Assembly: GCF_007115095.1 (NCBI RefSeq)
Contig: NZ_SULH01000011.1
Coordinates: 1-64,000 of the forward strand
Length of the DNA: 64,000 nucleotides
Source: Levilactobacillus enshiensis
GTDB taxonomy: Bacteria; Bacillota; Bacilli; Lactobacillales; Lactobacillaceae
Direction: 5' to 3'
The notes below the pieces were generated by a model that ran no database searches, was not told where the DNA came from, and was given only the letters and a program-made list of their open reading frames with translations. The translations under genes and the position numbers were made by a program. Positions 1-64,000 of the stretch are shown one piece after another. How positions within the stretch are numbered: the first letter of the stretch is position 1; each line of letters begins with the position of its first letter.

Positions 1-36
1 CCTCAGGTGTGAATCTGGTTCTAGGCATAATAAAAT

Positions 37-89
37 CCCCTTAAGATTAATAGATGAATTATTGTTTTTCATCTGTCAACCTTAAGGGG
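37..89. repeat. inverted repeat forming a long hairpin
   Basis: The arms CCCCTTAAG (37-45) and CTTAAGGGG (81-89) are perfectly complementary. A second, inner pair (AGATGA / TCATCT) could extend the structure. No gene is supported in the first 274 bases; this hairpin and the palindromic repeat after it are all that I can see. It could be the terminator of a gene to the left of the window, but no clear T-run follows. Confidence 0.5.
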
Positions 90-104
90 ACTATAGCACA
101 GAGG

Positions 105-274
105 ACTGAAAAAGCTGACTTTATTTTTGGCCATTATTGTGTCAAAACGTGCGCCACCAGGCAGTTTGTTGCGCTTAACCCGAGAACAGGACTTATGCCC
201 GGTCTTGGCATAAGTCCTGTTCTCACGTTAATGCTCGCAAACAAACCGCCTGATGGCCCACTCTATTCCTACGT
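105..274. repeat. palindromic dispersed repeat, copy A
   Basis: This stretch matches 36333-36445 closely, beginning CTGAAAAAGCTGA and ending TACGT. Its core is a palindrome: arm 151-172 (GCGCCACCAGGCAGTTTG...) pairs with arm 237-258 (...AAACCGCCTGATGGCC). Compared with the other copy it carries an extra perfect 18-bp hairpin (182-199 with 207-224) at the centre. It lies immediately downstream of the stop codon of the minus-strand gene 275-640, so it may end that transcript. It resembles REP-like palindromic elements; no known family name is assigned. Confidence 0.75.
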
Positions 275-640
275 TTAGGATTCGCGTTCGACGTCTTCGG
301 CTAATTCTAGCCAAATGGTCAGTGGTGAGGGGATGTAGTCGGGCCAGACTTCCATCTTCTTTGCGCACCGGTCGAGCAGATGACTCTGACCATCTTCGGC
401 CAAGTCCGTGAAGACACTTAACGCCTGCGCGTTGTCCTCTAAGTCGGTCATGAGTGTGGGCACATTATGTTTCCATTCTTCAATCAGATCCTGGTAGATC
501 ACAATGCGACGGGCTTGCAGAATCGTGTAGTCAACGCCCTCGACATGTAGCTGCTTGACAAAACGGTCGTATTCATTGAATACCGCCGTCTGGGCACGTT
601 GCCAGTCCGTCTTTGTAAATTCCGCTTGTTTTTCCTTCAT
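275..640 (-). CDS. hypothetical protein, 121 aa
   Basis: I do not recognise a family. The product is acidic, soluble and rich in helix formers, with no signal peptide or membrane segment. The start ATG at 640 is preceded by AGAGG about ten bases upstream. A minus-strand promoter is likely further up: an extended -10 TGCTATACT (box at 728-733 on the plus strand) with TTACTA 16 bases upstream. The gene stands alone and ends against the palindromic repeat at 105-274. Several Trp and Tyr residues (for example in KMEVWPDYIPSP) suggest a folded domain rather than a spurious frame. Function unknown. Confidence 0.7.
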   Translation of the reverse strand: MKEKQAEFTKTDWQRAQTAVFNEYDRFVKQLHVEGVDYTILQARRIVIYQDLIEEWKHNVPTLMTDLEDNAQALSVFTDLAEDGQSHLLDRCAKKMEVWPDYIPSPLTIWLELAEDVERES

Positions 641-727
641 AACTGTTCGACCTCTTTATCTCGTGCTTAATTTCCAAAAGTTTAATGAAAACTTTTCCCT
701 ATCTTTGAGAAATTGCATCTTTTATCA

Positions 728-755
728 GTATAGCATTTTAACGAACAATAGTAAG
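728..755 (-). promoter_or_regulatory. putative promoter of the 275-640 gene
   Basis: Read on the minus strand: TTACTA, a 16-base spacer, then TATACT preceded by TG one base upstream (extended -10). The boxes are imperfect at -35, so this is a moderate call. Confidence 0.45.
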
Positions 756-846
756 GTATCTTTACATGTTGGCCGGTTGGCTAGTCCGAATAGCACTAGT
801 TGTTGGATACAAAAAGGGGAACGCAGGCGCTCCCCCATGGTTGATC

Positions 847-1098
847 TTATTTTTCCCAGCCACACAGTTTGTAGTGGGCATGCTTAGCCCATTTCAAGGT
901 GACATGCTTGAGCTTGCCAGCGTGATTCAGACCCCGGCAGTACTTAGTATAGTGGTACTTTTTCCCGTGGTGCGGTGCAATCCAAACCTTGGTGGCCTTG
1001 GCTTCAGCAGTCGTGGTGGGGGCAGTCAGCGGTTCAACCACGCCCCCCAGCGTAAACGAGACTGCGATGAGCGCCACGGCGCGACGTAATGCTTTCAT
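847..1098 (-). CDS. small secreted protein with His/Cys-rich C-terminus
   Basis: An 83-residue protein. The start is ATG at 1098, preceded by GGGAGGATAAATCTT, an excellent ribosome binding site; a longer reading frame upstream has none. Residues 1 to about 33 form a signal peptide (MKALRR, hydrophobic stretch, Ala-rich end TTTAEA). The mature part has the pattern Y-H-x3-Y-C-R-G-L ... V-T-L-x2-A ... Y-x-L-C. I associate this pattern with small C-terminal domains found in lactobacilli next to secreted nucleases and sunset-domain proteins. It lies 66 bp downstream of the endonuclease gene on the same strand and may be co-transcribed. The exact function is unknown. Confidence 0.7.
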   Translation of the reverse strand: MKALRRAVALIAVSFTLGGVVEPLTAPTTTAEAKATKVWIAPHHGKKYHYTKYCRGLNHAGKLKHVTLKWAKHAHYKLCGWEK

Positions 1099-1164
1099 AA
1101 GATTTATCCTCCCTGAATATGTAGTGGTGACAGCTTTTTGCGTCGTCAGCAATTGGACGATCGT

Positions 1165-2040
1165 TTAACCGGCCTGACTATAGCCAGTCGCATAATCAAT
1201 GGTGTAGCCCGGTTCGATATTGAAAATGTAAACGTTAAAGCGAATTGCGTTGGAACCAACGGACTGGGCCCGCATCTGGACACCACGAGCAACGAGTTCA
1301 TGGCCCTTGAAGACGGGGGTCACCGTGTAACGAACGTAATGACGCGAGCTGGCTTTCAAGTAAGCAGCCACGTCCATTTCGTTGTGCAGCATGCTAGGGT
1401 TGTTCAAAGTTCGTGTGCCAGTCATCAGGTTCTTAGGATTATTGTTCTGTCCGGTAAATTGATAACCAATTAGGTGACTGCGATTGTACAACCACCCGTG
1501 ATGCGTGCGCTTGTTGTGCCACCCGGTGGGGTCAACCGTTAAAGCTTCACGCTTGGCACTGGACATCAACGCACGATTCAGCAGGGCGGCCGCCCCAGTG
1601 ACCCGATTATAACCATCGAGATTGTGGTAAGTTTGCCATGGCCCGCGTTTCGTTGAGAGTTGTGCCCGACTAAAATGCGGATTGTTGTGGTCAATGGTGA
1701 TTTCCTGTTGCCCCTTGTAAGTCAGCGTTGCCAGGTTGGTCGTGGCTGGGGTAGTGGTTGGCCCTTTTTTGGCAGTCTTTTTAGCCCGGGACTTGGTCGC
1801 AGCACGCTGATGATCGTATGAAACTTGCTGTTGAGAAATGTCTTCCTTTTGACTGGATAATCGTTCTTTTTCGGCAGCGTTGGCCTGTTCCAGCTTAGCG
1901 GCCTTTTTCTCGGGTGAATGGTCGTAGACGACTTTGGTACTCGTGGTCGCCTGGGCCGATGACTTAGTAGGGGCACAACCGCTGACACCGATAGCGAAGG
2001 TGCTGAACAATGCCAACGTCAAAACTGTTATTTTTTTCAT
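1165..2040 (-). CDS. DNA/RNA non-specific endonuclease, lipoprotein
   Basis: A 291-residue extracellular nuclease. The N-terminus is a lipoprotein signal (hydrophobic 4-18, lipobox VSGC with the lipidated Cys at 22). Residues 30-105 are a charged, Ala/Lys/Ser/Thr-rich linker. From about 108 the nuclease domain starts, with the catalytic-type motif NRSHLIGY (186-193), a variant of the DRGH motif, followed by N-N-P-K-N-L-M-T-G-T-R, which supplies the metal-binding Asn and Arg. This is the EndA / DNA-entry nuclease family, surface-anchored and probably used for nutrient scavenging or DNA turnover; a competence role is not shown. Its ATG overlaps the stop codon of the upstream sunset-domain gene (TAATG), so the two are translationally coupled. 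Confidence 0.88.
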   Translation of the reverse strand: MKKITVLTLALFSTFAIGVSGCAPTKSSAQATTSTKVVYDHSPEKKAAKLEQANAAEKERLSSQKEDISQQQVSYDHQRAATKSRAKKTAKKGPTTTPATTNLATLTYKGQQEITIDHNNPHFSRAQLSTKRGPWQTYHNLDGYNRVTGAAALLNRALMSSAKREALTVDPTGWHNKRTHHGWLYNRSHLIGYQFTGQNNNPKNLMTGTRTLNNPSMLHNEMDVAAYLKASSRHYVRYTVTPVFKGHELVARGVQMRAQSVGSNAIRFNVYIFNIEPGYTIDYATGYSQAG

Positions 2041-2681
2041 TAGCGCAGTGCCTTTCTATAGCCGGCCGCCTTGGCTTGTGCTTCCGTTTGGAAGTAGACG
2101 GCGTTACTACTATTCATGTGGTAACCTGCTTGGTCCGGCGTATGATAAATTTTGGAGTTCCGATTGCCGATAATTTTACCGGTCTTACGTGTGTCGAGGT
2201 CGCCCTTAGCGTGAGCTGCGGTGTGACTGTTGCTGGTCGCTGCCGCTCGACTCGTTGCCGTTGCCGCCTGACTAGATGCGGCGGCACGTTCTGACGCAGC
2301 TTGGCGACTGGAACGCCGGCTGGCCTGCTGACTAGCCTGCCGAGCACTTGTCGCGGCTTTGGTCGATGCAGCGGATGATGCGCTGATTTTGTCGGCCAAG
2401 GCCATGCTGGCGTCATCTTGGCGACTAGCTGTAGCTGCCAGCCGTTTGGATTCTGCCCTAGCTTTAGCTAAACGCTGTGTGCCAACGCGAACCGTCTTAG
2501 TGGTGACAATTGTCTGGGGCTTGGCATTAGCCGTGCCAATCGCATAAAAGCCACCAGACAGCACTAAAATGACACTGATGATTCCAACCAGTAGGTGACG
2601 CCTGTGATGCTGATGTGGTCGGCGAAAGGCCCAGTAGGCAACACCAGCCCATACCAGTATCCACAGAATGCTCCAAATGAT
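2040..2681 (-). CDS. membrane-anchored sunset-domain protein (non-standard start)
   Basis: The C-terminal 55 residues (GKIIGNRNSKIYH..., ending AKAAGYRKALR) match the sunset domain, a small extracytoplasmic module often paired with secreted nucleases. Before it is a long Ala/Ser/Gln/Arg low-complexity stalk. The only standard start in frame is GTG at 2564, which would begin inside a membrane segment and has no ribosome binding site. The frame stays open upstream and encodes two hydrophobic helices (IIWSILWILVWAGVAYW and LLVGIISVILVLSGG) separated by an Arg/His loop. GAGGGGG lies seven bases before ATC (2681) and ten before ATT (2678). I therefore place the start there, as a rare ATC/ATT codon or a sequence error. 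Stop overlaps the nuclease start by one base. Confidence 0.65.
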   Translation of the reverse strand: MIWSILWILVWAGVAYWAFRRPHQHHRRHLLVGIISVILVLSGGFYAIGTANAKPQTIVTTKTVRVGTQRLAKARAESKRLAATASRQDDASMALADKISASSAASTKAATSARQASQQASRRSSRQAASERAAASSQAATATSRAAATSNSHTAAHAKGDLDTRKTGKIIGNRNSKIYHTPDQAGYHMNSSNAVYFQTEAQAKAAGYRKALR

Positions 2682-2757
2682 AAGATGACCCCCTCAACAA
2701 TAAGTTTTCAGCTTTAGCTGTTAACAATGAGTGGCAAATAATAAATGCCCAACACTA

Positions 2758-2786
2758 ATTTTATGAGCGTAGCGGGGGTTTTGCAA
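2758..2786 (-). promoter_or_regulatory. promoter of the sunset-protein/nuclease operon
   Basis: On the minus strand: TTGCAA (2786-2781), a 17-base spacer, then TAAAAT (2763-2758). The spacing is ideal and it lies about 75 bases upstream of the proposed start. Confidence 0.6.
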
Positions 2787-2876
2787 TGCTTACTTTTTCT
2801 TTTTTGGTAAAGAATGGGCAATTGGAAAAATTTAAGGGTAGTTTTTACGCACAGTTAATTTTGCCGGTAAACAAAA

Positions 2877-2916
2877 GGTCGTCTGCTGGTCCAGATGACC
2901 AGGGGACGACCGATTA
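2877..2916 (-). terminator. terminator of mscL
   Basis: Inverted repeat GGTCGTC (2877-2883) / GACGACC (2905-2911) with an additional inner pair CTGGTC / GACCAG. On the minus strand the stem is followed by TTTTG. It lies just past the mscL stop codon. Confidence 0.75.
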
Positions 2917-2925
2917 ACAGACAAT

Positions 2926-3303
2926 TTATTTCTTTTCCTTCAGCAGTTCCACAATTTCCTTGAGGTAAGCCTCTTCTTGTGAGGGGGCTTCATCTTCCTC
3001 CGGCTCTTCCGGTGCTTTAGGAACCAGTTTATTGATGAATTTGATCAATAGGAAGACGACAAAAGCGATGATCAAAAAGTTAATGACGGAGTTGATAAAG
3101 GCCCCATATTTAAAGTGGGCGCTACCAATAGTTAAGACGAGATTGGAAAAATCAATATTGCCAATAAAAATTCCCAGTAATGGGTTAATCAGATTGTCGA
3201 CCAGTGATTTAACGATGGCGGTGAAGGCTGCCCCGACGATCACCCCAACGGCCAAGTCCATGACGTTGCCCCGGGCAATGAATTCCTTAAACTCTTTTAA
3301 CAC
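2926..3303 (-). CDS. mscL: large-conductance mechanosensitive channel MscL
   Basis: A 125-residue inner-membrane channel that opens under membrane tension to release solutes on osmotic downshock. The amphipathic N-terminal helix ([13 protein letters not shown]) leads into the conserved pore-lining TM1 ([19 protein letters not shown], residues 16-34). TM2 is at about 68-90 ([21 protein letters not shown]), followed by a charged C-terminal helix ([18 protein letters not shown]). Length is typical for the family. The start ATG at 3303 has GGAGGA upstream. It is a single-gene unit with its own terminator. Confidence 0.96.
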
Positions 3304-3438
3304 GTGTGCTTCCTCCTTTAATTGTCGATAACGGTTACCTTCTATTTTTAACGATTAAGTTATAAAAAGCAACCAAAACGCTGGTGAGAATTTCACGGAA
3401 ATCTTAGCTTTTTGCTCAGAAACTAAAGGGGAGTGTGC

Positions 3439-3662
3439 TATAATTGTAAGTGGTTTCAAAGTGGTTTCAAAGTGGTTCGGGAATGCCTGAAATCTGTTAC
3501 ATTGGTGCCTAAAAAGTGGGCCCTAACAAACGTTTTGCTTGCATTCCATTTTAAAATCAACTATTATCAATTATTGATACATTTTAACCCGTTTGGGACA
3601 ACCGAAGTGGTTTTAAAATGTTTGGGGAACCGAGTAGATTGTCATTATAGGAGGTGATTACC
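3439..3662 (+). promoter_or_regulatory. promoter and long structured leader with short tandem repeats
   Basis: A consensus -10 TATAAT (3439-3444) lies about 220 bases before the start of the next gene; the -35 is weak. Directly after it the 11-mer GTGGTTTCAAA is repeated (3450-3460, 3461-3471), with a third partial copy at 3472-3477 and a related GTGGTTTTAAA at 3608-3618. ACATTTTAA near 3580 can pair with the TTTTAAAATGT at 3610-3620. The leader encodes no supported protein; I do not recognise a known riboswitch class. Confidence 0.45.
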
Positions 3663-3977
3663 ATGCTGAGTCGAACCAAAGAGTTCTTACGGCAACATAA
3701 CTATCGTTACGAAAAGTCGTATATTCGACCACTGATGGCGCCAGAGAGCGTTTATGTCTTTAAATTCGGTCAAGATTCGCTCAATAATCGGGTAATCATT
3801 CGTTATGGTCATACGTGGACGGGCCGTCAGCGAATTAACGAGATTGATTTGCGACTGCACAAGCAAAAACACCCACGTGTCTTTCAAAACGAAGCGGATA
3901 TGCTAGATTATTTAGAATCGCACATTTCCCGCGGGCAGCAAGACACTGACCACACGACCGATACCGAAAAAGTTTAA
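3663..3977 (+). CDS. conserved hypothetical protein, 104 aa
   Basis: The start is ATG at 3663, eight bases after AGGAGG (3649-3654); an in-frame GTG nine bases earlier overlaps that site and is unlikely. The product is basic, soluble and compact (MLSRTKEFLRQHNY..., YVFKFGQDSLNNRVIIRYGHTW), with a likely alpha/beta fold and a hydrophilic tail rich in Asp, Thr and His. No catalytic motif is visible and I do not recognise the family. It lies between mscL and prmA on its own transcript: promoter at about 3440 and a strong terminator at 4007-4046. Confidence 0.75.
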   Translation: MLSRTKEFLRQHNYRYEKSYIRPLMAPESVYVFKFGQDSLNNRVIIRYGHTWTGRQRINEIDLRLHKQKHPRVFQNEADMLDYLESHISRGQQDTDHTTDTEKV

Positions 3978-4006
3978 GGCCGTTCTATCAATTTTTTAAT
4001 TTAGCG

Positions 4007-4046
4007 GAGAGCTGGTGACAATTTGCGTTGTCATGAGCTCTTTTTC
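4007..4046 (+). terminator. intrinsic terminator
   Basis: GAGAGCT-G-GTGACAA, loop TTTGCG, TTGTCAT-GAGCTC, then TTTTT. A strong stem with a T-run, 30 bases after the stop of the hypothetical gene. Confidence 0.85.
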
Positions 4047-4240
4047 TATAGAAGGCGTTAAATTGAGCTGTGACTGTTGCACTCCCAGCGGCCGACCTTT
4101 AAACTGATAAATAAAGGTTGCGAGTTGAAACTGAGGTTTGGTCATCTCAAAGTGAAGAAAATGCTAACTTATTTGCGCGTCACTATAAATTTAGTAAATT
4201 AATTGAAGAAACTGTCATTAATAAGGAGGAAACAAGTCAC

Positions 4241-5191
4241 ATGCAATGGACCGAAGTGAGTGTTATTACCACGAATGAAGCGGTGGAAGCCGTTAGCAAT
4301 ATCTTGCAAGAAGCCGGGGCCAGTGGTGTCAAAATCGATGATGCGGCCGATTATGACCATCTCAAGGCTGGTAAGTACGGTGAAATCGTTGATCTGAAGA
4401 CGATTCCACACCGTACCAGTGGGGCCGAAATCAGCGCCTACTATCCGGAAACGATCTTTGTTCCCGAAATCTTACCGACGATTAAGCAACGGGTCAGTGA
4501 TCTGACGAAATTTGGGTTAGATCCAACGCCGGGGACCGTAACAACGAAGGCAGTCGATGATGTGAGTTGGGCAACTGCTTGGCAAAAGTATTACCATCCG
4601 GTTCGCGTGACGCGCTATTTGACGGTCAGTCCTAGCTGGGAAGATTATCAACCAGTCCAACCCGATGAACATGTGATTCGTCTCGACCCGGGGATGGCCT
4701 TTGGAACGGGAACGCATCCAACTACGCGACTTTCAATGACGGCATTAGAAATGGTCGTTCGCGGTGGCGAGACGATGTACGATGTCGGGACGGGTTCCGG
4801 CGTTTTGAGTATTGCTGCGAAATACTTGGGCGTGAAGCAGATTACGGCTTTTGATTTAGATGACGTTGCCGTGCGGTCTGCCAAGACAAACTTAGATTTG
4901 AACCCCGTTGCAAAGGATATCGTTGCTAAGCCGAATGATCTGCTTAAAGGGATTCATCAGCCGGTCGACCTGGTCGTGGCGAATATTCTGGCCGAAATTA
5001 TCTTGCCATTGATTCCCCAAGCCTGGGAGAATTTAAACGTTGGGGGTTACTTCCTGACGTCGGGTATTATTGCGGATAAATTGAATGAAATCGTGGCTGC
5101 ACAGGAAAAGCAGGGCTTTATTATTGATAACATTTTACAAATGAAAGATTGGCGCGGCGTGATTGCGCACAAGCCAACGGAGGATGAATAG
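4241..5191 (+). CDS. prmA: ribosomal protein L11 methyltransferase PrmA
   Basis: A 316-residue SAM-dependent enzyme that trimethylates ribosomal protein L11. ATG 4241 follows AAGGAGG (4222-4228 region); a longer upstream extension in frame has no conserved sequence. Residues 1-90 form the substrate-recognition domain. Then comes the family signature [12 protein letters not shown] (151-162), the SAM-binding glycine loop DVGTGSG (181-187), and NILAEI (248-253), the NPPY-like catalytic loop. rsmE follows after three bases, as in many Firmicutes, so the two are one operon of ribosome-modifying enzymes. Confidence 0.95.
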
Positions 5192-5194
5192 ACG

Positions 5195-5941
5195 ATGCAA
5201 CGGTATTTTTTAGAAACAGCCCATCAAACCGGTGATCACGTGGAATTGCCGGCATCGATTGCCCATCATTGGGTGACCGTCTTACGGGCCGAACCCGGTG
5301 CTGTGGCGGAGTTTGTGGACAATACGGCGCATCTCTTTCATGGTCAGCTCGATGCGGCAGACCCCGCAACCGTCACGTTGACGGCGGTGACTACCCCGAC
5401 CGTTGAGCTACCAGTTTCAGTGACGATTGCCTGTGGTCTACCGAAACAAGAAAAAGCAGAGTGGATCACGCAAAAGGCAACCGAGCTTGGCGTCGAGCAC
5501 ATCATCTTTTACGCGGCGGACTGGTCCGTGGCGAAGTGGCAACCTAATAAAGTTGTGAAAAAGTTAGCGCGCCTAACTAAGATTGCTCATGGTGCTGCCG
5601 AGCAAGCCCATCGTTTGCGGCGGCCCGAGGTCAGCTTCGCCAAGAACCTCGCGGAAGTGGTTCAACGACCAGCCGATGTGAAGGTATTGGCGTACGAAGA
5701 ATCGGCCAAACAAGGCGAACAAAGTGCATTAAACCAACAGCTACAGGCCATTCAGCCGGGTCAAAGCTTACTAGCTATCTTTGGTCCGGAGGGCGGTATT
5801 AGTCCGGTCGAAGTCCAAACGGCACAGGCGGCACAGGCCGTCTTAGTGGGGCTAGGTCCCCGCATTTTACGGACGGAAACGGCCCCGTTATTTCTCCTGT
5901 CAGCGGTTTCAACGGTCTTGGAGCTGCAACAACCGAGATAA
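5195..5941 (+). CDS. rsmE: 16S rRNA m3U1498 methyltransferase RsmE
   Basis: A 248-residue SPOUT-class methyltransferase that modifies U1498 of 16S rRNA in the 30S subunit. The N-terminal PUA-like domain spans about 1-70. The SPOUT knot near the C-terminus shows GPEGG (197-201) and LGPRILRTETAP (220-231), the SAM-binding deep-knot motifs of this family. The middle contains KQEKAEWITQKATELGV, another family signature. The start lies three bases after the prmA stop, its ribosome binding site being inside the end of prmA (GGAGGATG). Confidence 0.95.
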   Translation: MQRYFLETAHQTGDHVELPASIAHHWVTVLRAEPGAVAEFVDNTAHLFHGQLDAADPATVTLTAVTTPTVELPVSVTIACGLPKQEKAEWITQKATELGVEHIIFYAADWSVAKWQPNKVVKKLARLTKIAHGAAEQAHRLRRPEVSFAKNLAEVVQRPADVKVLAYEESAKQGEQSALNQQLQAIQPGQSLLAIFGPEGGISPVEVQTAQAAQAVLVGLGPRILRTETAPLFLLSAVSTVLELQQPR

Positions 5942-6008
5942 CAGGGTGAAATCTCACCTGAAACATGCTAAAATAATTGCAATATAAAGAGAGATAGGTG
6001 AGAGATAG

Positions 6009-6344
6009 ATGGCAGTTTTAAATAAATTGGGGTGGCGGTACTGGCTAATCGGTATCGTTATGGGTCTCTTACTCCCGGCAGTGGCAACCTGGCTGAATAT
6101 TAGTCCGGTCATGCGCTTTGGCGGTCTGTTGCTAGTTGTAAATGGTGGCTTGGCTATTTGGTTGGGGAGACTCATCTATCGGCACACGCAACCTGGTTGG
6201 TGGCTCTTGATCTGGCCACTGATCTACCTGATTGGCGCTTATTGGTTCCTGCCACAGTACACGTTGTACTTTGCCGTGGTTTATCTGTGCCTGTCTTACT
6301 TGGGGTACGGGTTAACGCAAACGAAAATTGAAGTGAAATCATAA
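6009..6344 (+). CDS. small multipass membrane protein, unknown function
   Basis: A 111-residue hydrophobic protein with four likely transmembrane segments: about 9-29 (YWLIGIVMGLLLPAVATWL), 36-57, 64-84 (GWWLLIWPLIYLIGAYWFL) and 86-104. Short charged tail. ATG 6009 is preceded by GAGAGATAGGTGAGAGAT. It lies between rsmE and rel on the same strand with short gaps, so co-transcription is likely, but neither neighbour suggests a function. I do not recognise a family. Confidence 0.75.
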   Translation: MAVLNKLGWRYWLIGIVMGLLLPAVATWLNISPVMRFGGLLLVVNGGLAIWLGRLIYRHTQPGWWLLIWPLIYLIGAYWFLPQYTLYFAVVYLCLSYLGYGLTQTKIEVKS

Positions 6345-6372
6345 TTTAAATCTAAGGGTGGTGGCGTCCAAT

Positions 6373-8604
6373 ATGACCAAAGAACGTGTCTGGACGGCTG
6401 AAGAAGTAATTGCCAGAGTCGGTAAATATATGAATGCACAACACGTTGAAATGGTGGTCAAAGCCTGCCATTTTGCAACGGTCGCGCATAAAGACCAAAC
6501 GCGTCAATCCGGCGAACCCTATATTATGCATCCTATTCAGGTGGCAGGAATCTTAGCCGACTTGAACATGGATCCCGAAACAGTTTCGGCTGGGTTCTTA
6601 CATGACATCGTGGAAGATACGGGCGTTACCCTGAGTGACGTGCAGGAGCTATTTGGCGACGACGTGGCATTGATTGTGGACGGTGTGACCAAGTTAGGAA
6701 AAATCAAATACAAGTCTAACCGGGAACAATTGGCGGAAAATCACCGTAAACTCCTGCTAGCCATGTCTAAGGACATTCGGGTCATGATCGTCAAGCTGGC
6801 TGATCGGCTGCACAACATGCGGACGCTAGAACACTTGCGGCCGGATAAGCAACGGCGGATTGCGAACGAAACGCTTGAAATTTACGCACCGTTGGCTGAC
6901 CGGTTAGGGATCAGCACCATCAAGTGGGAACTGGAAGATATTTCTCTGCGCTACTTGAACCCGCAACAGTATTACCGGATCGTTCACCTGATGAATTCGC
7001 GGCGAGATCAGCGGGAACAATATATCGCGGGGGCAATCAAGGATATTCAGGCGTCCATTCAGGATCTCAAACTAACGCCAGAGATCTATGGTCGGCCGAA
7101 GCATATCTACTCCGTTTACCGTAAGATGAAGGACCAGCATAAGCAGTTTAGTCAAATTTACGATCTGCTAGCAATCCGAGTAATCGTTGATACCATTAAG
7201 GACTGTTACGCGGTGCTCGGGGCCATTCACTCGCAATGGAAGCCCATGCCTGGGCGGTTCAAAGACTACATTGCGATGCCGAAGGCCAACATGTACCAGT
7301 CGTTGCACACCACGGTCATTGGGCCAGAGGGCAAGCCACTTGAGGTCCAAATTCGGACCAAAGAGATGCACGCTGTGGCTGAATATGGGGTTGCGGCGCA
7401 CTGGGCCTACAAGGAAGGCGTCAAGGACAAGGTCCAAGAGACCAATTCCGGTGACAAACTGAACTTATTTAAGCACATCATCGAACTGCAAGAAGACACA
7501 GATGATGCGTCAGACTTCATGGATAGCGTCAAGGGGGAACTCTTCGGCGATCACGTCTATGCCTTCACGCCCAAGGGGGATGTCTTGGAGCTTCCCAAGG
7601 GTGCGGGGCCGCTGGATATGGCCTATGCGATTCACACTGAGGTTGGCCACCACACGACCGGGGCAACGATCAATGGGAAAATCGTGCCGTTGAACTATGA
7701 GATCAAGAACGGGGATATCGTTGACATTCGGACGTCCTCCAGTTCTGCCGGGCCAAGTCGAGACTGGATGAAACTAGTATCAACGCGCCGGGCACGAAAT
7801 AAGATCAAACAGTTCTTCCGACAGACTGACCGGGAGCAAAATATCGTTGCGGGTCAGGAAACGGTTGAACGGACGATTCGCGACTTGGGATACGATCCCA
7901 AGCTGCTGATGACCAAGGAGAACTTGGATAAGGTCACGGCGAAGATGCACTATCAACACGCCGATGATCTCATGGCGGCTATTGGCTTTGGTGACATGCA
8001 GCCCCGCGGGGTCGCTAACCGCTTGACCGAAGGCGTTCGCCAGGCTGCTGAAGATGAACGTCGTCGCCGTGAAGAACGCGAGCTGCTGGAAGAACACCAG
8101 ACAATCAAGAACGACAACGACAATGACAAGAAGGATCGCAAGAATAAGGACTCCGATGGCGTGGTCATCGAAGGCGTTGACAATTTGCTGATTCGGCTGA
8201 GTCATTGCTGTTCACCCGTTCCTGGCGATGACATCGTTGGTTACATTACCAAGGGTCGCGGGGTCTCGGTTCACCGGAAGGATTGCCCGAACGTCCGTAA
8301 TGCTGAAAAGAATGGCGAACGGATCGTGGCGGTCCGCTGGGGCGACATGGCTGGCGACAAGACCAATTACAACGCTGACATTGAGGTCCAGGGTTACAAT
8401 CGTAATGGCTTACTCAACGATGTTTTACGGACTATCAACAACAATACCAAGTACTTGACGTCGATCAATGGGAAGGTCGACCACAATAAGATGGCCACCA
8501 TTTCCATCAGTTTAGGAACGCGTAATCAATTAGAATTGCAACGAATCTTAGATAATATTAAAAACATTCCGGACGTCTACGTGGTTAAACGGGCGTTCCA
8601 TTAG
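6373..8604 (+). CDS. rel: bifunctional (p)ppGpp synthetase/hydrolase, RSH family
   Basis: A 743-residue stringent-response enzyme that makes and degrades (p)ppGpp. Domains in order: HD hydrolase with HDIVEDT (77-83) and an HNMR loop near 147; RelA/SpoT synthetase at about 240-350 with SVYRKM, DLLAIRV, RFKDYIAMPK and YQSLHT; TGS at about 394-455; a basic/acidic linker; a zinc-finger-like region with SHCCSPVPGD; and a C-terminal ACT domain from about 668. The full set of hydrolase and synthetase motifs suggests both activities. I chose ATG 6373 (AGGGTGGTGG about nine bases upstream); the in-frame GTG at 6358 falls inside that site. dtd follows, as in many Firmicutes. Confidence 0.95.
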   Translation: MTKERVWTAEEVIARVGKYMNAQHVEMVVKACHFATVAHKDQTRQSGEPYIMHPIQVAGILADLNMDPETVSAGFLHDIVEDTGVTLSDVQELFGDDVALIVDGVTKLGKIKYKSNREQLAENHRKLLLAMSKDIRVMIVKLADRLHNMRTLEHLRPDKQRRIANETLEIYAPLADRLGISTIKWELEDISLRYLNPQQYYRIVHLMNSRRDQREQYIAGAIKDIQASIQDLKLTPEIYGRPKHIYSVYRKMKDQHKQFSQIYDLLAIRVIVDTIKDCYAVLGAIHSQWKPMPGRFKDYIAMPKANMYQSLHTTVIGPEGKPLEVQIRTKEMHAVAEYGVAAHWAYKEGVKDKVQETNSGDKLNLFKHIIELQEDTDDASDFMDSVKGELFGDHVYAFTPKGDVLELPKGAGPLDMAYAIHTEVGHHTTGATINGKIVPLNYEIKNGDIVDIRTSSSSAGPSRDWMKLVSTRRARNKIKQFFRQTDREQNIVAGQETVERTIRDLGYDPKLLMTKENLDKVTAKMHYQHADDLMAAIGFGDMQPRGVANRLTEGVRQAAEDERRRREERELLEEHQTIKNDNDNDKKDRKNKDSDGVVIEGVDNLLIRLSHCCSPVPGDDIVGYITKGRGVSVHRKDCPNVRNAEKNGERIVAVRWGDMAGDKTNYNADIEVQGYNRNGLLNDVLRTINNNTKYLTSINGKVDHNKMATISISLGTRNQLELQRILDNIKNIPDVYVVKRAFH

Positions 8605-8623
8605 ATCAGAAGGGTGAGTTAGC

Positions 8624-9070
8624 ATGCGAGTCTTGCTTCAACGAGTCAGTCGTGCCAGCGTGGCCATCGACGGCCAGGTTCATGGCGCCATCGATCAAGG
8701 GTTTCTCTTACTAGTTGCTGCGGAAGATAGCGATACCAGTGAACAGGTCGACTATCTGGTGCATAAGATCAGTAAGCTGCGGGTCTTTCAAGACGACGCG
8801 GACAAAATGAATTTAAGTCTAGCCGACGTTCACGGTAGCGTGCTGTCGGTGTCACAATTCACGTTGTACGCCAACACTAAGAAGGGTAACCGACCGAGTT
8901 TCGTTGCGGCCGGAGAACCCACGCACGCCAAGGCCCTTTATGAAGAATTCAATGAAAAATTAGCCGCGACGGGACTCACGGTCGCTACGGGTGTCTTTGG
9001 GGCCGACATGCAGGTTGACCTAGTTAATGATGGACCAGTAACGATTTGGTTCGATACGGATGCAAAATAG
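8624..9070 (+). CDS. dtd: D-aminoacyl-tRNA deacylase
   Basis: A 148-residue homodimeric editing enzyme that frees tRNA from D-amino acids. Both signature motifs are present: [17 protein letters not shown] (about 77-93), carrying the SQxT active-site motif, and [10 protein letters not shown] near the C-terminus, the NxGPxT motif that enforces chiral selectivity. Start ATG 8624 follows AGAAGGGTGAG. It lies 19 bp after rel, as in B. subtilis, and ends with its own terminator. Confidence 0.96.
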
Positions 9071-9077
9071 ATTAAAA

Positions 9078-9118
9078 ATGGCGGGTAGCTTCTGTGAAGG
9101 AAACTAGCCGCTTTTTAG
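9078..9118 (+). terminator. terminator after dtd
   Basis: GCGGGTAGCTT ... AACTAGCCGC forms a stem followed by TTTTT (through 9116). It lies eight bases beyond the dtd stop. Confidence 0.75.
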
Positions 9119-9128
9119 GAGGAAAATC

Positions 9129-9773
9129 ATGCGTTATCAGCAGTACTTTTGGGACTTCGACGGGACGCTAGTGAACACGTACCCGGGGATGGTCACCGCC
9201 TTTGGGGAAGCCCTTGTGGCATCTGGGGTCAACGATTTTGAAATCGACGGTGAAGAAATCTATAAGACGATGCGGCAACACAGTCTGGGAACGGCCCTAC
9301 AACGTTTCTCAGCGGAGTATCAGCTTGATCGGGAACGGTTGGAAAAAATTTATCGACTGCAGGCGGCGCCACGACTAAAGGATGCGCAAGCCTTTAAGGG
9401 AATCGGCGAGTTGCTGGCCCAGATCACGGCGAACGGGGGTCGAAACTTTCTGCTGACGCATAAGGATCACCGGGCCATGGACCGTTTAGGCCAGTTAGGC
9501 CTAGCCCAGAACTTTACGGGCGCGGTGACGGCCGATGACAACTATCCGCGCAAACCTGACCCAACGAGTCTTCTAGCGCTGTGTCAACGCTATCAAGTCG
9601 ACCCTAAAACGGCGATCATGATCGGTGACCGAAACTTGGACGTCACGGCGGGGCATCGGGCTGGTATGGCTGGGGCACTGTTTGACCCCGAACATCTGAT
9701 TGTCGATGAAAGTCAACCGGAGATTCGGGTGATCAATTACGACGACTTGCGGGATTGGTTAATGACGGAGTAA
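9129..9773 (+). CDS. HAD-superfamily phosphatase
   Basis: A 214-residue hydrolase of the phosphoglycolate-phosphatase-like HAD group. Motif I DFDGTL (9-14) contains the nucleophilic Asp, motif II is LLTHKD (Thr), motif III supplies the Lys in RKPDP, and motif IV is MIGDRNLDVTAG (acidic residues binding Mg2+). A helical cap domain lies between motifs I and II. The substrate cannot be told from sequence; a small phosphorylated metabolite is likely. The AGGAGG-type site overlaps the end of the preceding terminator region. A strong bidirectional terminator follows. Confidence 0.9.
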   Translation: MRYQQYFWDFDGTLVNTYPGMVTAFGEALVASGVNDFEIDGEEIYKTMRQHSLGTALQRFSAEYQLDRERLEKIYRLQAAPRLKDAQAFKGIGELLAQITANGGRNFLLTHKDHRAMDRLGQLGLAQNFTGAVTADDNYPRKPDPTSLLALCQRYQVDPKTAIMIGDRNLDVTAGHRAGMAGALFDPEHLIVDESQPEIRVINYDDLRDWLMTE

Positions 9774-9776
9774 CTC

Positions 9777-9832
9777 AAAAAGACTCACGATAAGTTGTCC
9801 ATACACAAGGACTGCTTGTCGTGAGCCTTTTT
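9777..9832. terminator. bidirectional terminator
   Basis: AAAAAG-ACTCACGA-T-AAG ... CTT-G-TCGTGAG-CCTTTTT: a long stem with A-run and T-run flanks. It serves both the HAD gene (plus) and the fructosamine-kinase-like gene (minus), which converge here. Confidence 0.85.
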
Positions 9833-9840
9833 ACGTGGAA

Positions 9841-10683
9841 TTAGCCACGAGATAAGATCTCGTCAACGGCGCCACCATACGTTTCACCAAAGAGATTCAG
9901 GTGGGCAAGTAAGTAATATAGTTGGTAGTGCGGGAGCCGGTCGGCATAGCCCGTGTCAAAGGGATAACTGTCTTGATATCCCCGGTAGAAGTCGGCACTG
10001 AAACCGCCAAAAATGGTGGTCATGGCGATGTCGAATTCACGGTCACCATAGAGAACGTCGGGGTCGATCAGTGTGGGGGTGCCTTCGCTGGTAAAAAGGT
10101 AGTTGCCGGACCAGAGATCGCCGTGAAGTAGTGAGGGGACGATATGTCGCCCGGCGTTTTCGGTCAGAATATGTTGCCGAACGCGGTCATAGGCTGTCTG
10201 GCGTCGGTCGTTCCACAAACCGTGTTGTTGAGCCCGCCGAACCAGTGGGTCGAGGCGTTGCTGCAGATAAAAAGTCGACCAATCATCCTGCCAGTCGTTG
10301 TGCTTGGGGAGCTTCCCCACCAAGTTGTCCTGATCAAAGCCGAATTGTGGTGCTGTCACGCGATGAACCCGCGCAACGGCTTGACCGAGATCATACTGGC
10401 TGCCGTGGCCCGTTGTCAGAAATTCTAAGACGAGATAGGCATCGCCGTCAATATTGCCGGTCGCAAGAACCTCAGGGACGTTGACGGCCTGACTCAAGGC
10501 TTTTAAACCAGCGACCTCGTGACTGTAAAAGTCAGCTGGCGTCTGGGGTTGAACCAGCAGAAATGCCGGCCCCTCTGCCGTAGTTAAACGAAAGGCAAGG
10601 TTGATGTCGCCACCAGCCACGGGCGTTGCTGCCGTAATCTGTGGCAGTGGGAGTTGTGCTAACCAAGCCGTTGTGAGTGTCAT
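9841..10683 (-). CDS. fructosamine kinase family protein
   Basis: A 280-residue kinase-fold protein. Family members phosphorylate sugars attached to amines (deglycation), although bacterial substrates are often unproven. The kinase core is visible: HGDLWSGN (187-194) with the catalytic Asp, and IDPDVLYGDREFD (206-218), the equivalent of the DFG loop. In the N-lobe, where the family usually has Phe-Val-Lys, this protein appears to have Phe-Leu-Leu (41-43) followed by VQP, so the ATP-binding Lys may be missing. Single gene on the minus strand, ending at the shared terminator. Confidence 0.85.
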   Translation of the reverse strand: MTLTTAWLAQLPLPQITAATPVAGGDINLAFRLTTAEGPAFLLVQPQTPADFYSHEVAGLKALSQAVNVPEVLATGNIDGDAYLVLEFLTTGHGSQYDLGQAVARVHRVTAPQFGFDQDNLVGKLPKHNDWQDDWSTFYLQQRLDPLVRRAQQHGLWNDRRQTAYDRVRQHILTENAGRHIVPSLLHGDLWSGNYLFTSEGTPTLIDPDVLYGDREFDIAMTTIFGGFSADFYRGYQDSYPFDTGYADRLPHYQLYYLLAHLNLFGETYGGAVDEILSRG

Positions 10684-10749
10684 ATATTGTCGCGCTTCTT
10701 TCTAAAGATTAAAAATACTACTGGTATTAGGTTTTAAGCCGGTAACTGC

Positions 10750-11601
10750 TTAGGAGGCCGACTTAAAATAGTTGCTGAGGCCAGCGACGACACGGGTGGC
10801 CACGTGCTGCTGGTACCTGCTATTGCGAATTTCGGTAAAGTCCTTCTTGGTGTTGATGTAACCCATTTCCAGTAACAGGGATGGCCGGCTGTTATCGCGA
10901 ATGACCTCGAAGTTACCAAATTCTACGCCCCGGTTGGTCAAAGGAAGATCGTTCATCTGTGAATTGACGGCTTGGGCAAGCGCGTAGGACGTTTTCCGGT
11001 GATAGTAGTAAGTGGTGGTCCCGGATCCCAGGTTGTCACTGGGTGCTGAGTCAAAGTGAAAACTGATAAAGGCACTGGCCTGATTGGTGTTGGCAAGTGC
11101 CGGCCGGTCAGCAAGACTAACCGTTTTGTCGCTTGAACGGGTCATGATGACGTGTGCACCGCGGGCCCGTAATAGTTTGGCCACTTTAGTTGCCAATTGG
11201 AGCGTGTAGGTCTTCTCATCGTGTTTCTGATCGATCGACAGGGCGCCTGAGTCACTCCCACCGTGGCCAGGATCCAAGACGATGGTAGCTTCCGACAGGT
11301 TGGTGGCCCGTTTAAGATTGCCCGGATGATCGACTAACCAACTGGCGACCCAACCAAAATGGTTATGACTGTCGCGGACGTGATACCAATTATTCTTTTC
11401 ACTTAAAATGGTTAAGCGGCTATTCTTTTTAACTTTATGGGTCACTTGGTAGGTCAGTCCCGGACCATCGCGCAAGTTCAGGTTGCTAACGGTGGCGGTG
11501 ACGGCGTTGTGCTGAGTAAAGGCAAAGAGCAGACCACCAGCCACTAAGAGAATGGCGAGGCTGGTGACCAAGCCCACCCAGTTTTGAGGTTTAAAGTGCA
11601 T
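10750..11601 (-). CDS. N-acetylmuramoyl-L-alanine amidase with SH3b domain
   Basis: A 283-residue cell-wall hydrolase that cuts the bond between MurNAc and the stem peptide. There is an N-terminal membrane anchor or uncleaved signal (about 9-29), then a bacterial SH3 domain (about 35-92; LNLRDGPG and WYHVRD), then an Amidase_3 domain with zinc ligands His113 (in LDPGHGGSDSG) and Glu129, His182 (SFHFDSA), and catalytic Glu245 (LLLEMGY). One TM segment plus SH3b suggests an envelope-attached autolysin. Start ATG 11601 is preceded by AAGGAGAC. Monocistronic. Confidence 0.93.
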   Translation of the reverse strand: MHFKPQNWVGLVTSLAILLVAGGLLFAFTQHNAVTATVSNLNLRDGPGLTYQVTHKVKKNSRLTILSEKNNWYHVRDSHNHFGWVASWLVDHPGNLKRATNLSEATIVLDPGHGGSDSGALSIDQKHDEKTYTLQLATKVAKLLRARGAHVIMTRSSDKTVSLADRPALANTNQASAFISFHFDSAPSDNLGSGTTTYYYHRKTSYALAQAVNSQMNDLPLTNRGVEFGNFEVIRDNSRPSLLLEMGYINTKKDFTEIRNSRYQQHVATRVVAGLSNYFKSAS

Positions 11602-11805
11602 ACTGTGTCTCCTTCGTCAAATTAGAATTAATTATACCACGAAAGAAATTGCGTCTTGGTTAAATTATGGTGGAAAAGGGGCTGGAAATGAAACGAGATT
11701 GTTGGTATTGGGGGTCCCATGTTGTTTAGGACAAACATGACCGGTACCGTGGAACTTTCAAACCTTAGTTTCTTCAAATAAACCGGATCATTTTCTTAGG
11801 ACGCC

Positions 11806-11834
11806 TTGACTTTTCAAGCCATTTTCAGTATTCT
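11806..11834 (+). promoter_or_regulatory. promoter of the hisS-aspS leader
   Basis: TTGACT (11806-11811), a 17-base spacer, TATTCT (11829-11834). Transcription would start near 11841, at the 5' end of the T-box leader. Confidence 0.7.
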
Positions 11835-11840
11835 TAGGAA

Positions 11841-12059
11841 GAATAAAATAGATTGCCAGTGAGAGAGAACAGTAGAAGAAAGCCCGTTTCCAGAGAGGTC
11901 GCGTAGCTGAGAGCGACTAACGGTGTAACTTTGAAGACACTTTTGAGGCTAATGGCGCTTGTCGTCATTCGTTTGCAACGTTATCCTGCAGAGAACTTTA
12001 TTAAAGGTGGTACCGTGCATACCTGCGCCCTTGTCAATTGACAGGGGCGTTTTTTATTT
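11841..12059 (+). promoter_or_regulatory. T-box leader of hisS-aspS
   Basis: The leader has the T-box parts in order: stem I with the CAGTAGA kink-turn and an AG-bulge/distal-loop region (CAGAGAGG...GCTGAGAGC); a specifier loop reading GAA-GAC-A (codon GAC, Asp, 11936-11938) in which CAC (His) overlaps at 11938-11940; the T-box AAAGGTGGTACCGTG (12003-12017); and a terminator (CGCCCTTGTCA...ACAGGGGCG, T-run to about 12056). Uncharged tRNA would stabilise the antiterminator and allow synthesis of both synthetases. The UGGU bulge can form a G-U pair with G73 of tRNA-Asp, whereas C73 of tRNA-His would not pair. Confidence 0.9.
12026..12057 (+). terminator. T-box terminator hairpin before hisS
   Basis: CGCCCTTGTCA / ACAGGGGCG stem followed by a T-run. 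It competes with the antiterminator that contains the T-box sequence. Confidence 0.85.
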
Positions 12060-12087
12060 TCTGCAAACGAAGAGAGGAAGAATGCTC

Positions 12088-13383
12088 ATGCGTTATCAAC
12101 GACCAAAGGGAACGGCCGACATTTTACCAGGGACTTCTGAGACTTGGCAATTTGTTGAAGCGACTGCCCGTCAGTTGTTTGCTAACTACCGCTTCAAAGA
12201 AATTCGGACGCCAATGTTTGAAAACTTTGAAGTCTTTTCACGGACTTCGGGGGACACCTCCGATATCGTGACCAAGGAAATGTACGACTTTAAGGACAAG
12301 GGTGACCGGCACTTATCCTTGCGGCCTGAAGGAACTGCCGGAGTTGTCCGGGCCTTCGTTGAAAATAAGTTGTACGGTCCCGAAACGACTAAACCTTACA
12401 AGGTCTACTACATGGGACCAATGTTCCGTTACGAACGGCCACAATCCGGCCGACAACGGGAATTCCACCAAATCGGGGTCGAAGCTTTTGGGAGTGACGC
12501 GCCTGAATTAGACGTGGAAGTCATTGCCTTAGGGATGAATCTGCTGAACCAACTGGGGTTGAAGCACTTGCGCTTAGCGTTGAACACGTTAGGTGATCAA
12601 GAGACCCGTTCGGCTTACCGGCAGGCTTTGATCGATTTCTTGGAACCGCATTTCGATGAGTTAAGTGACGACTCCAAGTTGCGGCTACACAAGAACCCAT
12701 TGCGGGTCTTGGATAGCAAGGATAAGCACGATCAAGAGCTGGTTGCTGATGCGCCATCCATTCTGGACTTTTTGACGCCAGAAGCCACGGCGCACTTTGA
12801 CCGGGTCAAGGCAAGTCTGGACGCCTTAGGTATCGCCTATGACGTCGATGCCACGATGGTCCGGGGGTTGGATTACTACAACCACACCATTTTTGAAATC
12901 ATGGCGGATTCCCCAGCATTGGGTGAAGGCTACACGACCGTTCTGGCCGGTGGCCGGTACAACGGCTTGGTCGAAGAACTTGGCGGTCCCGAAATGCCTG
13001 GCGTTGGGTTTGGCTTAGGGGTGGAACGCCTGGTCTTATTGATGGAAGCTGAAAAAGTTGCCATTCCAGATGACCATCCACTAGACGTTTACGTTGTGGG
13101 AATCGGTGACGATACCTCACTGGAAACGTTAAAACTCGTTCAGGCTATTCGGACGGCCGGGTTAACGGCTGACCGGGATTACCTGGGTCGTAAGCCTAAG
13201 GCCCAGTTCAAGACGGCTAACCGGTTGAACGCGGCTTACACCTTGACCATCGGCGATCAAGAATTAGCCAATCAAACGGCTAACTTAAAGTCTATGGCTA
13301 GTGGTGAAGAGATCAGCGTGCCATTGGCTGACATTTATCAAGATTTCCAAAACGTCGTGACCACAAAGTTTACGGCAAAATAA
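12088..13383 (+). CDS. hisS: histidyl-tRNA synthetase
   Basis: A 431-residue class II synthetase charging tRNA-His. N-terminal [11 protein letters not shown] is the family opening. Motif 2 contains [16 protein letters not shown]; the His-specific loop contains [13 protein letters not shown]; motif 3 is [11 protein letters not shown], preceded by AGGRYNGL. An anticodon-binding domain occupies the last 100 residues. I chose ATG 12088 because it matches the usual MxYxxPKGT start and sits about ten bases after GAGAGG; ATG 12082 in the same frame is too close to that site. First gene of the T-box-regulated hisS-aspS operon. Confidence 0.97.
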
Positions 13384-13395
13384 GAGGGGAAAATA

Positions 13396-15195
13396 ATGGA
13401 AAAGAATTTGAAACGGACCACATACGCTGGTTTGGTCGATGAACAATATCTGGATCAAACCATCGTCTTAAAGGGTTGGGTGCAAAAGCGCCGGAACCTG
13501 GGTGGCTTGATCTTTATCGATCTACGCGACCGCGAAGGTATCGTCCAATTGGTCTTCAGTGAAGAATATGACAAGGACGCCTTAGACGTCGCTGAACACT
13601 TACGGAGCGAATACGTTATCGAAGTGCAAGGTCAAGTCGTTGCCCGGGCGCCTAAAGAAATTAACCCTGACATGAAGACGGGGAAGGTTGAAGTCCGTGT
13701 TACGGGAATTAACCTGTTGAACAAGTCCAAGGAATTGCCATTTGAAATTAAAGATGGCGTGAATGCTTCCGATGACTTACGGCTCCAGTACCGGTACCTA
13801 GATTTACGCCGGCCAGAGATGCAAAAATCCCTGTTGCTACGGAACCGGATCGTACAGTCCGTTCACAGTTACTTTGACAAGAATGGCTTTATTGATATCG
13901 AAACGCCAGACTTGACGAAGTCCACGCCAGAAGGGGCCAGAGACTATCTGGTACCTTCTCGGATCTACAAGGGGCATTTCTACGCCTTGCCACAATCACC
14001 ACAATTGTTTAAGCAATTGTTGATGGGTGCGGGCTTCGATCGGTACTACCAAATCGCCCGTTGCTTCCGTGATGAAGACTTACGTGGTGACCGTCAACCT
14101 GAATTTACGCAGATTGACTTGGAAACGTCCTTCTTAACTGCCGAAGAAATTCAGGACCTGACCGAAGGCTTGATTGCCAAGGTCATGAAGGATACCCTGA
14201 ACGTTGATGTGAAGCTACCATTCAAACGTATGGACTGGGATGACTCCATGGCACGCTTTGGGACCGACCAACCGGACGTTCGTTTCGGAATGGAATTAAA
14301 GGACCTGTCTGCTATCATGGCCAACACCGACTTTAAGGTCTTCTCTGGTGCCGTTGCTGACGGTGGTCAAGTTAAGGCGATCGCCGTTCCCGGTGGTGCT
14401 GACAAGTACAGCCGCAAGGACATCGACAAGTATGGTCAATACGTGGAACGTTTCGGCGCTAAGGGCTTGGCCTGGATGAAGGTGACCGATGATGGCTTCA
14501 GCGGTCCAATTGCGAAGTTCTTCAAGGAAGGCGACTGGTTCAAGCAGATCACCGAAGCGACTGGCGCTAAGAGTGGTGACTTGCTACTGTTTGCAGCCGA
14601 TTCTAAGCGAGTCGTTGCTCAGACCTTAGGTTACCTGCGGGTTGCCATTGCCAAGGAACAAGACATGATCGATCAAAACAAGTGGGCCTTCCTGTGGATC
14701 GTCAACTGGCCATTATTCGATTACGATGTCGACTTGAAGCGTTGGGTTCCTGCCCATCACCCATTCACGATGCCTGCTGAAGGGGACGCTCACTACTTAA
14801 ACGATGGCGAAGACCCACACAAGGCCTACGCACAAAGTTACGACATCATCTTGAACGGGTTGGAATTAGGTGGGGGGTCCATTCGGATTCATACCCGCGA
14901 ACTGCAAATGAAGATGTTGAAGGCCTTAGGCTTTACGCCTGAACGAGCAGAAAAGCAATTTGGATTCTTGCTCAAAGCCTTGGATTACGGGTTCCCGCCT
15001 CATGGTGGTCTGGCCATTGGGTTGGATCGGTTTGCCCGCTTGCTTGCTAAGCGCGACAACATCCGCGACGTGATTGCCTTCCCTAAGAACTCGAAGGCTA
15101 CGGAACCAATGACGGAAGCCCCATCGACGGTTGCCGACAAGCAGTTGCTTGACCTCGACCTGTTGATTGCGGACGAAGACAAGCCTGAAGCTTAA
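13396..15195 (+). CDS. aspS: aspartyl-tRNA synthetase
   Basis: A 599-residue bacterial-type class II enzyme. It has an N-terminal OB-fold anticodon domain ([25 protein letters not shown]), motif 2 [18 protein letters not shown], the GAD insertion typical of bacterial AspRS in the middle of the catalytic domain, and motif 3 [13 protein letters not shown] near the C-terminus. The start is 12 bases after hisS with AGAGGGG between them. Both genes depend on the single T-box leader. Confidence 0.97.
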
Positions 15196-15218
15196 TTGAA
15201 CGGACTTGAAATTTAATG

Positions 15219-15268
15219 AGAGGTAGTTGCAATTTGCCAGTTTGGCGGGTTGTGGCTACCTCTTTTTG
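15219..15268 (+). terminator. terminator of hisS-aspS
   Basis: AGAGGTAG (15219-15226) pairs with CTACCTCT (15256-15263), followed by TTTTT. The loop is long, but the inner bases can extend the stem. Confidence 0.75.
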
Positions 15269-15275
15269 AGTGAAA

Positions 15276-15474
15276 CTAAAGGTTGAAAGACGAAATACTC
15301 GTTCCGGTATCGGTAAGTATTTGCGTCGTTAAATTAGTCTAATTTGAGTGCGCTCCGGCCGGCTACTGTGGGGACGCTTCAGCCTGGCAGAACACCAGTC
15401 TGCTCGCTTGCTTTGAGGCCACGAAAACCACGTGCCGCCCAAACGTCAACTAACACCACTTTTGCGGTTTCCAG
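15276..15474 (-). repeat. truncated reverse-oriented copy of the dispersed element (copy 3)
   Basis: It begins with CTAAAGGTTGAAAG, the reverse complement of the right end of the element at 23855-24372, and continues with clear similarity in reverse orientation. For example, GACGCTTCAGCCTGG and AGAACACCAGTCTGCTCGCT match the complement of 24223-24260. Near 15450-15474 it matches a part present only in the longer copy at 41126-41713. It ends abruptly about 70 bases before msrA. It fills the gap between aspS and msrA; no gene is supported there. Confidence 0.75.
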
Positions 15475-15543
15475 TAAAGGAAGGGCTTGACGATACCACG
15501 AAAAAGTCGTGTAATTAGGACATTAGAAAATGGAGTGATTATG

Positions 15544-16071
15544 ATGAGTGAAATTGAAACTGCAACGTTTGCTGGCGGCTGTTTCTGGTGTATGGTGCGG
15601 CCATTCGATGAATTTCCAGGAATTAAAAAAGTGCTGTCAGGGTATACCGGTGGGTTTGTGACCGATCCGACTTACGAACAGGTCAAGGCACAGTGGACTG
15701 GTCATACGGAGGCCGTTAAAATCTGGTTCGATCCTGCAGTGGTCAGTTACGGCCAACTGGTTGACCTCTATTGGCAGCAAACCGACCCGACCGATGACGC
15801 TGGCCAGTTTCAAGACCGTGGCAGCAACTACCGACCGGTAATCTTCGTGAATAGCCTGGCACAAGCCCAAACGGCGCAACAGTCTAGGGCGGCGCTGCAG
15901 GCACGTGAACAATTTGACCAGCCCATCGTGACGAAGATTCAAGTCGTTCAACCATTCTTTCCGGCTGAAGAACGGCATCAACAATTCTACAAGAAGAATC
16001 CAGAACGATTTGCTGCTGAGGAAGCAGGTGGCCGCGACGCCTTTGTCAAAAGTCACTGGCAGAAAGGTTAG
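15544..16071 (+). CDS. msrA: peptide methionine sulfoxide reductase MsrA
   Basis: A 175-residue enzyme reducing methionine-S-sulfoxide in proteins. The active-site motif GCFWC is at 12-16 with the nucleophilic Cys at 13, the resolving type being uncertain because no Cys remains near the C-terminus. Further family motifs are YTGG, TGHTEAV and [24 protein letters not shown] 15544 lies eight bases after GGAG; ATG 15541 just before it is also possible. It stands alone after the aspS terminator and the repeat fragment. Confidence 0.95.
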
Positions 16072-16120
16072 AAGACGATAAAACCCGGTATTTGCCGTGG
16101 CCGTGGCGGCGATTAAATGC

Positions 16121-16143
16121 TATACTAGGCCGAGCATAGTATA
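16121..16143. promoter_or_regulatory. palindromic candidate operator upstream of the YitT gene
   Basis: TATACTA (16121-16127) and TAGTATA (16137-16143) are a perfect 7-bp inverted repeat, nine bases apart. The left arm doubles as a -10 box (TATACT) in front of the YitT-family gene. This suggests a dimeric regulator site or a symmetrical promoter. No regulator is identified. Confidence 0.4.
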
Positions 16144-16183
16144 AAGGATAATTAAAGATATAAGCGAGGTCGGTATTTAAATC

Positions 16184-17059
16184 ATGGATGATGTGCAGCA
16201 GTTGTTAAAACGGCATACCTATACGGCAAAATTCTCCGTTGCTTTTTTCTACGGGGTTTTAGTGTCAATTGCGGTGAACTTTTTCTGGACGCCCGGTCAT
16301 ATTTATTCTTCCGGAGTTACCGGGTTAGCCCAATTGGTCAATAGTTTGACGGCTGGGTTGGGGGCATTTCATATTACAACGGCCCTGGGCCTGTTTCTGA
16401 TCAACATTCCCATGTTCTTCCTAGCTTGGAAGCAGATTGGAAAGTCTTTCACGGTCTTCACCTTCATTTGTGTTCTGTTTGCGTCAGTGATGATTCGGGT
16501 GATCCAACCGGTTCATTTAACCAGTGACCCCATTATCTGTGCAATTTTTGGGGGCGCGGTCAACGGTTTCGGGACGGGATTTGCATTGAAAAATGGAATT
16601 TCGACCGGTGGGTTGGACATCATTGGCATCGTGTTACGGCGGAAAACGGGTCGTAGTATGGGGACCATCAACATTGCCTTTAACAGTTTGATCGTCATTA
16701 GTGCGGGATTTGTTTACGGCTGGCCGTATGCGCTATACTCTGCACTGGGGCTGTTTGTTAACGCCAAAGTCATTGATATGACCTTTACGCGTCAACAGCG
16801 GATGCAGGTCATGGTCATTACGGATCGGCCCAAAACGGTAATTGATAGCATTCAAAACCACATGCGCCGGGGAATTACCATCGTCCATGGTGCAGAAGGG
16901 GCTTATCGGCACGATGAAAAGACGATTTTGTTCACGGTGATCACCCGTTACGAAATGGACGCCTTAGAGACGGCCATGGAAGAGGCTGATCCTAAAGCCT
17001 TTGTTAGTATTTCTGACACGGTTAAGGTCTTGGGACACTTTTATGAGCCGAAATGGTAG
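16184..17059 (+). CDS. YitT family membrane protein (DUF161/DUF2179)
   Basis: A 291-residue protein with five or six membrane helices in residues 18-205 (for example VAFFYGVLVSIAVNFFW and IICAIFGGAVNGFGTGFAL) and a soluble C-terminal DUF2179 domain (about 220-285; TVITRYEMDALETAMEEADPKAFVSI). The conserved glycine-rich loops (YSSGVTGLAQL, KNGISTGGLDIIG) are typical. Function is not established; family members are widespread in Firmicutes and are thought to be transport-related. Monocistronic, with a strong terminator. Confidence 0.9.
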   Translation: MDDVQQLLKRHTYTAKFSVAFFYGVLVSIAVNFFWTPGHIYSSGVTGLAQLVNSLTAGLGAFHITTALGLFLINIPMFFLAWKQIGKSFTVFTFICVLFASVMIRVIQPVHLTSDPIICAIFGGAVNGFGTGFALKNGISTGGLDIIGIVLRRKTGRSMGTINIAFNSLIVISAGFVYGWPYALYSALGLFVNAKVIDMTFTRQQRMQVMVITDRPKTVIDSIQNHMRRGITIVHGAEGAYRHDEKTILFTVITRYEMDALETAMEEADPKAFVSISDTVKVLGHFYEPKW

Positions 17060-17078
17060 TGACAACGAATTTTCAGTT

Positions 17079-17117
17079 AACAGGTTTTACGGCATTCCCC
17101 GTAAAACCTGTTTCTTT
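17079..17117. terminator. terminator after the YitT gene
   Basis: AACAGGTTTTACGG / CCGTAAAACCTGTT, a perfect 14-bp stem with a six-base loop, then TCTTTT. Confidence 0.9.
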
Positions 17118-17184
17118 TCGGGGGAAATTCCGCGGTGTTTCTTAAAGGTTCTTAAAAATCGCTAGGTTCCATAGGGAGATGTGG

Positions 17185-17190
17185 TATAAT
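17185..17190 (+). promoter_or_regulatory. extended -10 promoter of the teichoic acid cluster
   Basis: TGGTATAAT (TG at 17182-17183, box 17185-17190) about 47 bases before the likely start codon. No good -35 is visible, as is common for extended -10 promoters. Confidence 0.55.
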
Positions 17191-17236
17191 TCTCGGTGTT
17201 ATGGACTGCGAAAAATAAGTGATATTGGTGATTAGC

Positions 17237-18385
17237 GTGAAAGAGATTTATCTATGGTTAGTACGACTCATGTCGTTACTGTGTGCGGGTCGCCGTCAAC
17301 AAAATGTGGTCTACCTGATGAGTTTCGGGGACAATCTTCCCTTCATCAAGGCATTGGCTATGGCATTGCCGGCTGACCGGACGTTGGTCGTTTTTTATCG
17401 TCCGGCGCACGAAACGGCCGCACAAGAGCTAGCTGCGGCGGGGATTACCGTTCAACCGTTTCGTGATGACCTGCGGTTTGTTTTTAAGGGAATTCCGACC
17501 ATTATGCGGGCGCGCGTGTTATTTTGCGATAACTATTACGCCTTCCTCGGGGGACTTCATCATCCTAAGCGCATGCGAATCGTCCAATTGTGGCATGCGG
17601 CGGGAGCAATCAAGCGCTTTGGTTGGGACGATCCAACGACAGCGCAACGCTCACAGAGTGATCAACGGCGGTTTCAAGCGGTGTACGATCAGTTCGATGA
17701 TTACGTGGTGGGGGCCGCAGCGATGGGCCAGGTCTTTGCGAAAAGTTACCATGTCCCTGCGGACCGCATGCACGTGTTGGGGTATCCACGCTCGGATCGA
17801 TTGGCTAATCCAGAGTGGGTGGCGCAAGCACGCGCAAGGGTTGCCCGCCTAGCACCGGAATTAACGGGGCACCGGGTCATCTTGTATGCTCCGACTTATC
17901 GCGATGGTGTGACGTTTACACCACCGGCTGATTTGGCACGGGCTTTGCGCGCCGATCCCGATGCCCGGGTTGTCGTCAAACTCCATCCCGTGTTAGCGAA
18001 TCAAGCAACGACCTTACAGTCGCAGCTGGGTCAGCAGGTCGTCGTTGCCCAGCAACTGAGTACGATTGACTTGCTAACGGTGGCGGAGACCGTGGTAACG
18101 GATTATTCCTCCGTGGCGTTTGATTACAGCCTTTTACCAAATGCCCACAGCTTATTGTTTTACCTATTCGACCTGCCAACGTATTCGCAAGATCCCGGTG
18201 TGCAGGACGATTTATTCGATTGGTTGCCGAGTCCGGCACTGACCGACAGTCAGCACTTGGCGGCAGCAATTGCTGAGGATGCGCCAACTGACTTTACACA
18301 ATTCAATCAACATTGGAATAGTGCCAATGATGGCCAGGCGACGAGTCGTGTCGTGGCAACCTACGTGGCATTATTAACTGATTAA
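17237..18385 (+). CDS. CDP-glycerol glycerophosphotransferase family protein (TagB/TagF-like)
   Basis: A 382-residue GT-B-like enzyme that adds glycerol phosphate from CDP-glycerol during teichoic acid synthesis, at the inner face of the membrane. Family motifs are LWHAAGAIKRFG, GYPRSDRL, VILYAPTYRDG, VVVKLHPVL and TDYSSVAFDY; His in LWHA and in KLHP are the conserved catalytic-type histidines. The N-terminus is amphipathic, fitting peripheral membrane attachment. Start codons GTG 17219 and GTG 17237 are both open; I prefer 17237 because the earlier one lies almost at the transcript start. The TagG permease and a second transferase follow. Confidence 0.88.
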   Translation: MKEIYLWLVRLMSLLCAGRRQQNVVYLMSFGDNLPFIKALAMALPADRTLVVFYRPAHETAAQELAAAGITVQPFRDDLRFVFKGIPTIMRARVLFCDNYYAFLGGLHHPKRMRIVQLWHAAGAIKRFGWDDPTTAQRSQSDQRRFQAVYDQFDDYVVGAAAMGQVFAKSYHVPADRMHVLGYPRSDRLANPEWVAQARARVARLAPELTGHRVILYAPTYRDGVTFTPPADLARALRADPDARVVVKLHPVLANQATTLQSQLGQQVVVAQQLSTIDLLTVAETVVTDYSSVAFDYSLLPNAHSLLFYLFDLPTYSQDPGVQDDLFDWLPSPALTDSQHLAAAIAEDAPTDFTQFNQHWNSANDGQATSRVVATYVALLTD

Positions 18386-18403
18386 TTAAAGGAGTGCAGT
18401 GCC

Positions 18404-19213
18404 TTGAAAGAGGTCATGACCTTATTCAAAGAACAAATTTCGAGTATCGGGATCATTTTTCGGATTTCCCGCTATGAGGATCAAGCAAGCTATCAGAGTC
18501 ATTACTTAGGATTGGCGTGGGAATACTTATATCCGTTAATTCAAATCGCAATTTACTGGTTAGTCTTCGGTGTCGGTCTCAAGCATGGTCAACCCCTAAA
18601 TGGAGTTGGCTACCTGCCTTGGATGGTTATCGGGATCACACCGTGGTTCTTCATGAACCGGGCAACCTTGGATGCCTCTAAGAGTATCTACCAACGGGTC
18701 AACATGGTCGCTAAGATGAAGTTCCCCGTTTCGGCATTACCAACGATCAAGATTGTCAGTAATCTGAGTTCCTTTTGGACGATGATGGTCTTCTCTATCT
18801 TCATCGGGTTGCTAAATGGTGTTTATCCGAAGGTATCTTGGTTCCAGTGGATCTACTACTTCTTCGCCATGATCTGCTTATTGGTGGCGTTGGGTATCTT
18901 GAACTCATGTATCAGTGTGCTGGTCCGGGATTACCATATCCTGCTTCAGTCCGTGATGCGGATGTTATTCTACGTGTCAGGGGTGCTATTTAACTTCGTG
19001 ACGACATCGTTCCCAGCACCATTTGTTCACTTACTTGAGTTGAACCCTTACTATTACATTGTTAATGGTTTCCGGGAATCCTTTATTGGGACTGGTTGGT
19101 TCTGGCAACACCCAATGTTAACGCTGGAATTTTGGATGTTCGTGTTCTTTGTGCTGTTGATTGGTTCACACTTACACTACAAGTTCCGGTCACGCTTCGT
19201 TGATTTAATCTAA
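18404..19213 (+). CDS. tagG: teichoic acid ABC exporter permease, TagG-like
   Basis: A 269-residue ABC-2 type permease with six transmembrane segments (first about 42-63, YPLIQIAIYWLVFGVGL; last about 238-258). The motifs HYLGLAWEYLYPLIQ, YLPWMVIGITPWFF and LNPYYYIVNGFRESF are typical of TagG/RfbA-type exporters moving polyprenol-linked wall teichoic acid outward. The start is TTG 18404, nine bases after GGAG. Its usual ATPase partner TagH is not adjacent; the next gene is another glycerophosphotransferase. The ATPase must be encoded elsewhere. Confidence 0.88.
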   Translation: MKEVMTLFKEQISSIGIIFRISRYEDQASYQSHYLGLAWEYLYPLIQIAIYWLVFGVGLKHGQPLNGVGYLPWMVIGITPWFFMNRATLDASKSIYQRVNMVAKMKFPVSALPTIKIVSNLSSFWTMMVFSIFIGLLNGVYPKVSWFQWIYYFFAMICLLVALGILNSCISVLVRDYHILLQSVMRMLFYVSGVLFNFVTTSFPAPFVHLLELNPYYYIVNGFRESFIGTGWFWQHPMLTLEFWMFVFFVLLIGSHLHYKFRSRFVDLI

Positions 19214-19232
19214 TTGAAAGGGGCAACCTCAA

Positions 19233-20450
19233 ATGGCGAATGGTTTAAGTCACATTATTCAGTCATTGAAGCTCGTTGCTCGCTATGGGCTCATCGTGTT
19301 GAACGATGGGCTTATTTGTTTACCCATTAAGCGACGGCTCGTGATGTTTGAAAGTTTTAACGGGAAGGACGTCAATGATAATCCGGCGGCCATCTACCGT
19401 GAATTGGTAAAGACCCACCCAGAATACGCTCAGACGGCATATTTTAGTGTGAAACCGCGTGAGTATGCAACATTGCAGGCAAAATATCCAGAAATTAAGT
19501 TGGTCAAGCGTTTCACGCCAAGGTGGGTGGGCTTGATGGCACGCGCCGAATTCTGGGTCTTGAACTCCCGCTTACCCAACTGGTGGCACAAGAATCGGCA
19601 GACACAAATAATCCAGACTTGGCATGGTACCCCACTGAAGAAATTAGGTGCCGATATCAAACACGTTGCGATTCCGGGAACCACGACGACCGAGTATCAC
19701 CAGCAGTTCGTCACGGCCGCTAGTCGTTGGGACTACCTGATTGCACCGAACCAGTACTCACAGGATATTTTCAAGTCGGCATTTGGCTTTCACAACCAAT
19801 TTTTGTCGATTGGTTATCCACGGAATGACGTTCTCTATACGACCAGTAGCGAGCGGGTTCGGCAGTTGAAACAAGACTTGCTGGGCGCGGTGACGGGACC
19901 AATCGTGACGTACGCACCGACCTGGCGAGACGACATGGCGGTGCGCCCCGGCGTCTATCAGTTTGATCTTCCGTTCGATCTGGGCGAATTCTTTCAGCAT
20001 GTACCAGCAACGACTCATCTGATTATTCGGCCCCATTACTTGGTCAAGGATGCCATCGATATTCATGGTTTTGAGGACCGCGTGACGGTGTTAGCCGATA
20101 CGGACATCGCTAAGCTCTATTTGATTTCAGATCTGCTGATCACGGACTATTCATCGGTCATGTTTGACTTTGCTAATTTAAAACGGCCAGAGTTATTCTT
20201 TGCCTATGATTTGGCGCACTATCGCGACCAATTACGCGGTTTTTATTTCGACTACGAACGGGAGATTCCCGGGCCGCTAGTCACAACGGCGTCAGCTTTT
20301 TACCAGCAACTTGACGTTTGGCGAACCGCCGGTGAGTTTGCTGACTATCATGACCGCCAAGCTGCCTTTTATCACAAATTCTGTGAATGGGAAGATGGCA
20401 CGGCTAGTCAGCAGGTCGCACAGGTGATTGTTAACGGAAAGGAAGTTTAA
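19233..20450 (+). CDS. CDP-glycerol glycerophosphotransferase family protein
   Basis: A 405-residue member of the same family as 17237-18385. It carries [52 protein letters not shown] and [17 protein letters not shown], the standard set of glycerophosphotransferase motifs. The closer match to TagB/TagF sequences ([12 protein letters not shown]) suggests it is the priming or polymerising enzyme; which one cannot be told from sequence. AAAGGGGC precedes the ATG. The nfo ribosome binding site lies inside its last codons. Confidence 0.9.
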
Positions 20451-20451
20451 A

Positions 20452-21384
20452 ATGGCAGAATTTCTAATCGGTTCCCACGTCAGTATGAAGGGAAAGGACA
20501 TGTTGCTGGGGTCGGCTCGAGAAGCCGCCAGTTTTGGCGAAAATGTCTTTATGGTCTATACAGGTGCGCCGCAGAATACACGCCGCAAGCCGATTGACGA
20601 GTTAAACATTGCCGCGGGCAAGGCATTCATGACTGTTCACGACCAACGTGCTGTCGTGGTCCACGCGCCGTACGTGGTTAATCTAGGAAATACGGTGAAG
20701 CCCCAAAATTATGGTTTTGCCGTAGAATTTTTAACGGCGGAAGTTCAACGCGCGGCGGCTATCGGCGCGACACAAATCGTTCTTCATCCGGGTGCCCATG
20801 TGGGAGCAGGGGCCCCCGCCGCCATTGCGCAAATTGCCAAGGGTCTCGATGAGATTTTAGGTGCGGCGCAGGCCCCCGTTCAGATCGCCTTGGAAACGAT
20901 GGCGGGTAAGGGAACCGAAGTTGGCCGAACATTTGAAGAACTAGCCGCTATTATGGCTGCTACGGCGGCCAACGACCGCTTGTCAGTGTGCTTTGATACT
21001 TGCCATACTAGTGATGCGGGGTATGCCATTGCGGATGACTTTGACGGCGTACTCAATGAGTTTGATCACGTGCTGGGAATTGATAAGTTAAAGGTTATTC
21101 ATTTGAACGATTCAAAGAATCCACAAGGCAGTCACAAGGATCGACACACTAATATTGGACTGGGGACATTGGGATTTGATGTTTTAAATGCGGTTGCGCA
21201 TCATCCACAACTGACACAAGTGCCTAAAATTATGGAGACTCCGGTGATGGGGCCAGATCGGAAACATGGGGTCAATCCACATGGCTATGAGGTGGCCATG
21301 CTGAAGGCGCAGAAATTTAATCCGAATTTAGAAGCTGATGTGTTGGCAGAGAAACCGGTCGATGAATTCTTGACACGAGAATAG
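20452..21384 (+). CDS. nfo: deoxyribonuclease IV (AP endonuclease)
   Basis: A 310-residue TIM-barrel endonuclease of base-excision repair that cuts 5' of abasic sites using three zinc ions. Motifs: IGSHVSM at the start, [46 protein letters not shown] and [20 protein letters not shown], which carry the His/Asp/Glu metal ligands. ATG 20452 has AAAGGAAG ten bases upstream, one base after the stop of the preceding gene, so translation is probably coupled. A strong terminator follows. Confidence 0.96.
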
Positions 21385-21448
21385 TGTGTTAAGTTATCTT
21401 TGGCTAAGATTAAGGGATATAAATTGTGGGCATTATGCCTGATGAAAA

Positions 21449-21502
21449 AATAGGAGCAGCGCTGGGTGACTGAACTGAGTCACGAGCACTGCTCCTATTT
21501 GG
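21449..21502. terminator. bidirectional terminator between nfo and ppsR
   Basis: AAATAGGAGCAGCGCT... pairs with ...GCACTGCTCCTATTT, with an inner GGTGACT/AGTCAC pair. It separates the convergent genes nfo and ppsR. Confidence 0.85.
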
Positions 21503-21506
21503 ATGG

Positions 21507-22334
21507 TTAATCGGCCAGTGGATGCGGAATTAAATCGTAATCCACACTCTCCATGATCAACGTGGCCGTCTCTTCAATCGACTTATTTGAAACATCGATG
21601 ACTAAACAACCAATTTTTTTATAAAGTTTAGCCGCGTAGTCGAGCTCCTCCGTAATTTTTTGGGTATCGGAATAAGCACTATCTGCGGGCAAGCCATAAG
21701 AAATCATACGTTCTTGACGAATCTTCCGTAAAATTTCTGGGCGGTTGGTTAGACCAAAGATACGCTTAGGGTCGACTTGCCAGAGTTCTTGTGGTAATTG
21801 CGTCTTGGGTGACAGCGGTAGGTTGGCGACCCGGAGATTCCGGTTGGCTAAGAACAAGGATAGTGGGGTCTTAGAGGTCCGTGAGACGCCCAAAATGACG
21901 ATGTCAGCCTTTAACAGGCCAGCGGGGTCCTTACCATCATCGTAGGTCACGGCGAATTCCATGGCGGCAATACGGTCGAAATACGTGTCATTTAGATTGT
22001 GGACTAATCCCGGCACACCTTCGGGGTCTAAGCCCGTTGCGTTGTGCAGAACGGCCATGGCTGGTTGAATACAGTCGAACTGTTGTAATTGATTGGCGGT
22101 CGAGAATTCGCGGACGTGTTGACTTAATTTTGCATTGACTAACGTATGAAAAATCATGGCGCGCTGCTTCTTGGCCAGGTTTAAGATCCCTTCTAGGATG
22201 GAATCTGTTTGGATGAAGGGGAACCGTTGGTAACTGGCTTTGACGCTAGGAAACTGGGAAACAGCAGTCTGGGCAACGGTTAAGGCGGTTTCACCGGATG
22301 AATCAGATATGACGAAAATATTGATTTGCGGCAT
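21507..22334 (-). CDS. ppsR: pyruvate, phosphate dikinase regulatory protein (DUF299)
   Basis: A 275-residue member of the bifunctional Ser/Thr kinase / pyrophosphorylase family that inactivates and reactivates PPDK or PEP synthase. The N-terminus INIFVISDSSGETA is the family opening and GVSRTSKTPLSLFLANR is the P-loop-like nucleotide motif. ATG 22334 follows GAGGAG; the longer frame upstream lacks support. In B. subtilis the homologue lies between glyS and dnaG; here it is next to nfo and rpsU, and no target dikinase is in view. The target is therefore uncertain. Confidence 0.9.
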   Translation of the reverse strand: MPQINIFVISDSSGETALTVAQTAVSQFPSVKASYQRFPFIQTDSILEGILNLAKKQRAMIFHTLVNAKLSQHVREFSTANQLQQFDCIQPAMAVLHNATGLDPEGVPGLVHNLNDTYFDRIAAMEFAVTYDDGKDPAGLLKADIVILGVSRTSKTPLSLFLANRNLRVANLPLSPKTQLPQELWQVDPKRIFGLTNRPEILRKIRQERMISYGLPADSAYSDTQKITEELDYAAKLYKKIGCLVIDVSNKSIEETATLIMESVDYDLIPHPLAD

Positions 22335-22410
22335 GCGGGCAACTCCTCTGACGTTTTCTTCTAGTTTAACCCGTAGACGAAAACGGTTCAAATTTTATTT
22401 GCTGGCATTA

Positions 22411-22439
22411 TTGACGTACTTTGGGTGTTTATGTATAAT
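22411..22439 (+). promoter_or_regulatory. promoter of rpsU
   Basis: TTGACG (22411-22416), a 17-base spacer, TATAAT (22434-22439). A leader of about 70 bases follows before the start codon. Confidence 0.8.
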
Positions 22440-22513
22440 AGTTAAGAACCGTTACGCCGGTGGACAAGTTCCAACCGACGTTATTACTTGTGCTCGGAGG
22501 GAGGGAATTTTAT

Positions 22514-22702
22514 ATGGCAAAGACAGTCGTTCGCAAAAACGAGTCTTTTGACGACGCTCTTCGGCGCTTCAAACGTACGGTTTCCCGTAGCGGTACTTTA
22601 CAAGAATACCGTAAACGTGAATTTTACGAAAAACCAAGTGTGAAGAAAAAGTTAAAATCAGAAGCTGCGCGTAAGCGTAAAGCTAAGAAGAAGCGTTTCT
22701 AA
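22514..22702 (+). CDS. rpsU: 30S ribosomal protein S21
   Basis: A 62-residue basic protein of the small ribosomal subunit. The sequence [19 protein letters not shown] and the Arg/Lys-rich tail (KRKAKKKRF) are characteristic. ATG 22514 follows GGAGGGAGGG; a frame opening earlier at 22460 is only the leader. In many Firmicutes rpsU is immediately followed by yqeY. Here a terminator, an opposing oxidoreductase gene and a repeat element separate them. Confidence 0.97.
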
Positions 22703-22722
22703 GCTCTTTTTGCAATTTAACT

Positions 22723-22760
22723 AAAAAAACGCAGGACATTTACGTGTCCTGCGTTTTTTT
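22723..22760. terminator. terminator between rpsU and the oxidoreductase gene
   Basis: AAAAAACGCAGGACA / TGTCCTGCGTTTTTT, a near-perfect stem with A and T runs on either side, so it can serve both converging genes. Confidence 0.92.
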
Positions 22761-22764
22761 ATGC

Positions 22765-23796
22765 TTACTTTTCGTTGGTGAGGACGACCTTACCGATCAT
22801 GCGATTGGATTCGACCAGTGCGTGAGCAGCACGCAGATTGGTGGCATTGATAGGCGTGAAAGTCTTGGTCAACGTCGACTTTAATTTACCCGTATCCAGC
22901 AGTGCACGAACTCGTTCGAGAATGTCGTGTTGGCTGATCATGTCTGGGGTCTCAAAGAAGGACTTGGTGTACATCCACTCCCAGGCGAAGGTGGCCCGCT
23001 TTTGTTTTAGTGCCCGTAAGTCAATTGGGGTATCATTTCCCGTGACGGAAACAATCGTGCCACTGGGGGCAATCAGTGAGACGATTTCGTTCCAGTGCTG
23101 ATTGAGATTGCTGAGCTCTAAAATGTAATCGACGGTGGGATACCCGAGTGCCTGAACTTGAGCAACAACGTCTTCGCGGTGATTAACCACGGCATCGGCA
23201 CCGTGGTCCTTCGTCCAGGCGATGGTCTCGGGACGTGAAGCCGTGGCGATGACCGTCAAGCCAGCGAGATGGGCCAGCTGGGTCGCCATGGATCCAACAC
23301 CACCAGCACCATTGATGACGAGCAGGGTCTTACCAGCATTGGCGGTGGTATCGTCAAACGACAGGTGCATTTGTTCAAACAGGGCTTCCCACGCCGTCAA
23401 AGAAGTTAGCGGGACCGCTGCAATCTCAGCGGCCGTTAAACGAGTCGGGGCGTGGCCTACGAGTCGTTCGTCGACCAAATGGTACTCGCTGTCCGTTCCG
23501 GGGCGTTTAAAGGAACCAGCGTAAAAGACTCGGTCACCAGGTTGAAATAGCGTCACAGCTTCGCCAACGGCATCCACGACACCATAAGCATCCCAGCCAA
23601 TTACTTTAGGGGTCGCCAGGGCTTGCTGGATTCCCCGCCGAACGCCAGTATCGACTGGGTTGACCGAGGTGGCAATCACCTTGACGAGAATATCGTGCTT
23701 CGTTGGTGTTGGTTTGGGTTCAAAAAATTCGATAAAACTTTTTTCGTCCGTAATCGGTAGCTTTTGCGTAAAGCCAATGGCCCGCATATCGGTCAT
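22765..23796 (-). CDS. zinc-binding-type alcohol dehydrogenase / quinone oxidoreductase family protein
   Basis: A 343-residue medium-chain reductase, NADPH-dependent and probably acting on quinones or enones. The N-terminal GroES-like domain includes VKVIATSVNPVDTGVRRG and VIGWDAYGVVDAVGE. The Rossmann domain has GAGGVGSMATQLAHLAG, followed by ASRPETIAWTKDHGAD. No cluster of catalytic zinc ligands is visible, which fits the QOR-type branch despite the family name. ATG 23796 follows AAAGGAAG. It is inserted between rpsU and yqeY in opposite orientation, next to repeat copy 1, suggesting acquisition. Confidence 0.9.
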   Translation of the reverse strand: MTDMRAIGFTQKLPITDEKSFIEFFEPKPTPTKHDILVKVIATSVNPVDTGVRRGIQQALATPKVIGWDAYGVVDAVGEAVTLFQPGDRVFYAGSFKRPGTDSEYHLVDERLVGHAPTRLTAAEIAAVPLTSLTAWEALFEQMHLSFDDTTANAGKTLLVINGAGGVGSMATQLAHLAGLTVIATASRPETIAWTKDHGADAVVNHREDVVAQVQALGYPTVDYILELSNLNQHWNEIVSLIAPSGTIVSVTGNDTPIDLRALKQKRATFAWEWMYTKSFFETPDMISQHDILERVRALLDTGKLKSTLTKTFTPINATNLRAAHALVESNRMIGKVVLTNEK

Positions 23797-23824
23797 AACA
23801 AAACTTCCTTTCGTATTTAGGTCT

Positions 23825-23853
23825 AGCGTAACTGATTCGTACGAGAATGACAA
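23825..23853 (-). promoter_or_regulatory. promoter of the oxidoreductase gene
   Basis: On the minus strand: TTGTCA (23853-23848), 17 bases, TACGCT (23830-23825). The -35 box ends two bases from the edge of the repeat element. Confidence 0.5.
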
Positions 23854-23854
23854 T

Positions 23855-24372
23855 CTAAAGGTTGAAACTGCCAAAGCACCGCTCATACCTGTTTTGCCAA
23901 CAACAGTTGCTCTAAAAGTAGGCGACACAGGGGTTAAGTCGCCTTACCGGCCGGCAGATATGAGCTGGATCGGTGTGAACACAATTTGAAGCCTCGCAAA
24001 CCACGAGTCTACTAAGCCAGTAAGCAGATCACTTACTGACTAAGTAGAACGACGCGCCTGAACTCATATCTGCTGACCTCTCGGCTTACATTGTGTTCTC
24101 AGACAACTCTGAGAATAATCGTAACGGTTGGTTGTTATCAGTTGAATTCAAAAATGCCAGGTAGCTGTGGTTTACAGCCGTTGTCGTGATAAAACACAGG
24201 GAGGCCAGGGATGGCCCCAGCCGAGCGAGAAGACTGGTGTTCTTCCAGGCTGAAGCGTTCCCACGGCAGGCGGAATCCCTGGCAGCCGTCCTGCGCCAAC
24301 TTGGACTAGTTTAACGGTACGAAAGCTTACCATTACAGAGATGGGGCCTGAATTTTATCTTTCAACCTTTAG
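23855..24372 (+). repeat. dispersed non-coding element with terminal inverted repeats (copy 1)
   Basis: A 518-bp element bounded by the perfect 13-bp inverted repeat CTAAAGGTTGAAA ... TTTCAACCTTTAG. It is closely similar to 41126-41713 throughout and to a reversed fragment at 15276-15474. No reading frame is shared between copies, so it is probably non-coding. Internal paired segments include CAGATATGAG/CTCATATCTG (23955, 24063), CTACTAAGCCAGTAAG/CTTACTGACTAAGTAG (24009, 24032), GAACACAAT/ATTGTGTTC (23977, 24090) and TTCTCAG/CTGAGAA (24095-24114). It fills the whole gap between two divergent promoters. No clear target duplication is visible. I do not recognise a named family; MITE-like is the best description. 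Confidence 0.85.
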
Positions 24373-24382
24373 TTAACTTTAC

Positions 24383-24411
24383 CTGACGGGTCGCGAGATA
24401 AGGTGTAGACT
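24383..24411 (+). promoter_or_regulatory. promoter of yqeY
   Basis: CTGACG (24383-24388), 17 bases, TAGACT (24406-24411). It begins 11 bases beyond the right end of repeat copy 1. Confidence 0.5.
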
Positions 24412-24444
24412 AGATAGTAACCATGATTTTTAGGAGGAAATGAA

Positions 24445-24891
24445 ATGAGTTTAGAAACCCAACTCAACACTGATTTAAAGACGGCCATGAAGGCCCACGA
24501 CAAGTTGTCATTGAACGTTATCCGGATGATGAAGGCGGCTTTGACCAACGAAAAGGTCAAGCAAGGCCATGATTTGACCCCTGACGAAGAATTGACGATC
24601 GTTTCTCGTGAGTTGAAGCAACGTAAGGAATCCATGGAAGAATTTGCAAAGGGCAATCGCGATGACTTGGTTGCCGGCGTTAAAGCCGAAATCGCCATTG
24701 TTGAAAAGTATGCCCCTAAGCAAATGAGTGAAGACGACGTGGCTAAAATCGTTGCTGACAGCATTGCTAAGGTCTCTGCAAGCGGCATGAGTGACTTTGG
24801 TAAGGTGATGGGCGTCGTGATGCCTCAGGTTAAGGGCAAGGCCGATGGTGCCATGGTCAACCAGACCGTTAAGGCGCAGTTAAACAAGTAA
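24445..24891 (+). CDS. yqeY: GatB/YqeY domain-containing protein
   Basis: A 148-residue protein resembling the C-terminal helical domain of GatB/GatE amidotransferase subunits, which contact tRNA. It has the usual MSLETQLNTDLKTAMKAHDKLSLNVIRMMKAAL opening and the C-terminal DFGKVMGVVMPQVKGKADG motif. The precise role is unknown; a link to tRNA or translation is inferred from the domain. AGGAGG lies eight bases before the ATG. It heads the plus-strand run towards phoH. Confidence 0.92.
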   Translation: MSLETQLNTDLKTAMKAHDKLSLNVIRMMKAALTNEKVKQGHDLTPDEELTIVSRELKQRKESMEEFAKGNRDDLVAGVKAEIAIVEKYAPKQMSEDDVAKIVADSIAKVSASGMSDFGKVMGVVMPQVKGKADGAMVNQTVKAQLNK

Positions 24892-24944
24892 GGGATTAGA
24901 TCGCTGCGAATTTGTCGTGGCGATTTTTTTGACGGAACGGAGAA

Positions 24945-25439
24945 ATGATTATGGGATTAACCTATCAGAAAACGACAACACCAACGCCGGAACAACTGAA
25001 ACTCTTGTTATTGGCGGATCCTAGTCGACAGTTGCTGGCAACGTACTTACCGCACAGTACGATTTATGCGGCCAGTGATCACAGCGGTTTGGCGGGTATC
25101 GTGGTGTTGTGTCCCCAATCCAAGCAAGTCGTAGAGATCATGACAATTGCGGTTATTCCTGCAAAACAGCGACAGGGATATGGTCGGCAACTTCTCGAAT
25201 TTTCCCGGCAGTGGGCGGCTGGACACGGGTATCAGACCGTGCGGATCGCTACGGGGACGACCAGTTTAACGCAACTTTATCTTTATCAGCAGGTCGGCTT
25301 TCGGGTAGTGGCGGTCGAACCGGATTATTTTACGACGACTTATTCGCAAGTCATCATTGAAAATGGCTTGACGTTGCGCGACCGCCTCGTCTTGGAACTG
25401 GCGATCTTACCCACTGATGGCGTGGCGACTGTCAGTTAG
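24945..25439 (+). CDS. GNAT family N-acetyltransferase
   Basis: A 164-residue acetyl-CoA-dependent acetyltransferase. Motif A is visible at about 66-90 (MTIAVIPAKQRQGYGRQLLEF, with the Q-x-x-G-x-G/A pyrophosphate loop), preceded by a beta-strand (GIVVLCP), and followed by motif B (LYLYQQVGFRVV). The substrate is unknown. It may share a transcript with yqeY, since only 53 bases separate them and no strong terminator is seen. Confidence 0.85.
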   Translation: MIMGLTYQKTTTPTPEQLKLLLLADPSRQLLATYLPHSTIYAASDHSGLAGIVVLCPQSKQVVEIMTIAVIPAKQRQGYGRQLLEFSRQWAAGHGYQTVRIATGTTSLTQLYLYQQVGFRVVAVEPDYFTTTYSQVIIENGLTLRDRLVLELAILPTDGVATVS

Positions 25440-25483
25440 TGGCAGAAAAAGGCGTTCCACACTGGCTTTTCGCGTCGAATCCT

Positions 25484-25511
25484 TTTACAATCCGCGGCAG
25501 TATGCTAAAAT
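25484..25511 (+). promoter_or_regulatory. promoter of the phoH operon
   Basis: TTTACA (25484-25489), 16 bases, TAAAAT (25506-25511), about 45 bases before the phoH start. Confidence 0.5.
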
Positions 25512-25555
25512 TTGACTATCAGTACACCTAAATAAAAATAAAGGAGCCACCGTAT

Positions 25556-26542
25556 TTGACTGAAAACACAACGATTGAAAAAGAATATATCTTGGAACGA
25601 CCAGAAGATGAAATTGGTCTGCTGGGCGCGCAAGATCAATTTGTGACCATCCTCGAAGAAGGACAACAGGTGACCATTAAGCCTTTCGGCAATTCAATCA
25701 AAGTCTCTGGGGCCGCGGATGCGGTTGACCACACGTTGGCCATTTTACGGAACATGAGCGACTTACTAGCTAAGGGAATCAAACTGAATAGTGCTGACGT
25801 CATCAGTGCCATGAAGATGGCTGACAAGGGAACGTTGACGTACTTTAAGGATTTCTATACGGAAACCTTGATCAAGGATGCTAAGGGCCGTGCCGTACGG
25901 GTCAAGAACTTTGGTCAGCGGCAATACATCGATGCCATCAAGCATAACGATATTACCTTTGGAATCGGCCCGGCTGGTACTGGGAAAACGTATCTGGCAG
26001 TTGTCATGGCGGTTGCAGCGCTGAAGCACGGGGATGTTGAAAAATTGATCATTACCCGACCAGCCGTTGAAGCCGGTGAAAGCTTGGGATTCTTGCCGGG
26101 GGACTTGAAGGAAAAGGTCGATCCTTACTTGCGACCAATCTATGATGCGTTATATGCCATCTTAGGGGCGGAACACACGACCCGACTCATGGACCGGGGC
26201 GTTATTGAAATTGCGCCGCTGGCTTACATGCGTGGCCGGACGTTGGAATCCGCCTTCGTCATCTTGGATGAGGCACAAAACACCACGAACATGCAGATGA
26301 AGATGTTCCTGACGCGGTTGGGGTTTGGCTCAAAGATGATTGTCAATGGCGATATTTCGCAGATCGACTTGCCACACAACGCCAAGTCCGGGTTGATTCA
26401 GGCCCAACACATTTTGCAAAACGTTCAGCACATCAGCTTTGTGACCTTTAATTCTGATGATGTGGTTCGCCATCCAGTCGTGGCCAGCATCATCAACGCA
26501 TACGAAGCTAACGATACTACACCAAATGGAGCTAAAAAATAA
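25556..26542 (+). CDS. phoH: PhoH family ATPase
   Basis: A 328-residue cytoplasmic P-loop ATPase related to helicase domains, functionally tied to RNA metabolism through its partner YbeY. An N-terminal KH-like region (about 30-85) precedes the ATPase domain: Walker A GPAGTGKT (about 139-146) and Walker B FVILDEAQNTT (about 234-244), with NGDISQIDLP after it. TTG 25556 is the only start with a ribosome binding site (AAAGGAG). Its last base overlaps ybeY (TAATG), so the pair is coupled. Confidence 0.95.
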   Translation: MTENTTIEKEYILERPEDEIGLLGAQDQFVTILEEGQQVTIKPFGNSIKVSGAADAVDHTLAILRNMSDLLAKGIKLNSADVISAMKMADKGTLTYFKDFYTETLIKDAKGRAVRVKNFGQRQYIDAIKHNDITFGIGPAGTGKTYLAVVMAVAALKHGDVEKLIITRPAVEAGESLGFLPGDLKEKVDPYLRPIYDALYAILGAEHTTRLMDRGVIEIAPLAYMRGRTLESAFVILDEAQNTTNMQMKMFLTRLGFGSKMIVNGDISQIDLPHNAKSGLIQAQHILQNVQHISFVTFNSDDVVRHPVVASIINAYEANDTTPNGAKK

Positions 26543-27030
26543 TGGATTTAGAGATCTACGATAAGACTAAAGATGGCGTGCCAACGAAGCACGTTGACAT
26601 GATCAAAGACGTTTTGGAATATGCCGGTAAGTACCTGAAGCTGGCAGAAAATACGGAAATGTCCGTGACCTTGATGAATAACGAAGACATTCACCAGATC
26701 AACAAGCAATACCGGGGGGTTGACCGGGCAACCGATGTCATCAGCTTTGCTATCGAAGACGATGAAGAGACTGACGATGATTTCCCACTAGTGATGGACG
26801 AAGAAATGGCGGCCGAGATTCCCGAAAATATCGGCGACATCTTTGTTTCCATGGATAAGGTTGAAGAACAAGCGGAATACTTGGGCCATTCCTACGAACG
26901 GGAATTAGGTTTTCTCGTGGTCCACGGTTTTCTACACCTCAACGGCTATGACCACATGAAGCCTGAGGACGAAAAAGTCATGTTTAAACTTCAGGCCGAC
27001 ATTTTGGATGCCTATGGCCTTAAGCGATAA
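26542..27030 (+). CDS. ybeY: endoribonuclease YbeY
   Basis: A 162-residue zinc-dependent RNase acting in 16S rRNA 3'-end maturation and ribosome quality control. The metal-binding signature HGFLHLNGYDH (H-x3-H-x5-H) lies at about 133-143, preceded by RATDVISFA and GDIFVS. Start overlaps phoH by one base and its end overlaps dgkA by 23 bases, giving a tightly coupled phoH-ybeY-dgkA-era-recO operon. Confidence 0.96.
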   Translation: MDLEIYDKTKDGVPTKHVDMIKDVLEYAGKYLKLAENTEMSVTLMNNEDIHQINKQYRGVDRATDVISFAIEDDEETDDDFPLVMDEEMAAEIPENIGDIFVSMDKVEEQAEYLGHSYERELGFLVVHGFLHLNGYDHMKPEDEKVMFKLQADILDAYGLKR

Positions 27031-27409
27031 GTCGAAACAGACGGGAAAAAATCGCGCCTTTCGTCAGTCATTAGGTCACGCGTGGGATGGCCTGCGGGCG
27101 CTGTTTCGTTATGAACGTAACTTTCGTAAACACTTAGTTGTCGGAACGCTGGCTATCGTTGCCGGGGTGATTCTGCGACTGACATTAAACGAGTGGTTGT
27201 GGCTGGTACTGGCGATTTTTTTGGTGCTGATTGCGGAAACGTTGAATACCATCGTGGAAGCAGTCGTCGACCTGATCGTGGGGGAAACCTATCATGATTT
27301 GGCGAAGCGCGCCAAGGATATTGCGGCAGGTGGGGTGTTGTTAGCGGCGATTTTTGCCGTAATCGTCGGGGCGTTGGTCATGTTGCCAGCCCTCGGCCGT
27401 TGGTTCTAG
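27008..27409 (+). CDS. dgkA: diacylglycerol/undecaprenol kinase DgkA
   Basis: A 133-residue trimeric membrane kinase. In Gram-positive bacteria the substrate is usually undecaprenol, recycling the lipid carrier for wall synthesis. Basic N-terminus, then three helices (about 43-61, 62-80, 108-130). The catalytic segment ETLNTIVEAVVDLI and KRAKDIAAGGVLLAA are the family signature. Possible starts are ATG 27008 and ATG 27014, both inside the end of ybeY; I cannot choose between them with confidence. Confidence 0.93.
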   Translation: MPMALSDKSKQTGKNRAFRQSLGHAWDGLRALFRYERNFRKHLVVGTLAIVAGVILRLTLNEWLWLVLAIFLVLIAETLNTIVEAVVDLIVGETYHDLAKRAKDIAAGGVLLAAIFAVIVGALVMLPALGRWF

Positions 27410-27418
27410 GAGGAAAAA

Positions 27419-28324
27419 ATGGATAATCCAAATTATAAATCAGGGTTCGTGGCCATTGTTGGTCGCCCTAACGTTGGAAAATCAACGTTTTTAAATCGCG
27501 TGATCGGTCAAAAAATTGCCATCATGTCGAATACGGCGCAAACGACCCGAAACAAGATTCAAGGTATCTACACGACCGATGACGCACAGATCGTGTTTAT
27601 TGACACCCCTGGGGTGCACAAGCCCAAGAGTAAGCTGGGCGACTATATGGTGCAGTCAGCGATGTCCGCACTAAACGAGGTCGATGCGGTCTTGTTCATG
27701 ATCAATGCGGCTGAAAAACGAGGTGCCGGAGATAACTTTATCATCGATCGTTTAAAGGGCATCAAGGCGCCTGTGTATCTGCTGATCAATAAGATCGACC
27801 AAGTGAAGCCAGATGACCTGTTGCCAATCATGGAACAGTACCAAACGGCCTTACCATGGAAGTCGGTTTACCCTATTTCTGCATTGGAAGGGAATAACGT
27901 CGACGAACTTCTTTCGGGATTAATTGATGAAATGCCTCATGGGCCGCAGTACTATCCAGAAGATCAGGTGACCGATCACCCCGAACGATTCGTGGTCAGT
28001 GAACTGATTCGCGAAAAGATCTTCATGTTGACGCGCGAGGAAGTTCCCCATTCCGTTGCCGTTGAGATTGAAAGTATGAAGCAAAAGGACGAAGACCACG
28101 TTCACATTGAAGCAACGATCATTGTAGAACGGCCAACGCAAAAGGGAATTATGATCGGCAAGGGCGGTAGTATGCTCAAGAAGATTGGAACCATGGCGCG
28201 CCGGGATATTGAGCACTTGTTAGGAAGCAAGGTCTACCTGCAATTGTGGGTCAAGGTCCAACCTAACTGGCGCGACAAGGCAACCCTATTGAAGTCTTAT
28301 GGGTACCGGAAGGACGATTTATAA
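27419..28324 (+). CDS. era: GTPase Era
   Basis: A 301-residue essential ribosome-assembly GTPase binding the 3' end of 16S rRNA. G1 GRPNVGKST (about 15-23), switch region with [13 protein letters not shown]3 DTPGVHKP, G4 NKID, G5 SALEG, and a C-terminal KH domain (about 200-301) with [14 protein letters not shown]-type GXXG loop. AGGAGG precedes the ATG. In the standard Firmicute cluster cdd often lies between dgkA and era; here it is absent at this point. Confidence 0.97.
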
Positions 28325-28345
28325 ACAAGGAAGTGGGGATGAGCC

Positions 28346-29143
28346 GTGGCACGGAATGTGACTGATTTTCACGGCATCCTCCTTTTTCGTCGGGACTATG
28401 CCGAACGTGATTTCCTGATTAAATTTTTAACAGCCGAGTTTGGCAAGAAAATGTTTTTGGTCCGCGGCGCTAAGAAGAAGGGCTTTAGGATGGTTGCTGA
28501 CATTTTACCCTTTACGGTCGGCAGTTACGTCGGTGATATTGCGGATGACGGGTTGTCCTACATTCGGACAGCGCGTGAGACGAGTCAGTTTCAAAACATC
28601 AGTACCGATATCTTTAAAAATGCCTATGCGACATATATCATGAGTCTGGTCGACCAGGCTTTTCCGGATAGTCAACCACTGCCGGACTGGTACCATCGCT
28701 TGGCGCGGGCGTTGACTTTGATTGATGATGGGGTCAATCCCGCCATTGTGACGAATATCATGGAGATTCAGTTAATGCCAGCGTTTGGTGTAGCCCCACA
28801 GTTACAGGGGTGTGCCGTGTGTGGTCGTACCGACTTGCCGTTTGATTACTCCGAAAGCTATGGGGGTCTGTTATGCCAACAACATTGGCAACTCGACCCC
28901 CGGCGGTTGCATTTGAGCCAGCGGACAATTTATTATTTACGGCAGTTCTCCGTGCTGGATTTAGACCGGTTACACACAATTAACGTTAAGCCACAGACGG
29001 AGCACGCGTTGCGCCAGCTGATGGATGAAATCTATACCAGCCAGATTGGGGTGCATCCCAAGAGTAAACGGTTCTTGGATCAGATGCAGTCCTGGTCGGC
29101 CCGGTTGATGACGCCGCCGACGGATGATTCACCAGAAAAATAG
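28346..29143 (+). CDS. recO: DNA repair protein RecO
   Basis: A 265-residue recombination mediator that loads RecA and anneals SSB-coated DNA. An N-terminal OB-fold (about 1-80; FHGILLFRRDYAERDFLIKFLT), a helical domain, and a zinc-finger-like group CAVCGRTD ... LLCQQH. The start is GTG 28346 with AAGGAAGTGGGG upstream. Last gene of the phoH-to-recO operon; a strong terminator follows. Confidence 0.95.
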   Translation: MARNVTDFHGILLFRRDYAERDFLIKFLTAEFGKKMFLVRGAKKKGFRMVADILPFTVGSYVGDIADDGLSYIRTARETSQFQNISTDIFKNAYATYIMSLVDQAFPDSQPLPDWYHRLARALTLIDDGVNPAIVTNIMEIQLMPAFGVAPQLQGCAVCGRTDLPFDYSESYGGLLCQQHWQLDPRRLHLSQRTIYYLRQFSVLDLDRLHTINVKPQTEHALRQLMDEIYTSQIGVHPKSKRFLDQMQSWSARLMTPPTDDSPEK

Positions 29144-29149
29144 TGTCAT

Positions 29150-29202
29150 AAAAAATGCAGTTCAGGTCTACTCCTTGAGTGAGTGGTCTGGACTGCATTT
29201 TT
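29150..29202. terminator. terminator after recO
   Basis: AAAAAATGCAGTTCAGGTC pairs with GGTCTGGACTGCATTTTTTT apart from one G-U pair. Its A and T runs mean it can also act on the converging pseudogene. Confidence 0.9.
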
Positions 29203-29213
29203 TTATGGCGTGA

Positions 29214-29645
29214 TTAATTGGTTTTGATGTCGCCCCACCAGTCAGGCAGGAGCGACCCCAGCGTCACCGTGCGACGAGTGGCGTAATCGGCCATAATTTG
29301 GGTATTGCGATTGTTGGTTGAAAACTGCAGGAGTGTTTATCGACAGACGCCACAAGGCATCCCGCTGATGCCGGTTGGCGGTGCATCACGAAAGGCAATG
29401 AGACGTTTGACTTCGGTTTCACCACTAGTCGTGTACATGTTGAGTAGTGCGACCCGTTCAGCACAGAGATTGAGGGTGCCGGAGAGGCCCTCGATGCAAA
29501 AGCCCGTGTAAATTTCTCCAGATTGGCTTTGCAACGCGCAAACAACGTTGTGCGCGTAGATGAAATCATTGACAGCCTCAGGGTGATACAGCGGTTTCGC
29601 CGCTTGATAAAGTTGTTCCCAAATATCCAAGGAGACCACCTCCAA
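29214..29645 (-). pseudogene. cdd: cytidine deaminase-like gene interrupted by a nonsense codon
   Basis: The frame from ATG 29645 encodes a zinc-dependent deaminase: NLCAERVAL carries the Cys and catalytic Glu, and GISGMPCGVCR the PCxxC ligands. A TAA at 29339-29337 follows directly after PCGVCR, where family members have Gln (PCGxCRQ). The same frame continues for 40 more codons without a frameshift (TLLQFSTNNRNTQIMADYAT..., ending WWGDIKTN) to a natural TAA at 29214-29216. A single CAA-to-TAA change explains it. All zinc and catalytic residues lie before the stop, so a 102-residue product might fold, but it lacks the C-terminal strand and helix. It is a pseudogene or sequencing error. Confidence 0.85.
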
Positions 29646-29840
29646 GTAAAGTTAAGGCTAAGTTTAGCACAAGTCATTCGGCCCGACACAATTTTGCACT
29701 GTAACAGGAGGTAGTTAGTGCGGGTGGCCTGAGTTTTCCCTTGCTTTCAAGCTAAAAACTTAAAAAGTAAACCAATTGATACTTTCAAAGCGAAAAAACT
29801 AGCGGTATGCTTAAGTTTATTGGAAAGGAATTGAGGTCGT

Positions 29841-30998
29841 GTGAAGACGCGTTTGTATACGAAGGATGTCAAATTGGTTTTAGCTGCCAGTTTTTTCTTC
29901 CTGATGAGTCCCATGTTGGTCAATCCAATTATTGCTGGTTTTTCGAGTGATGTTGGGGCAACTAGTGTTGTGGCTGGCGTCGTTGCTGGAATGATGAACC
30001 TAACGTCGCTGATTTTGCGGCCACTAGCCGGCAATTTAACCGACCGTTTCTCGAAGTATCGGTTGAGTTCAATTGGGGCTAGTTTTATTTTAATTGCTTG
30101 CGTTGGATACGGCGTTTCCACAGCGGTCCCCTTGATCATGCTTTGGCGTGTCGTCAACGGGATTGGCTATACGTTGTGTTCCGTTTGCATGGCAACCTGG
30201 ATGGCGAGTTTATTGCCGGCCAATCGTATCGGTGCTGGCATGGGAATCTATGGAATTGCCAATGCACTGGGGATGGCAGTTGGTCCGGCTGTGAGCGTTT
30301 TTCTCTATCATCGCTTCGGCTACCGCAGTGTTTTCTGGGTGGCAACCGGTTTTATTGTTCTTCTACTGATTACGATTCAATTCGTCGGGGATAAAAGCGT
30401 GCCGCATCCGAATTACCGGAAAGATAAGGCGGAACATCCTAAAATGCGATTAGTACAGCCCAAGGTGGTACCGGTCGCGACCATTCTATTACTTTTTTCG
30501 TTGCCTTACTTTGCGACTCAGACCTATATTGTCAGCTATGTCTTTCATCGGGGATTTGCAATTCCGGCAGGGGCCTTTTTCCCAGTCTACGCGCTAGTCC
30601 TGCTAGCCATGCGGTTAATCCTCCGTGATGCCTTTGATCAGGTGCCATTTAGGAAATTCTTCTGGATCTGTCTCGTCTGTAATCTGATTGGGATTATCGG
30701 TCTAACTGACATGACAAATTGGTCAATGCTGATCATTGGTGCGGTTGGGCTTGCTGCGGGGTATGGGTTGATGTTCTCAATTTGTCAGGCGAAGTCACTG
30801 ACCTTAGTGCCCAAAGCCGATCGGGGGTTAGCCAACAGTACCTTTTACATCGGTATTGATCTGGGAATGACGTTGGGGCCAATGCTGGCGGGGGTCATTA
30901 CAACGTACCTGCCTTGGTCGTGGCTTTATCCAGTCATGGCGGTCACCCTGTCAGCGATCGTGGTGGTCTACTGGGAGAATCGCCGGGGATTAGCCTAA
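29841..30998 (+). CDS. MFS transporter
   Basis: A 385-residue protein with twelve likely membrane helices. The motif between TM2 and TM3 reads GNLTDRFSKYR, the canonical G-x3-D-R-x-G/S-R/K-R of the major facilitator superfamily. TM5-like GMAVGPAVSVFLYHRFGYRSVFW resembles drug/proton antiporters. Start is GTG with GGAATTGAGG upstream. The substrate is unknown; a drug or metabolite exporter is most likely. No local regulator is obvious, the nearest being the XRE gene two genes away. Confidence 0.88.
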   Translation: MKTRLYTKDVKLVLAASFFFLMSPMLVNPIIAGFSSDVGATSVVAGVVAGMMNLTSLILRPLAGNLTDRFSKYRLSSIGASFILIACVGYGVSTAVPLIMLWRVVNGIGYTLCSVCMATWMASLLPANRIGAGMGIYGIANALGMAVGPAVSVFLYHRFGYRSVFWVATGFIVLLLITIQFVGDKSVPHPNYRKDKAEHPKMRLVQPKVVPVATILLLFSLPYFATQTYIVSYVFHRGFAIPAGAFFPVYALVLLAMRLILRDAFDQVPFRKFFWICLVCNLIGIIGLTDMTNWSMLIIGAVGLAAGYGLMFSICQAKSLTLVPKADRGLANSTFYIGIDLGMTLGPMLAGVITTYLPWSWLYPVMAVTLSAIVVVYWENRRGLA

Positions 30999-31143
30999 GC
31001 ACCGCTTAAAAAGCAGGGGCTTAATCGAGAGAATGTTTAAGTTGACTGAATAATTGGTTCTATGTCGGTATCGTGGTAGACTAATTTCATATTATTTTCT
31101 AATCAAATTCTTATTATTCTACCATGAATAGGGGCGCGTACAG

Positions 31144-32109
31144 ATGAAGTATCGGCAATTGGGTCAGTCAGGATTAAGGGTCAGTGAATTGGCGTTAGGG
31201 AGTTGGTTAACGGACGTCAGTGATACCGCTAAGCAGGAGCTGGCAGCCAAGAGTGTCCAACTTGATTATGAGCAGGGTATCAATTATTTTGACTGTGCCG
31301 ACGTTTACAGTGGCGGCGGTGCAGAACGGTTCTTGGGAAAGGCGCTACACCAATTTCCACGTAAAGAATTAGTGATCTCAAGCAAGGTCTACTTTCCTTC
31401 TGGTCAAGGCGTTAACGACCGGGGGCTGTCACGAAAACACATCACGGAATCAATCGACCAGTCGCTGCGCAATTTGCAGACGGACTATTTAGACCTGTAC
31501 TTCTGCCATCGCTTCGACCCCCAGACACCATTAGCTGAGACGTTGACGACCCTAAGTGGGTTGGTTGATCAAGGGAAGATTCTGTATTATGGCGTCAGTG
31601 AATGGACCCCGGTTCAGCTCTTAAAGGCAGAACTGATCATTCAGAAACGGGACTTGCACCCCATCACGGTGGTTCAACCAGAGTACAACCTGTTTGACCG
31701 TTACATCGAACATGAGCTCTTAGATCTGTGCGGAGAACTGGGACTAGGCATTGTTCCATTTTCCCCGTTGGCTCAGGGACTATTGACTGGCAAGTATCGG
31801 CAGGGACAACCCGCACCAGCCGGTTCCCGGGGAACGTTCCAACCAGACTTACAGGCCCAACTAATTCCTGAGAACCTAGCCAAGGTTGAAACGTTGTCTC
31901 AGATGGCAGCGGAGTTGAATACAGACTTGGCGACGTTTGCGTTGGCCTGGGATAAGCGGGACGCGCGAATCTCTAGTCTAATTATCGGGGCCAGCAAGCC
32001 GGAGCAGTTACAAAATAATTTAAAAGCGGTCGACTTGGAGATTCCAGCAGAATATGAGGCCCGGATTGACCGGTTGTTTGGATTTAAGAAGTTTTCTCGC
32101 GAAATTTAA
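31144..32109 (+). CDS. aldo/keto reductase
   Basis: A 321-residue NADPH-dependent reductase of the voltage-gated potassium channel beta-subunit-like branch (MKYRQLGQSGLRVSELALGSW). The catalytic tetrad is visible: Asp in YFDCADVYSGG with the Tyr just after, Lys in VISSKVYFP, and His in YFCHRFDP. The coenzyme motifs FSPLAQGLLTGKY and IIGASKPEQLQNN are present. Substrate unknown. ATG follows GGGGCGCG. Monocistronic with a strong terminator shared with the converging XRE gene. Confidence 0.92.
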   Translation: MKYRQLGQSGLRVSELALGSWLTDVSDTAKQELAAKSVQLDYEQGINYFDCADVYSGGGAERFLGKALHQFPRKELVISSKVYFPSGQGVNDRGLSRKHITESIDQSLRNLQTDYLDLYFCHRFDPQTPLAETLTTLSGLVDQGKILYYGVSEWTPVQLLKAELIIQKRDLHPITVVQPEYNLFDRYIEHELLDLCGELGLGIVPFSPLAQGLLTGKYRQGQPAPAGSRGTFQPDLQAQLIPENLAKVETLSQMAAELNTDLATFALAWDKRDARISSLIIGASKPEQLQNNLKAVDLEIPAEYEARIDRLFGFKKFSREI

Positions 32110-32115
32110 GTAAGC

Positions 32116-32169
32116 AAAAAGCGCACGCGAACTTGTTTGGTGATCAAACAGGTTCGAATGCGCTTTTAA
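32116..32169. terminator. bidirectional terminator
   Basis: AAAAGCGCA-CGCGAAC ... GTTCG-AATGCGCTTTT with an additional GTTTG/CAAAC inner stem. It lies between the converging aldo/keto reductase and XRE genes. Confidence 0.88.
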
Positions 32170-32174
32170 ACAAG

Positions 32175-32756
32175 TTACAAAGACCAGTGTAGAATGGTCG
32201 TGGCAATCCACCAGGTGAGCGTTCCACCAATAATCAAGCCAACTAGGGCGCTCAATGTCAGGACAACGATTTGATGGGCATGGGGTGATGTGGTTTTTGG
32301 TGCAGGCTGATGGCGGAGATAGGCGTTGATTTGTCGAAAGGTCTTGAGCTGGAGATGCTGACTCAAATAGATGAGGTAGCCTGCCAGCGTCAAGCCAATT
32401 GTGGTGACTGCGGCAATGGCCATCACGGTCGGAATCAATGGTAACCAACGGAGACCAATGAACAGGCCATAAACTAAGATCAGACAAACAATGGTTGCAG
32501 TAACCAATAGTTTCAAGTGATGCTTGGTCGTTTGTGATTGCATAGTCGTTAAGTCCTCCTTAACCAGGTCGTCGACGGTCACCTGATAGAGATTGGCCAG
32601 TAAGATCAAACTCTGAATATCAGGATAGGTGCGGCCGTTTTCCCAATTTGAAATTGTTTGGCGCGACAAAAATAAACGTTCGGCCAGATCGGCTTGGGTC
32701 CAATGGTGCTGCTTGCGATGAGCAATGAGTGCTGCTTGTAATTTGAGATGTTCCAT
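32175..32756 (-). CDS. XRE-family transcriptional regulator with membrane tail
   Basis: A 193-residue protein. Residues 1-65 are a helix-turn-helix of the Cro/CI type (TQADLAERLFLSRQTISNWENGRTYPD). Residues about 88-190 contain three hydrophobic helices (TATIVCLILVYGLFIGLRW; IPTVMAIAAVTTIGLTLAGYL; VLTLSALVGLIIGGTLTWW). This makes a membrane-anchored repressor, a common arrangement in lactobacilli. ATG 32756 follows GAGGAG; a longer frame is unlikely. The ligand and targets are unknown. Confidence 0.9.
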   Translation of the reverse strand: MEHLKLQAALIAHRKQHHWTQADLAERLFLSRQTISNWENGRTYPDIQSLILLANLYQVTVDDLVKEDLTTMQSQTTKHHLKLLVTATIVCLILVYGLFIGLRWLPLIPTVMAIAAVTTIGLTLAGYLIYLSQHLQLKTFRQINAYLRHQPAPKTTSPHAHQIVVLTLSALVGLIIGGTLTWWIATTILHWSL

Positions 32757-32919
32757 GTAAGTGGCTCCTCTCTGATTAGTTCTAGCATGCCACAAACTGC
32801 GTTAGTTGTCTGTCAAAAGTCTTGGACATTGCCGGTAAATCAGCTTTTTGCGGGGGAGACATTGAAAACTTAAGTTCCCACTACCGATGACCTTTCAATT
32901 AGCGTTTCCCCTAAATTCA

Positions 32920-32948
32920 TTGACAACCCTTACCGAGACGACTATCAT
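32920..32948 (+). promoter_or_regulatory. promoter of glyQS
   Basis: TTGACA (32920-32925), 17 bases, TATCAT (32943-32948). Transcription would begin near 32955, at the start of the T-box leader. Confidence 0.75.
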
Positions 32949-32954
32949 AAAACT

Positions 32955-33176
32955 CAGTTAAATAAGTCGATTATGATGAATGAAAAACGCAGTGGTTGTT
33001 TTCAGCGAGTCCGGGGCAGTGTTAGCCGGGTAGCGAGTGCTGTGGGTTGGCACATTCGGAGTCGTTTCCAAGTAAGCTGCTAGTCAATCCATGACTAGAA
33101 GTAGGGTGGAACCGCGAAATTAAACCTTCGTCCCTACGTGAATTTGCCTCGGTGAATTCTCGTAGGGACTTTTTTG
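32955..33176 (+). promoter_or_regulatory. glycine T-box leader of glyQS
   Basis: A compact T-box leader sensing tRNA-Gly. The specifier is GGC (33049-33051) followed by A. Stem III is CTAGTCA/TGACTAG (about 33080-33098), and the T-box is GTAGGGTGGAACCGCG (from 33101). The UGGA bulge complements the UCCA end expected of tRNA-Gly (U73). The terminator GTCCCTACG/CGTAGGGAC with T-run (33130-33175) competes with the antiterminator. Compared with the hisS leader, stem II elements are less evident, as is known for glyQS leaders. Confidence 0.92.
33130..33175 (+). terminator. T-box terminator before glyQ
   Basis: GTCCCTACG (33130-33138) / CGTAGGGAC (33161-33169) followed by TTTTTT. Formed when charged tRNA-Gly does not stabilise the antiterminator. 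Confidence 0.9.
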
Positions 33177-33251
33177 CGCGCTTATTTGTTTAATCAGTCG
33201 CTTAGTTGGCGAATGACCAGCTAACGATTATACAAGGAGGAAACAGCACCC

Positions 33252-34181
33252 ATGACAGAAAAACTGTCCATGCAAGCAATCATTTTAAAGCTACAACAGT
33301 ACTGGTCCGCACAGGGCTGCATGCTGATGCAAGCTTACGATACTGAAAAAGGGGCCGGGACGATGAGTCCTTACACCTTCTTACGGGCGATCGGGCCAGA
33401 ACCTTGGAACGCCGCTTACGTTGAACCTTCCCGTCGGCCAGCTGATGGTCGTTACGGGGAAAACCCCAACCGGTTATATCAACATCACCAGTTCCAAGTG
33501 ATCATGAAGCCCTCACCCGATAACATTCAGGAACTTTACCTGAACAGTCTGAAGGAACTCGGCATCAATCCACTCGAACACGATATTCGGTTCGTTGAAG
33601 ATAACTGGGAAAACCCATCCATGGGTTGTGCCGGTGTTGGTTGGGAAGTTTGGTTGGACGGGATGGAAATCACCCAGTTCACTTACTTCCAAGTCGTTGG
33701 GGGGATGGAAGTTGATCCCGTTACTTCCGAAGTTACCTATGGTTTGGAACGTTTGGCTTCCTACGTCCAAGACGTCAACTCCGTCTTCGACCTGGAATGG
33801 GCTGATGGCGTCAAGTATGGCGACATTTTCAAGGAACCTGAATACGAACACTCTAAGTACAGCTTCGAAGAAAGTAACCAAGACATGTTACTTCGCCACT
33901 TCGACGAATATGAAGATGAAGCCAAAAAGCAGATTGCTAATGGTCTGGTTCACCCGGCTTACGACTACATCTTGAAGTGCAGCCACACCTTTAACCTGCT
34001 CGATGCGCGCGGTGCCGTTTCCGTTACTGAACGGGCGGGCTACCTGTCACGCATTCGGAACATGGCACGTGCCGTGGCTCGGGCCTTCGTTGCTGAACGG
34101 AAGAAGCGTGGGTTCCCATTGATCAAGGATGAAGCCTTACGCGCAAAACTATTAGCAGACGATGAGGAGGCCAAAAAATAA
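33252..34181 (+). CDS. glyQ: glycyl-tRNA synthetase alpha subunit
   Basis: A 309-residue catalytic subunit of the alpha2-beta2 bacterial glycyl-tRNA synthetase. Class II motifs appear in the family context: [32 protein letters not shown] and the glycine-pocket segment [20 protein letters not shown]-like region (here [10 protein letters not shown]...). AAGGAGG precedes the ATG. Its last base overlaps glyS (TAATG), securing equal synthesis of the two subunits. Confidence 0.97.
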
Positions 34182-36256
34182 TGGCACACACATTTTTACT
34201 TGAAATTGGACTAGAGGAAATGCCAGCCCACGTGGTGACGCCAGCAATCAAGCAACTGGTCAAGCGCACGGCTGACTACTTAAAGGAACAACGGGTCGAT
34301 TATGACGACATCAAGCCATTTTCAACGCCCCGGCGCTTGGCCATTCAAATCAGTGGCCTAGCCGATAAGCAAGCAGACATCAGCGAATCCGTTAAGGGTC
34401 CTGCGAAGAAGATCGCGCAAGATGCTGATGGTAACTGGTCAAAAGCCGCCATTGGTTTTACCCGTGGTCAAGGGCTGACGCCAGACGATATCACCTTTAA
34501 GGAAATCAAGGGGACCGAATACGTCTACGTCGATAAGTTTATTGCCGGTGAACCCGTTGCCGCCGTATTGGCTGGCCTAAAGGACGTCATTACGGCGATG
34601 ACCTTCCCAACCATGATGAAGTGGAGTACCCATCACTTTGAGTACGTCCGGCCAATTCGTTGGCTGGTAGCGCTGCTTGATGCCGATGTGATTCCATTTA
34701 GTATCCTGGACGTGACGACCGGTCGCAACACACGCGGTCACCGTTTCTTGGGGACCGACGTGGACGTGGCAACGGCTGCCGACTATGAAGCCGACTTAAC
34801 CGCGCAATTCGTCATTGCCGATGCTGATAAGCGGAAGGCCTTGATCAAGCAACAGATTGAAAAAATCGCTGCTGACCACAGTTGGACGGTCAACATTGAT
34901 GCTGGCTTGCTGGAAGAGGTCAACAACCTGGTTGAATGGCCAACTGCCTTTGAAGGTAGCTTCGATAAGAAATACCTGACCATCCCCGAAGAAGTCCTGA
35001 TCACGTCGATGCGTGACCACCAACGCTTCTTCTACGCTCGCGATGCTAGTGGCAAACTTTTGCCGAACTTCATTTCCGTCCGTAATGGAAACGACCATGA
35101 CTTGCAAAACGTGGTTGCTGGGAACGAAAAGGTATTGACGGCGCGATTGGAAGATGCCATGTTCTTCTACACGGAAGATCAAAAGAAGACGATCGCCGAT
35201 TACGTGGAACGACTCAAGTCCGTTAGCTTCCACGATAAGATCAGTACGATGGCAGAAAAGATGGATCGTGTCAAAGCCATCGTGAGCGTCTTGGCTAAGC
35301 ATTTTGACTTAAACGATGCCCAAACCAAGGCCGCTTTACGGGCTAGTGAAATTTACAAATTTGACCTGGTTACTGGGATGGTCGGTGAATTCGCCGAACT
35401 CCAAGGGGTCATGGGTGAGAAGTATGCCTTGCTTCAAGGTGAAGATCCAGCCGTTGCCCAAGCCGTTCGGGAACACTACGAACCAATCTCAGCTGATGGT
35501 GCCTTGCCAGAATCCGTACCGGGTGCTGTGCTCGCTTTAGCTGATAAATTTGACAGCATCTTGACCTTCTTCGCCGCTGGCATGATTCCTAGCGGTTCCA
35601 ACGACCCTTACGCTTTACGGCGGCAGGCGACGGGAATCGTGCGGATTGCGCGTGACCAAAAGTGGTCCTTGCCGGTTGCTGAACTGGCAAGTGACTTCAT
35701 TACTGCCGAAGGAGCTGCTAACGTGGCACCTGACTTGGACCAAGCTAGCCAAATCGATGCACTGGTGACGTTCATCAAGGACCGGATTCGGAAGATCTTG
35801 CGTTCCGCTAAGCAACGGCATGACATCATTGATGCCGTGACCGCTGGTTCTAGCAGTGACGTCTTACAGATCTTTACGGCTGCTGAAATCTTGGCAAGTC
35901 ATGCCGAGGATGACAACTTTAAGGCCGTTATCGAATCCTTGACCCGGGTGATCCGGTTGGCCCAAAAGGCACCAGCTGAATTGGCTACTGGGACAGTGGA
36001 TCCTAAGCTGTTTGAAAATGACAGTGAAGGGGCCTTAAATCAGGGCGTTGCCAAAGTTGCGACTGCAGCTGACAAGGGCTTAGATGCGCTATATGCTAGT
36101 CTGGCTGATATCCAACCGACTATTGCGGCCTACTTTGAAGCCACGATGGTCATGGATAAGAACGATGCCGTCCGGAACAACCGTTTGACGGAGCTGAGTC
36201 ATTTGGCAACCTTAGCATTAACGCTGGGTGACCTGGACCAATTGATCGTTAAATAG
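34181..36256 (+). CDS. glyS: glycyl-tRNA synthetase beta subunit
   Basis: A 691-residue tRNA-binding subunit. The opening [15 protein letters not shown], the [10 protein letters not shown] and TRGHRFLG segments, HQRFFYARD (HD-like domain), and the C-terminal anticodon-binding DALR-like part are typical. It is co-translated with glyQ. Downstream is a strong bidirectional terminator followed by the palindromic repeat, which breaks the common glyS-ppsR-dnaG linkage. Confidence 0.97.
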
Positions 36257-36309
36257 TTAGATTCACGTGATTAATGGCGTGATTTGAGAGAATTCGAGAT
36301 ATCACTCAA

Positions 36310-36352
36310 AATCAGTTTTTTCAGACTTGTTTCTGAAAAAGCTGATTTTATT
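36310..36352. terminator. terminator after glyS
   Basis: AAAATCAGTTTTTTCAGA / TCTGAAAAAGCTGATTTT, an 18-bp stem with one mismatch, followed by ATTTTG. The right arm is part of palindromic repeat copy B. Confidence 0.85.
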
Positions 36353-36445
36353 TTGCCATCATCGTGTCGAAACGTGCGCCACCAGGCAGTTTGTTGCCCT
36401 TAACGTGAGCAAAATAACCGCCTAATGGCGCTCACTTTTCTACGT
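36333..36445. repeat. palindromic dispersed repeat, copy B
   Basis: Closely matches 105-274 except that the central 18-bp hairpin of copy A is missing. Palindrome arms: GTGCGCCACCAGGC (36374-36389 region) and GCCTAATGGCGCTCAC (36420-36435). The outer shared segments CTGAAAAAGCTGA and TACGT mark the ends. It lies between glyS and a membrane-protein gene. Apart from this and the terminator nothing is seen in 36257-36551. Confidence 0.75.
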
Positions 36446-36551
36446 CTAGCAGCGACTGCTGTGTCACCTAACTTATCACCTACTTGTACTTGTGGAACTG
36501 GCCAGATGCTGACATTATAGGAAGAAATTTCTAAGAAGTGTGGTGATTGGG

Positions 36552-37049
36552 ATGCTATTTATGAAATTTACGCGGCAGCGGCTCCGTCTGTTTCAGGTGT
36601 TGGGGTGGCTTTTACTCGTGACAACTTGGGTCGTTCAAGTTCTGGGACTTTCGTGGCGAACACTACAACCGGTTCGCTCGTTACGGACACTCATTATTTT
36701 TACGTTACTTGCTTTATTCTGGGTGCTGATAACGGTAATATTAAAGCAGAGTAGGTGGCAGCAACGCCAAGCGTTTTTACTGGATCTGACGATTATGTGT
36801 GATTTACTCGTAGGCCTCTTGTTGGTGCTGCCCCGGGCATTGGGTGCGGTTGCACTGGCGAATCCGGTTGGCCGTGGTGGCTTGATTTGCTGGAGTGTGA
36901 CGTTATTGATTGCCTACTGTCCACCGGCCGCTGTGCACGTCCCGTTGGGGTTAAAGGGAAAGTACGCTCTTATTCAGCGGTTGCTCGTGACAGAAGCCAG
37001 AGTCTTACTGATTATCAGTCTGGTGCTTCTCGTGCTGGGGGCTGACTAG
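36552..37049 (+). CDS. multipass membrane protein, unknown function
   Basis: A 165-residue hydrophobic protein with about five membrane helices (for example LFQVLGWLLLVTTWVVQVLGL, TLIIFTLLALFWVLITVIL, and LLIISLVLLVLGA at the C-terminus) and basic cytoplasmic loops. Start is uncertain: GTG 36540, ATG 36552 (after GTGGTGATT, which resembles the anti-anti-SD) or ATG 36561. I do not recognise a family. It occupies the place between glyS and dnaG where ppsR lies in B. subtilis. Confidence 0.65.
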   Translation: MLFMKFTRQRLRLFQVLGWLLLVTTWVVQVLGLSWRTLQPVRSLRTLIIFTLLALFWVLITVILKQSRWQQRQAFLLDLTIMCDLLVGLLLVLPRALGAVALANPVGRGGLICWSVTLLIAYCPPAAVHVPLGLKGKYALIQRLLVTEARVLLIISLVLLVLGAD

Positions 37050-37062
37050 CGAGCTATAAAAG

Positions 37063-37090
37063 TTGACACCGGTCGTAATAGGAGTAATAT
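37063..37090 (+). promoter_or_regulatory. promoter of dnaG-rpoD
   Basis: TTGACA (37063-37068), 16 bases, TAATAT (37085-37090). The leader of about 100 bases contains the hairpin at 37127-37161. Confidence 0.65.
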
Positions 37091-37126
37091 GTATAGTGTA
37101 TTTTTGCGCACGAATTCCAATTAAAG

Positions 37127-37161
37127 AGTCGCACTTTTCGGGTTTCCGGGGTGCGACTTTT
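37127..37161 (+). terminator. possible attenuator hairpin in the dnaG leader
   Basis: AGTCGCAC (37127-37134) and GTGCGACT (37151-37158) form a perfect 8-bp stem followed by TTTT and then C. The T-run is short, so termination would be partial. It lies between the promoter and the start codon of dnaG. Confidence 0.5.
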
Positions 37162-37196
37162 CAAGGCTACGGGCGCGCAGGTGAGGGAGTGATGGC

Positions 37197-39044
37197 TTGG
37201 CAAAGATACCCGAAGAAGTGATTGAAACTGTTCGAACGGCGACTAACATTGCAGATGTGGTTGGTCAGTACGTGCAACTCAAAAAATCCGGGAAAAACCT
37301 GTTCGGCCTTTGTCCCTTTCACGAGGAGAAGACCCCGTCATTTTCCGTGACGGAAGATAAGCAGATTTTCCATTGCTTCAGTTGTGGTCGCGGGGGGAAC
37401 GTCTTCAAGTTTCTAATGGAGCTGGAACACATCAGCTTTCCCGAGGCCGTGGTGAAGGTCGCCGACTTTAGCCACGTTGATTTAGCCAGTGAATACCGGC
37501 AGGATGCTGCGGCCCCGGCTGTTGATTCCAAGACGGGACAATTGATTGCCCTCCACGAACAGGCGGCAAAGCTGTATCATCACATTTTGGTCAACACCGA
37601 GGTGGGGCAACCTGCGTTGGATTACCTGCATGACCGGGGGCTCACGGACGAGACGATTGAGACCTATCAGTTAGGATTTGCACCGAGTCAGCGACTGTTG
37701 AAGCCATTCTTCGATCAACGACAGAGCGACTATCAGTTGTTACGGCAATCGGGACTGTTCATTGAAAATGCGGATGGGGAACTCCGTGATCGGTTTACCG
37801 AGCGGGTCATGTTTCCCTTACGCAATGCCAGTGGCCACGTAGCGGCGTTCTCGGGTCGACTTTTAAAGAAGGCAGACGACCAACCGAAATATTTAAACAG
37901 TCCGGAAACGGCCCTGTTTACCAAGAGTCGGTTGTTGTTTAACTTCGATCTCGCACGGCCGGCAATTCGGCAAGCCGGTGAAGTGACGCTGTTTGAAGGC
38001 TACATGGACGTTATTTCGGCGACCCAAGCGGGTGTGCGGAATGGGATTGCCTCCATGGGGACTAGCCTGACGACCGAGCAAATTTATGCGATCGAACGGA
38101 CGACGGATAAGCTCAACGTGTGTTACGATGGTGATGAGCCTGGTCAACGCGCAATCGAACGGGCCTTGTCGTTATTGGGACAGCACAGTCACCTGCAGCT
38201 CAGTGTTATTCAGTTACCGGAGGGCCAAGATCCCGATGAATATCGCAAGGCTCATGGCAACGAGGCCTTTAAGCAAATGTTGACAACGGCGAAGGAAACG
38301 CCGATTCGCTTTCAACTGCGGTACTTGCGACGTAACCGGGCGTTGGATACGGATAGTGAGCGGCTGGATTACTTAAATCAAGCCATGCCGCTGCTAGCTC
38401 AGGTCCAGGAACCGGTGGAACTTGACATGTATCTCAAGCAGTTAGCCACGGAGTTTCAGCTCGATAAGGATGCACTGGTCGCCCAGTTAAAACAGGTGCA
38501 ACGTGATACGGCGGCACAACAAGAGCGGCAGCGGCCCCGTCAACAACAGGCGGCTCCAGTCCCTGCCGCTAGTCCAGCGGTCACCGTGCATCAACAGCAG
38601 CGTCCGCTCACCCGCTTAGAACGGGCAGAGCAGGGCTTGCTGTATCGGTTATTGCACGACCGCAACGTCTGGGCACAAGTCACGGCCATGCCGGACTTTA
38701 GTTTTGTTCACGACGATTATCAAATTATTTATACCTTGGCCCAGGGTTATTTCCAAACGCACCAAACGTACGTAACGGCTCAGTTCACGGACTTTATTCA
38801 AGAAGACCGGCTGCAGCAACTCGTTATTATGTTAGAGACCAAGTCTTACGCGGCGGTTACCCCGCGGGAGATTGATGACTATTTGGCAGTCATTATGGAC
38901 GAGGCGCCAATCGAGGAACAGCTCCGATTGAAAAAAAATCAATTGACGGAGGCTTCCCGGTTGGGCGATGCCGAGCAACAGCGACAACTCGTTGTTGAGA
39001 TTGTTCAGTTAGAACGTCAGCGACAAGCGAACAAGCAAGTTTAA
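37197..39044 (+). CDS. dnaG: DNA primase
   Basis: A 615-residue RNA-primer polymerase of the replication fork. The N-terminal zinc-binding domain has [11 protein letters not shown] ... HCFSCGRGG (about 40-65; CHC2 type). The TOPRIM core includes [15 protein letters not shown] and [11 protein letters not shown] Gln-rich linker (about 435-470; [11 protein letters not shown]) precedes the C-terminal DnaB-binding domain. The start is TTG 37197, with GAGGGAG upstream. rpoD follows after 14 bases, the classic macromolecular synthesis operon without rpsU. Confidence 0.96.
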
Positions 39045-39058
39045 TAGGGGGTATTTTA

Positions 39059-40183
39059 ATGGCAAAAAAGACCACAGATCAACCAATGTTTGACCAAAAA
39101 GCATACAACAAAACGGTGCGTGCCTTAATTAAAGATAACAAAAAGGCCGGGAGCATCACTTATGATGACCTGTCCGATAAGGTTGCGACCCCTTACACGT
39201 TGGATGCCAAGCAGATGGATAAGTTACTGGAAACTATCTCCGATGCCGGAATCAGCGTGGTTGATGCTAAGGGTGAGCCAGACCCACGGGCCGTTAAAGC
39301 CCAAAAGGCCGTTTCGAAGAAGGAATTAAAGGATGCTTCCACCACAACTGGTGTGAAGATCAACGACCCAGTCCGGATGTACTTGAAGGAAATTGGGCGG
39401 GTCAACCTGTTAACGGCGGATGAAGAAGTTGCTTTAGCCTTACGAATCGAAAACGGTGAAGAAGAAGCCAAGCAAGAGCTAGCTGAAGCCAACTTACGGT
39501 TGGTCGTTTCCATTGCCAAGCGTTACGTGGGTCGGGGGATGCAATTCCTGGACTTGATTCAAGAAGGGAACATGGGACTGATGAAGGCTGTCGAAAAGTT
39601 CGACTACCGGAAAGGGTTCAAGTTCTCCACGTACGCAACTTGGTGGATTCGGCAGGCGATTACACGGGCGATTGCTGACCAAGCACGGACGATTCGAATT
39701 CCGGTGCATATGGTTGAAACCATTAACAAATTAATCCGAATTCAACGGCAACTCCTCCAAGACTTAGGGCGGGAACCAACGCCTGAAGAAATTGGGGCCG
39801 AAATGGACATGCCAACGGAAAAGGTTCGTGAGATCTTGAAGATTGCGCAAGAACCTGTTTCTTTGGAAACGCCAATTGGTGAAGAAGATGATTCTCACTT
39901 AGGTGACTTCATTGAAGATCAAGATGCCACGAGTCCTGCCGACCATGCCGCTTACGAGTTATTAAAGGAACAGTTGGAAAGTGTCTTGGACACGCTGACT
40001 GATCGTGAAGAAAACGTCTTGCGGTTACGGTTTGGTTTGGACGATGGCCGGACGCGGACTTTGGAAGAAGTCGGCAAGGTCTTCGGTGTCACTCGTGAAC
40101 GGATTCGTCAAATCGAAGCTAAGGCGCTGCGGAAGTTACGCCACCCATCACGGAGCAAGCAATTAAAAGACTTCTTGGAATAG
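39059..40183 (+). CDS. rpoD: RNA polymerase primary sigma factor (SigA/RpoD)
   Basis: A 374-residue housekeeping sigma factor. Region 1.1 occupies about 1-85; regions 1.2-2.4 contain [54 protein letters not shown] and the -10-recognising [18 protein letters not shown]; region 3 has [14 protein letters not shown]; region 4.2 has the helix-turn-helix [32 protein letters not shown] precedes the ATG. Second gene of dnaG-rpoD; a strong terminator follows. Confidence 0.98.
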
Positions 40184-40193
40184 AAAATTAGAG

Positions 40194-40232
40194 GATCCCA
40201 CTACGACTGAATGGTTGTGGTGGGATTTTTTT
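40194..40232 (+). terminator. terminator after rpoD
   Basis: ATCCCACTA ... TGGTGGGAT with internal CGACTGAATGGTTG pairing, followed by TTTTTT. Ends the dnaG-rpoD transcript. Confidence 0.88.
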
Positions 40233-40239
40233 CTGAGCT

Positions 40240-40440
40240 GACGCTTTGGCTAGCACAGTAACTTAGCAGTCGACGCAGACTAGTTGCTAGGATGAAGGTA
40301 ACATGATGCTTTGAGAAACGTGTTTCTCCACGAGGTGATCACTGGCAAGTCGCCCCGCCTCGTGGTGTGATAGCACCCCTGTGAAGGGGCAGCTTCCCCA
40401 GTAGATTACAAACAAGCGGGACGTAGGTCAGGATAGACCA
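40240..40440. other. GC-rich region with several hairpins, unidentified
   Basis: About 200 bases without a plausible gene contain a series of strong paired segments: TTAGCAGTC...GACTAGTTGCTA (from about 40263), GAGAAAC-GT-GTTTCTC (about 40313-40328), CCACGAGG (40328-40335) / CCTCGTGG (40358-40365), and CCCCT-GTGA-AGGGG (about 40376-40388), whose right arm could instead pair with CTTCCCC just downstream; then ACGTAGGTC/GACCAACGT near 40420. It could be a non-coding RNA, a riboswitch or a decayed mobile element. I do not recognise a known class. Confidence 0.4.
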
Positions 40441-40522
40441 ACGTTTATCGTTATTATACGGGACGTAACCGTTTACACACAAAAATAGCTAAATTCGTTT
40501 ATAATTAGTGGGTGAAAAAGTC

Positions 40523-40550
40523 TTGAAAAAATAGCTAAAGGGGATATAAT
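40523..40550 (+). promoter_or_regulatory. promoter of the Rrf2 gene
   Basis: TTGAAA (40523-40528), 16 bases, TATAAT (40545-40550). Confidence 0.75.
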
Positions 40551-40606
40551 GTAGCTCGTTTAATCATTGCGAATTTTCAACTATTTTCATCTAAAGGAGA
40601 TGTCAT

Positions 40607-41125
40607 ATGAAAGCCAAACCCAGCTTAGAACAGGCGCTGTGTATCGTTGCCTTACTTGGAATTCAGGATCGAGAGGTTCCGTTGCACGGTCGTTTAATTG
40701 CGAAGCACTTGGGAATTTCTACGAGTTACCTGAAAAAAATTGTACAAAAGTTGGCCAGTGCACAGATCGTTAAGACGATTTCGGGCCGAAATGGGGGAAT
40801 CGTCTTGATGAGAGATCCCAATCAAATTACCTTGCTCGATGTCTTCGATGCCATCGAAGGAACCGTGCCGTTCGTCAAGAATACCGGGCTCGTCAAAAAG
40901 ATCTTCGGCTTTGATCAAAAGCCAAAATTCATGAAAATGTATGATCTGCCTGATTTAAAGGACCAACAGCCGATTGCCAATGCGCTGGCCGTTTTTGGCG
41001 ATGCGGAACAGCGCTATCGTCAGGAACTGGCCACCCTCTCAATCGGTCAGATTTCACCCCTTTCAGCGGGTCACCCCCTCCAACTGGACTGGACCGCATG
41101 GATTAGGCAACATTCAGTAGAATAG
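40607..41125 (+). CDS. Rrf2 family transcriptional regulator
   Basis: A 172-residue winged-helix regulator. The N-terminal 80 residues carry the Rrf2 signature (HGRLIAKHLGISTSYLKKIVQKL then GRNGGIVLMRDPNQITLLDVFDAIEG). Unlike IscR or NsrR it lacks the three-Cys cluster after the wing, having only one Cys near the start (LCIVALL), so iron-sulfur sensing is unlikely. Excellent AAAGGAGAT site before the ATG. It probably controls the MMPL exporter downstream, but repeat copy 2 now lies between them. Its last codons are duplicated at the far end of that element. Confidence 0.92.
   Translation: MKAKPSLEQALCIVALLGIQDREVPLHGRLIAKHLGISTSYLKKIVQKLASAQIVKTISGRNGGIVLMRDPNQITLLDVFDAIEGTVPFVKNTGLVKKIFGFDQKPKFMKMYDLPDLKDQQPIANALAVFGDAEQRYRQELATLSIGQISPLSAGHPLQLDWTAWIRQHSVE
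41109..41125 (+). repeat. 17-bp direct repeat flanking element copy 2, left
   Basis: AACATTCAGTAGAATAG, including the stop codon of the Rrf2 gene. An identical copy is at 41705-41721. This arrangement suggests a target-site or recombination duplication. Confidence 0.85.
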
Positions 41126-41713
41126 CTAAAGGTTGAAAGTCCCAAAGTATGGCTCATGCCGGTTTTGGCAACAACGGTGATCCTAAAACTGGGCAACTTA
41201 GTGGTTGAGTCGCCTTACCGGCCGGCAGATATGAGCTGGAACGGTGCGAACACAACTTGAAGCCTCGAAGAACACGAGTCTACAAGCTTGGTTTTCTACT
41301 AAGCCAGTAAGCAGACCACTTACTAACTAAGTAGAACGACGCGCCTGAGCTCATATCTGCCGACTTCTCGGCTTACATTGTGTTCTCAGACAACTCTGAG
41401 AATAACCGTAACGGTCGTTATCAATTGAATTCCAAAATACCAGGTAGCTGTGACCTACAGCCGTTGTCTTGATAAAAAATCGTCAGCATCGGCGGAGGCT
41501 AGGGATGGCCCCAGCCGTGAAAGTGGTGTAAGTTGGCGACAAATTATCAGCTGGCTTACAGCACGGGCGACTTTGGCGACATGTGGCTTCCAGTCTGAAG
41601 CGTTCCCACAGCAGCCGGAATCCCTGACGGCCTGCACCCAATTAGCCTAATTTAACGGTGTAACTGCTTACCCATACTGAGATGAGACCTGAATTTTATC
41701 TTTTAACATTCAG
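41126..41713 (+). repeat. dispersed non-coding element with terminal inverted repeats (copy 2)
   Basis: A 588-bp element homologous to 23855-24372 over its whole length, with two insertions (about 16 bp near 41283 and a longer one near 41522-41590). Left end CTAAAGGTTGAAAG; right end CTTTTAACATTCAG is a diverged version of the same terminal repeat. The same internal paired segments are preserved, including the hairpin CTACTAAGCCAGTAAG/CTTACTAACTAAGTAG. Reading frames of about 60 codons inside are not shared with copy 1 and are taken as spurious. It separates the Rrf2 gene from its likely target. Confidence 0.85.
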
Positions 41714-41721
41714 TAGAATAG
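41705..41721 (+). repeat. 17-bp direct repeat flanking element copy 2, right
   Basis: Identical to 41109-41125. Its first nine bases coincide with the diverged right terminal repeat of the element. Confidence 0.85.
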
Positions 41722-41760
41722 AAAATTAAGTTACCAAATCAACCAAAGGAGGACGTCATC

Positions 41761-44700
41761 GTGCGTTGGATGAATAAACATTATATTTGGAATGTCTTAG
41801 GATGGTTAGTGATTGTGTTGCTAGCCGTCCTAACGATTCCTAATATGAGTAAATTGGTAGCGGATAAGGGCCAGATTACGGTACCTAACAGCTACCAAAG
41901 TACGCGGGCAACCAACATGCAAAAGCAATGGGGCCGTTCACAGCGAGGAACGACCGCTGTCGTTGTGGTTTTTAACAACGGTGATTCAGCACTGACCGCA
42001 AGTCAAAATACGCAGATCGACAAGACCATTAATCGAATCAAGTCACATGAAGACCAATATGAGATTCGGTCAATGACGGCGGCGAGTGATAGTTCGACGG
42101 CCGCTTCACAATTAATTTCGAAAGACAAGAGCACCCAGTTATTACAGCTGAACGTGCACAAGAGTTCCAGTCATTCTGTCGCATCGATTCGCTCGCAGAT
42201 CACGAAGCTAGCGAAGACCAGTGGTGTGAAGACCTACGTGACCGGGGCTGACGTTTTAAATCAAGACTTCTCGGACGCCACACAAGCTGGGGTTCAGAAG
42301 ACCGAAATTATTGCGGCCGTCTTTATCTTCCTAGTCCTTTGGTTAGTCTTCCGGTCACCAGTGACGCCACTCTTCTCACTGCTGACCGTTGGGGTGTCCG
42401 TGATCACCTCAATCTCCGTGGTGGCCAACTTGGTCGACCGCTTCAACTTCCCATTCTCTAATTTTACCCAGGTCTTCATCGTGATCGTCCTGTTCGGGAT
42501 TGGGACCGACTATAACATCTTGCTCTATAACGAGTTTCGAGAGCGACTCGCAAGGGGGAAAGACCGATACACAGCGACTAAGGAGGCCATTAAAATTGGT
42601 GGGCGAACGGTGCTGTATTCCGGCCTATCCGTTTTAATTGGGATGAGTGTGTTGGGCTTTGCCAACTTCTCTCTGTACCGTTCAGCCGTTGGTATTGCCG
42701 TCGGGGTCGTGGTCCTACTGGCTGTGCTCCTGACGTTGAATCCATTCTTCATGGCTATCTGTGGTCCACACATGTTCTGGCCCATTAAGAAATTCCAAGG
42801 TGAAGGCGACAGCCGGCTCTGGCATGGGATGGCGAAACACGCAATGATTCGGCCAATCATCACCCTGATTGTGACCGGAATCGTGTTTGTCCCGTTGGCC
42901 CTGTCCTCACACGGAACACTGGATTACGACAACTTAGTTGAAATTGGGGACAGTGTGCCCGCTAAGCAAGGATTTAAGATCGTTCAGAGTCATTTTTCCA
43001 AAGGAACTGCTGAACCAACGACCATTTATATTCAGAGTGATCACAAGTTAGACAATGAAAAATCGCTCTTACTGATCGACCGGTTGACCAAACAATTACA
43101 AGGGTCAACGGGAGTTAAGACCGTAGCATCCGCAACTCAGCCCGGGGGAAAGGCCATTAAGGCCTTGTATGTCCGTAATCAAATGAGCACGGTCACCAGT
43201 GGATTAGTTAAGGCCCAAAAAGGGGTCAATAAAGTCAATAAGGGCCTGAAGTCGGCTAACAGCCAATTGAGTAAGCAGAACGTGGCTAGTTCCGTCAAAT
43301 CAGCTAAAACGTTGGCCTCTGGTGCACAGCAGGTCAGCACGGGAACGAGTCAACTCCAATCCGCGATTGCCCAGGTATCAACCGGGGTCAACGCCTTGAA
43401 CAGTCAGGTCTCTTCGGCCTCAGGCGGGAAACAGGCGGCACAGCTGGCTGAACTAGAATCAGCCTTGCCGCAGTTAAATGCAGCCATTCAGCAGCTGAAC
43501 ACACAAGTTTCTGCTAATTCGACGAGTACCAGTGGCGTCACGAGTTCGTTGACGACTATTGGGACACAGACCAAGGATATTGCCACGCAACTCCAGAATA
43601 TCAAGAGCAGTGTCGGTAACTTGCCAAGTGTCAGTGCCAGCACGGTAGCTGCCGCGTTTAGTGCCCAAGGTGTGCCACTGTCGGCTGCGCAAAAGCAGGT
43701 CTTGGCAGGTGTTCTGGAACAGCAGACCGCTGCTCAGAACCAGTTGAAGGCGTCCTTGAGCAGTTCACTGACGAAGATTGGGAGCGATGCGAGTGCCATT
43801 GGTGCCGCTGACCAAAGTGTTGCTGGTCAGTTACAGTCGCTTCAAAGTTCAACGGCAACGTTACAAAGCGCGGTTGCCACGTTGGCACAGAATTCAAATC
43901 GAGTCTTACCGGGAGCAACAACCGCCTTACAGAAGGCTAGTTCGCAAAGTAGCCAGCTAGCGAGTGCCACCGGTCAGTTGTCGAGTGCCATGTTCAACAT
44001 CAATGGCAAGATGCCAGGCCTGGTTTCCGGAGCGAGTCAAGTGGCTGCTGGCAACCAGACTATGGCCGAAAAATTGGCGGCCATGAGCAAACAGTTGACG
44101 GCACTGCGCAAGGGCCTGACCTCGGCATCGACTGGGTTGACGCAAGTTTCCAGTGGGGTCGGTACGGCCAATGTTTACCTGAAGGGTCTGCAAAAGTCGG
44201 CGGCCGCCGAGACCTTCTACATTCCAAGCAAGCAATTGCACGGGAGCACGTTCAAGGAATCCCTGAACACGTACATGTCGCCAAGCCGTAAGATCACCAA
44301 GCTGACGGTCGTCTTAAAGGATGACCCGAGCTCGGCTGCTGCGATGGCCCGGTTACCTAAACTGGAAAAGGTCGTCACGGGCTCGCTGAAGGGAACCAGT
44401 CTCAGTGGGGCCAAGGTCGCCTTTGGTGGAAATACCTCGCAGACTAACGATATCAACGAGATGGCCTCTGGTGACTTTACGCGGACCGTCATTATCATGT
44501 TGGCTGGGATCTTTATTGCCTTAATGGTAGTGACCCGTTCTCTGGTGCAACCAATCGTGATCGAGGGGATCCTCATCGTTGCTTACTCGGGAGCGTTGAC
44601 CATCGTTCACTGGTTGGTCAAACCAGTCTTGGGGGCAGATATGCTGACGTGGAATACACCGTTCTTCACGTTTGTCATGTTGGTCTCCTTAGGGGTCGAC

Positions 44701-45045
44701 TACTCGATCTTCCTGATGCGGAAATATCGTGAGTTCTTACATGAGCCGGGGGCAACGAGCGACAAGATGCTGCGCGCCGCAACCGTGATTGGGACCGTCG
44801 TTATTTCTGCCGGTATCATTTTGAGCGGGACGTTTGCCGCACTGATTCCTTCCGGGGTCATGACGCTGATTCAAATTGCGTTGGCCGTGATTATTGGGAT
44901 CGTCTTGCTGGTCATCCTATTGCCAATCGTGATGCCAGCCGTCATGAAGATCACGTACCCATACCCGTACTCTAAGATGGGTGAGGCACCGGTCAATGAT
45001 GAAGGTGCTGATCGTCCACAAACGCGGCGTCAGCAGAAAGATTAG
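41761..45045 (+). CDS. MMPL/RND family transporter
   Basis: A 1094-residue membrane exporter. TM1 at about 10-27; a first group of five helices at about 180-345 (for example IAAVFIFLVLWLVF, with the GIGTDYNILLYNEF motif of MMPL proteins); a second group at about 920-1070 with SLGVDYSIFLMRKYREF. Between them, about 455-830, is a long extracytoplasmic segment rich in Ala, Ser, Gln and Thr with heptad-like spacing, expected to be coiled coil. The start is GTG with AAAGGAGG. Such proteins export lipids, peptides or drugs; the substrate is unknown. The Rrf2 gene upstream is the likely regulator. Confidence 0.92.
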   Translation: MRWMNKHYIWNVLGWLVIVLLAVLTIPNMSKLVADKGQITVPNSYQSTRATNMQKQWGRSQRGTTAVVVVFNNGDSALTASQNTQIDKTINRIKSHEDQYEIRSMTAASDSSTAASQLISKDKSTQLLQLNVHKSSSHSVASIRSQITKLAKTSGVKTYVTGADVLNQDFSDATQAGVQKTEIIAAVFIFLVLWLVFRSPVTPLFSLLTVGVSVITSISVVANLVDRFNFPFSNFTQVFIVIVLFGIGTDYNILLYNEFRERLARGKDRYTATKEAIKIGGRTVLYSGLSVLIGMSVLGFANFSLYRSAVGIAVGVVVLLAVLLTLNPFFMAICGPHMFWPIKKFQGEGDSRLWHGMAKHAMIRPIITLIVTGIVFVPLALSSHGTLDYDNLVEIGDSVPAKQGFKIVQSHFSKGTAEPTTIYIQSDHKLDNEKSLLLIDRLTKQLQGSTGVKTVASATQPGGKAIKALYVRNQMSTVTSGLVKAQKGVNKVNKGLKSANSQLSKQNVASSVKSAKTLASGAQQVSTGTSQLQSAIAQVSTGVNALNSQVSSASGGKQAAQLAELESALPQLNAAIQQLNTQVSANSTSTSGVTSSLTTIGTQTKDIATQLQNIKSSVGNLPSVSASTVAAAFSAQGVPLSAAQKQVLAGVLEQQTAAQNQLKASLSSSLTKIGSDASAIGAADQSVAGQLQSLQSSTATLQSAVATLAQNSNRVLPGATTALQKASSQSSQLASATGQLSSAMFNINGKMPGLVSGASQVAAGNQTMAEKLAAMSKQLTALRKGLTSASTGLTQVSSGVGTANVYLKGLQKSAAAETFYIPSKQLHGSTFKESLNTYMSPSRKITKLTVVLKDDPSSAAAMARLPKLEKVVTGSLKGTSLSGAKVAFGGNTSQTNDINEMASGDFTRTVIIMLAGIFIALMVVTRSLVQPIVIEGILIVAYSGALTIVHWLVKPVLGADMLTWNTPFFTFVMLVSLGVDYSIFLMRKYREFLHEPGATSDKMLRAATVIGTVVISAGIILSGTFAALIPSGVMTLIQIALAVIIGIVLLVILLPIVMPAVMKITYPYPYSKMGEAPVNDEGADRPQTRRQQKD

Positions 45046-45482
45046 CAGTTAGACGAGATGTGAAGTGGGGGAACCTCGACCACTAGCACATTCAGTTGCT
45101 GTGGGGTAGGATTCGGTCTGCACGCACATTGTCGTCTGGCGGTTAATCACTAAATATGATGCAAAATAGGTATCAAGACCGTTCACCTTAGAGTGGGCGC
45201 TCCTGATACCTATTTATTTTGGTGGAAATTTGTTGCTATTCAATTCCCCAATGGTAGCTTATACTTGAAGTTAGCGATCAGAGTTGATACTAAACATTCA
45301 CGGTGCGCGCCAATTGACAACAGGTTGTGTCATTGCGAGTGCAACCGAGTTGAACGCGACTGCAGCCAAGCGGTCGGTTCTCAGACGGCCAACGCGGCTT
45401 GATTCAAGTTTGATGACCGGTAAAAGAACAGGATTGAATTAATTAAAAAATAAAACCAAGTTTCAGAAAGGAAGATTTATTC
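45046..45482. other. intergenic region, terminator only
   Basis: 437 bases between the exporter and trmK. It holds the terminator at 45163-45220 and, further on, no supported gene; small open frames have no ribosome binding site or homology that I recognise. AAAGGAAG (45468-45475) is the trmK binding site. Confidence 0.5.
45163..45220. terminator. terminator after the MMPL gene
   Basis: AAAATAGGTATCA (45163-45175) pairs with TGATACCTATTT (45203-45214), followed by ATTTT. It lies about 120 bases past the stop codon. Confidence 0.75.
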
Positions 45483-46190
45483 ATGGATGCAGACCATCTT
45501 TCACAACGATTAGCCATTGTTGCCAGCTACGTCCCCCAAGGGGCCCGATTGGCCGACATTGGGACCGATCACGCCTATTTACCCGTGAATTTAGCGAAGA
45601 ACGGCGTCATCGTCGGTGGCGTTGCCGGGGAGGTCGTTCCCGGACCATTTAAAAATGCCGAACACGAGATTACCCGTGAGGGACTGGGCGACCAAATCAC
45701 GGCGCGCTTAGCCAATGGGCTTCAAGCAATCGTGCCCGATGACCACATTGATACGGTCGCTATTGCGGGGATGGGCGGGGCACTCATCACCCAGATCTTG
45801 ACGCAAGACTTCGACCGGCTAGCTGGCGTGTCGCGTCTAGTTCTTCAGCCTAACGTGGGCGAGATGACCGTGCGCCGTTTCCTAATGACCCACGGCTTTC
45901 AACTGGTGGCGGAACAGATTGTGGCGGAAGACGGCCACACCTACGAAATTCTGGTCGCGGACCGTAACGCTAGTCCCGAACAATATGATGAGGAGACGTT
46001 ACGCTTTGGACCGTACCTGTTGGCGGAACACAATGACATTTTTGTGGCCAAATGGCAACGCGAGTTAACGCGAACCGGTGAGGTGCTGCAACAGGTCGAA
46101 TCGGCCCATGAGGTGCCAGCAGAAAAGGTTGCCGAGTTACAGACGAAGATTCAGCAGATCAAGGAGGTCTTGCAACGTGTTGGTGCGTGA
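45483..46190 (+). CDS. trmK: tRNA (adenine(22)-N1)-methyltransferase TrmK
   Basis: A 235-residue SAM-dependent enzyme. The N-terminal Rossmann domain has ADIGTDHAYLPV (about 22-33), the characteristic motif I of TrmK, followed by GEVVPGPFKNAE and IAGMGGALITQIL. The C-terminal part is a coiled coil (LTRTGEVLQQVESAHEVPAEKVAELQ region). AAAGGAAG precedes the ATG. It overlaps the nif3 gene by 14 bases, as in the conserved Firmicute pair. Confidence 0.95.
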   Translation: MDADHLSQRLAIVASYVPQGARLADIGTDHAYLPVNLAKNGVIVGGVAGEVVPGPFKNAEHEITREGLGDQITARLANGLQAIVPDDHIDTVAIAGMGGALITQILTQDFDRLAGVSRLVLQPNVGEMTVRRFLMTHGFQLVAEQIVAEDGHTYEILVADRNASPEQYDEETLRFGPYLLAEHNDIFVAKWQRELTRTGEVLQQVESAHEVPAEKVAELQTKIQQIKEVLQRVGA

Positions 46191-46983
46191 GTTAGTCGAT
46201 CGTTTTGAACAGTTTGCCCCGAAGACTTGGGCAGAACCTGGTGATCCAGTGGGGCTGCAGTTAGGGAGTCTGGATGCCGAGGTCCACAAGGTTCTGGTGA
46301 CCTTAGACGTTCGACCAGAAGTGGTCGCAGAGGCCATTGCGGTAGGCGCTGACTTTATCTTCGCCCATCATCCGATGATGTTTCATCCGGCCAAAAATCT
46401 GGACTTAGCGGTACCACAGAATCAAATGTACGCGACCCTTTTGAAACATGACATTACCGTTTACGGGGCCCATACGAATCTGGATAGTGCACCTGGTGGC
46501 ATGAATGATTGGTTAGCCAGTGCACTGGGTCTCCATGACGTGGCCGGTCTAGTTCCTAGCAACGGTACAACGGCGACCCCAGAGATTACGATGGGGCGAA
46601 TCGGGACCTTGGCTCAGTCAACGACGGTCAAAGCGTTTGCCGAACAATGTAAGACCATCTTTAAGGTCAAAGGCTTGCGGTTGATCAGCCAGACCCCAGA
46701 TGCGCCGGTCAGTCGCGTGGCCGTTCTGGGTGGCTCTGGTGGTCCCTTTTACCAAACGGCGTTGGCGAAGGGCGCCGACGTTTACGTGACGGGGGATATT
46801 TCCTATCATCCCGGACACGACATGATTGCTGCTGGCCTCAATGTGGTTGACCCTGGTCACCACATTGAAAGTATCTGTAAACCACACCTGACGCAGCTTT
46901 TCCGCCAATGGGCACAGGAAAATAACTGGCCAATTACCGTGGTGCCATCTACGCTAAACACTGACCCGTTTACTTTTCTTTGA
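46177..46983 (+). CDS. Nif3-like dinuclear metal center protein
   Basis: A 268-residue NIF3/DUF34 family protein forming hexameric rings with two metal ions per subunit. Metal ligands appear in FAHHPMMFHP (HH), GAHTNLDSAPGG (H and D), and the C-terminal HHIES. Function is not firmly known; GTP cyclohydrolase I type 2 is an old misnomer. The start is GTG 46177, eight bases after AAGGAGGT (46161-46168), inside the end of trmK. Confidence 0.93.
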   Translation: MLVRELVDRFEQFAPKTWAEPGDPVGLQLGSLDAEVHKVLVTLDVRPEVVAEAIAVGADFIFAHHPMMFHPAKNLDLAVPQNQMYATLLKHDITVYGAHTNLDSAPGGMNDWLASALGLHDVAGLVPSNGTTATPEITMGRIGTLAQSTTVKAFAEQCKTIFKVKGLRLISQTPDAPVSRVAVLGGSGGPFYQTALAKGADVYVTGDISYHPGHDMIAAGLNVVDPGHHIESICKPHLTQLFRQWAQENNWPITVVPSTLNTDPFTFL

Positions 46984-47039
46984 TCCCGAAAACGCGTACA
47001 CTAATTTTGGAAGTTAATTTAATTGAGGAGTGATTCATT

Positions 47040-48281
47040 TTGGCAAAGTATGAAAATTTGATTCCCCGGTTTTTAAAATACGTGAAGATCAATACCCGGT
47101 CCACACCGAACTCCACGACTGTTCCCTCTAACGAGCGGCTGACGAAGTTCGCTGAGGGATTGGTGACGGACTTGAAGGCCATTGGGCTGGACAACGTTCA
47201 CATCAACGCGCAATCAAGCTACGTTTACGCGACCCTGCCGGCGAATACCACCAAGCAGGTGCAAAAGATCGGGTTCATTTCCCACTTTGACACGGCTGAC
47301 TTTAACAGCGAGGACATTACCCCCAAATTTGTCGAAAACTACGATGGCCACTCCGTCATCAAGCTCGATGATGCGGGTAAGTACACGTTGGATCCAGCCG
47401 TTTTCCCTAATTTGAAAAACTACAAGGGTGACACCTTGATCACCACCGATGGCAGCACGTTACTGGGGGCCGATGACAAGTCTGGGGTCGCTGAAATCAT
47501 GGCGGCTGCCGAATATCTACTAGCCCACCCAGAAATCAAGCACGGTGAAATCGAAATTGGCCTTGGCCCCGATGAAGAAATCGGTACGGGTGCCGACCAC
47601 TTTGACGTCAAGGACTTTGGCGCCGACATTGCTTACACGGTCGATGGCGGTCCGCTGGGACAATTGGAATATGAGACCTTTAACGCTGCCGATGCACAGG
47701 TCGACGTGACGGGGACTAACGTTCACCCCGCCGAGGCCAAAGGGGTCATGGTCAATGCGTCTCAGGTTGCCATGGACTTCCATGCCGCGTTACCTGAACA
47801 TGACCGTCCAGAAAACACAGAGGGTCGGGAAGGCTTCTTCCACCTGTACAGCATGACCGGGACCGTTGATTCAGCTCATCTGAGCTACATTATTCGGGAT
47901 CACGATCGTCAGGTCTTTGAAGACCGCAAAAAGCTGTTCCAAGGTGTCGCTGACCAACTGAATAAGCAATACGGGTCAAACCGGGTTCAGGTCACCATTA
48001 AGGATCAGTATTACAACATGCGCGAAGTCATCGAGAAGGATATGACGGTCGTCGATTTGGCCAAGCAGGCGCTGGAAGAACTCGACATTAAGCCACTGAT
48101 TTTCCCTGTTCGTGGGGGGACTGACGGGTCCAAGATTTCCTTTATGGGCTTACCAACGCCAAACTTATTTGCTGGTGGCGAGAACATGCACGGTCGGTTC
48201 GAATACGTTTCCGAACAGACCATGGAAAAGGCAACCGATGTGGTCATCAAGATTGCCCAACTCGCCGAAGCACAGGCATAA
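47040..48281 (+). CDS. pepT: peptidase T (tripeptidase)
   Basis: A 413-residue M20B metallopeptidase releasing the N-terminal residue of tripeptides. Di-zinc ligands: His in [10 protein letters not shown], Asp in LLGADDKSG, Glu-Glu in GPDEEIGTG, Asp in YTVDGG and His in [12 protein letters not shown]. Length is typical. Start is TTG 47040 with GAGGAG upstream. Peptide use of this kind fits a proteolytic lactic acid bacterium. The CtsR box lies only eight bases past its stop. Confidence 0.96.
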
Positions 48282-48288
48282 ATTAATT

Positions 48289-48305
48289 GGTCAAAATAGG
48301 TCAAA
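48289..48305. promoter_or_regulatory. CtsR operator
   Basis: Two direct GGTCAAA heptamers (48289-48295 and 48299-48305) separated by three bases, the known CtsR recognition pattern in Firmicutes. It sits just upstream of TTGATT (48311-48316) - 16 bases - TAGAAT (48333-48338), a likely promoter for clpB. Confidence 0.88.
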
Positions 48306-48310
48306 TTATT

Positions 48311-48338
48311 TTGATTTTGGTCTAAAATCAGTTAGAAT
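48311..48338 (+). promoter_or_regulatory. likely clpB promoter under CtsR
   Basis: TTGATT, 16-base spacer, TAGAAT, beginning six bases after the CtsR box. The resulting leader would be about 230 bases long. Confidence 0.6.
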
Positions 48339-48351
48339 ATGAGTGAAAAAT

Positions 48352-48382
48352 GGAGGTTGACCTAAGGGTTGCCTCTTTTTTT
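48352..48382 (+). terminator. terminator-like hairpin in the clpB leader
   Basis: GAGG-T-TGACC, loop TAAG, GGTTG-CCTC, followed by a run of seven T. Its position, a dozen bases after the presumed transcription start, makes it either the pepT terminator or an attenuator. Confidence 0.6.
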
Positions 48383-48573
48383 GAGGCGTGTGGTCCCGGC
48401 ATTTAGCTAACGAAGTTCAAGCTAGCTCATATTTTGATGGCTTAATAGTCAGCTGTGCGTTACCACATGTTGTTGGCTCACCTCAGCAGGACGCGCATCA
48501 ATTGATTAGTCCTCTGCGAGGTTGATCGTTTAAAATGAGACCAAATAATCAATTAATTTAAGGGGGACACACC

Positions 48574-51180
48574 ATGAATCCAGAAAAAATGACACAGGCA
48601 TTGACCGATGCGTTGACCGAAGCACAACACATTGCGATGACCAGAAAGCACCAGGCCGTGACGGTCGCTCACCTCTTCAAGTTCTTAATTCAGCCAGGAG
48701 AACTGGGCCGAGAGATCCTCGCCGATGCGGGTGCGAACATCACCAATGTCGATGGTGAACTCGACCGGGAGCTGGACGCCATCAGTACGGTTTCCGGTAG
48801 CGGCATCCAGTATGGTCAGGAATTTTCCCGCAATTTGACGGAACTATTGCAAAAGGCCGATGCCATCAAGGATGGCTATCATGACGACTTTATGGCTGTT
48901 GACACGGTTCTCATCGCCGTGATGCAACTCAACGGGGAGAGCCTGACGGATTACCTGAAGAGCCAAGGCTTGACGGAACAGATGGTCCGCAATGCGGTCG
49001 ATAAAGTTCGGGGTGGTGAACGCGTGACCTCGAAGAACCAAGAGGATCAGTACAAGGCACTTGAAAAGTATGGTATTGACCTCGTCAAGGCCATGCGTAG
49101 TGGCAAGATCGATCCCATCATTGGTCGGGATGATGAAATCCTGTCAGTGATTCGAATCCTGTCGCGTAAGACTAAGAATAATCCCGTTTTGATTGGGGAA
49201 GCCGGTGTCGGCAAGACTGCCATCGTCGAAGGGCTCGCGCAACGGATTGTGCGCGGGGATGTTCCAGATAATTTGAAAGACAAGACCATTTTCTCGCTGG
49301 ATATGGGATCCTTGATTGCCGGCGCCAAGTACCGGGGCGAGTTTGAGGAACGGTTAAAGGCCGTCCTGAAGGAAGTTACCAAGAGCGATGGCCAGATCAT
49401 CATGTTCATCGATGAAATTCATAACATTGTCGGGGCTGGTAAGGCGGAAGGTAGTATGGACGCCGGCAACCTGCTCAAACCAATGTTGGCCCGGGGTGAA
49501 CTTCACTTGATTGGGGCCACTACGCTCGACGAATACCGGGAATACCTGGAAAAAGACAAGGCATTAGCCCGGCGGTTCCAACGAGTCTTGGTCAATGAAC
49601 CCAGCATCGACGACACCGTCACCATCCTACGGGGCTTACGTGAACGATTTGAAATCCATCACGGCGTCAAGATTCACGACAACGCGTTGATTGCGGCGGC
49701 CAAACTGTCTGACCGCTACTTGACCGACCGGTTTCTCCCCGATAAGGCGATCGACCTCGTTGACGAGGCTTCCGCGTCTATCCGCGTCGAAATGAATTCG
49801 GCACCGACCGAACTGGATCAGGCCCGGCGGCAAATGATGCGTATGCAAGTCGAACAAACGGCACTCAAGCAAGAAACCGATGAGGCCTCACAGAAGCGGC
49901 TGACGGAATTGAACAAAGAACTTGCCGACATCAAGGAAAAAGTCGACAAGTTAAGTGCCCAGTGGAATCAGGAAAAGACGGCCATCAAGCGCGTTGGGGA
50001 CAAGAAGACCGAACTCGACACAGCGAAGCGAGATTTGGAAAATGCCGAATCCGCCTATGACCTGAATAAGGCGGCTGAACTCCAACACGGGACGATCCCA
50101 CGCCTGCAACGTGAATTAACCGAATTGGAAAAGCAGGATCAGAACCAAAACTGGTTGGTTTCCGAATCCGTCACTGAAAATGAGATTGCGGCGGTCGTCA
50201 GTCGGATGACGGGCATCCCCGTGACCAAGTTGGTCCAGGGCGAACGGGAAAAACTGTTGAAGCTTGCAGACCGGTTACATGATCGCGTCGTGGGGCAAGA
50301 CCAAGCGGTTTCGGCCGTAGCCGATGCGGTGCTGCGTTCCCGGGCGGGACTCCAAGATCCCACCAAACCTTTAGGCTCATTTCTCTTCTTAGGACCAACC
50401 GGGGTCGGGAAGACGGAACTAGCTAAAGCATTGGCTGAGAACCTCTTTGATAGTGAAGATCACATGGTGCGCATTGACATGTCCGAGTACATGGAGAAGG
50501 AATCCGTATCCCGATTGGTCGGCGCGGCTCCCGGTTATGTGGGCTACGAGGAAGGCGGCCAATTGACCGAGGCGGTACGGCGTAACCCTTACACCATCGT
50601 CTTATTTGATGAAGTTGAGAAGGCCCATCCAGATGTCTTTAACCTGTTGCTACAAGTCTTAGATGATGGTCGCTTAACGGATAGTCAGGGGCGCACGGTC
50701 GACTTCAAGAACACGATTTTGATCATGACGTCGAACCTGGGATCGGACCTCCTGTTGCAGGGAACGGACGACCAGGGGCATATCAGTCCGGATGCGCAAA
50801 AGCAAGTTGCCCAGTTGCTCCAGGCCCATTTCCGGCCAGAATTCTTGAACCGAATCGACGAAACGATCATGTTCACGCCGCTGTCTTTAGCCGATGTGCA
50901 ACAGATTGTGGTCAAATTGGTGGCCCACTTGGCAGTTCGGCTGCATGAACAGCAGTTAGACTTGACGATCACTCCGGCAGCCCAGGCCTGGATCGCTAAG
51001 TCGGGCTACTTACCAGCATATGGTGCCCGGCCGCTACAACGATTTATCACGACACACGTGGAAACGCCACTAGCCAAGCAACTGATTGCGGGTGAGGTGC
51101 CAGCCAACAGCCTGATTACGATTGATGTGGCAGATGACCAGCTCCAATTCACACACACCCCGCTGGCCGTAAAAGACTAA
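48574..51180 (+). CDS. clpB: ATP-dependent chaperone ClpB
   Basis: An 868-residue hexameric disaggregase. N-domain 1-150; AAA1 with Walker [10 protein letters not shown] (about 208-216) and Walker [10 protein letters not shown]; the M-domain coiled coil at about 400-525, which distinguishes ClpB from ClpC; AAA2 with GPTGVGKTE (about 606-614) and [15 protein letters not shown]. It works with DnaK to rescue aggregated proteins. AAGGGGG precedes the ATG. The CtsR box 270 bases upstream indicates heat-shock repression. Monocistronic with its own terminator. Confidence 0.97.
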
Positions 51181-51188
51181 AGCTAGCG

Positions 51189-51234
51189 AAAAAGAAGAAG
51201 TTCTTGGTGGTCAGCACCAGGAGCTTCTTTTTTT
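51189..51234. terminator. terminator after clpB
   Basis: AAAAAGAAGAAG-TTCTTGGTG / CACCAGGAG-CTTCTTTTTTT. A strong stem with T-run nine bases after the stop codon. The remaining bases up to the dnaE promoter contain nothing recognised. Confidence 0.9.
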
Positions 51235-51435
51235 GGTCGGTGAGAGGAAAGTGCGGACCACCGTTTTAGCAATGTAAATGCGGAAATGACCCAAGGTGTC
51301 TTCGGCGGGCGCCCAGTTTCCCTGGAGTTGTAGCAATTAGTTGACGGGAGCTGGCCAACCATCGAGTGAAAATGAGCGGTATTCGGCAGTGAAGAACATT
51401 TGTTCGCCAGCCGAGTTTTAGGGCTTATTTTCTGG

Positions 51436-51441
51436 TATAAT
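51436..51441 (+). promoter_or_regulatory. extended -10 promoter of dnaE
   Basis: TGGTATAAT (TG at 51433-51434, box at 51436-51441), 36 bases before the start codon; no clear -35. Confidence 0.65.
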
Positions 51442-51476
51442 AATGTCAAACTAACTGAGAGAAAGGAGTGCTGACC

Positions 51477-54400
51477 ATGTTTGTTCCGTTACAGGTCACG
51501 AGTACGTATAGCTTACTGCAGAGTAATAGTCGCATTGATGATCTCGTACAGACGGCTAAGGACCGGGGCTATCAAGCCCTCGCCCTCACGGATAAAAATG
51601 TGATGTATGGCATCGTTGCCTTCTACAATGCCTGTCAAAAAGCGGGGATCAAACCGTTGTTAGGCCTGACCCTGTCGACTCAGGGGCTGATCGATGCGAC
51701 CCAGGAACAGGATTGGCTCTTCATTGCGAGTGACTTTACGGGCTATCAGCAGCTCATGCAACTGTCGACGGCCTACCAGGTGGCCGCCGCACCTGTCAAT
51801 TTGGCTGATCAGGCCCAGTACCTGAGCCACTTGAAGGTAATCGCACCGTTAAATAGTGAGGTGCACCAGGCACTGGCTGCGGGGGATGGCGCAGCGGCCG
51901 AGCGGGTATTGACCCAGATGCGGACGTTGCTCAGCACCAACAGTCTGTTTGTCGGGACCAGTCCAGAACTCACAACCGAAACGCAACAGCAAGTTCAAAC
52001 TGTGGCGGATCAGGCGCAGGCAACGGTGGTAGCTTTGGCTCCAATTGACTATCTTAATCGGGAGGACCATTTCGCCGTGACGGTTTTACGGGCAATCGGC
52101 GCGGGTGCCACCCTGTCGGATACGGAGACGGCCCAACAAACTTTGGGGACACACTGGTTACGTCCTGCGGCTGAGCAAGCGGAGCTCTTCAACGCGGCGG
52201 GCTTGTCAGCGGCGGTCACGGCTAGCGAACAGTTGGCAGCTAGTACGGCGGTCACTTTAAAATTTCAACAACCACAATTACCACAATTTCCAACGCCGAA
52301 TCAGCAAGACTCACAGCATTACTTAAAGGAACTGTGCCAACGCGGGTTACAGTCTCGATTGCAACAGAATCAGGTAACGGACAGTGCCCCCTATCAGCAG
52401 CGCTTAGAACGCGAACTAGGCGTCATTCACCGGATGGGGTTTGATGACTATTTCCTGATTGTTTGGGACGTCATGAACTACGCTCACCGGGCCCATATTC
52501 AGACTGGTCCCGGTCGGGGATCGGCTGCCGGATCGTTAGTGGCCTATGTCTTGGCGATTACGGAAGTGGATCCGTTAGCCTACGATCTTCTATTTGAACG
52601 TTTCTTGAACGAAGAACGGGCGCAGATGCCCGATATCGATCTGGATATTCCGGATGATAAACGCGAACAGGTCTTGCAGTACGTGCATGATAAATATGGG
52701 CATGCCCGCGTCGCCCAGATCATTACGTTTGGGACGCTGGCAGCTAAAGCGGCATTACGTGACGTAGGCCGGGTACTGGGGATGGCCCCTTATGAGATGA
52801 GCGAGTGGAGTGCAGCGATTCCCAGCCAATTACACATCACGTTGCAAGCAGCATACGAGCAGTCACAGAAATTACGAAACTTAGTGGCCGACAGTGACCA
52901 AAACAAGTTGCTCTTTGATACGGCCAAACGGTTAGAAGGGTTACCGCGGAATTATTCGACCCATGCGGCCGGAATTGTTTTGAGTCAGGGCCCACTGCTG
53001 GATCTGGTGCCGCTGCAACCAGGCGGAACGGATCTGTTGATGACCCAGTACCCTAAGGATACCGTTGAGGCGGTCGGTCTGTTGAAAATGGATTTTCTGG
53101 GGTTACGAAATCTGAGTATCTTGGCCAACGCTTTGACACTGGTAAAGAAACAGACGGGGCAGACCCTCGATTTGAATCAGATCGACCTTAACGATGCGGC
53201 GACCCTGCGCCTGTTTGCACAGGGAGAGACGAACGGGGTCTTTCAGTTCGAATCGGCGGGGATCAAACGGGTCTTGCGGCAACTACGACCGGATAGCTTT
53301 GAGCTGGTCGCGGCCGTCAATGCGTTGTATCGACCGGGGCCAATGGAAAACATTGACACCTTTATTCGGCGCAAGGATGGTCAGGAGCAGGTCAACTATG
53401 CGGCGCCAGCGCTGAAGCCTATTCTGGGGCCCACATATGGCGTATTGGTCTACCAGGAACAGGTTATGCAAGTCGCCTCTGTCATGGGGGGATTCACGTT
53501 AGGCCAAGCCGATCTGTTGCGTCGCGCCATGAGTAAGAAAAAGAAGCAGACCATGGATGCCATGCAAAAGCAATTTGTAAGTGGGGCGCAGAAGTTAGGG
53601 TATGCGCCGGCAGTGGCCGAACAGGTCTTTGCCTACATGGATCGTTTTGCCAACTACGGGTTCAACCGCTCGCATGCAGTCGCATACAGTAAGCTAGCCT
53701 TTCAACTGGCTTATTTGAAGGCCCATTACCCGGGGCCATTTTACGCAGCCCTACTCAATTCGGTGATCAACGTCCCCGTTAAGACCAAGATGTATTTAAC
53801 GGAAGCTAAGCGCCACGGGGTCAACATCTTACCCCCAGACATTAACCAGTCGAGTGCTTACTTCAATCTGCGGGGCCAGGCCGTTATCTTTGGTTTGAGT
53901 TCAATCAAGGGGGTCCGGCGGGATTTCCTCAGAGAACTCCTAGCCGACCGCCATGCTAATGGGCCATTTCGTGACCTACACCAATTTCTCCAGCGAATCG
54001 ATGCGAAGTATCGGAAGGCCGACCTCCTGAATGCATTGGTCTATGCCGGAGCGTTTGATCACTTTGGCTATAACCGGGCGGAATTGATTGCGGCTTTGCC
54101 TGAATTTCTGAGCACGGTCGAGCTATCGGGAGACAATGTCGAGCTTTTCGCGGCACTCGCACCCAAGGTGACGCCGAAGCCAGATCTGGATCTGATGACG
54201 AAATTGACGCAAGAGGAAGCCGTGCTGGGAGCTTATTTATCGGGCCATCCGGTCGAACAGTACCGACCACTTGCCAAGAAGATTCAGGCGCAACCGGTCA
54301 GTGACCTGACCGTCGATGCCCGTGTCAGCGTGATCGTTTATGTGACTAAGATTCGGACGATTCGAACGAAGCGCGGTGAACCCATGGCATTTGTGACCGG

Positions 54401-54827
54401 GAGTGATGAGACGGCTGAAATCAGTCTCACGATTTTTCCCAACCTGTACCGGCAGGCCAGCACCTGGTTGGCGACGGACCAGGTCATCGTTGTTCAGGGC
54501 AAGGTCGAACGGCAGCGGGGCCTGCAGATCGTCGTTGATCGTGTGACGCCTGCAGCCCAGATGCAACCCAGTGCGCCCCAGGCCTTACCTCAGGGAGCAC
54601 GCTGGTTCGTACGGGTCGATTCGCAGCACGATGAACGAACGATTGCTGCAAAACTGGGCCAATTTCTGGTGGCGCATAGTGGCCCCGTGCCGGTCATTGT
54701 GTACCAGCCCCAGACGGATCAGAAGCGCGTTCTCCCGAAGTCCCAATGGTTACGGGGGGATGTCCAGTTACAAGCAGCATTGGAAGAGCTAATGGGTAGC
54801 GGAAATGTTGTTTTCCAAAATGGATAG
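51477..54827 (+). CDS. dnaE: DNA polymerase III alpha subunit DnaE
   Basis: A 1116-residue replicative polymerase of the DnaE type, used with PolC in Firmicutes for extending primers. PHP domain about 1-210; polymerase core with the catalytic aspartates in MPDIDLDIPD; a finger region GPGRGSAAGSLVAY; helix-hairpin-helix and a C-terminal OB-fold (about 960-1040). In the PHP domain the usual H-x-D-Y-S reads T-S-T-Y-S and the T-D-H of the next motif reads T-D-K, so the metal site looks lost. ATG 51477 lies nine bases after AAAGGAG; upstream GTG 51468 is less likely. Confidence 0.96.
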   Translation: MFVPLQVTSTYSLLQSNSRIDDLVQTAKDRGYQALALTDKNVMYGIVAFYNACQKAGIKPLLGLTLSTQGLIDATQEQDWLFIASDFTGYQQLMQLSTAYQVAAAPVNLADQAQYLSHLKVIAPLNSEVHQALAAGDGAAAERVLTQMRTLLSTNSLFVGTSPELTTETQQQVQTVADQAQATVVALAPIDYLNREDHFAVTVLRAIGAGATLSDTETAQQTLGTHWLRPAAEQAELFNAAGLSAAVTASEQLAASTAVTLKFQQPQLPQFPTPNQQDSQHYLKELCQRGLQSRLQQNQVTDSAPYQQRLERELGVIHRMGFDDYFLIVWDVMNYAHRAHIQTGPGRGSAAGSLVAYVLAITEVDPLAYDLLFERFLNEERAQMPDIDLDIPDDKREQVLQYVHDKYGHARVAQIITFGTLAAKAALRDVGRVLGMAPYEMSEWSAAIPSQLHITLQAAYEQSQKLRNLVADSDQNKLLFDTAKRLEGLPRNYSTHAAGIVLSQGPLLDLVPLQPGGTDLLMTQYPKDTVEAVGLLKMDFLGLRNLSILANALTLVKKQTGQTLDLNQIDLNDAATLRLFAQGETNGVFQFESAGIKRVLRQLRPDSFELVAAVNALYRPGPMENIDTFIRRKDGQEQVNYAAPALKPILGPTYGVLVYQEQVMQVASVMGGFTLGQADLLRRAMSKKKKQTMDAMQKQFVSGAQKLGYAPAVAEQVFAYMDRFANYGFNRSHAVAYSKLAFQLAYLKAHYPGPFYAALLNSVINVPVKTKMYLTEAKRHGVNILPPDINQSSAYFNLRGQAVIFGLSSIKGVRRDFLRELLADRHANGPFRDLHQFLQRIDAKYRKADLLNALVYAGAFDHFGYNRAELIAALPEFLSTVELSGDNVELFAALAPKVTPKPDLDLMTKLTQEEAVLGAYLSGHPVEQYRPLAKKIQAQPVSDLTVDARVSVIVYVTKIRTIRTKRGEPMAFVTGSDETAEISLTIFPNLYRQASTWLATDQVIVVQGKVERQRGLQIVVDRVTPAAQMQPSAPQALPQGARWFVRVDSQHDERTIAAKLGQFLVAHSGPVPVIVYQPQTDQKRVLPKSQWLRGDVQLQAALEELMGSGNVVFQNG

Positions 54828-54850
54828 ACCGATTTAACTAAAAATACTTC

Positions 54851-54887
54851 TAGACTATTTATACTAGCGTTGGTATGATTATACCAA
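54851..54887 (+). promoter_or_regulatory. promoter and palindromic operator of the transaldolase-family gene
   Basis: TAGACT (54851-54856), 17 bases, TATGAT (54874-54879) with TGG just before it. A perfect palindrome TTGGTAT-GATT-ATACCAA (54870-54887) overlaps the -10 box, which suggests repression by a dimeric regulator. Confidence 0.6.
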
Positions 54888-54922
54888 TGATTTAATATAA
54901 CGACTTTGGAGGTATTTTTTTA

Positions 54923-55651
54923 ATGCAATTAACTGTGAAGATTTATTCCGATGGGGCGGAATTATCCGCCATGAAAGACGTCGCTGCTAAGGGACTTGTC
55001 GAAGGGTTCACCACGAACCCCAGTCTGATGAAGGCAGCGGGCATCACTGACTACTTGGCCTTTGCTAAGGCGGCCGTGGCTGCGTTCCCTGACCGGTCAA
55101 TCAGTTTTGAGGTTTTTGGCAATACGCCTGCCCGGATGTTGGCCGAGGCTAAGGTTTTAGCCGCCTTAGGTCCCCATGTCGCCGTTAAGGTCCCCGTGAT
55201 TCGGGCCAACGGTGAAGATAATGCTGAAGTGATTCATCAACTTTCGCTGGCGGGCGTTAAGGTCAACGTCACGGCCATTACGACGCTGTCACAGGTCAAG
55301 TTGGCGGTGGATGCCCTAGATCCCGAGGTGGGCGGTATCGTGTCCGTCTTCGCTGGACGCATCGCAGATACCGGGGTCAATCCGTTACCGGTCATGACGC
55401 AAGCAGCGACACTGTGTCATACTAAGCCCAACGTGGAATTACTCTGGGCAAGTACGCGGGAGGTCTTCAACATTGTTCAAGCTGATCAGACGGGGTGCGA
55501 CATCATTACCGTACCCCCCAAGATTTTAGGTAAATTGAGCAAGTTCGACACGCCAGCACTTCAAGTTTCAGTAGACACGGTCAAAACGTTTGATCATGAT
55601 ATCGCGGAATTAGGATTTACAATTCCGGTCGATTCGGTTGTGACGAAGTAG
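54923..55651 (+). CDS. transaldolase / fructose-6-phosphate aldolase family protein
   Basis: A 242-residue TIM-barrel enzyme of the small transaldolase (TalC/MipB) group. The Schiff-base Lys is in VAVKVPVI (about residue 89), preceded by ISFEVFGNT. The N-terminus has GFTTNPSL, the phosphate-binding opening, and ITALMTLSQ-like TAITTLSQVKLA. It could interconvert pentose and hexose phosphates or split fructose 6-phosphate. It sits between dnaE and pyk, where pfkA lies in homofermentative lactobacilli. AGGAGG-like GGAGG precedes the ATG; its own promoter and operator suggest separate control. Confidence 0.88.
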   Translation: MQLTVKIYSDGAELSAMKDVAAKGLVEGFTTNPSLMKAAGITDYLAFAKAAVAAFPDRSISFEVFGNTPARMLAEAKVLAALGPHVAVKVPVIRANGEDNAEVIHQLSLAGVKVNVTAITTLSQVKLAVDALDPEVGGIVSVFAGRIADTGVNPLPVMTQAATLCHTKPNVELLWASTREVFNIVQADQTGCDIITVPPKILGKLSKFDTPALQVSVDTVKTFDHDIAELGFTIPVDSVVTK

Positions 55652-55670
55652 AATATTTTTATCCGTAACA

Positions 55671-55706
55671 TAACCTGTTAGTTATCAAACTAGCAGGTTT
55701 TAACTT
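55671..55706 (+). terminator. terminator after the transaldolase-family gene
   Basis: AACCTGTTAGT / ACTAGCAGGTT with one mismatch, followed by TTAACTTT. Moderate T-run. Confidence 0.65.
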
Positions 55707-55728
55707 TCTATGAGGCCCCGCAGCTGTA

Positions 55729-55742
55729 AGAAAACGCTTACT
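55729..55742. promoter_or_regulatory. candidate cre (CcpA) site upstream of pyk
   Basis: AGAAAACGCTTACT; its complement AGTAAGCGTTTTCT matches the cre consensus TGNAARCGNWWWCA at 12 of 14 positions, the mismatches being the outermost bases. About 170 bases upstream of the pyk start codon. Confidence 0.5.
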
Positions 55743-55911
55743 TTGATAATTTGTCCACAAAGTAGCGAAAAAGAGGGAAACATAGCAGACATAAATTTTT
55801 AAAAGTGATAGAATAATTTTGGAATCAAATTTGTGCCGAAACTTTTCGCTTGTCAATTTTTAGTTAAATTGATGAACAGTTCGTGCCAATTCTAAAGGAG
55901 AGATTTTTCTA

Positions 55912-57669
55912 ATGAAGAAAACCAAGATCGTAAGTACCCTTGGTCCTGCAAGTACTGACGTTGATACGATTGTTAAGTTGATCGAATCTGGCGCCAACAT
56001 CTTCCGGTTCAACTTTTCACATGGTGACCATGAAGAACACTTAGGCCGTTTGGAGAATGTCCACAAGGCTGAAAAGATTACTGGTAAGACCGTTGGTATC
56101 ATGTTAGATACTAAGGGTGCCGAAATTCGGACCACTGTTGAAAAGGGCGGCAAGCTCAACTTCAAGACTGGTGACGTTTTCCGGATTTCCATGGACGACT
56201 CACTCGAAGGAACCAAGGAAAAGATTGCTGTTACTTACCCTGGCTTGTTTGATGACGTTCACGAAGGCGGCCACGTCTTATTCGATGATGGTTTATTAGA
56301 TACTGTCGTTGAAAAGAAGGATGACGCAACTAAGGAATTAGTTGTTACTGTTCAAAACGACGGTGTATTGGGTTCTCGTAAGGGTGTTAACGCACCTGGT
56401 GTTTCCATCAACTTACCTGGGATCACTGAAAAGGACTCCGATGACATTCGCTTTGGTTTGGACCACGAAATCAACTTCATCGCTGCTTCATTCGTTCGGA
56501 AGCCACAAGATGTCATGGACATCCGTGAACTCCTCGAAGAAAAGCACATGGAACACGTTCAAATCTTCCCTAAGATCGAATCTCAAGAAGGTATCAACAA
56601 CTTTGATGACATCATCAAGGTTTCCGATGGTTTAATGGTTGCTCGTGGTGACATGGGTGTCGAAATTCCAACGGAAAACGTACCTTTGGTTCAAAAGGCT
56701 TTGATCAAGAAGTGCAACATCTTAGGCAAGCCAGTTATCACGGCTACGCAAATGTTGGACTCCATGCAAGAAAACCCACGTCCTACCCGTGCCGAAGCAT
56801 CTGACGTTGCCAACGCTGTCTTTGACGGTACTGACGCAACCATGCTTTCTGGTGAAAGTGCTAACGGTGAATACCCAGTAGAATCCGTTGCAACGATGAA
56901 CCGGATCGACATCAAGGCTGAAAATGCTTTGAAGGAATTTGGTCGTGACAACTTAGACTTCGATAACGGTGACGTTACTGAATCTATCGGTGCTTCTGTT
57001 GCTCGGGTTGCTAACGAATTGGGCGTTAAGACCATCGTTGCTGCAACTGAAAGTGGCTACACCGCTAAGATGATTTCTAAGTACCGGCCAAATGCTGATA
57101 TCTTAGCTGTTACCTTTGACGACCGGACCCGTCGTGGTTTGATGGTCAACTGGGGTGTTTACCCAATCGTTACCGAAAAGCCTTCAAACACTGATGAAAT
57201 GTTTGATTTAGCAGCTGCTAAGGCTGTTGAAACTGGCTTAGCCAAGGAAGGCGACCTGATCTTGATCACCGCTGGTGTGCCAGTTGGCGAACGTGGGACG
57301 ACTAATTTGATGAAGATCCAATTAATCGGCTCAAAGTTAGTTCAAGGCCAAGGTGTCGGTGACGACACTGTTATCGGTAAGGCAATCATTGCCAACACCG
57401 CTGCCGAAGCTAACGCTAAAGTCGTTGAAGGTGGTATCTTGATTGCTAAGAACACCGACAAAGACTACTTGCCAGCTATCGAAAAGTCTAGCGCCGTTAT
57501 CGTTGAAAACGGTGGGTTGACTTCTCATGCTGCTGTTGTTGGAATTTCCATGGGGATTCCTGTTATCGTTGGTGCCGTTGGCGCTAGCGACAAGATCTCC
57601 GATGGCGAATTGATCACCGTTGACTCACGTCGCGGTATCGTTTACCACGGTGCTTCCAACGCGCTTTAA
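55912..57669 (+). CDS. pyk: pyruvate kinase
   Basis: A 585-residue glycolytic enzyme converting PEP and ADP to pyruvate and ATP. TIM barrel with RFNFSHG, MLDTKGAEIRT, KIESQEG and MVARGDMGVEI; a B domain inserted at about 70-170; and an extra C-terminal PEP-utilising mobile domain (from about 505; GGLTSHAAVVGISMGIPVIVG), standard in Bacillales and lactobacilli. Codon use is markedly biased towards preferred codons, indicating high expression. pfkA, usually just upstream, is absent. AAAGGAG precedes the ATG. Confidence 0.97.
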   Translation: MKKTKIVSTLGPASTDVDTIVKLIESGANIFRFNFSHGDHEEHLGRLENVHKAEKITGKTVGIMLDTKGAEIRTTVEKGGKLNFKTGDVFRISMDDSLEGTKEKIAVTYPGLFDDVHEGGHVLFDDGLLDTVVEKKDDATKELVVTVQNDGVLGSRKGVNAPGVSINLPGITEKDSDDIRFGLDHEINFIAASFVRKPQDVMDIRELLEEKHMEHVQIFPKIESQEGINNFDDIIKVSDGLMVARGDMGVEIPTENVPLVQKALIKKCNILGKPVITATQMLDSMQENPRPTRAEASDVANAVFDGTDATMLSGESANGEYPVESVATMNRIDIKAENALKEFGRDNLDFDNGDVTESIGASVARVANELGVKTIVAATESGYTAKMISKYRPNADILAVTFDDRTRRGLMVNWGVYPIVTEKPSNTDEMFDLAAAKAVETGLAKEGDLILITAGVPVGERGTTNLMKIQLIGSKLVQGQGVGDDTVIGKAIIANTAAEANAKVVEGGILIAKNTDKDYLPAIEKSSAVIVENGGLTSHAAVVGISMGIPVIVGAVGASDKISDGELITVDSRRGIVYHGASNAL

Positions 57670-57688
57670 TAAGAGATAAACCTGTTAT

Positions 57689-57722
57689 GAAAAACGGACC
57701 CTCTGTCGGGGGTCCGTTTTTT
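57689..57722 (+). terminator. terminator after pyk
   Basis: AAAAACGGACCC / GGGTCCGTTTTTT with a short loop; a strong stem 20 bases after the stop. Confidence 0.93.
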
Positions 57723-57913
57723 GCTGTCCACCAGTTTAACCGCTCGGTAAGGTACTAATTTGGCTCAGGCTAGCAATGGTCGAGATGGTCACTATTTGGG
57801 GTTAGATTAAAAATTTGTCAGAATTAGGCTCGCTAGTTCGGCCGTTTCCGTGTAAAATATAAACTAGACACTTTTGGACGGTAAACTGGGAAACCAGTAG
57901 AATTGAGGAGATT

Positions 57914-58810
57914 ATGGAAGAACTATTAGGCCGCATCATCGCGGGAAAAGTTACCGATGAAAATGAACAGGATTACTTCGTACAAGTTGATGGGACGACC
58001 TTTCGTCTCGATAAGGGCGAAATCGAAAAACCACTAAAACTAGGTGCGACGTTTAAAGGATTTGCGTACGAAAACGAGGGTCACGATTTACAGATTACGC
58101 GCAACGCCCCTCAGGTGCAGGTTGATCACTATGGTTTTGGGACCGTTGTGCGGACACAACGGACACTAGGGGTCTTTGTGAACATTGGCTTACCTAACAA
58201 GGACGTCGTGGTGTCATTAGATGATCTCCCAGATATGATGGAACTCTGGCCACAACAAGGGGATCGGCTTTTGATTGCCCTGCGCGAAGATGCTAAGCAA
58301 CGATTGTGGGGCGTGTTAGCCGATGGTGAAGTCTACCAAGCCATCGCCCAGCCGGCGAAGAAGCACATGCAAAACGCCAATGTCATTGCGACGGCTTACC
58401 AATTGAAGTTGGTGGGGACGCGCGTGATGACTGATCACTACGAGTTAGGCTTCATTCACCCATCTGAACGGGAAACGGAACCTCGCTTGGGTGAAGAGCT
58501 ACATGCTCGGGTGATTGGTGTTCGTGAAGACGGTACACTGAACCTGTCGTTACGGCCACGAACCTATGAGGCCATTGATGACGATGCAGCCATGTTATAC
58601 GCAGCACTACAACACTCTGAAGATGGTCACTTAGACTTTAGTGATAAGTCCGATCCCGCTGCCATCAAGGCCTATTTCGGAATCAGCAAAGGACAATTCA
58701 AGCGGGCCATTGGTCATTTGTTAAAGGACCGTCAGATTACCCAACATGATGGTCAACTCTGGTTAGTCAGTGCCGAAACGGAACCGAGTGAGACGACGAC
58801 CGAAGACTAG
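57914..58810 (+). CDS. cvfB: S1 RNA-binding protein of the CvfB family
   Basis: A 298-residue RNA-binding regulator. Three S1-like OB domains at about 1-60, 67-130 (GFGTVVRTQRTLGVFVNIGLPNKDVVVSL) and 145-215 (GFIHPSERETEPRLGEELHARVIGVREDGTLNLSLRPR), and a winged-helix domain (about 230-285; AAIKAYFGISKGQFKRAIGHLLKD). The S. aureus homologue affects virulence gene expression post-transcriptionally; here a general RNA role is inferred. GAGGAG lies before the ATG. xerD follows 11 bases later. Confidence 0.93.
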   Translation: MEELLGRIIAGKVTDENEQDYFVQVDGTTFRLDKGEIEKPLKLGATFKGFAYENEGHDLQITRNAPQVQVDHYGFGTVVRTQRTLGVFVNIGLPNKDVVVSLDDLPDMMELWPQQGDRLLIALREDAKQRLWGVLADGEVYQAIAQPAKKHMQNANVIATAYQLKLVGTRVMTDHYELGFIHPSERETEPRLGEELHARVIGVREDGTLNLSLRPRTYEAIDDDAAMLYAALQHSEDGHLDFSDKSDPAAIKAYFGISKGQFKRAIGHLLKDRQITQHDGQLWLVSAETEPSETTTED

Positions 58811-58821
58811 GAGGTCTGGCC

Positions 58822-59718
58822 ATGACCGTTTTAGAGAATCAGACGGCAGACTTTGCCCACTATTTGACTGTGGAACAGGGATTAGCTGTTAATTCGGTCA
58901 CGAGTTATACGCAAGAACTACACAACTTCAGCCATTACCTGACGAGTAAAGGCGTCTTGGACTTTAAGCAGGTGGATCGACTGCAACTTATGGCCTATCT
59001 AAGTGCGTTGACCGTGGCAGGGAAGTCACGTAATTCGGTGATTCATGCCGTCTCGGCGTTACGAAAATTCTATCGTTATCTGGTACAGACACATCAACTA
59101 ACGGTCAATCCCATGGCAAACATTGCGGCGCCTAAGCATGCGGAACATTTACCGGCTGTTTTGACGGTTGCGGAGGTGGATCGCTTGCTCGCAGCGCCGG
59201 ATACGACCAATAAATACGGCCTCAGGGATCGGGCCATTTTAGAAGTGATGTACGCTACCGGGTTACGGGTCAGTGAATTGGTTCACCTCAAGCTGGCGGA
59301 TCTCCATTTGGAAATGGGGTTGATCCAGACGCTGGGTAAGGGTGACAAGGAGCGCATCATTCCCATCGGCGATGTTGCGACTGACTGGATCAACCAGTAT
59401 CTTCAGACGAGTCGGCCGGTCTTACTGAAACAGCGGACGAGTCCCTATCTATTTTTAAATGGTCACGGTGGGGGCTTGAGTCGTCAGGCAATTTGGCAAA
59501 AAATCAAGAAGTATGTGGCGTTGACGGGGATTCAAAAGGACGTGACACCCCATACACTACGGCATTCGTTTGCAACGCATATTTTAGAAAACGGGGCTGA
59601 CTTGCGGGTGGTGCAGGAACTTCTGGGCCACGCGGACATTACCACGACACAGATCTACACGCATATTTCAAAGAAACGCTTAAAGAATGTTTATGATCAG
59701 TACCATCCTCGGGCCTAG
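58822..59718 (+). CDS. xerD: site-specific tyrosine recombinase XerD
   Basis: A 298-residue recombinase resolving chromosome dimers. An N-terminal SAM-like DNA-binding domain (about 8-90) and a catalytic domain with Arg in ATGLRVSELVHL, Lys in TLGKGDKERIIPI, HTLRHSFATH, His/Trp position HADITTTQ, and the nucleophile Tyr in QIYTHISKK. All catalytic residues are present. The position between cvfB and ribT-scpAB is the conserved chromosomal context, so this is the housekeeping XerD and not an integrase of a mobile element. Confidence 0.94.
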   Translation: MTVLENQTADFAHYLTVEQGLAVNSVTSYTQELHNFSHYLTSKGVLDFKQVDRLQLMAYLSALTVAGKSRNSVIHAVSALRKFYRYLVQTHQLTVNPMANIAAPKHAEHLPAVLTVAEVDRLLAAPDTTNKYGLRDRAILEVMYATGLRVSELVHLKLADLHLEMGLIQTLGKGDKERIIPIGDVATDWINQYLQTSRPVLLKQRTSPYLFLNGHGGGLSRQAIWQKIKKYVALTGIQKDVTPHTLRHSFATHILENGADLRVVQELLGHADITTTQIYTHISKKRLKNVYDQYHPRA

Positions 59719-59747
59719 GAGCGAGGACGGGGAACGGAGGCGGACGC

Positions 59748-60122
59748 ATGTTATTGAAATACCGATCAGATTACCAAAAAATCGCGATGGGCCTGATGAG
59801 CCTACTTCCGAGCTTCAAAGACTGGGACCGACTCCAACGTGAATTGGCCTGGTATCAGGGCGGGGAAGATCGGACCCTGTACCTGTGGAAAGATGAACAC
59901 GATGACTTTGCTGGCGCCGTGGGCACTGAAACGCAGGGTGACTACCTGATCGTTCGGTTGATCACGCTAATGCCAGATAAGCAGTCGCCTTTGAACAATC
60001 GGCGAATGTTGGACCAGCTCGCTGCGTTAGCATCTAAGAAGCGACTGATGGGGACCTTGAATACGGCGAAAACGATTGCGGACTGGGAGTATCATCATGG
60101 ACAAAAACAAGACAACGACTGA
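59748..60122 (+). CDS. ribT: RibT-like protein
   Basis: A 124-residue protein similar in length and position (just before scpA) to B. subtilis RibT, a GNAT-fold protein of the riboflavin operon. Features: MLLKYRSDYQKIAMGLMSLLP at the start, DFAGAVGTE and LIVRLITLMPDKQSPLNNRRMLDQL. Here no riboflavin biosynthesis genes accompany it, although the transporter ribU lies about 2.3 kb downstream. The acetyl-CoA-binding motif is not obvious, so function is uncertain. Its end overlaps scpA by 26 bases. Confidence 0.82.
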   Translation: MLLKYRSDYQKIAMGLMSLLPSFKDWDRLQRELAWYQGGEDRTLYLWKDEHDDFAGAVGTETQGDYLIVRLITLMPDKQSPLNNRRMLDQLAALASKKRLMGTLNTAKTIADWEYHHGQKQDND

Positions 60123-60891
60123 TGGCCAGCCACTGATTCAAGTCAGTGACTTCGAGGGCCCTTTGGATCTATTGCTACATTTGATCAAGACAAATAAAAT
60201 GGACATCTATGATATTCGCATTACGACCATTACCAGCCAATACCTGACGTACCTGCATCAGATGCAGACGTTACGGCTCGACATTGCCGGGGAATACTTC
60301 GTGATGGCGGCAACCCTGATGGCGATTAAGGCAAAATTATTGTTGCCCAAGCCACAGACGATTGAACCACAGGATGATGCGGAGATGGGCGATCCTCGAG
60401 AAGAGCTGGTCAATCAATTGCTGGAATATCAACGCTATAAGCAAGCAGCGCAGGCCTTGAAGGAACTGGCAGTTGCCCGACAGCATCACTTTACGCGGCC
60501 AGCTATGGCGGTTCCAGAAGATACAACGGTTACCGTAGCGTTGGGATTACAAACCAGTGATCTACAGGCAGCGTTGGTTCGGCTAATGCAGCAGACGACT
60601 CGAGCGAAACCAGTCACCCAAAGCATTCAGGAAGAACACTTTACAATTAAAGATCAGATGGTAACGGTTCTGGCCCGTTTGGAGCACGCACATGGTCCAA
60701 TCGCCTTTGACCACTTGCTGGGACATGTTCCGGCGATGGAAGAGGTCGTGACGACCTTTCTGGCCGTTTTAGAGCTTGCCAGACAGCGGCAGGTTGCGTT
60801 GACCCAAGTAAGTCGCTTGTTACCATTGCAGGTCAATTTTTTAAAGCTGAAAGGAAGGTATGCCACCGATGTCACCTCTGGCACAGATTGA
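60097..60891 (+). CDS. scpA: segregation and condensation protein A
   Basis: A 264-residue kleisin of the SMC-ScpAB condensin complex. The N-terminal SMC-binding region has [22 protein letters not shown], followed by [20 protein letters not shown]; the C-terminal winged helix is at about 195-255. I chose ATG 60097 with GGGAG upstream; the frame is open earlier but overlaps ribT further. Its 3' end overlaps scpB by about 23 bases, coupling the partners. Confidence 0.95.
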
Positions 60892-61471
60892 AAGTTTATT
60901 GTTCGTAAGTGGTGATGAGGGCATCACTGTGGCGGATTTGGCTGCTGCGACTGGATTGTTGCGACCGGCTATTCTGGCGACTTTGGAACGGCTGGCACAG
61001 AAGTACGCGGCTGATACCGATTCAGCTCTGGAACTCATGGTCAACGACACGACTTACCGCCTGGTCACCAAGGCGGCTGTGGGGGACGTGATCAAGCATT
61101 ACTTTGAGAACCCCCTGAGTACCAGCTTGTCCCCGGCCTCACTGGAGGTGTTGGCGATCATTGCTTACCGGCAGCCAATTACCCGGATCGAGGTCGATGA
61201 GATTCGGGGCGTTCAGAGTTCATCGACCGTCCAAAAGCTAGTTTTACGGCGATTGATTGAAGCTACCGGACGGTTGGACGAACCTGGACGGCCGAAAGTC
61301 TATCGGACCAGTGATTACTTTTTAGATTATTTTGGCTTGAAGCAGCTCAGTGACTTGCCACCCTTACCTGCAGCTGCAACGACTAGTGAGGCGACTGGTG
61401 ACGGGGGCGATCTATTCTTACAGGCCTTTAACCAGCAACTTAACCAATCAGAATCAGGAGATGAATCGTAG
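60869..61471 (+). CDS. scpB: segregation and condensation protein B
   Basis: A 200-residue dimer of winged-helix domains binding the middle of ScpA. Family motifs: [16 protein letters not shown] at the start, [33 protein letters not shown], and [27 protein letters not shown] 60860 is one base after AGGAAGG and therefore too close; ATG 60869 has better spacing and matches the usual length. rluB follows immediately. Confidence 0.95.
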
Positions 61472-61472
61472 A

Positions 61473-62198
61473 ATGGAACGTTTACAAAAAGTTTTAGCCC
61501 ATGACGGCGTCGCTTCACGGCGGCAGTCAGAAAAGTTGATCATGAGCGGTCGCGTGAAAGTTAATGGCACCGTTGTGACTGAGCTAGGAACCAAGGTGGG
61601 GGTTCACGACCAGATCATGGTCGATGGCGTTCAGGTCACTAGTGAAGCGCCAGCCTACGTGCTGTTGTACAAGCCACGGGGCGTCATTTCAACGGCCAAC
61701 GATGAAAAGGGCCGTAAAACGGTAGTTGATCTGGTCGCGGATGTCAGTCAACGGATCTACCCGGTTGGTCGGTTGGACTATGATACGTCGGGGTTGCTCC
61801 TGCTGACCAATGATGGTGAGCTTGCTAACCGCCTGACTCATCCCAAGTATGAGGTGGAAAAGACCTACGTTGCACGCGTCAAGGGAATTCCTACTAACGA
61901 TGCCATGCGGAAACTACGACAAGGCATTACGGTCGATGGTGAGACCTATGCACCAGCCAAGTCTAAAGTGTTGAGTCATGACGACAAACGGAAGACGGCC
62001 ATCATTGAGGTCATTATTCATGAGGGCAAGAATCATCAGGTCAAGAAAATGCTAGAAGCCGTGGGTTATCCAGTGGAGAAACTCAAGCGTGAACAGTACG
62101 GTTTCTTGACGTTGAAGGGACTGAACGCCGGTGAAGCACGCAACTTAAAGCCGGAAGAAGTTAAGGAACTCAAGCGGCTGACCGGGCTGTTAAGCTAA
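61473..62198 (+). CDS. rluB: 23S rRNA pseudouridine synthase RluB
   Basis: A 241-residue RsuA/RluB/RluE-type enzyme making pseudouridine 2605 (E. coli numbering) in 23S rRNA. An S4 domain at about 2-60 (RLQKVLAHDGVASRRQSEKLIMSGRVKVNG), and a catalytic domain with VGRLDYDTSGLLLLTNDGELANRLTHP, containing the catalytic Asp. ATG 61473 gives the conserved start; ATG 61461 directly abuts the GGAG and is unlikely. Stop is followed by the ribU promoter. Confidence 0.94.
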   Translation: MERLQKVLAHDGVASRRQSEKLIMSGRVKVNGTVVTELGTKVGVHDQIMVDGVQVTSEAPAYVLLYKPRGVISTANDEKGRKTVVDLVADVSQRIYPVGRLDYDTSGLLLLTNDGELANRLTHPKYEVEKTYVARVKGIPTNDAMRKLRQGITVDGETYAPAKSKVLSHDDKRKTAIIEVIIHEGKNHQVKKMLEAVGYPVEKLKREQYGFLTLKGLNAGEARNLKPEEVKELKRLTGLLS

Positions 62199-62202
62199 GC
62201 GG

Positions 62203-62231
62203 TTGACACTGCCTGAGAATGTTAGTATATT
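62203..62231 (+). promoter_or_regulatory. promoter of ribU
   Basis: TTGACA (62203-62208), 17 bases, TATATT (62226-62231), directly upstream of the FMN riboswitch. Confidence 0.8.
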
Positions 62232-62254
62232 AAACATGTAATAAAATTTAGGTC

Positions 62255-62368
62255 CATCTTCAAGGCAGGGTGCAATTCCCGACCGGCGGTAAAGTCCGCA
62301 ACCCGTGAGAGCGGTTGATTCGGTGCAACTCCGAAACCGACAGTATAGTCTGGTATGCAGAAGATGAG
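62255..62368 (+). promoter_or_regulatory. FMN riboswitch (RFN element)
   Basis: The conserved RFN core is intact: CAAGGCAGGGTGCAATTCCC, GACCGGCGGTAAAGTCCGC, AACCCGTGAGAGC, a variable arm with GATTCGGTGCAACTCCGAAACCGACAG, and the closing P1 strand GAAGATG pairing with CATCTT. With FMN bound, the downstream terminator would form and reduce ribU expression. Confidence 0.96.
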
Positions 62369-62411
62369 ATGTTGCTTTTTGCGTAGGTGTCATTTTAAAG
62401 TACGTAAATTC

Positions 62412-62446
62412 CAAGGTCTTGCCCTTCTGTGGCGAGGCCTTTTTTC
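62412..62446 (+). terminator. terminator controlled by the FMN riboswitch
   Basis: AAGGTCTTGCC / GGCGAGGCCTT with one mismatch, followed by TTTTT, between the aptamer and ribU. Confidence 0.8.
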
Positions 62447-62489
62447 ATGAGGTCGCGCTACGTGAGATGGCCGCAAGGAGGAACATGTG

Positions 62490-63074
62490 ATGGAAAATAG
62501 TCGACACGGGTTAAGTGTGCGGGCAATGGTTGAGATGGCATTATTTGCGGGGGTGGCTTACGTCTTAATGTTTGTCTCACTCCCAATTATCCCCATCGTC
62601 CCTTATATGAAACTCGACCTGAGTGATTTGGTGGTCTTATTGGGGATGAGCTTGTTCGGTCCAGCAGGGGCGGTTTTGATTGCGGCCGTAAAGGAGCTGC
62701 TTTACTTTGTGACCACTGGACTGGATATCGTTAACTTTATTGGGATTTTAACGGCGTTTATTGCTGATCTGGCCCTAGTCTTGCCGATCAGTGCCGTCCT
62801 CAAGCAACACCACAATCCAACACTGAAGCGGCAGATCAGCGCCGTTATCGTGGGAACGTTGACGTTAACGTTAGTCCTGTCCCTAGCCAATTGGTGGGTG
62901 ATTACGCCCCTGTACTTAAAGGTGTGGGGCATGTCATTGGGCTTACCCGTTAACAAACTGATTCTGTTAGGCGTGATTCCATTCAACCTGATCAAGGGCA
63001 TCGTGCTCGGCATTCTGTTCATTCTGCTGAGTCGGCGCATGGCACCGTGGCTAGCTAAGCATACGCTGTCATAA
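62490..63074 (+). CDS. ribU: riboflavin ECF transporter S component RibU
   Basis: A 194-residue membrane protein with six helices that binds riboflavin and docks with the shared EcfA-A'-T energising module. Features: VEMALFAGVAYVLMFVSLPIIP, PYMKLDLSDLVVLLG (the KxDxSD riboflavin-site signature) and LFGPAGAVLIAAVKELLYF. ATG 62490 has AGGAGG about nine bases upstream; GTG 62487 is an alternative. Regulation by the FMN riboswitch fits the function. The ATPase module is not in this window. Confidence 0.95.
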   Translation: MENSRHGLSVRAMVEMALFAGVAYVLMFVSLPIIPIVPYMKLDLSDLVVLLGMSLFGPAGAVLIAAVKELLYFVTTGLDIVNFIGILTAFIADLALVLPISAVLKQHHNPTLKRQISAVIVGTLTLTLVLSLANWWVITPLYLKVWGMSLGLPVNKLILLGVIPFNLIKGIVLGILFILLSRRMAPWLAKHTLS

Positions 63075-63098
63075 AGTAGACAATTCTTAAATATTAAA

Positions 63099-63131
63099 AG
63101 GTGGGGCTGACAAGTCGTTGGCCCCTTTTGT
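63099..63131 (+). terminator. terminator after ribU
   Basis: AAAAGGTGGGGC ... GCCCCTTTTG; moderately long stem with T-run. Confidence 0.8.
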
Positions 63132-63172
63132 GTATGGTAAACTAGGAGCAGACTTGATGAGGAGGGATGCAG

Positions 63173-64000
63173 ATGGAAGCAACGGATCTTTTATACGTAC
63201 TAGACCGCCAGCAGCCCCGGCGATTGCGCGTCATTGAGAATCTTTTGCGGGGCCGCCGAACCGTTTCAACGTTGTACTGGGGCCAACGTTACCAGCTGTT
63301 ACCCCTACTAGACGCGGATAAGCACTTGGACCGCGGTGCGTTGATGGGACCAACGAAAGCGTTGGTTGCCGAGGGGCTCGTGACCTTAGATCCCGAGGAA
63401 GATCAGTTGTTACTCACATCTGCCGGTCAGCAAAAACTATCGGTGACTTATTACCGCCCCCAGACCAGTGAGGACTGGCTCAACTTGGACTTAGAGGCGG
63501 CGCGCCAACGGTTACTACTTGCCGTGCAGGTTACGTCGCAGTACGCCCATTCGACCAGCCGTTATTACCCCTTGGCAACGGACCTTGCAACCCGACGCGT
63601 CATTCGGTCATGGTTCCACCGACTAAAGGGACCACAGTTAGCGGCGGCCCTGGCAACGGCCATGATTCACAGCTGGCAACAGTTACCGGTTCAAACGGCA
63701 GAGGTGATGACGGATCTATTGACGGGGTATCAACACCCTGGCCTGACAGTGGACCAGGTTGCGAGTGACCAGCAGCAAACAGCTTGGGAGATTCAGTTAC
63801 GACAGCGTGATGGCGTGACTCAAATTGCGCGTGATGCGCAACAGGCCGATCATCCGCTGCATGCCCTATTACACCCGCTATGGCGTTCGCCGATCACCCG
63901 GAGTGCACAGGCGACGCTGTATGCCGTGGAGCAGGGGGGGAGTTTGGACCAGGTGGCGATGCAACGCCATGTGAAAGCCAATACGGTGAAGGAACACCTC
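63173..64000 (+). CDS. helix-turn-helix protein of the YpbB type (partial, runs off the window)
   Basis: 276 codons are open to the window end with no stop. ATG 63173 lies seven bases after AGGAGG. The first 130 residues are soluble (LLYVLDRQQPRRLRVIENLLRGRRTVSTLYWG); near the cut a helix-turn-helix appears: SLDQVAMQRHVKANTVKEHL, as in the helicase-associated HTH_40 domain of B. subtilis YpbB. In Firmicutes such a gene usually precedes recQ, which would lie beyond 64000. The role is inferred only from this similarity. Confidence 0.75.
   Translation, partial: MEATDLLYVLDRQQPRRLRVIENLLRGRRTVSTLYWGQRYQLLPLLDADKHLDRGALMGPTKALVAEGLVTLDPEEDQLLLTSAGQQKLSVTYYRPQTSEDWLNLDLEAARQRLLLAVQVTSQYAHSTSRYYPLATDLATRRVIRSWFHRLKGPQLAAALATAMIHSWQQLPVQTAEVMTDLLTGYQHPGLTVDQVASDQQQTAWEIQLRQRDGVTQIARDAQQADHPLHALLHPLWRSPITRSAQATLYAVEQGGSLDQVAMQRHVKANTVKEHL

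Follow-up and report, generated by a model that had tools for sequence, protein, structure and literature searches.

A small mobile element of food lactobacilli with the ends of a sister-species insertion sequence and, inside, apparently undescribed folded repeat units

The repeated non-coding DNA described here belongs to food lactobacilli and is a small transposable element; its ends recur on an insertion sequence (IS) of a sister species. Very probably, the whole can be explained as an IS4-type MITE with a captured pair of folded units. The units occur in many Lactobacillaceae genera and appear to be undescribed. Our tentative view is that the ~140-nt unit may be a functional structured nucleic acid of Lactobacillaceae, probably RNA, that is present many times per genome, often in divergent pairs, is selected for its fold in place and has been spread by carriers that differ between genera, including the IS4-type MITE.

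IS-paired MITEs and structured intergenic repeats are both already known kinds; what is new, as far as the searches reach, is their combination here, together with the size, the arrangement in pairs and the spread. The units would make up a genome-wide folded repeat set in several lactobacillus genera that lies outside Rfam, with more than 100 of them in each of three deeply scored genomes. The identified IS makes mobilisation directly testable, and with a covariation model of 136 positions any genome can be scanned for the units and their number obtained. Should the units act as RNA, they would constitute a large and overlooked structured RNA class. If they act as DNA, they would be a multi-helix counterpart of REP sequences.

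The element and its copies

The window, that is, the whole stretch of 64,000 nucleotides that was analysed, belongs to a Levilactobacillus draft genome of 3.07 Mb in 57 contigs (here, the source genome). It contains the following features of the element.

23855–24372, plus strand: full element, an internally deleted copy of 518 nt (pairwise match, genome BLAST, copy comparison)
23855–23867, plus strand: left terminal inverted repeat, CTAAAGGTTGAAA (sequence)
24360–24372, minus strand: right terminal inverted repeat, plus-strand reading TTTCAACCTTTAG (sequence)
23951–24073, minus strand: predicted structured unit A (left half, inverted), a weak covariance-model match (18.4 bits, E 0.012)
24161–24273, plus strand: predicted structured unit B (right half), partly deleted (covariance model, 32.5 bits, E 6e-6)
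41126–41713, plus strand: second copy of the element, 588 nt (BLAST)
41118–41125, no strand: left target duplication of the second copy, TAGAATAG, containing the stop codon of an Rrf2-type gene
41714–41721, no strand: right target duplication of the second copy, TAGAATAG (matching empty site in a related genome)
41232–41348, minus strand: predicted structured unit A of the second copy (covariance model, E 4e-9)
41511–41618, plus strand: predicted structured unit B of the second copy (covariance model, E 2e-11)
15276–15420, minus strand: third, partial copy, a right end with the terminal repeat CTAAAGGTTGAAAG at 15276–15289 and a unit match at 15359–15465

A sequence-only reading of this DNA had proposed that 23855–24372 and 41126–41713 are one element, with perfect termini in the first and no reading frame in common, and that the window holds a third occurrence. 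Indeed, the two copies are 74% identical over their full length (E 1e-114), the termini CTAAAGGTTGAAA / TTTCAACCTTTAG are perfect, neither full copy contains an ORF of 80 aa or more, and the third occurrence is the partial right end on the minus strand. Two of its proposals have to be qualified. The 13-bp termini are real, but they form the best-preserved outer parts of an inverted duplication that has diverged and extends over the whole element. Similarly, the extent of 23855–24372 is real, yet this copy is itself an internally deleted version of a longer consensus (629 nt in the profile); other copies have a 16-nt loop and, in the right-hand unit, ~110 nt that are missing from it. Its flanks, ACAAT and TTAAC, contain no recognisable target duplication and, judging from mechanical ORFs, it lies between divergent genes and not at gene ends. 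The second copy has a degenerate right end, CTTTTAACATTCAG.

The expectation that the genome would carry many copies was borne out. BLAST of 23855–24372 against the source genome yields 75 matching pieces that merge into 40 loci. The terminal 14-mer, with no more than one mismatch, is found at 66 places, compared with 3 for a reversed control pattern. Through this terminal repeat 40 further loci were fetched, 37 of which contain element sequence, many in truncated form, which brings the source genome to at least 77 loci where the element is present in full or in part. Duplicate loci (L041–L044 and L081) were dropped, and one locus with a right end only (L036) was left out of the profile. Across the genus, an element match is present in 32 of 35 genomes and the exact sequence CTAAAGGTTGAAAG in 23 of the 35, while the reversed control scores 0 in each of the 35. 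Some copies are short and internally deleted but retain both ends, such as L104, 180 bp long and flanked by an 8-bp duplication that is exact, and L182, which is 275 bp long. The copies compared within the source genome are at most 92% alike; the corresponding figures are 95% for L. koreensis loci and 98.7% for L. fujinensis loci.

Carriage of the element by phages or plasmids was considered and gave no match in plasmids (four queries), phages (two queries) or viral contigs (one pattern). As for an occurrence outside Lactobacillaceae, the titles of three among the 95 pattern hits pointed elsewhere, and none of these three matched the element profile. A second core, of the type TCAAAGCGAGGTC...GCGTTCC...GGTGAACGGTAAGGC, is seen by eye between the same kind of terminal repeats: near position 533 of L205, at the right ends of L034 and L021, and at L306:900-1480. 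There are apparent hybrids of this core with the first, and it was read, again by eye, as a related second family.

Insertion sites and the transposase partner

Target duplications were counted in 50 end-pairs from several species, each end having at most three mismatches and the pair at most five in all; the 50 include several cases in which the ends of one copy are paired in more than one way. An exact duplication of 7 or 8 bp accompanies 21 of them, where ~0.4 would be expected. When the two lengths are taken separately, exact 7-mers flank 14 pairs and exact 8-mers flank seven, against expectations of 0.3 and 0.1 from re-paired flanks. The remaining 29 pairs lack an exact 7- or 8-bp duplication, and among the 50 there is no excess at lengths of 5, 6 or 9 to 12 apart from a single pair at each of the lengths 5 and 6.

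The insertion at 41126–41713 has an empty counterpart. In a related genome (L378), the sequences that flank the second copy are joined, with a single copy of the target, which there reads CAGAATAG; neither an element match nor a unit match is found at that locus. Another species (L377) has an element in the same gap and in the same orientation to the genes. This insertion lies 14 bp further on and is flanked by its own 6-bp repeat, AACAAT, and is therefore independent. Weak element remnants occupy the gap in L380 and L379 (23.6 and 10.2 bits). Overall, this gap between the Rrf2-type and MMPL genes (L376–L380) is empty in one species, contains independent insertions in two and weak remnants in two more.

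The probable source of the mobility was traced through a relative in which eight contigs end 54–56 nt away from where this terminal repeat begins. These breaks suggested that the repeat also bounds a longer repeated element. Its inner sequence led to transposase fragments, these to a protein search (match in 15 of 35 genomes, several of them weak or partial), and the search to a complete IS in L. koreensis (L278:1417-2975). This IS is 1559 bp long and has perfect CTAAAGGTTGAAAG at both ends. It is flanked by an 8-bp target duplication, CTGATTAA, and, as judged by eye, preceded by a terminator. A transposase gene with matching termini, which had been named beforehand as the thing to look for, is thus present in a sister species.

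The 450-aa transposase of this IS matches NCBIfam NF049925 (IS4 family) with 470 bits against a cut-off of 250, and also matches Pfam DDE domains; no solved structure was matched by its sequence. It has a YREK motif, YARRWQIEGYFKVAK, at residue 329 and DDE spacers of 106 and 114. Table 1 of PMC2266710 gives the ISPepr1 subgroup as 1500-1600 bp long, with direct repeats of 7-8 bp and ends of the form YT-AA-YTT---A, and the motifs listed in that paper are Y(2)R(3)E(6)K and D(60-110)D(100-150)E. The ends of the L. koreensis IS, CTAAAGGTTGAAA, agree with the end consensus at seven of eight conserved positions, the seventh being G instead of Y. With this one departure among the end bases, the IS would fit the ISPepr1 subgroup by its size, duplication length and YREK motif. 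The main text of PMC2266710 contains no hit for 'mite' or 'lactobac'; the partner reported here is from L. koreensis.

A divergent IS4-type element (L281, L291), whose ends are different, was set aside. It is found in four genomes (L281, L282, L283 and L291, in G031, G020, G034 and G006) with the same neighbouring gene sequence, and is 53–59% identical to the query fragment. In one further genome (G030), L290 and 13 other places contain a 440-aa frame with weak transposase similarity (26% identity across 68 residues); this may be an insertion sequence of a different type that is present in many copies. Among the element loci inspected, there was no long copy with a transposase inside that led to the partner.

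The element thus has the terminal inverted repeats, target duplications, lack of coding capacity and partner with the same ends by which a MITE is recognised. Its copies, duplications, empty site and the IS with the same 14-bp ends uphold the earlier suggestion of a MITE-like, non-autonomous mobile element. An interior derived by deletion from an autonomous parent, which is a classical but not an obligatory feature of MITEs, is not seen. Indeed, only the outer 14–23 bp of the IS and the element align, all other matches being of 18 nt or less with E values of 0.1 or worse. This indicates that the interior was captured and is not left over from the IS.

We propose that a non-coding, non-autonomous transposon of ~630 nt, shortened in places by internal deletion, was most likely cut and pasted in trans by an IS4-family transposase of the ISPepr1 type acting on the CTAAAGGTTGAAAG ends. 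The L. koreensis transposase, or a lost relative of it, probably was the enzyme that moved the element. Each insertion would duplicate 7–8 bp, most commonly between convergent genes and often near a gene end or terminator. Homologous folded units A and B would have been captured into the interior from a repeat family that is spread through the Lactobacillaceae.

In the source genome (a draft of 57 contigs), no transposase match was found, so the element there would be a MITE that is probably immobile now. Because the compared copies are, in addition, no more than 92% alike, current movement is unlikely, and the element is probably inactive in this genome; its connection with the L. koreensis partner is accordingly an indirect one.

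The folded units and their spread

The left half of the element aligns along its length with the reverse complement of the right half. The local score is 137, compared with a shuffle mean of ~60 ± 8, and none of 300 shuffles scored as high. Moreover, a covariance model built from right-half-type units only finds the left half of the second window copy on the opposite strand. On these alignments, the interior is a divergent inverted pair of homologous, predicted folded units with a spacer between them; unit A lies on the minus strand and unit B on the plus strand.

The units measure ~110–140 nt and would contain several helices, with pairing within each unit and not between the halves. The alignment from which the covariance model was built (A1) was made of 43 hand-chosen units, 31 belonging to the genus and 12 to three others, after 72 of 316 hits had passed a diversity filter. 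In this alignment, 29 of 38 base pairs are doubly compensated, compared with 15.5 ± 2.0 in shuffles and at most 17 with slid partners. The proportion of paired cells is 96.0%, and falls to 34.5–42.9% when the partners are slid. A covariation set of 155 A units and 116 B units, from which identical units and those with more than 20% gaps were dropped, was ranked by mutual information. Predicted pairs account for eight of the ten strongest column pairs in the B units and six of ten in the A units, in a ranking that is not fully blind because the structure was drawn from the same alignments. As read from these compensatory changes, the predicted multi-helix structure is kept by selection.

Conservation in 38 copies of the source genome is 0.946 and 0.922 for the two units and 0.828 for the spacer. 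Unit A exceeds the spacer in 31 of 37 copies and unit B in 22 of 29. Units in copies with decayed ends are about as well conserved as those in copies whose ends are good, at 0.934 against 0.950 for A (p 0.14) and 0.925 against 0.927 for B (p 0.8), which suggests selection in place, in a test that is biased toward conserved units by the finding of copies through similarity to the core.

Pairing asymmetry bears on the nature of the folded strand. Unit B has 235 G-U cells to 96 A-C cells, whereas the count by column is only 34 to 19 (p 0.053). Unit A, taken in the same sense as B (the minus strand of the window), has 177 cells to 99 and 20 columns to 23, and the 43-unit set has 65 cells to 29 and 15 columns to 12. 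This leans toward an RNA that would be read outward from the centre of the element. With respect to the initial description as a mobile structured RNA, the strong interior covariation sustains the structured part; the preference for RNA over a folded single DNA strand does not receive the same support.

Units are by no means confined to the element. At E ≤0.001, the unit model matches at least 121 of 397 sampled Lactobacillaceae genomes, in 13 of 40 genera, and these family-wide counts are minima because eight candidates were scored per genome under strict filters. In an order-wide sample, 12 of 295 genomes match the model and all are Lactobacillaceae. Deeper scoring of 150 candidates per genome gave at least 124 unit matches in the source genome and at least 140 and at least 150 in two other genomes.

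Close neighbours among the 124 matches of the source genome are arranged (-,+) 27 times and (-,-) three times, never (+,+) or (+,-). In a genome of another genus (G342), all six close neighbours are (-,+) among the 107 hits listed. The unit pair there has other ends, GCCGCCTCC / GGAGGCGGC, and no target duplication was seen among the seven end-pairs listed, so that in at least one other genus the unit family would be carried within different ends. In one other genus (L306), the ends are nearly the same, TTAAAGGTTGAAA / TTTCAACCTTTAG, with an exact duplication, CCCTATAA, and, by eye, a different second half. Taken together, the 13-genus spread, this locus and the other ends of the G342 pair indicate that the unit family is wider than the MITE and probably older. 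A replication-strand rule for unit orientation was not supported, its two-arc contrast of 35 being reached in 29 of 500 shuffles (one genome, 107 hits listed).

Possible roles of the units and relation to known repeats

By analogy with ERIC and Correia/NEMIS, the folded units may act as transcribed RNA near the 3' ends of genes, where they could affect transcript stability or processing. This is the most likely reading and is put forward tentatively.

Next in likelihood, although on balance doubtful, is that the units act as folded single-stranded DNA, to which a protein responsible for copying or spreading them would bind. In one form of this model, which we hold to be rather unlikely, the units are REP-like hairpins of single-stranded DNA that an HUH enzyme, or another enzyme acting on single strands, would have spread; their capture between IS4-type ends would then be limited to Levilactobacillus and one or more other genera. 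The divergent pairs in two genera (six of six in G342, 27 of 30 in the source genome), the other ends of the G342 pair, with no duplication seen among its seven listed end-pairs, and the weakness of the G-U strand bias all agree with it. Yet the ends and duplications in Levilactobacillus indicate a DDE transposase. REP sequences and REPINs also have a tetranucleotide tag and a RAYT transposase. They are described as palindromes of 20–40 bp (PMC3733652), from which the units differ in architecture as well as in size, being far larger and composed of several helices.

The transcribed-RNA reading places the units near gene ends, and the same placement might suggest that the elements are host regulatory or terminator-like modules, their mobility being secondary. 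We regard this as improbable. Both neighbours could be identified, from mechanical ORFs, for 70 copies; the neighbours of 37 are convergent, many copies lie within 100 nt of an ORF end, and several, as judged by eye from their flanks, directly follow a terminator. However, selection against harmful insertions would leave the same placement, no T-run was seen after the units, and occupancy varies by species, as illustrated by the gap of the second copy, empty in one relative and independently filled 14 bp further on in another.

Least probable of all is a functionless interior, folded because inverted repeats fold anyway and conserved through recent common descent or gene conversion: an old inverted duplication, as the halves represent, does make palindromes, and copies within one genome are related, so that inherited single changes are counted many times, but the pairing lies inside the units, the double compensations extend over the 31 genus units and the 12 from other genera, and the units are better conserved than the spacer, about equally so with decayed ends, in the 38 copies subject to the core-similarity bias.

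No earlier description of the element or unit was found in the literature search. A survey of stem-loop repeats in 40 genomes mentions Lactobacillus once in its text, for L. johnsonii (PMC2267715). One close counterpart of the element is RUP of Streptococcus pneumoniae, in the account of PMC2229807: a small non-coding repeat with a target duplication and with ends that match the IS thought to move it (IS630-Spn1). RUP belongs to a class of ~100–200 bp repeats and has 9-bp terminal repeats, TA targets and an IS630-type partner (PMC2229807), whereas the present element measures ~630 nt, duplicates 7–8 bp of target, has its partner in the IS4 family and encloses a structured interior of foreign origin. 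The bcr1–bcr18 repeats of the Bacillus cereus group resemble the units in being interspersed and intergenic, some of them MITE-like and some structured and transcribed (PMC3446304, PMC2267715). In these sources bcr1 is 147–167 nt long and reported as specific to one species group; the units, in contrast, occur in 13 genera, as head-to-head pairs, and inside identified IS ends. ERIC and Correia/NEMIS are likewise structured MITEs for which roles in mRNA stability or RNase III processing have been proposed, but they are described as stem-loops of ~100–155 bp with TA ends, neither a multi-branched unit nor an inverted pair (PMC2229807). Finally, the CIR repeats of Caulobacter and Brucella share two structured arms and a linker with the element, but they have simple long arms and other hosts, and no terminal inverted repeat is listed for them in PMC2229807.

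For the element and its units, Rfam 15 gave no family at its own cut-off, with the window, the element and 15 further loci as queries. Two matches below the cut-off were judged to be due to chance: mir-5615 over the unit A hairpin in three loci (at most 27 bits, cut-off 82) and V_AS7 in L018 (54.2 bits, cut-off 90), the latter outside the element. Neither at the Rfam cut-offs nor in the literature search, then, did an already named IS-derived MITE match, and the original interpretation from the letters of the DNA is supported overall.

Two other features of the window may be recorded. A direct repeat of 64 nt, 86% identical, is found at 121–184 and 36346–36409, and an FMN riboswitch (103.7 bits) lies at 62252–62369.
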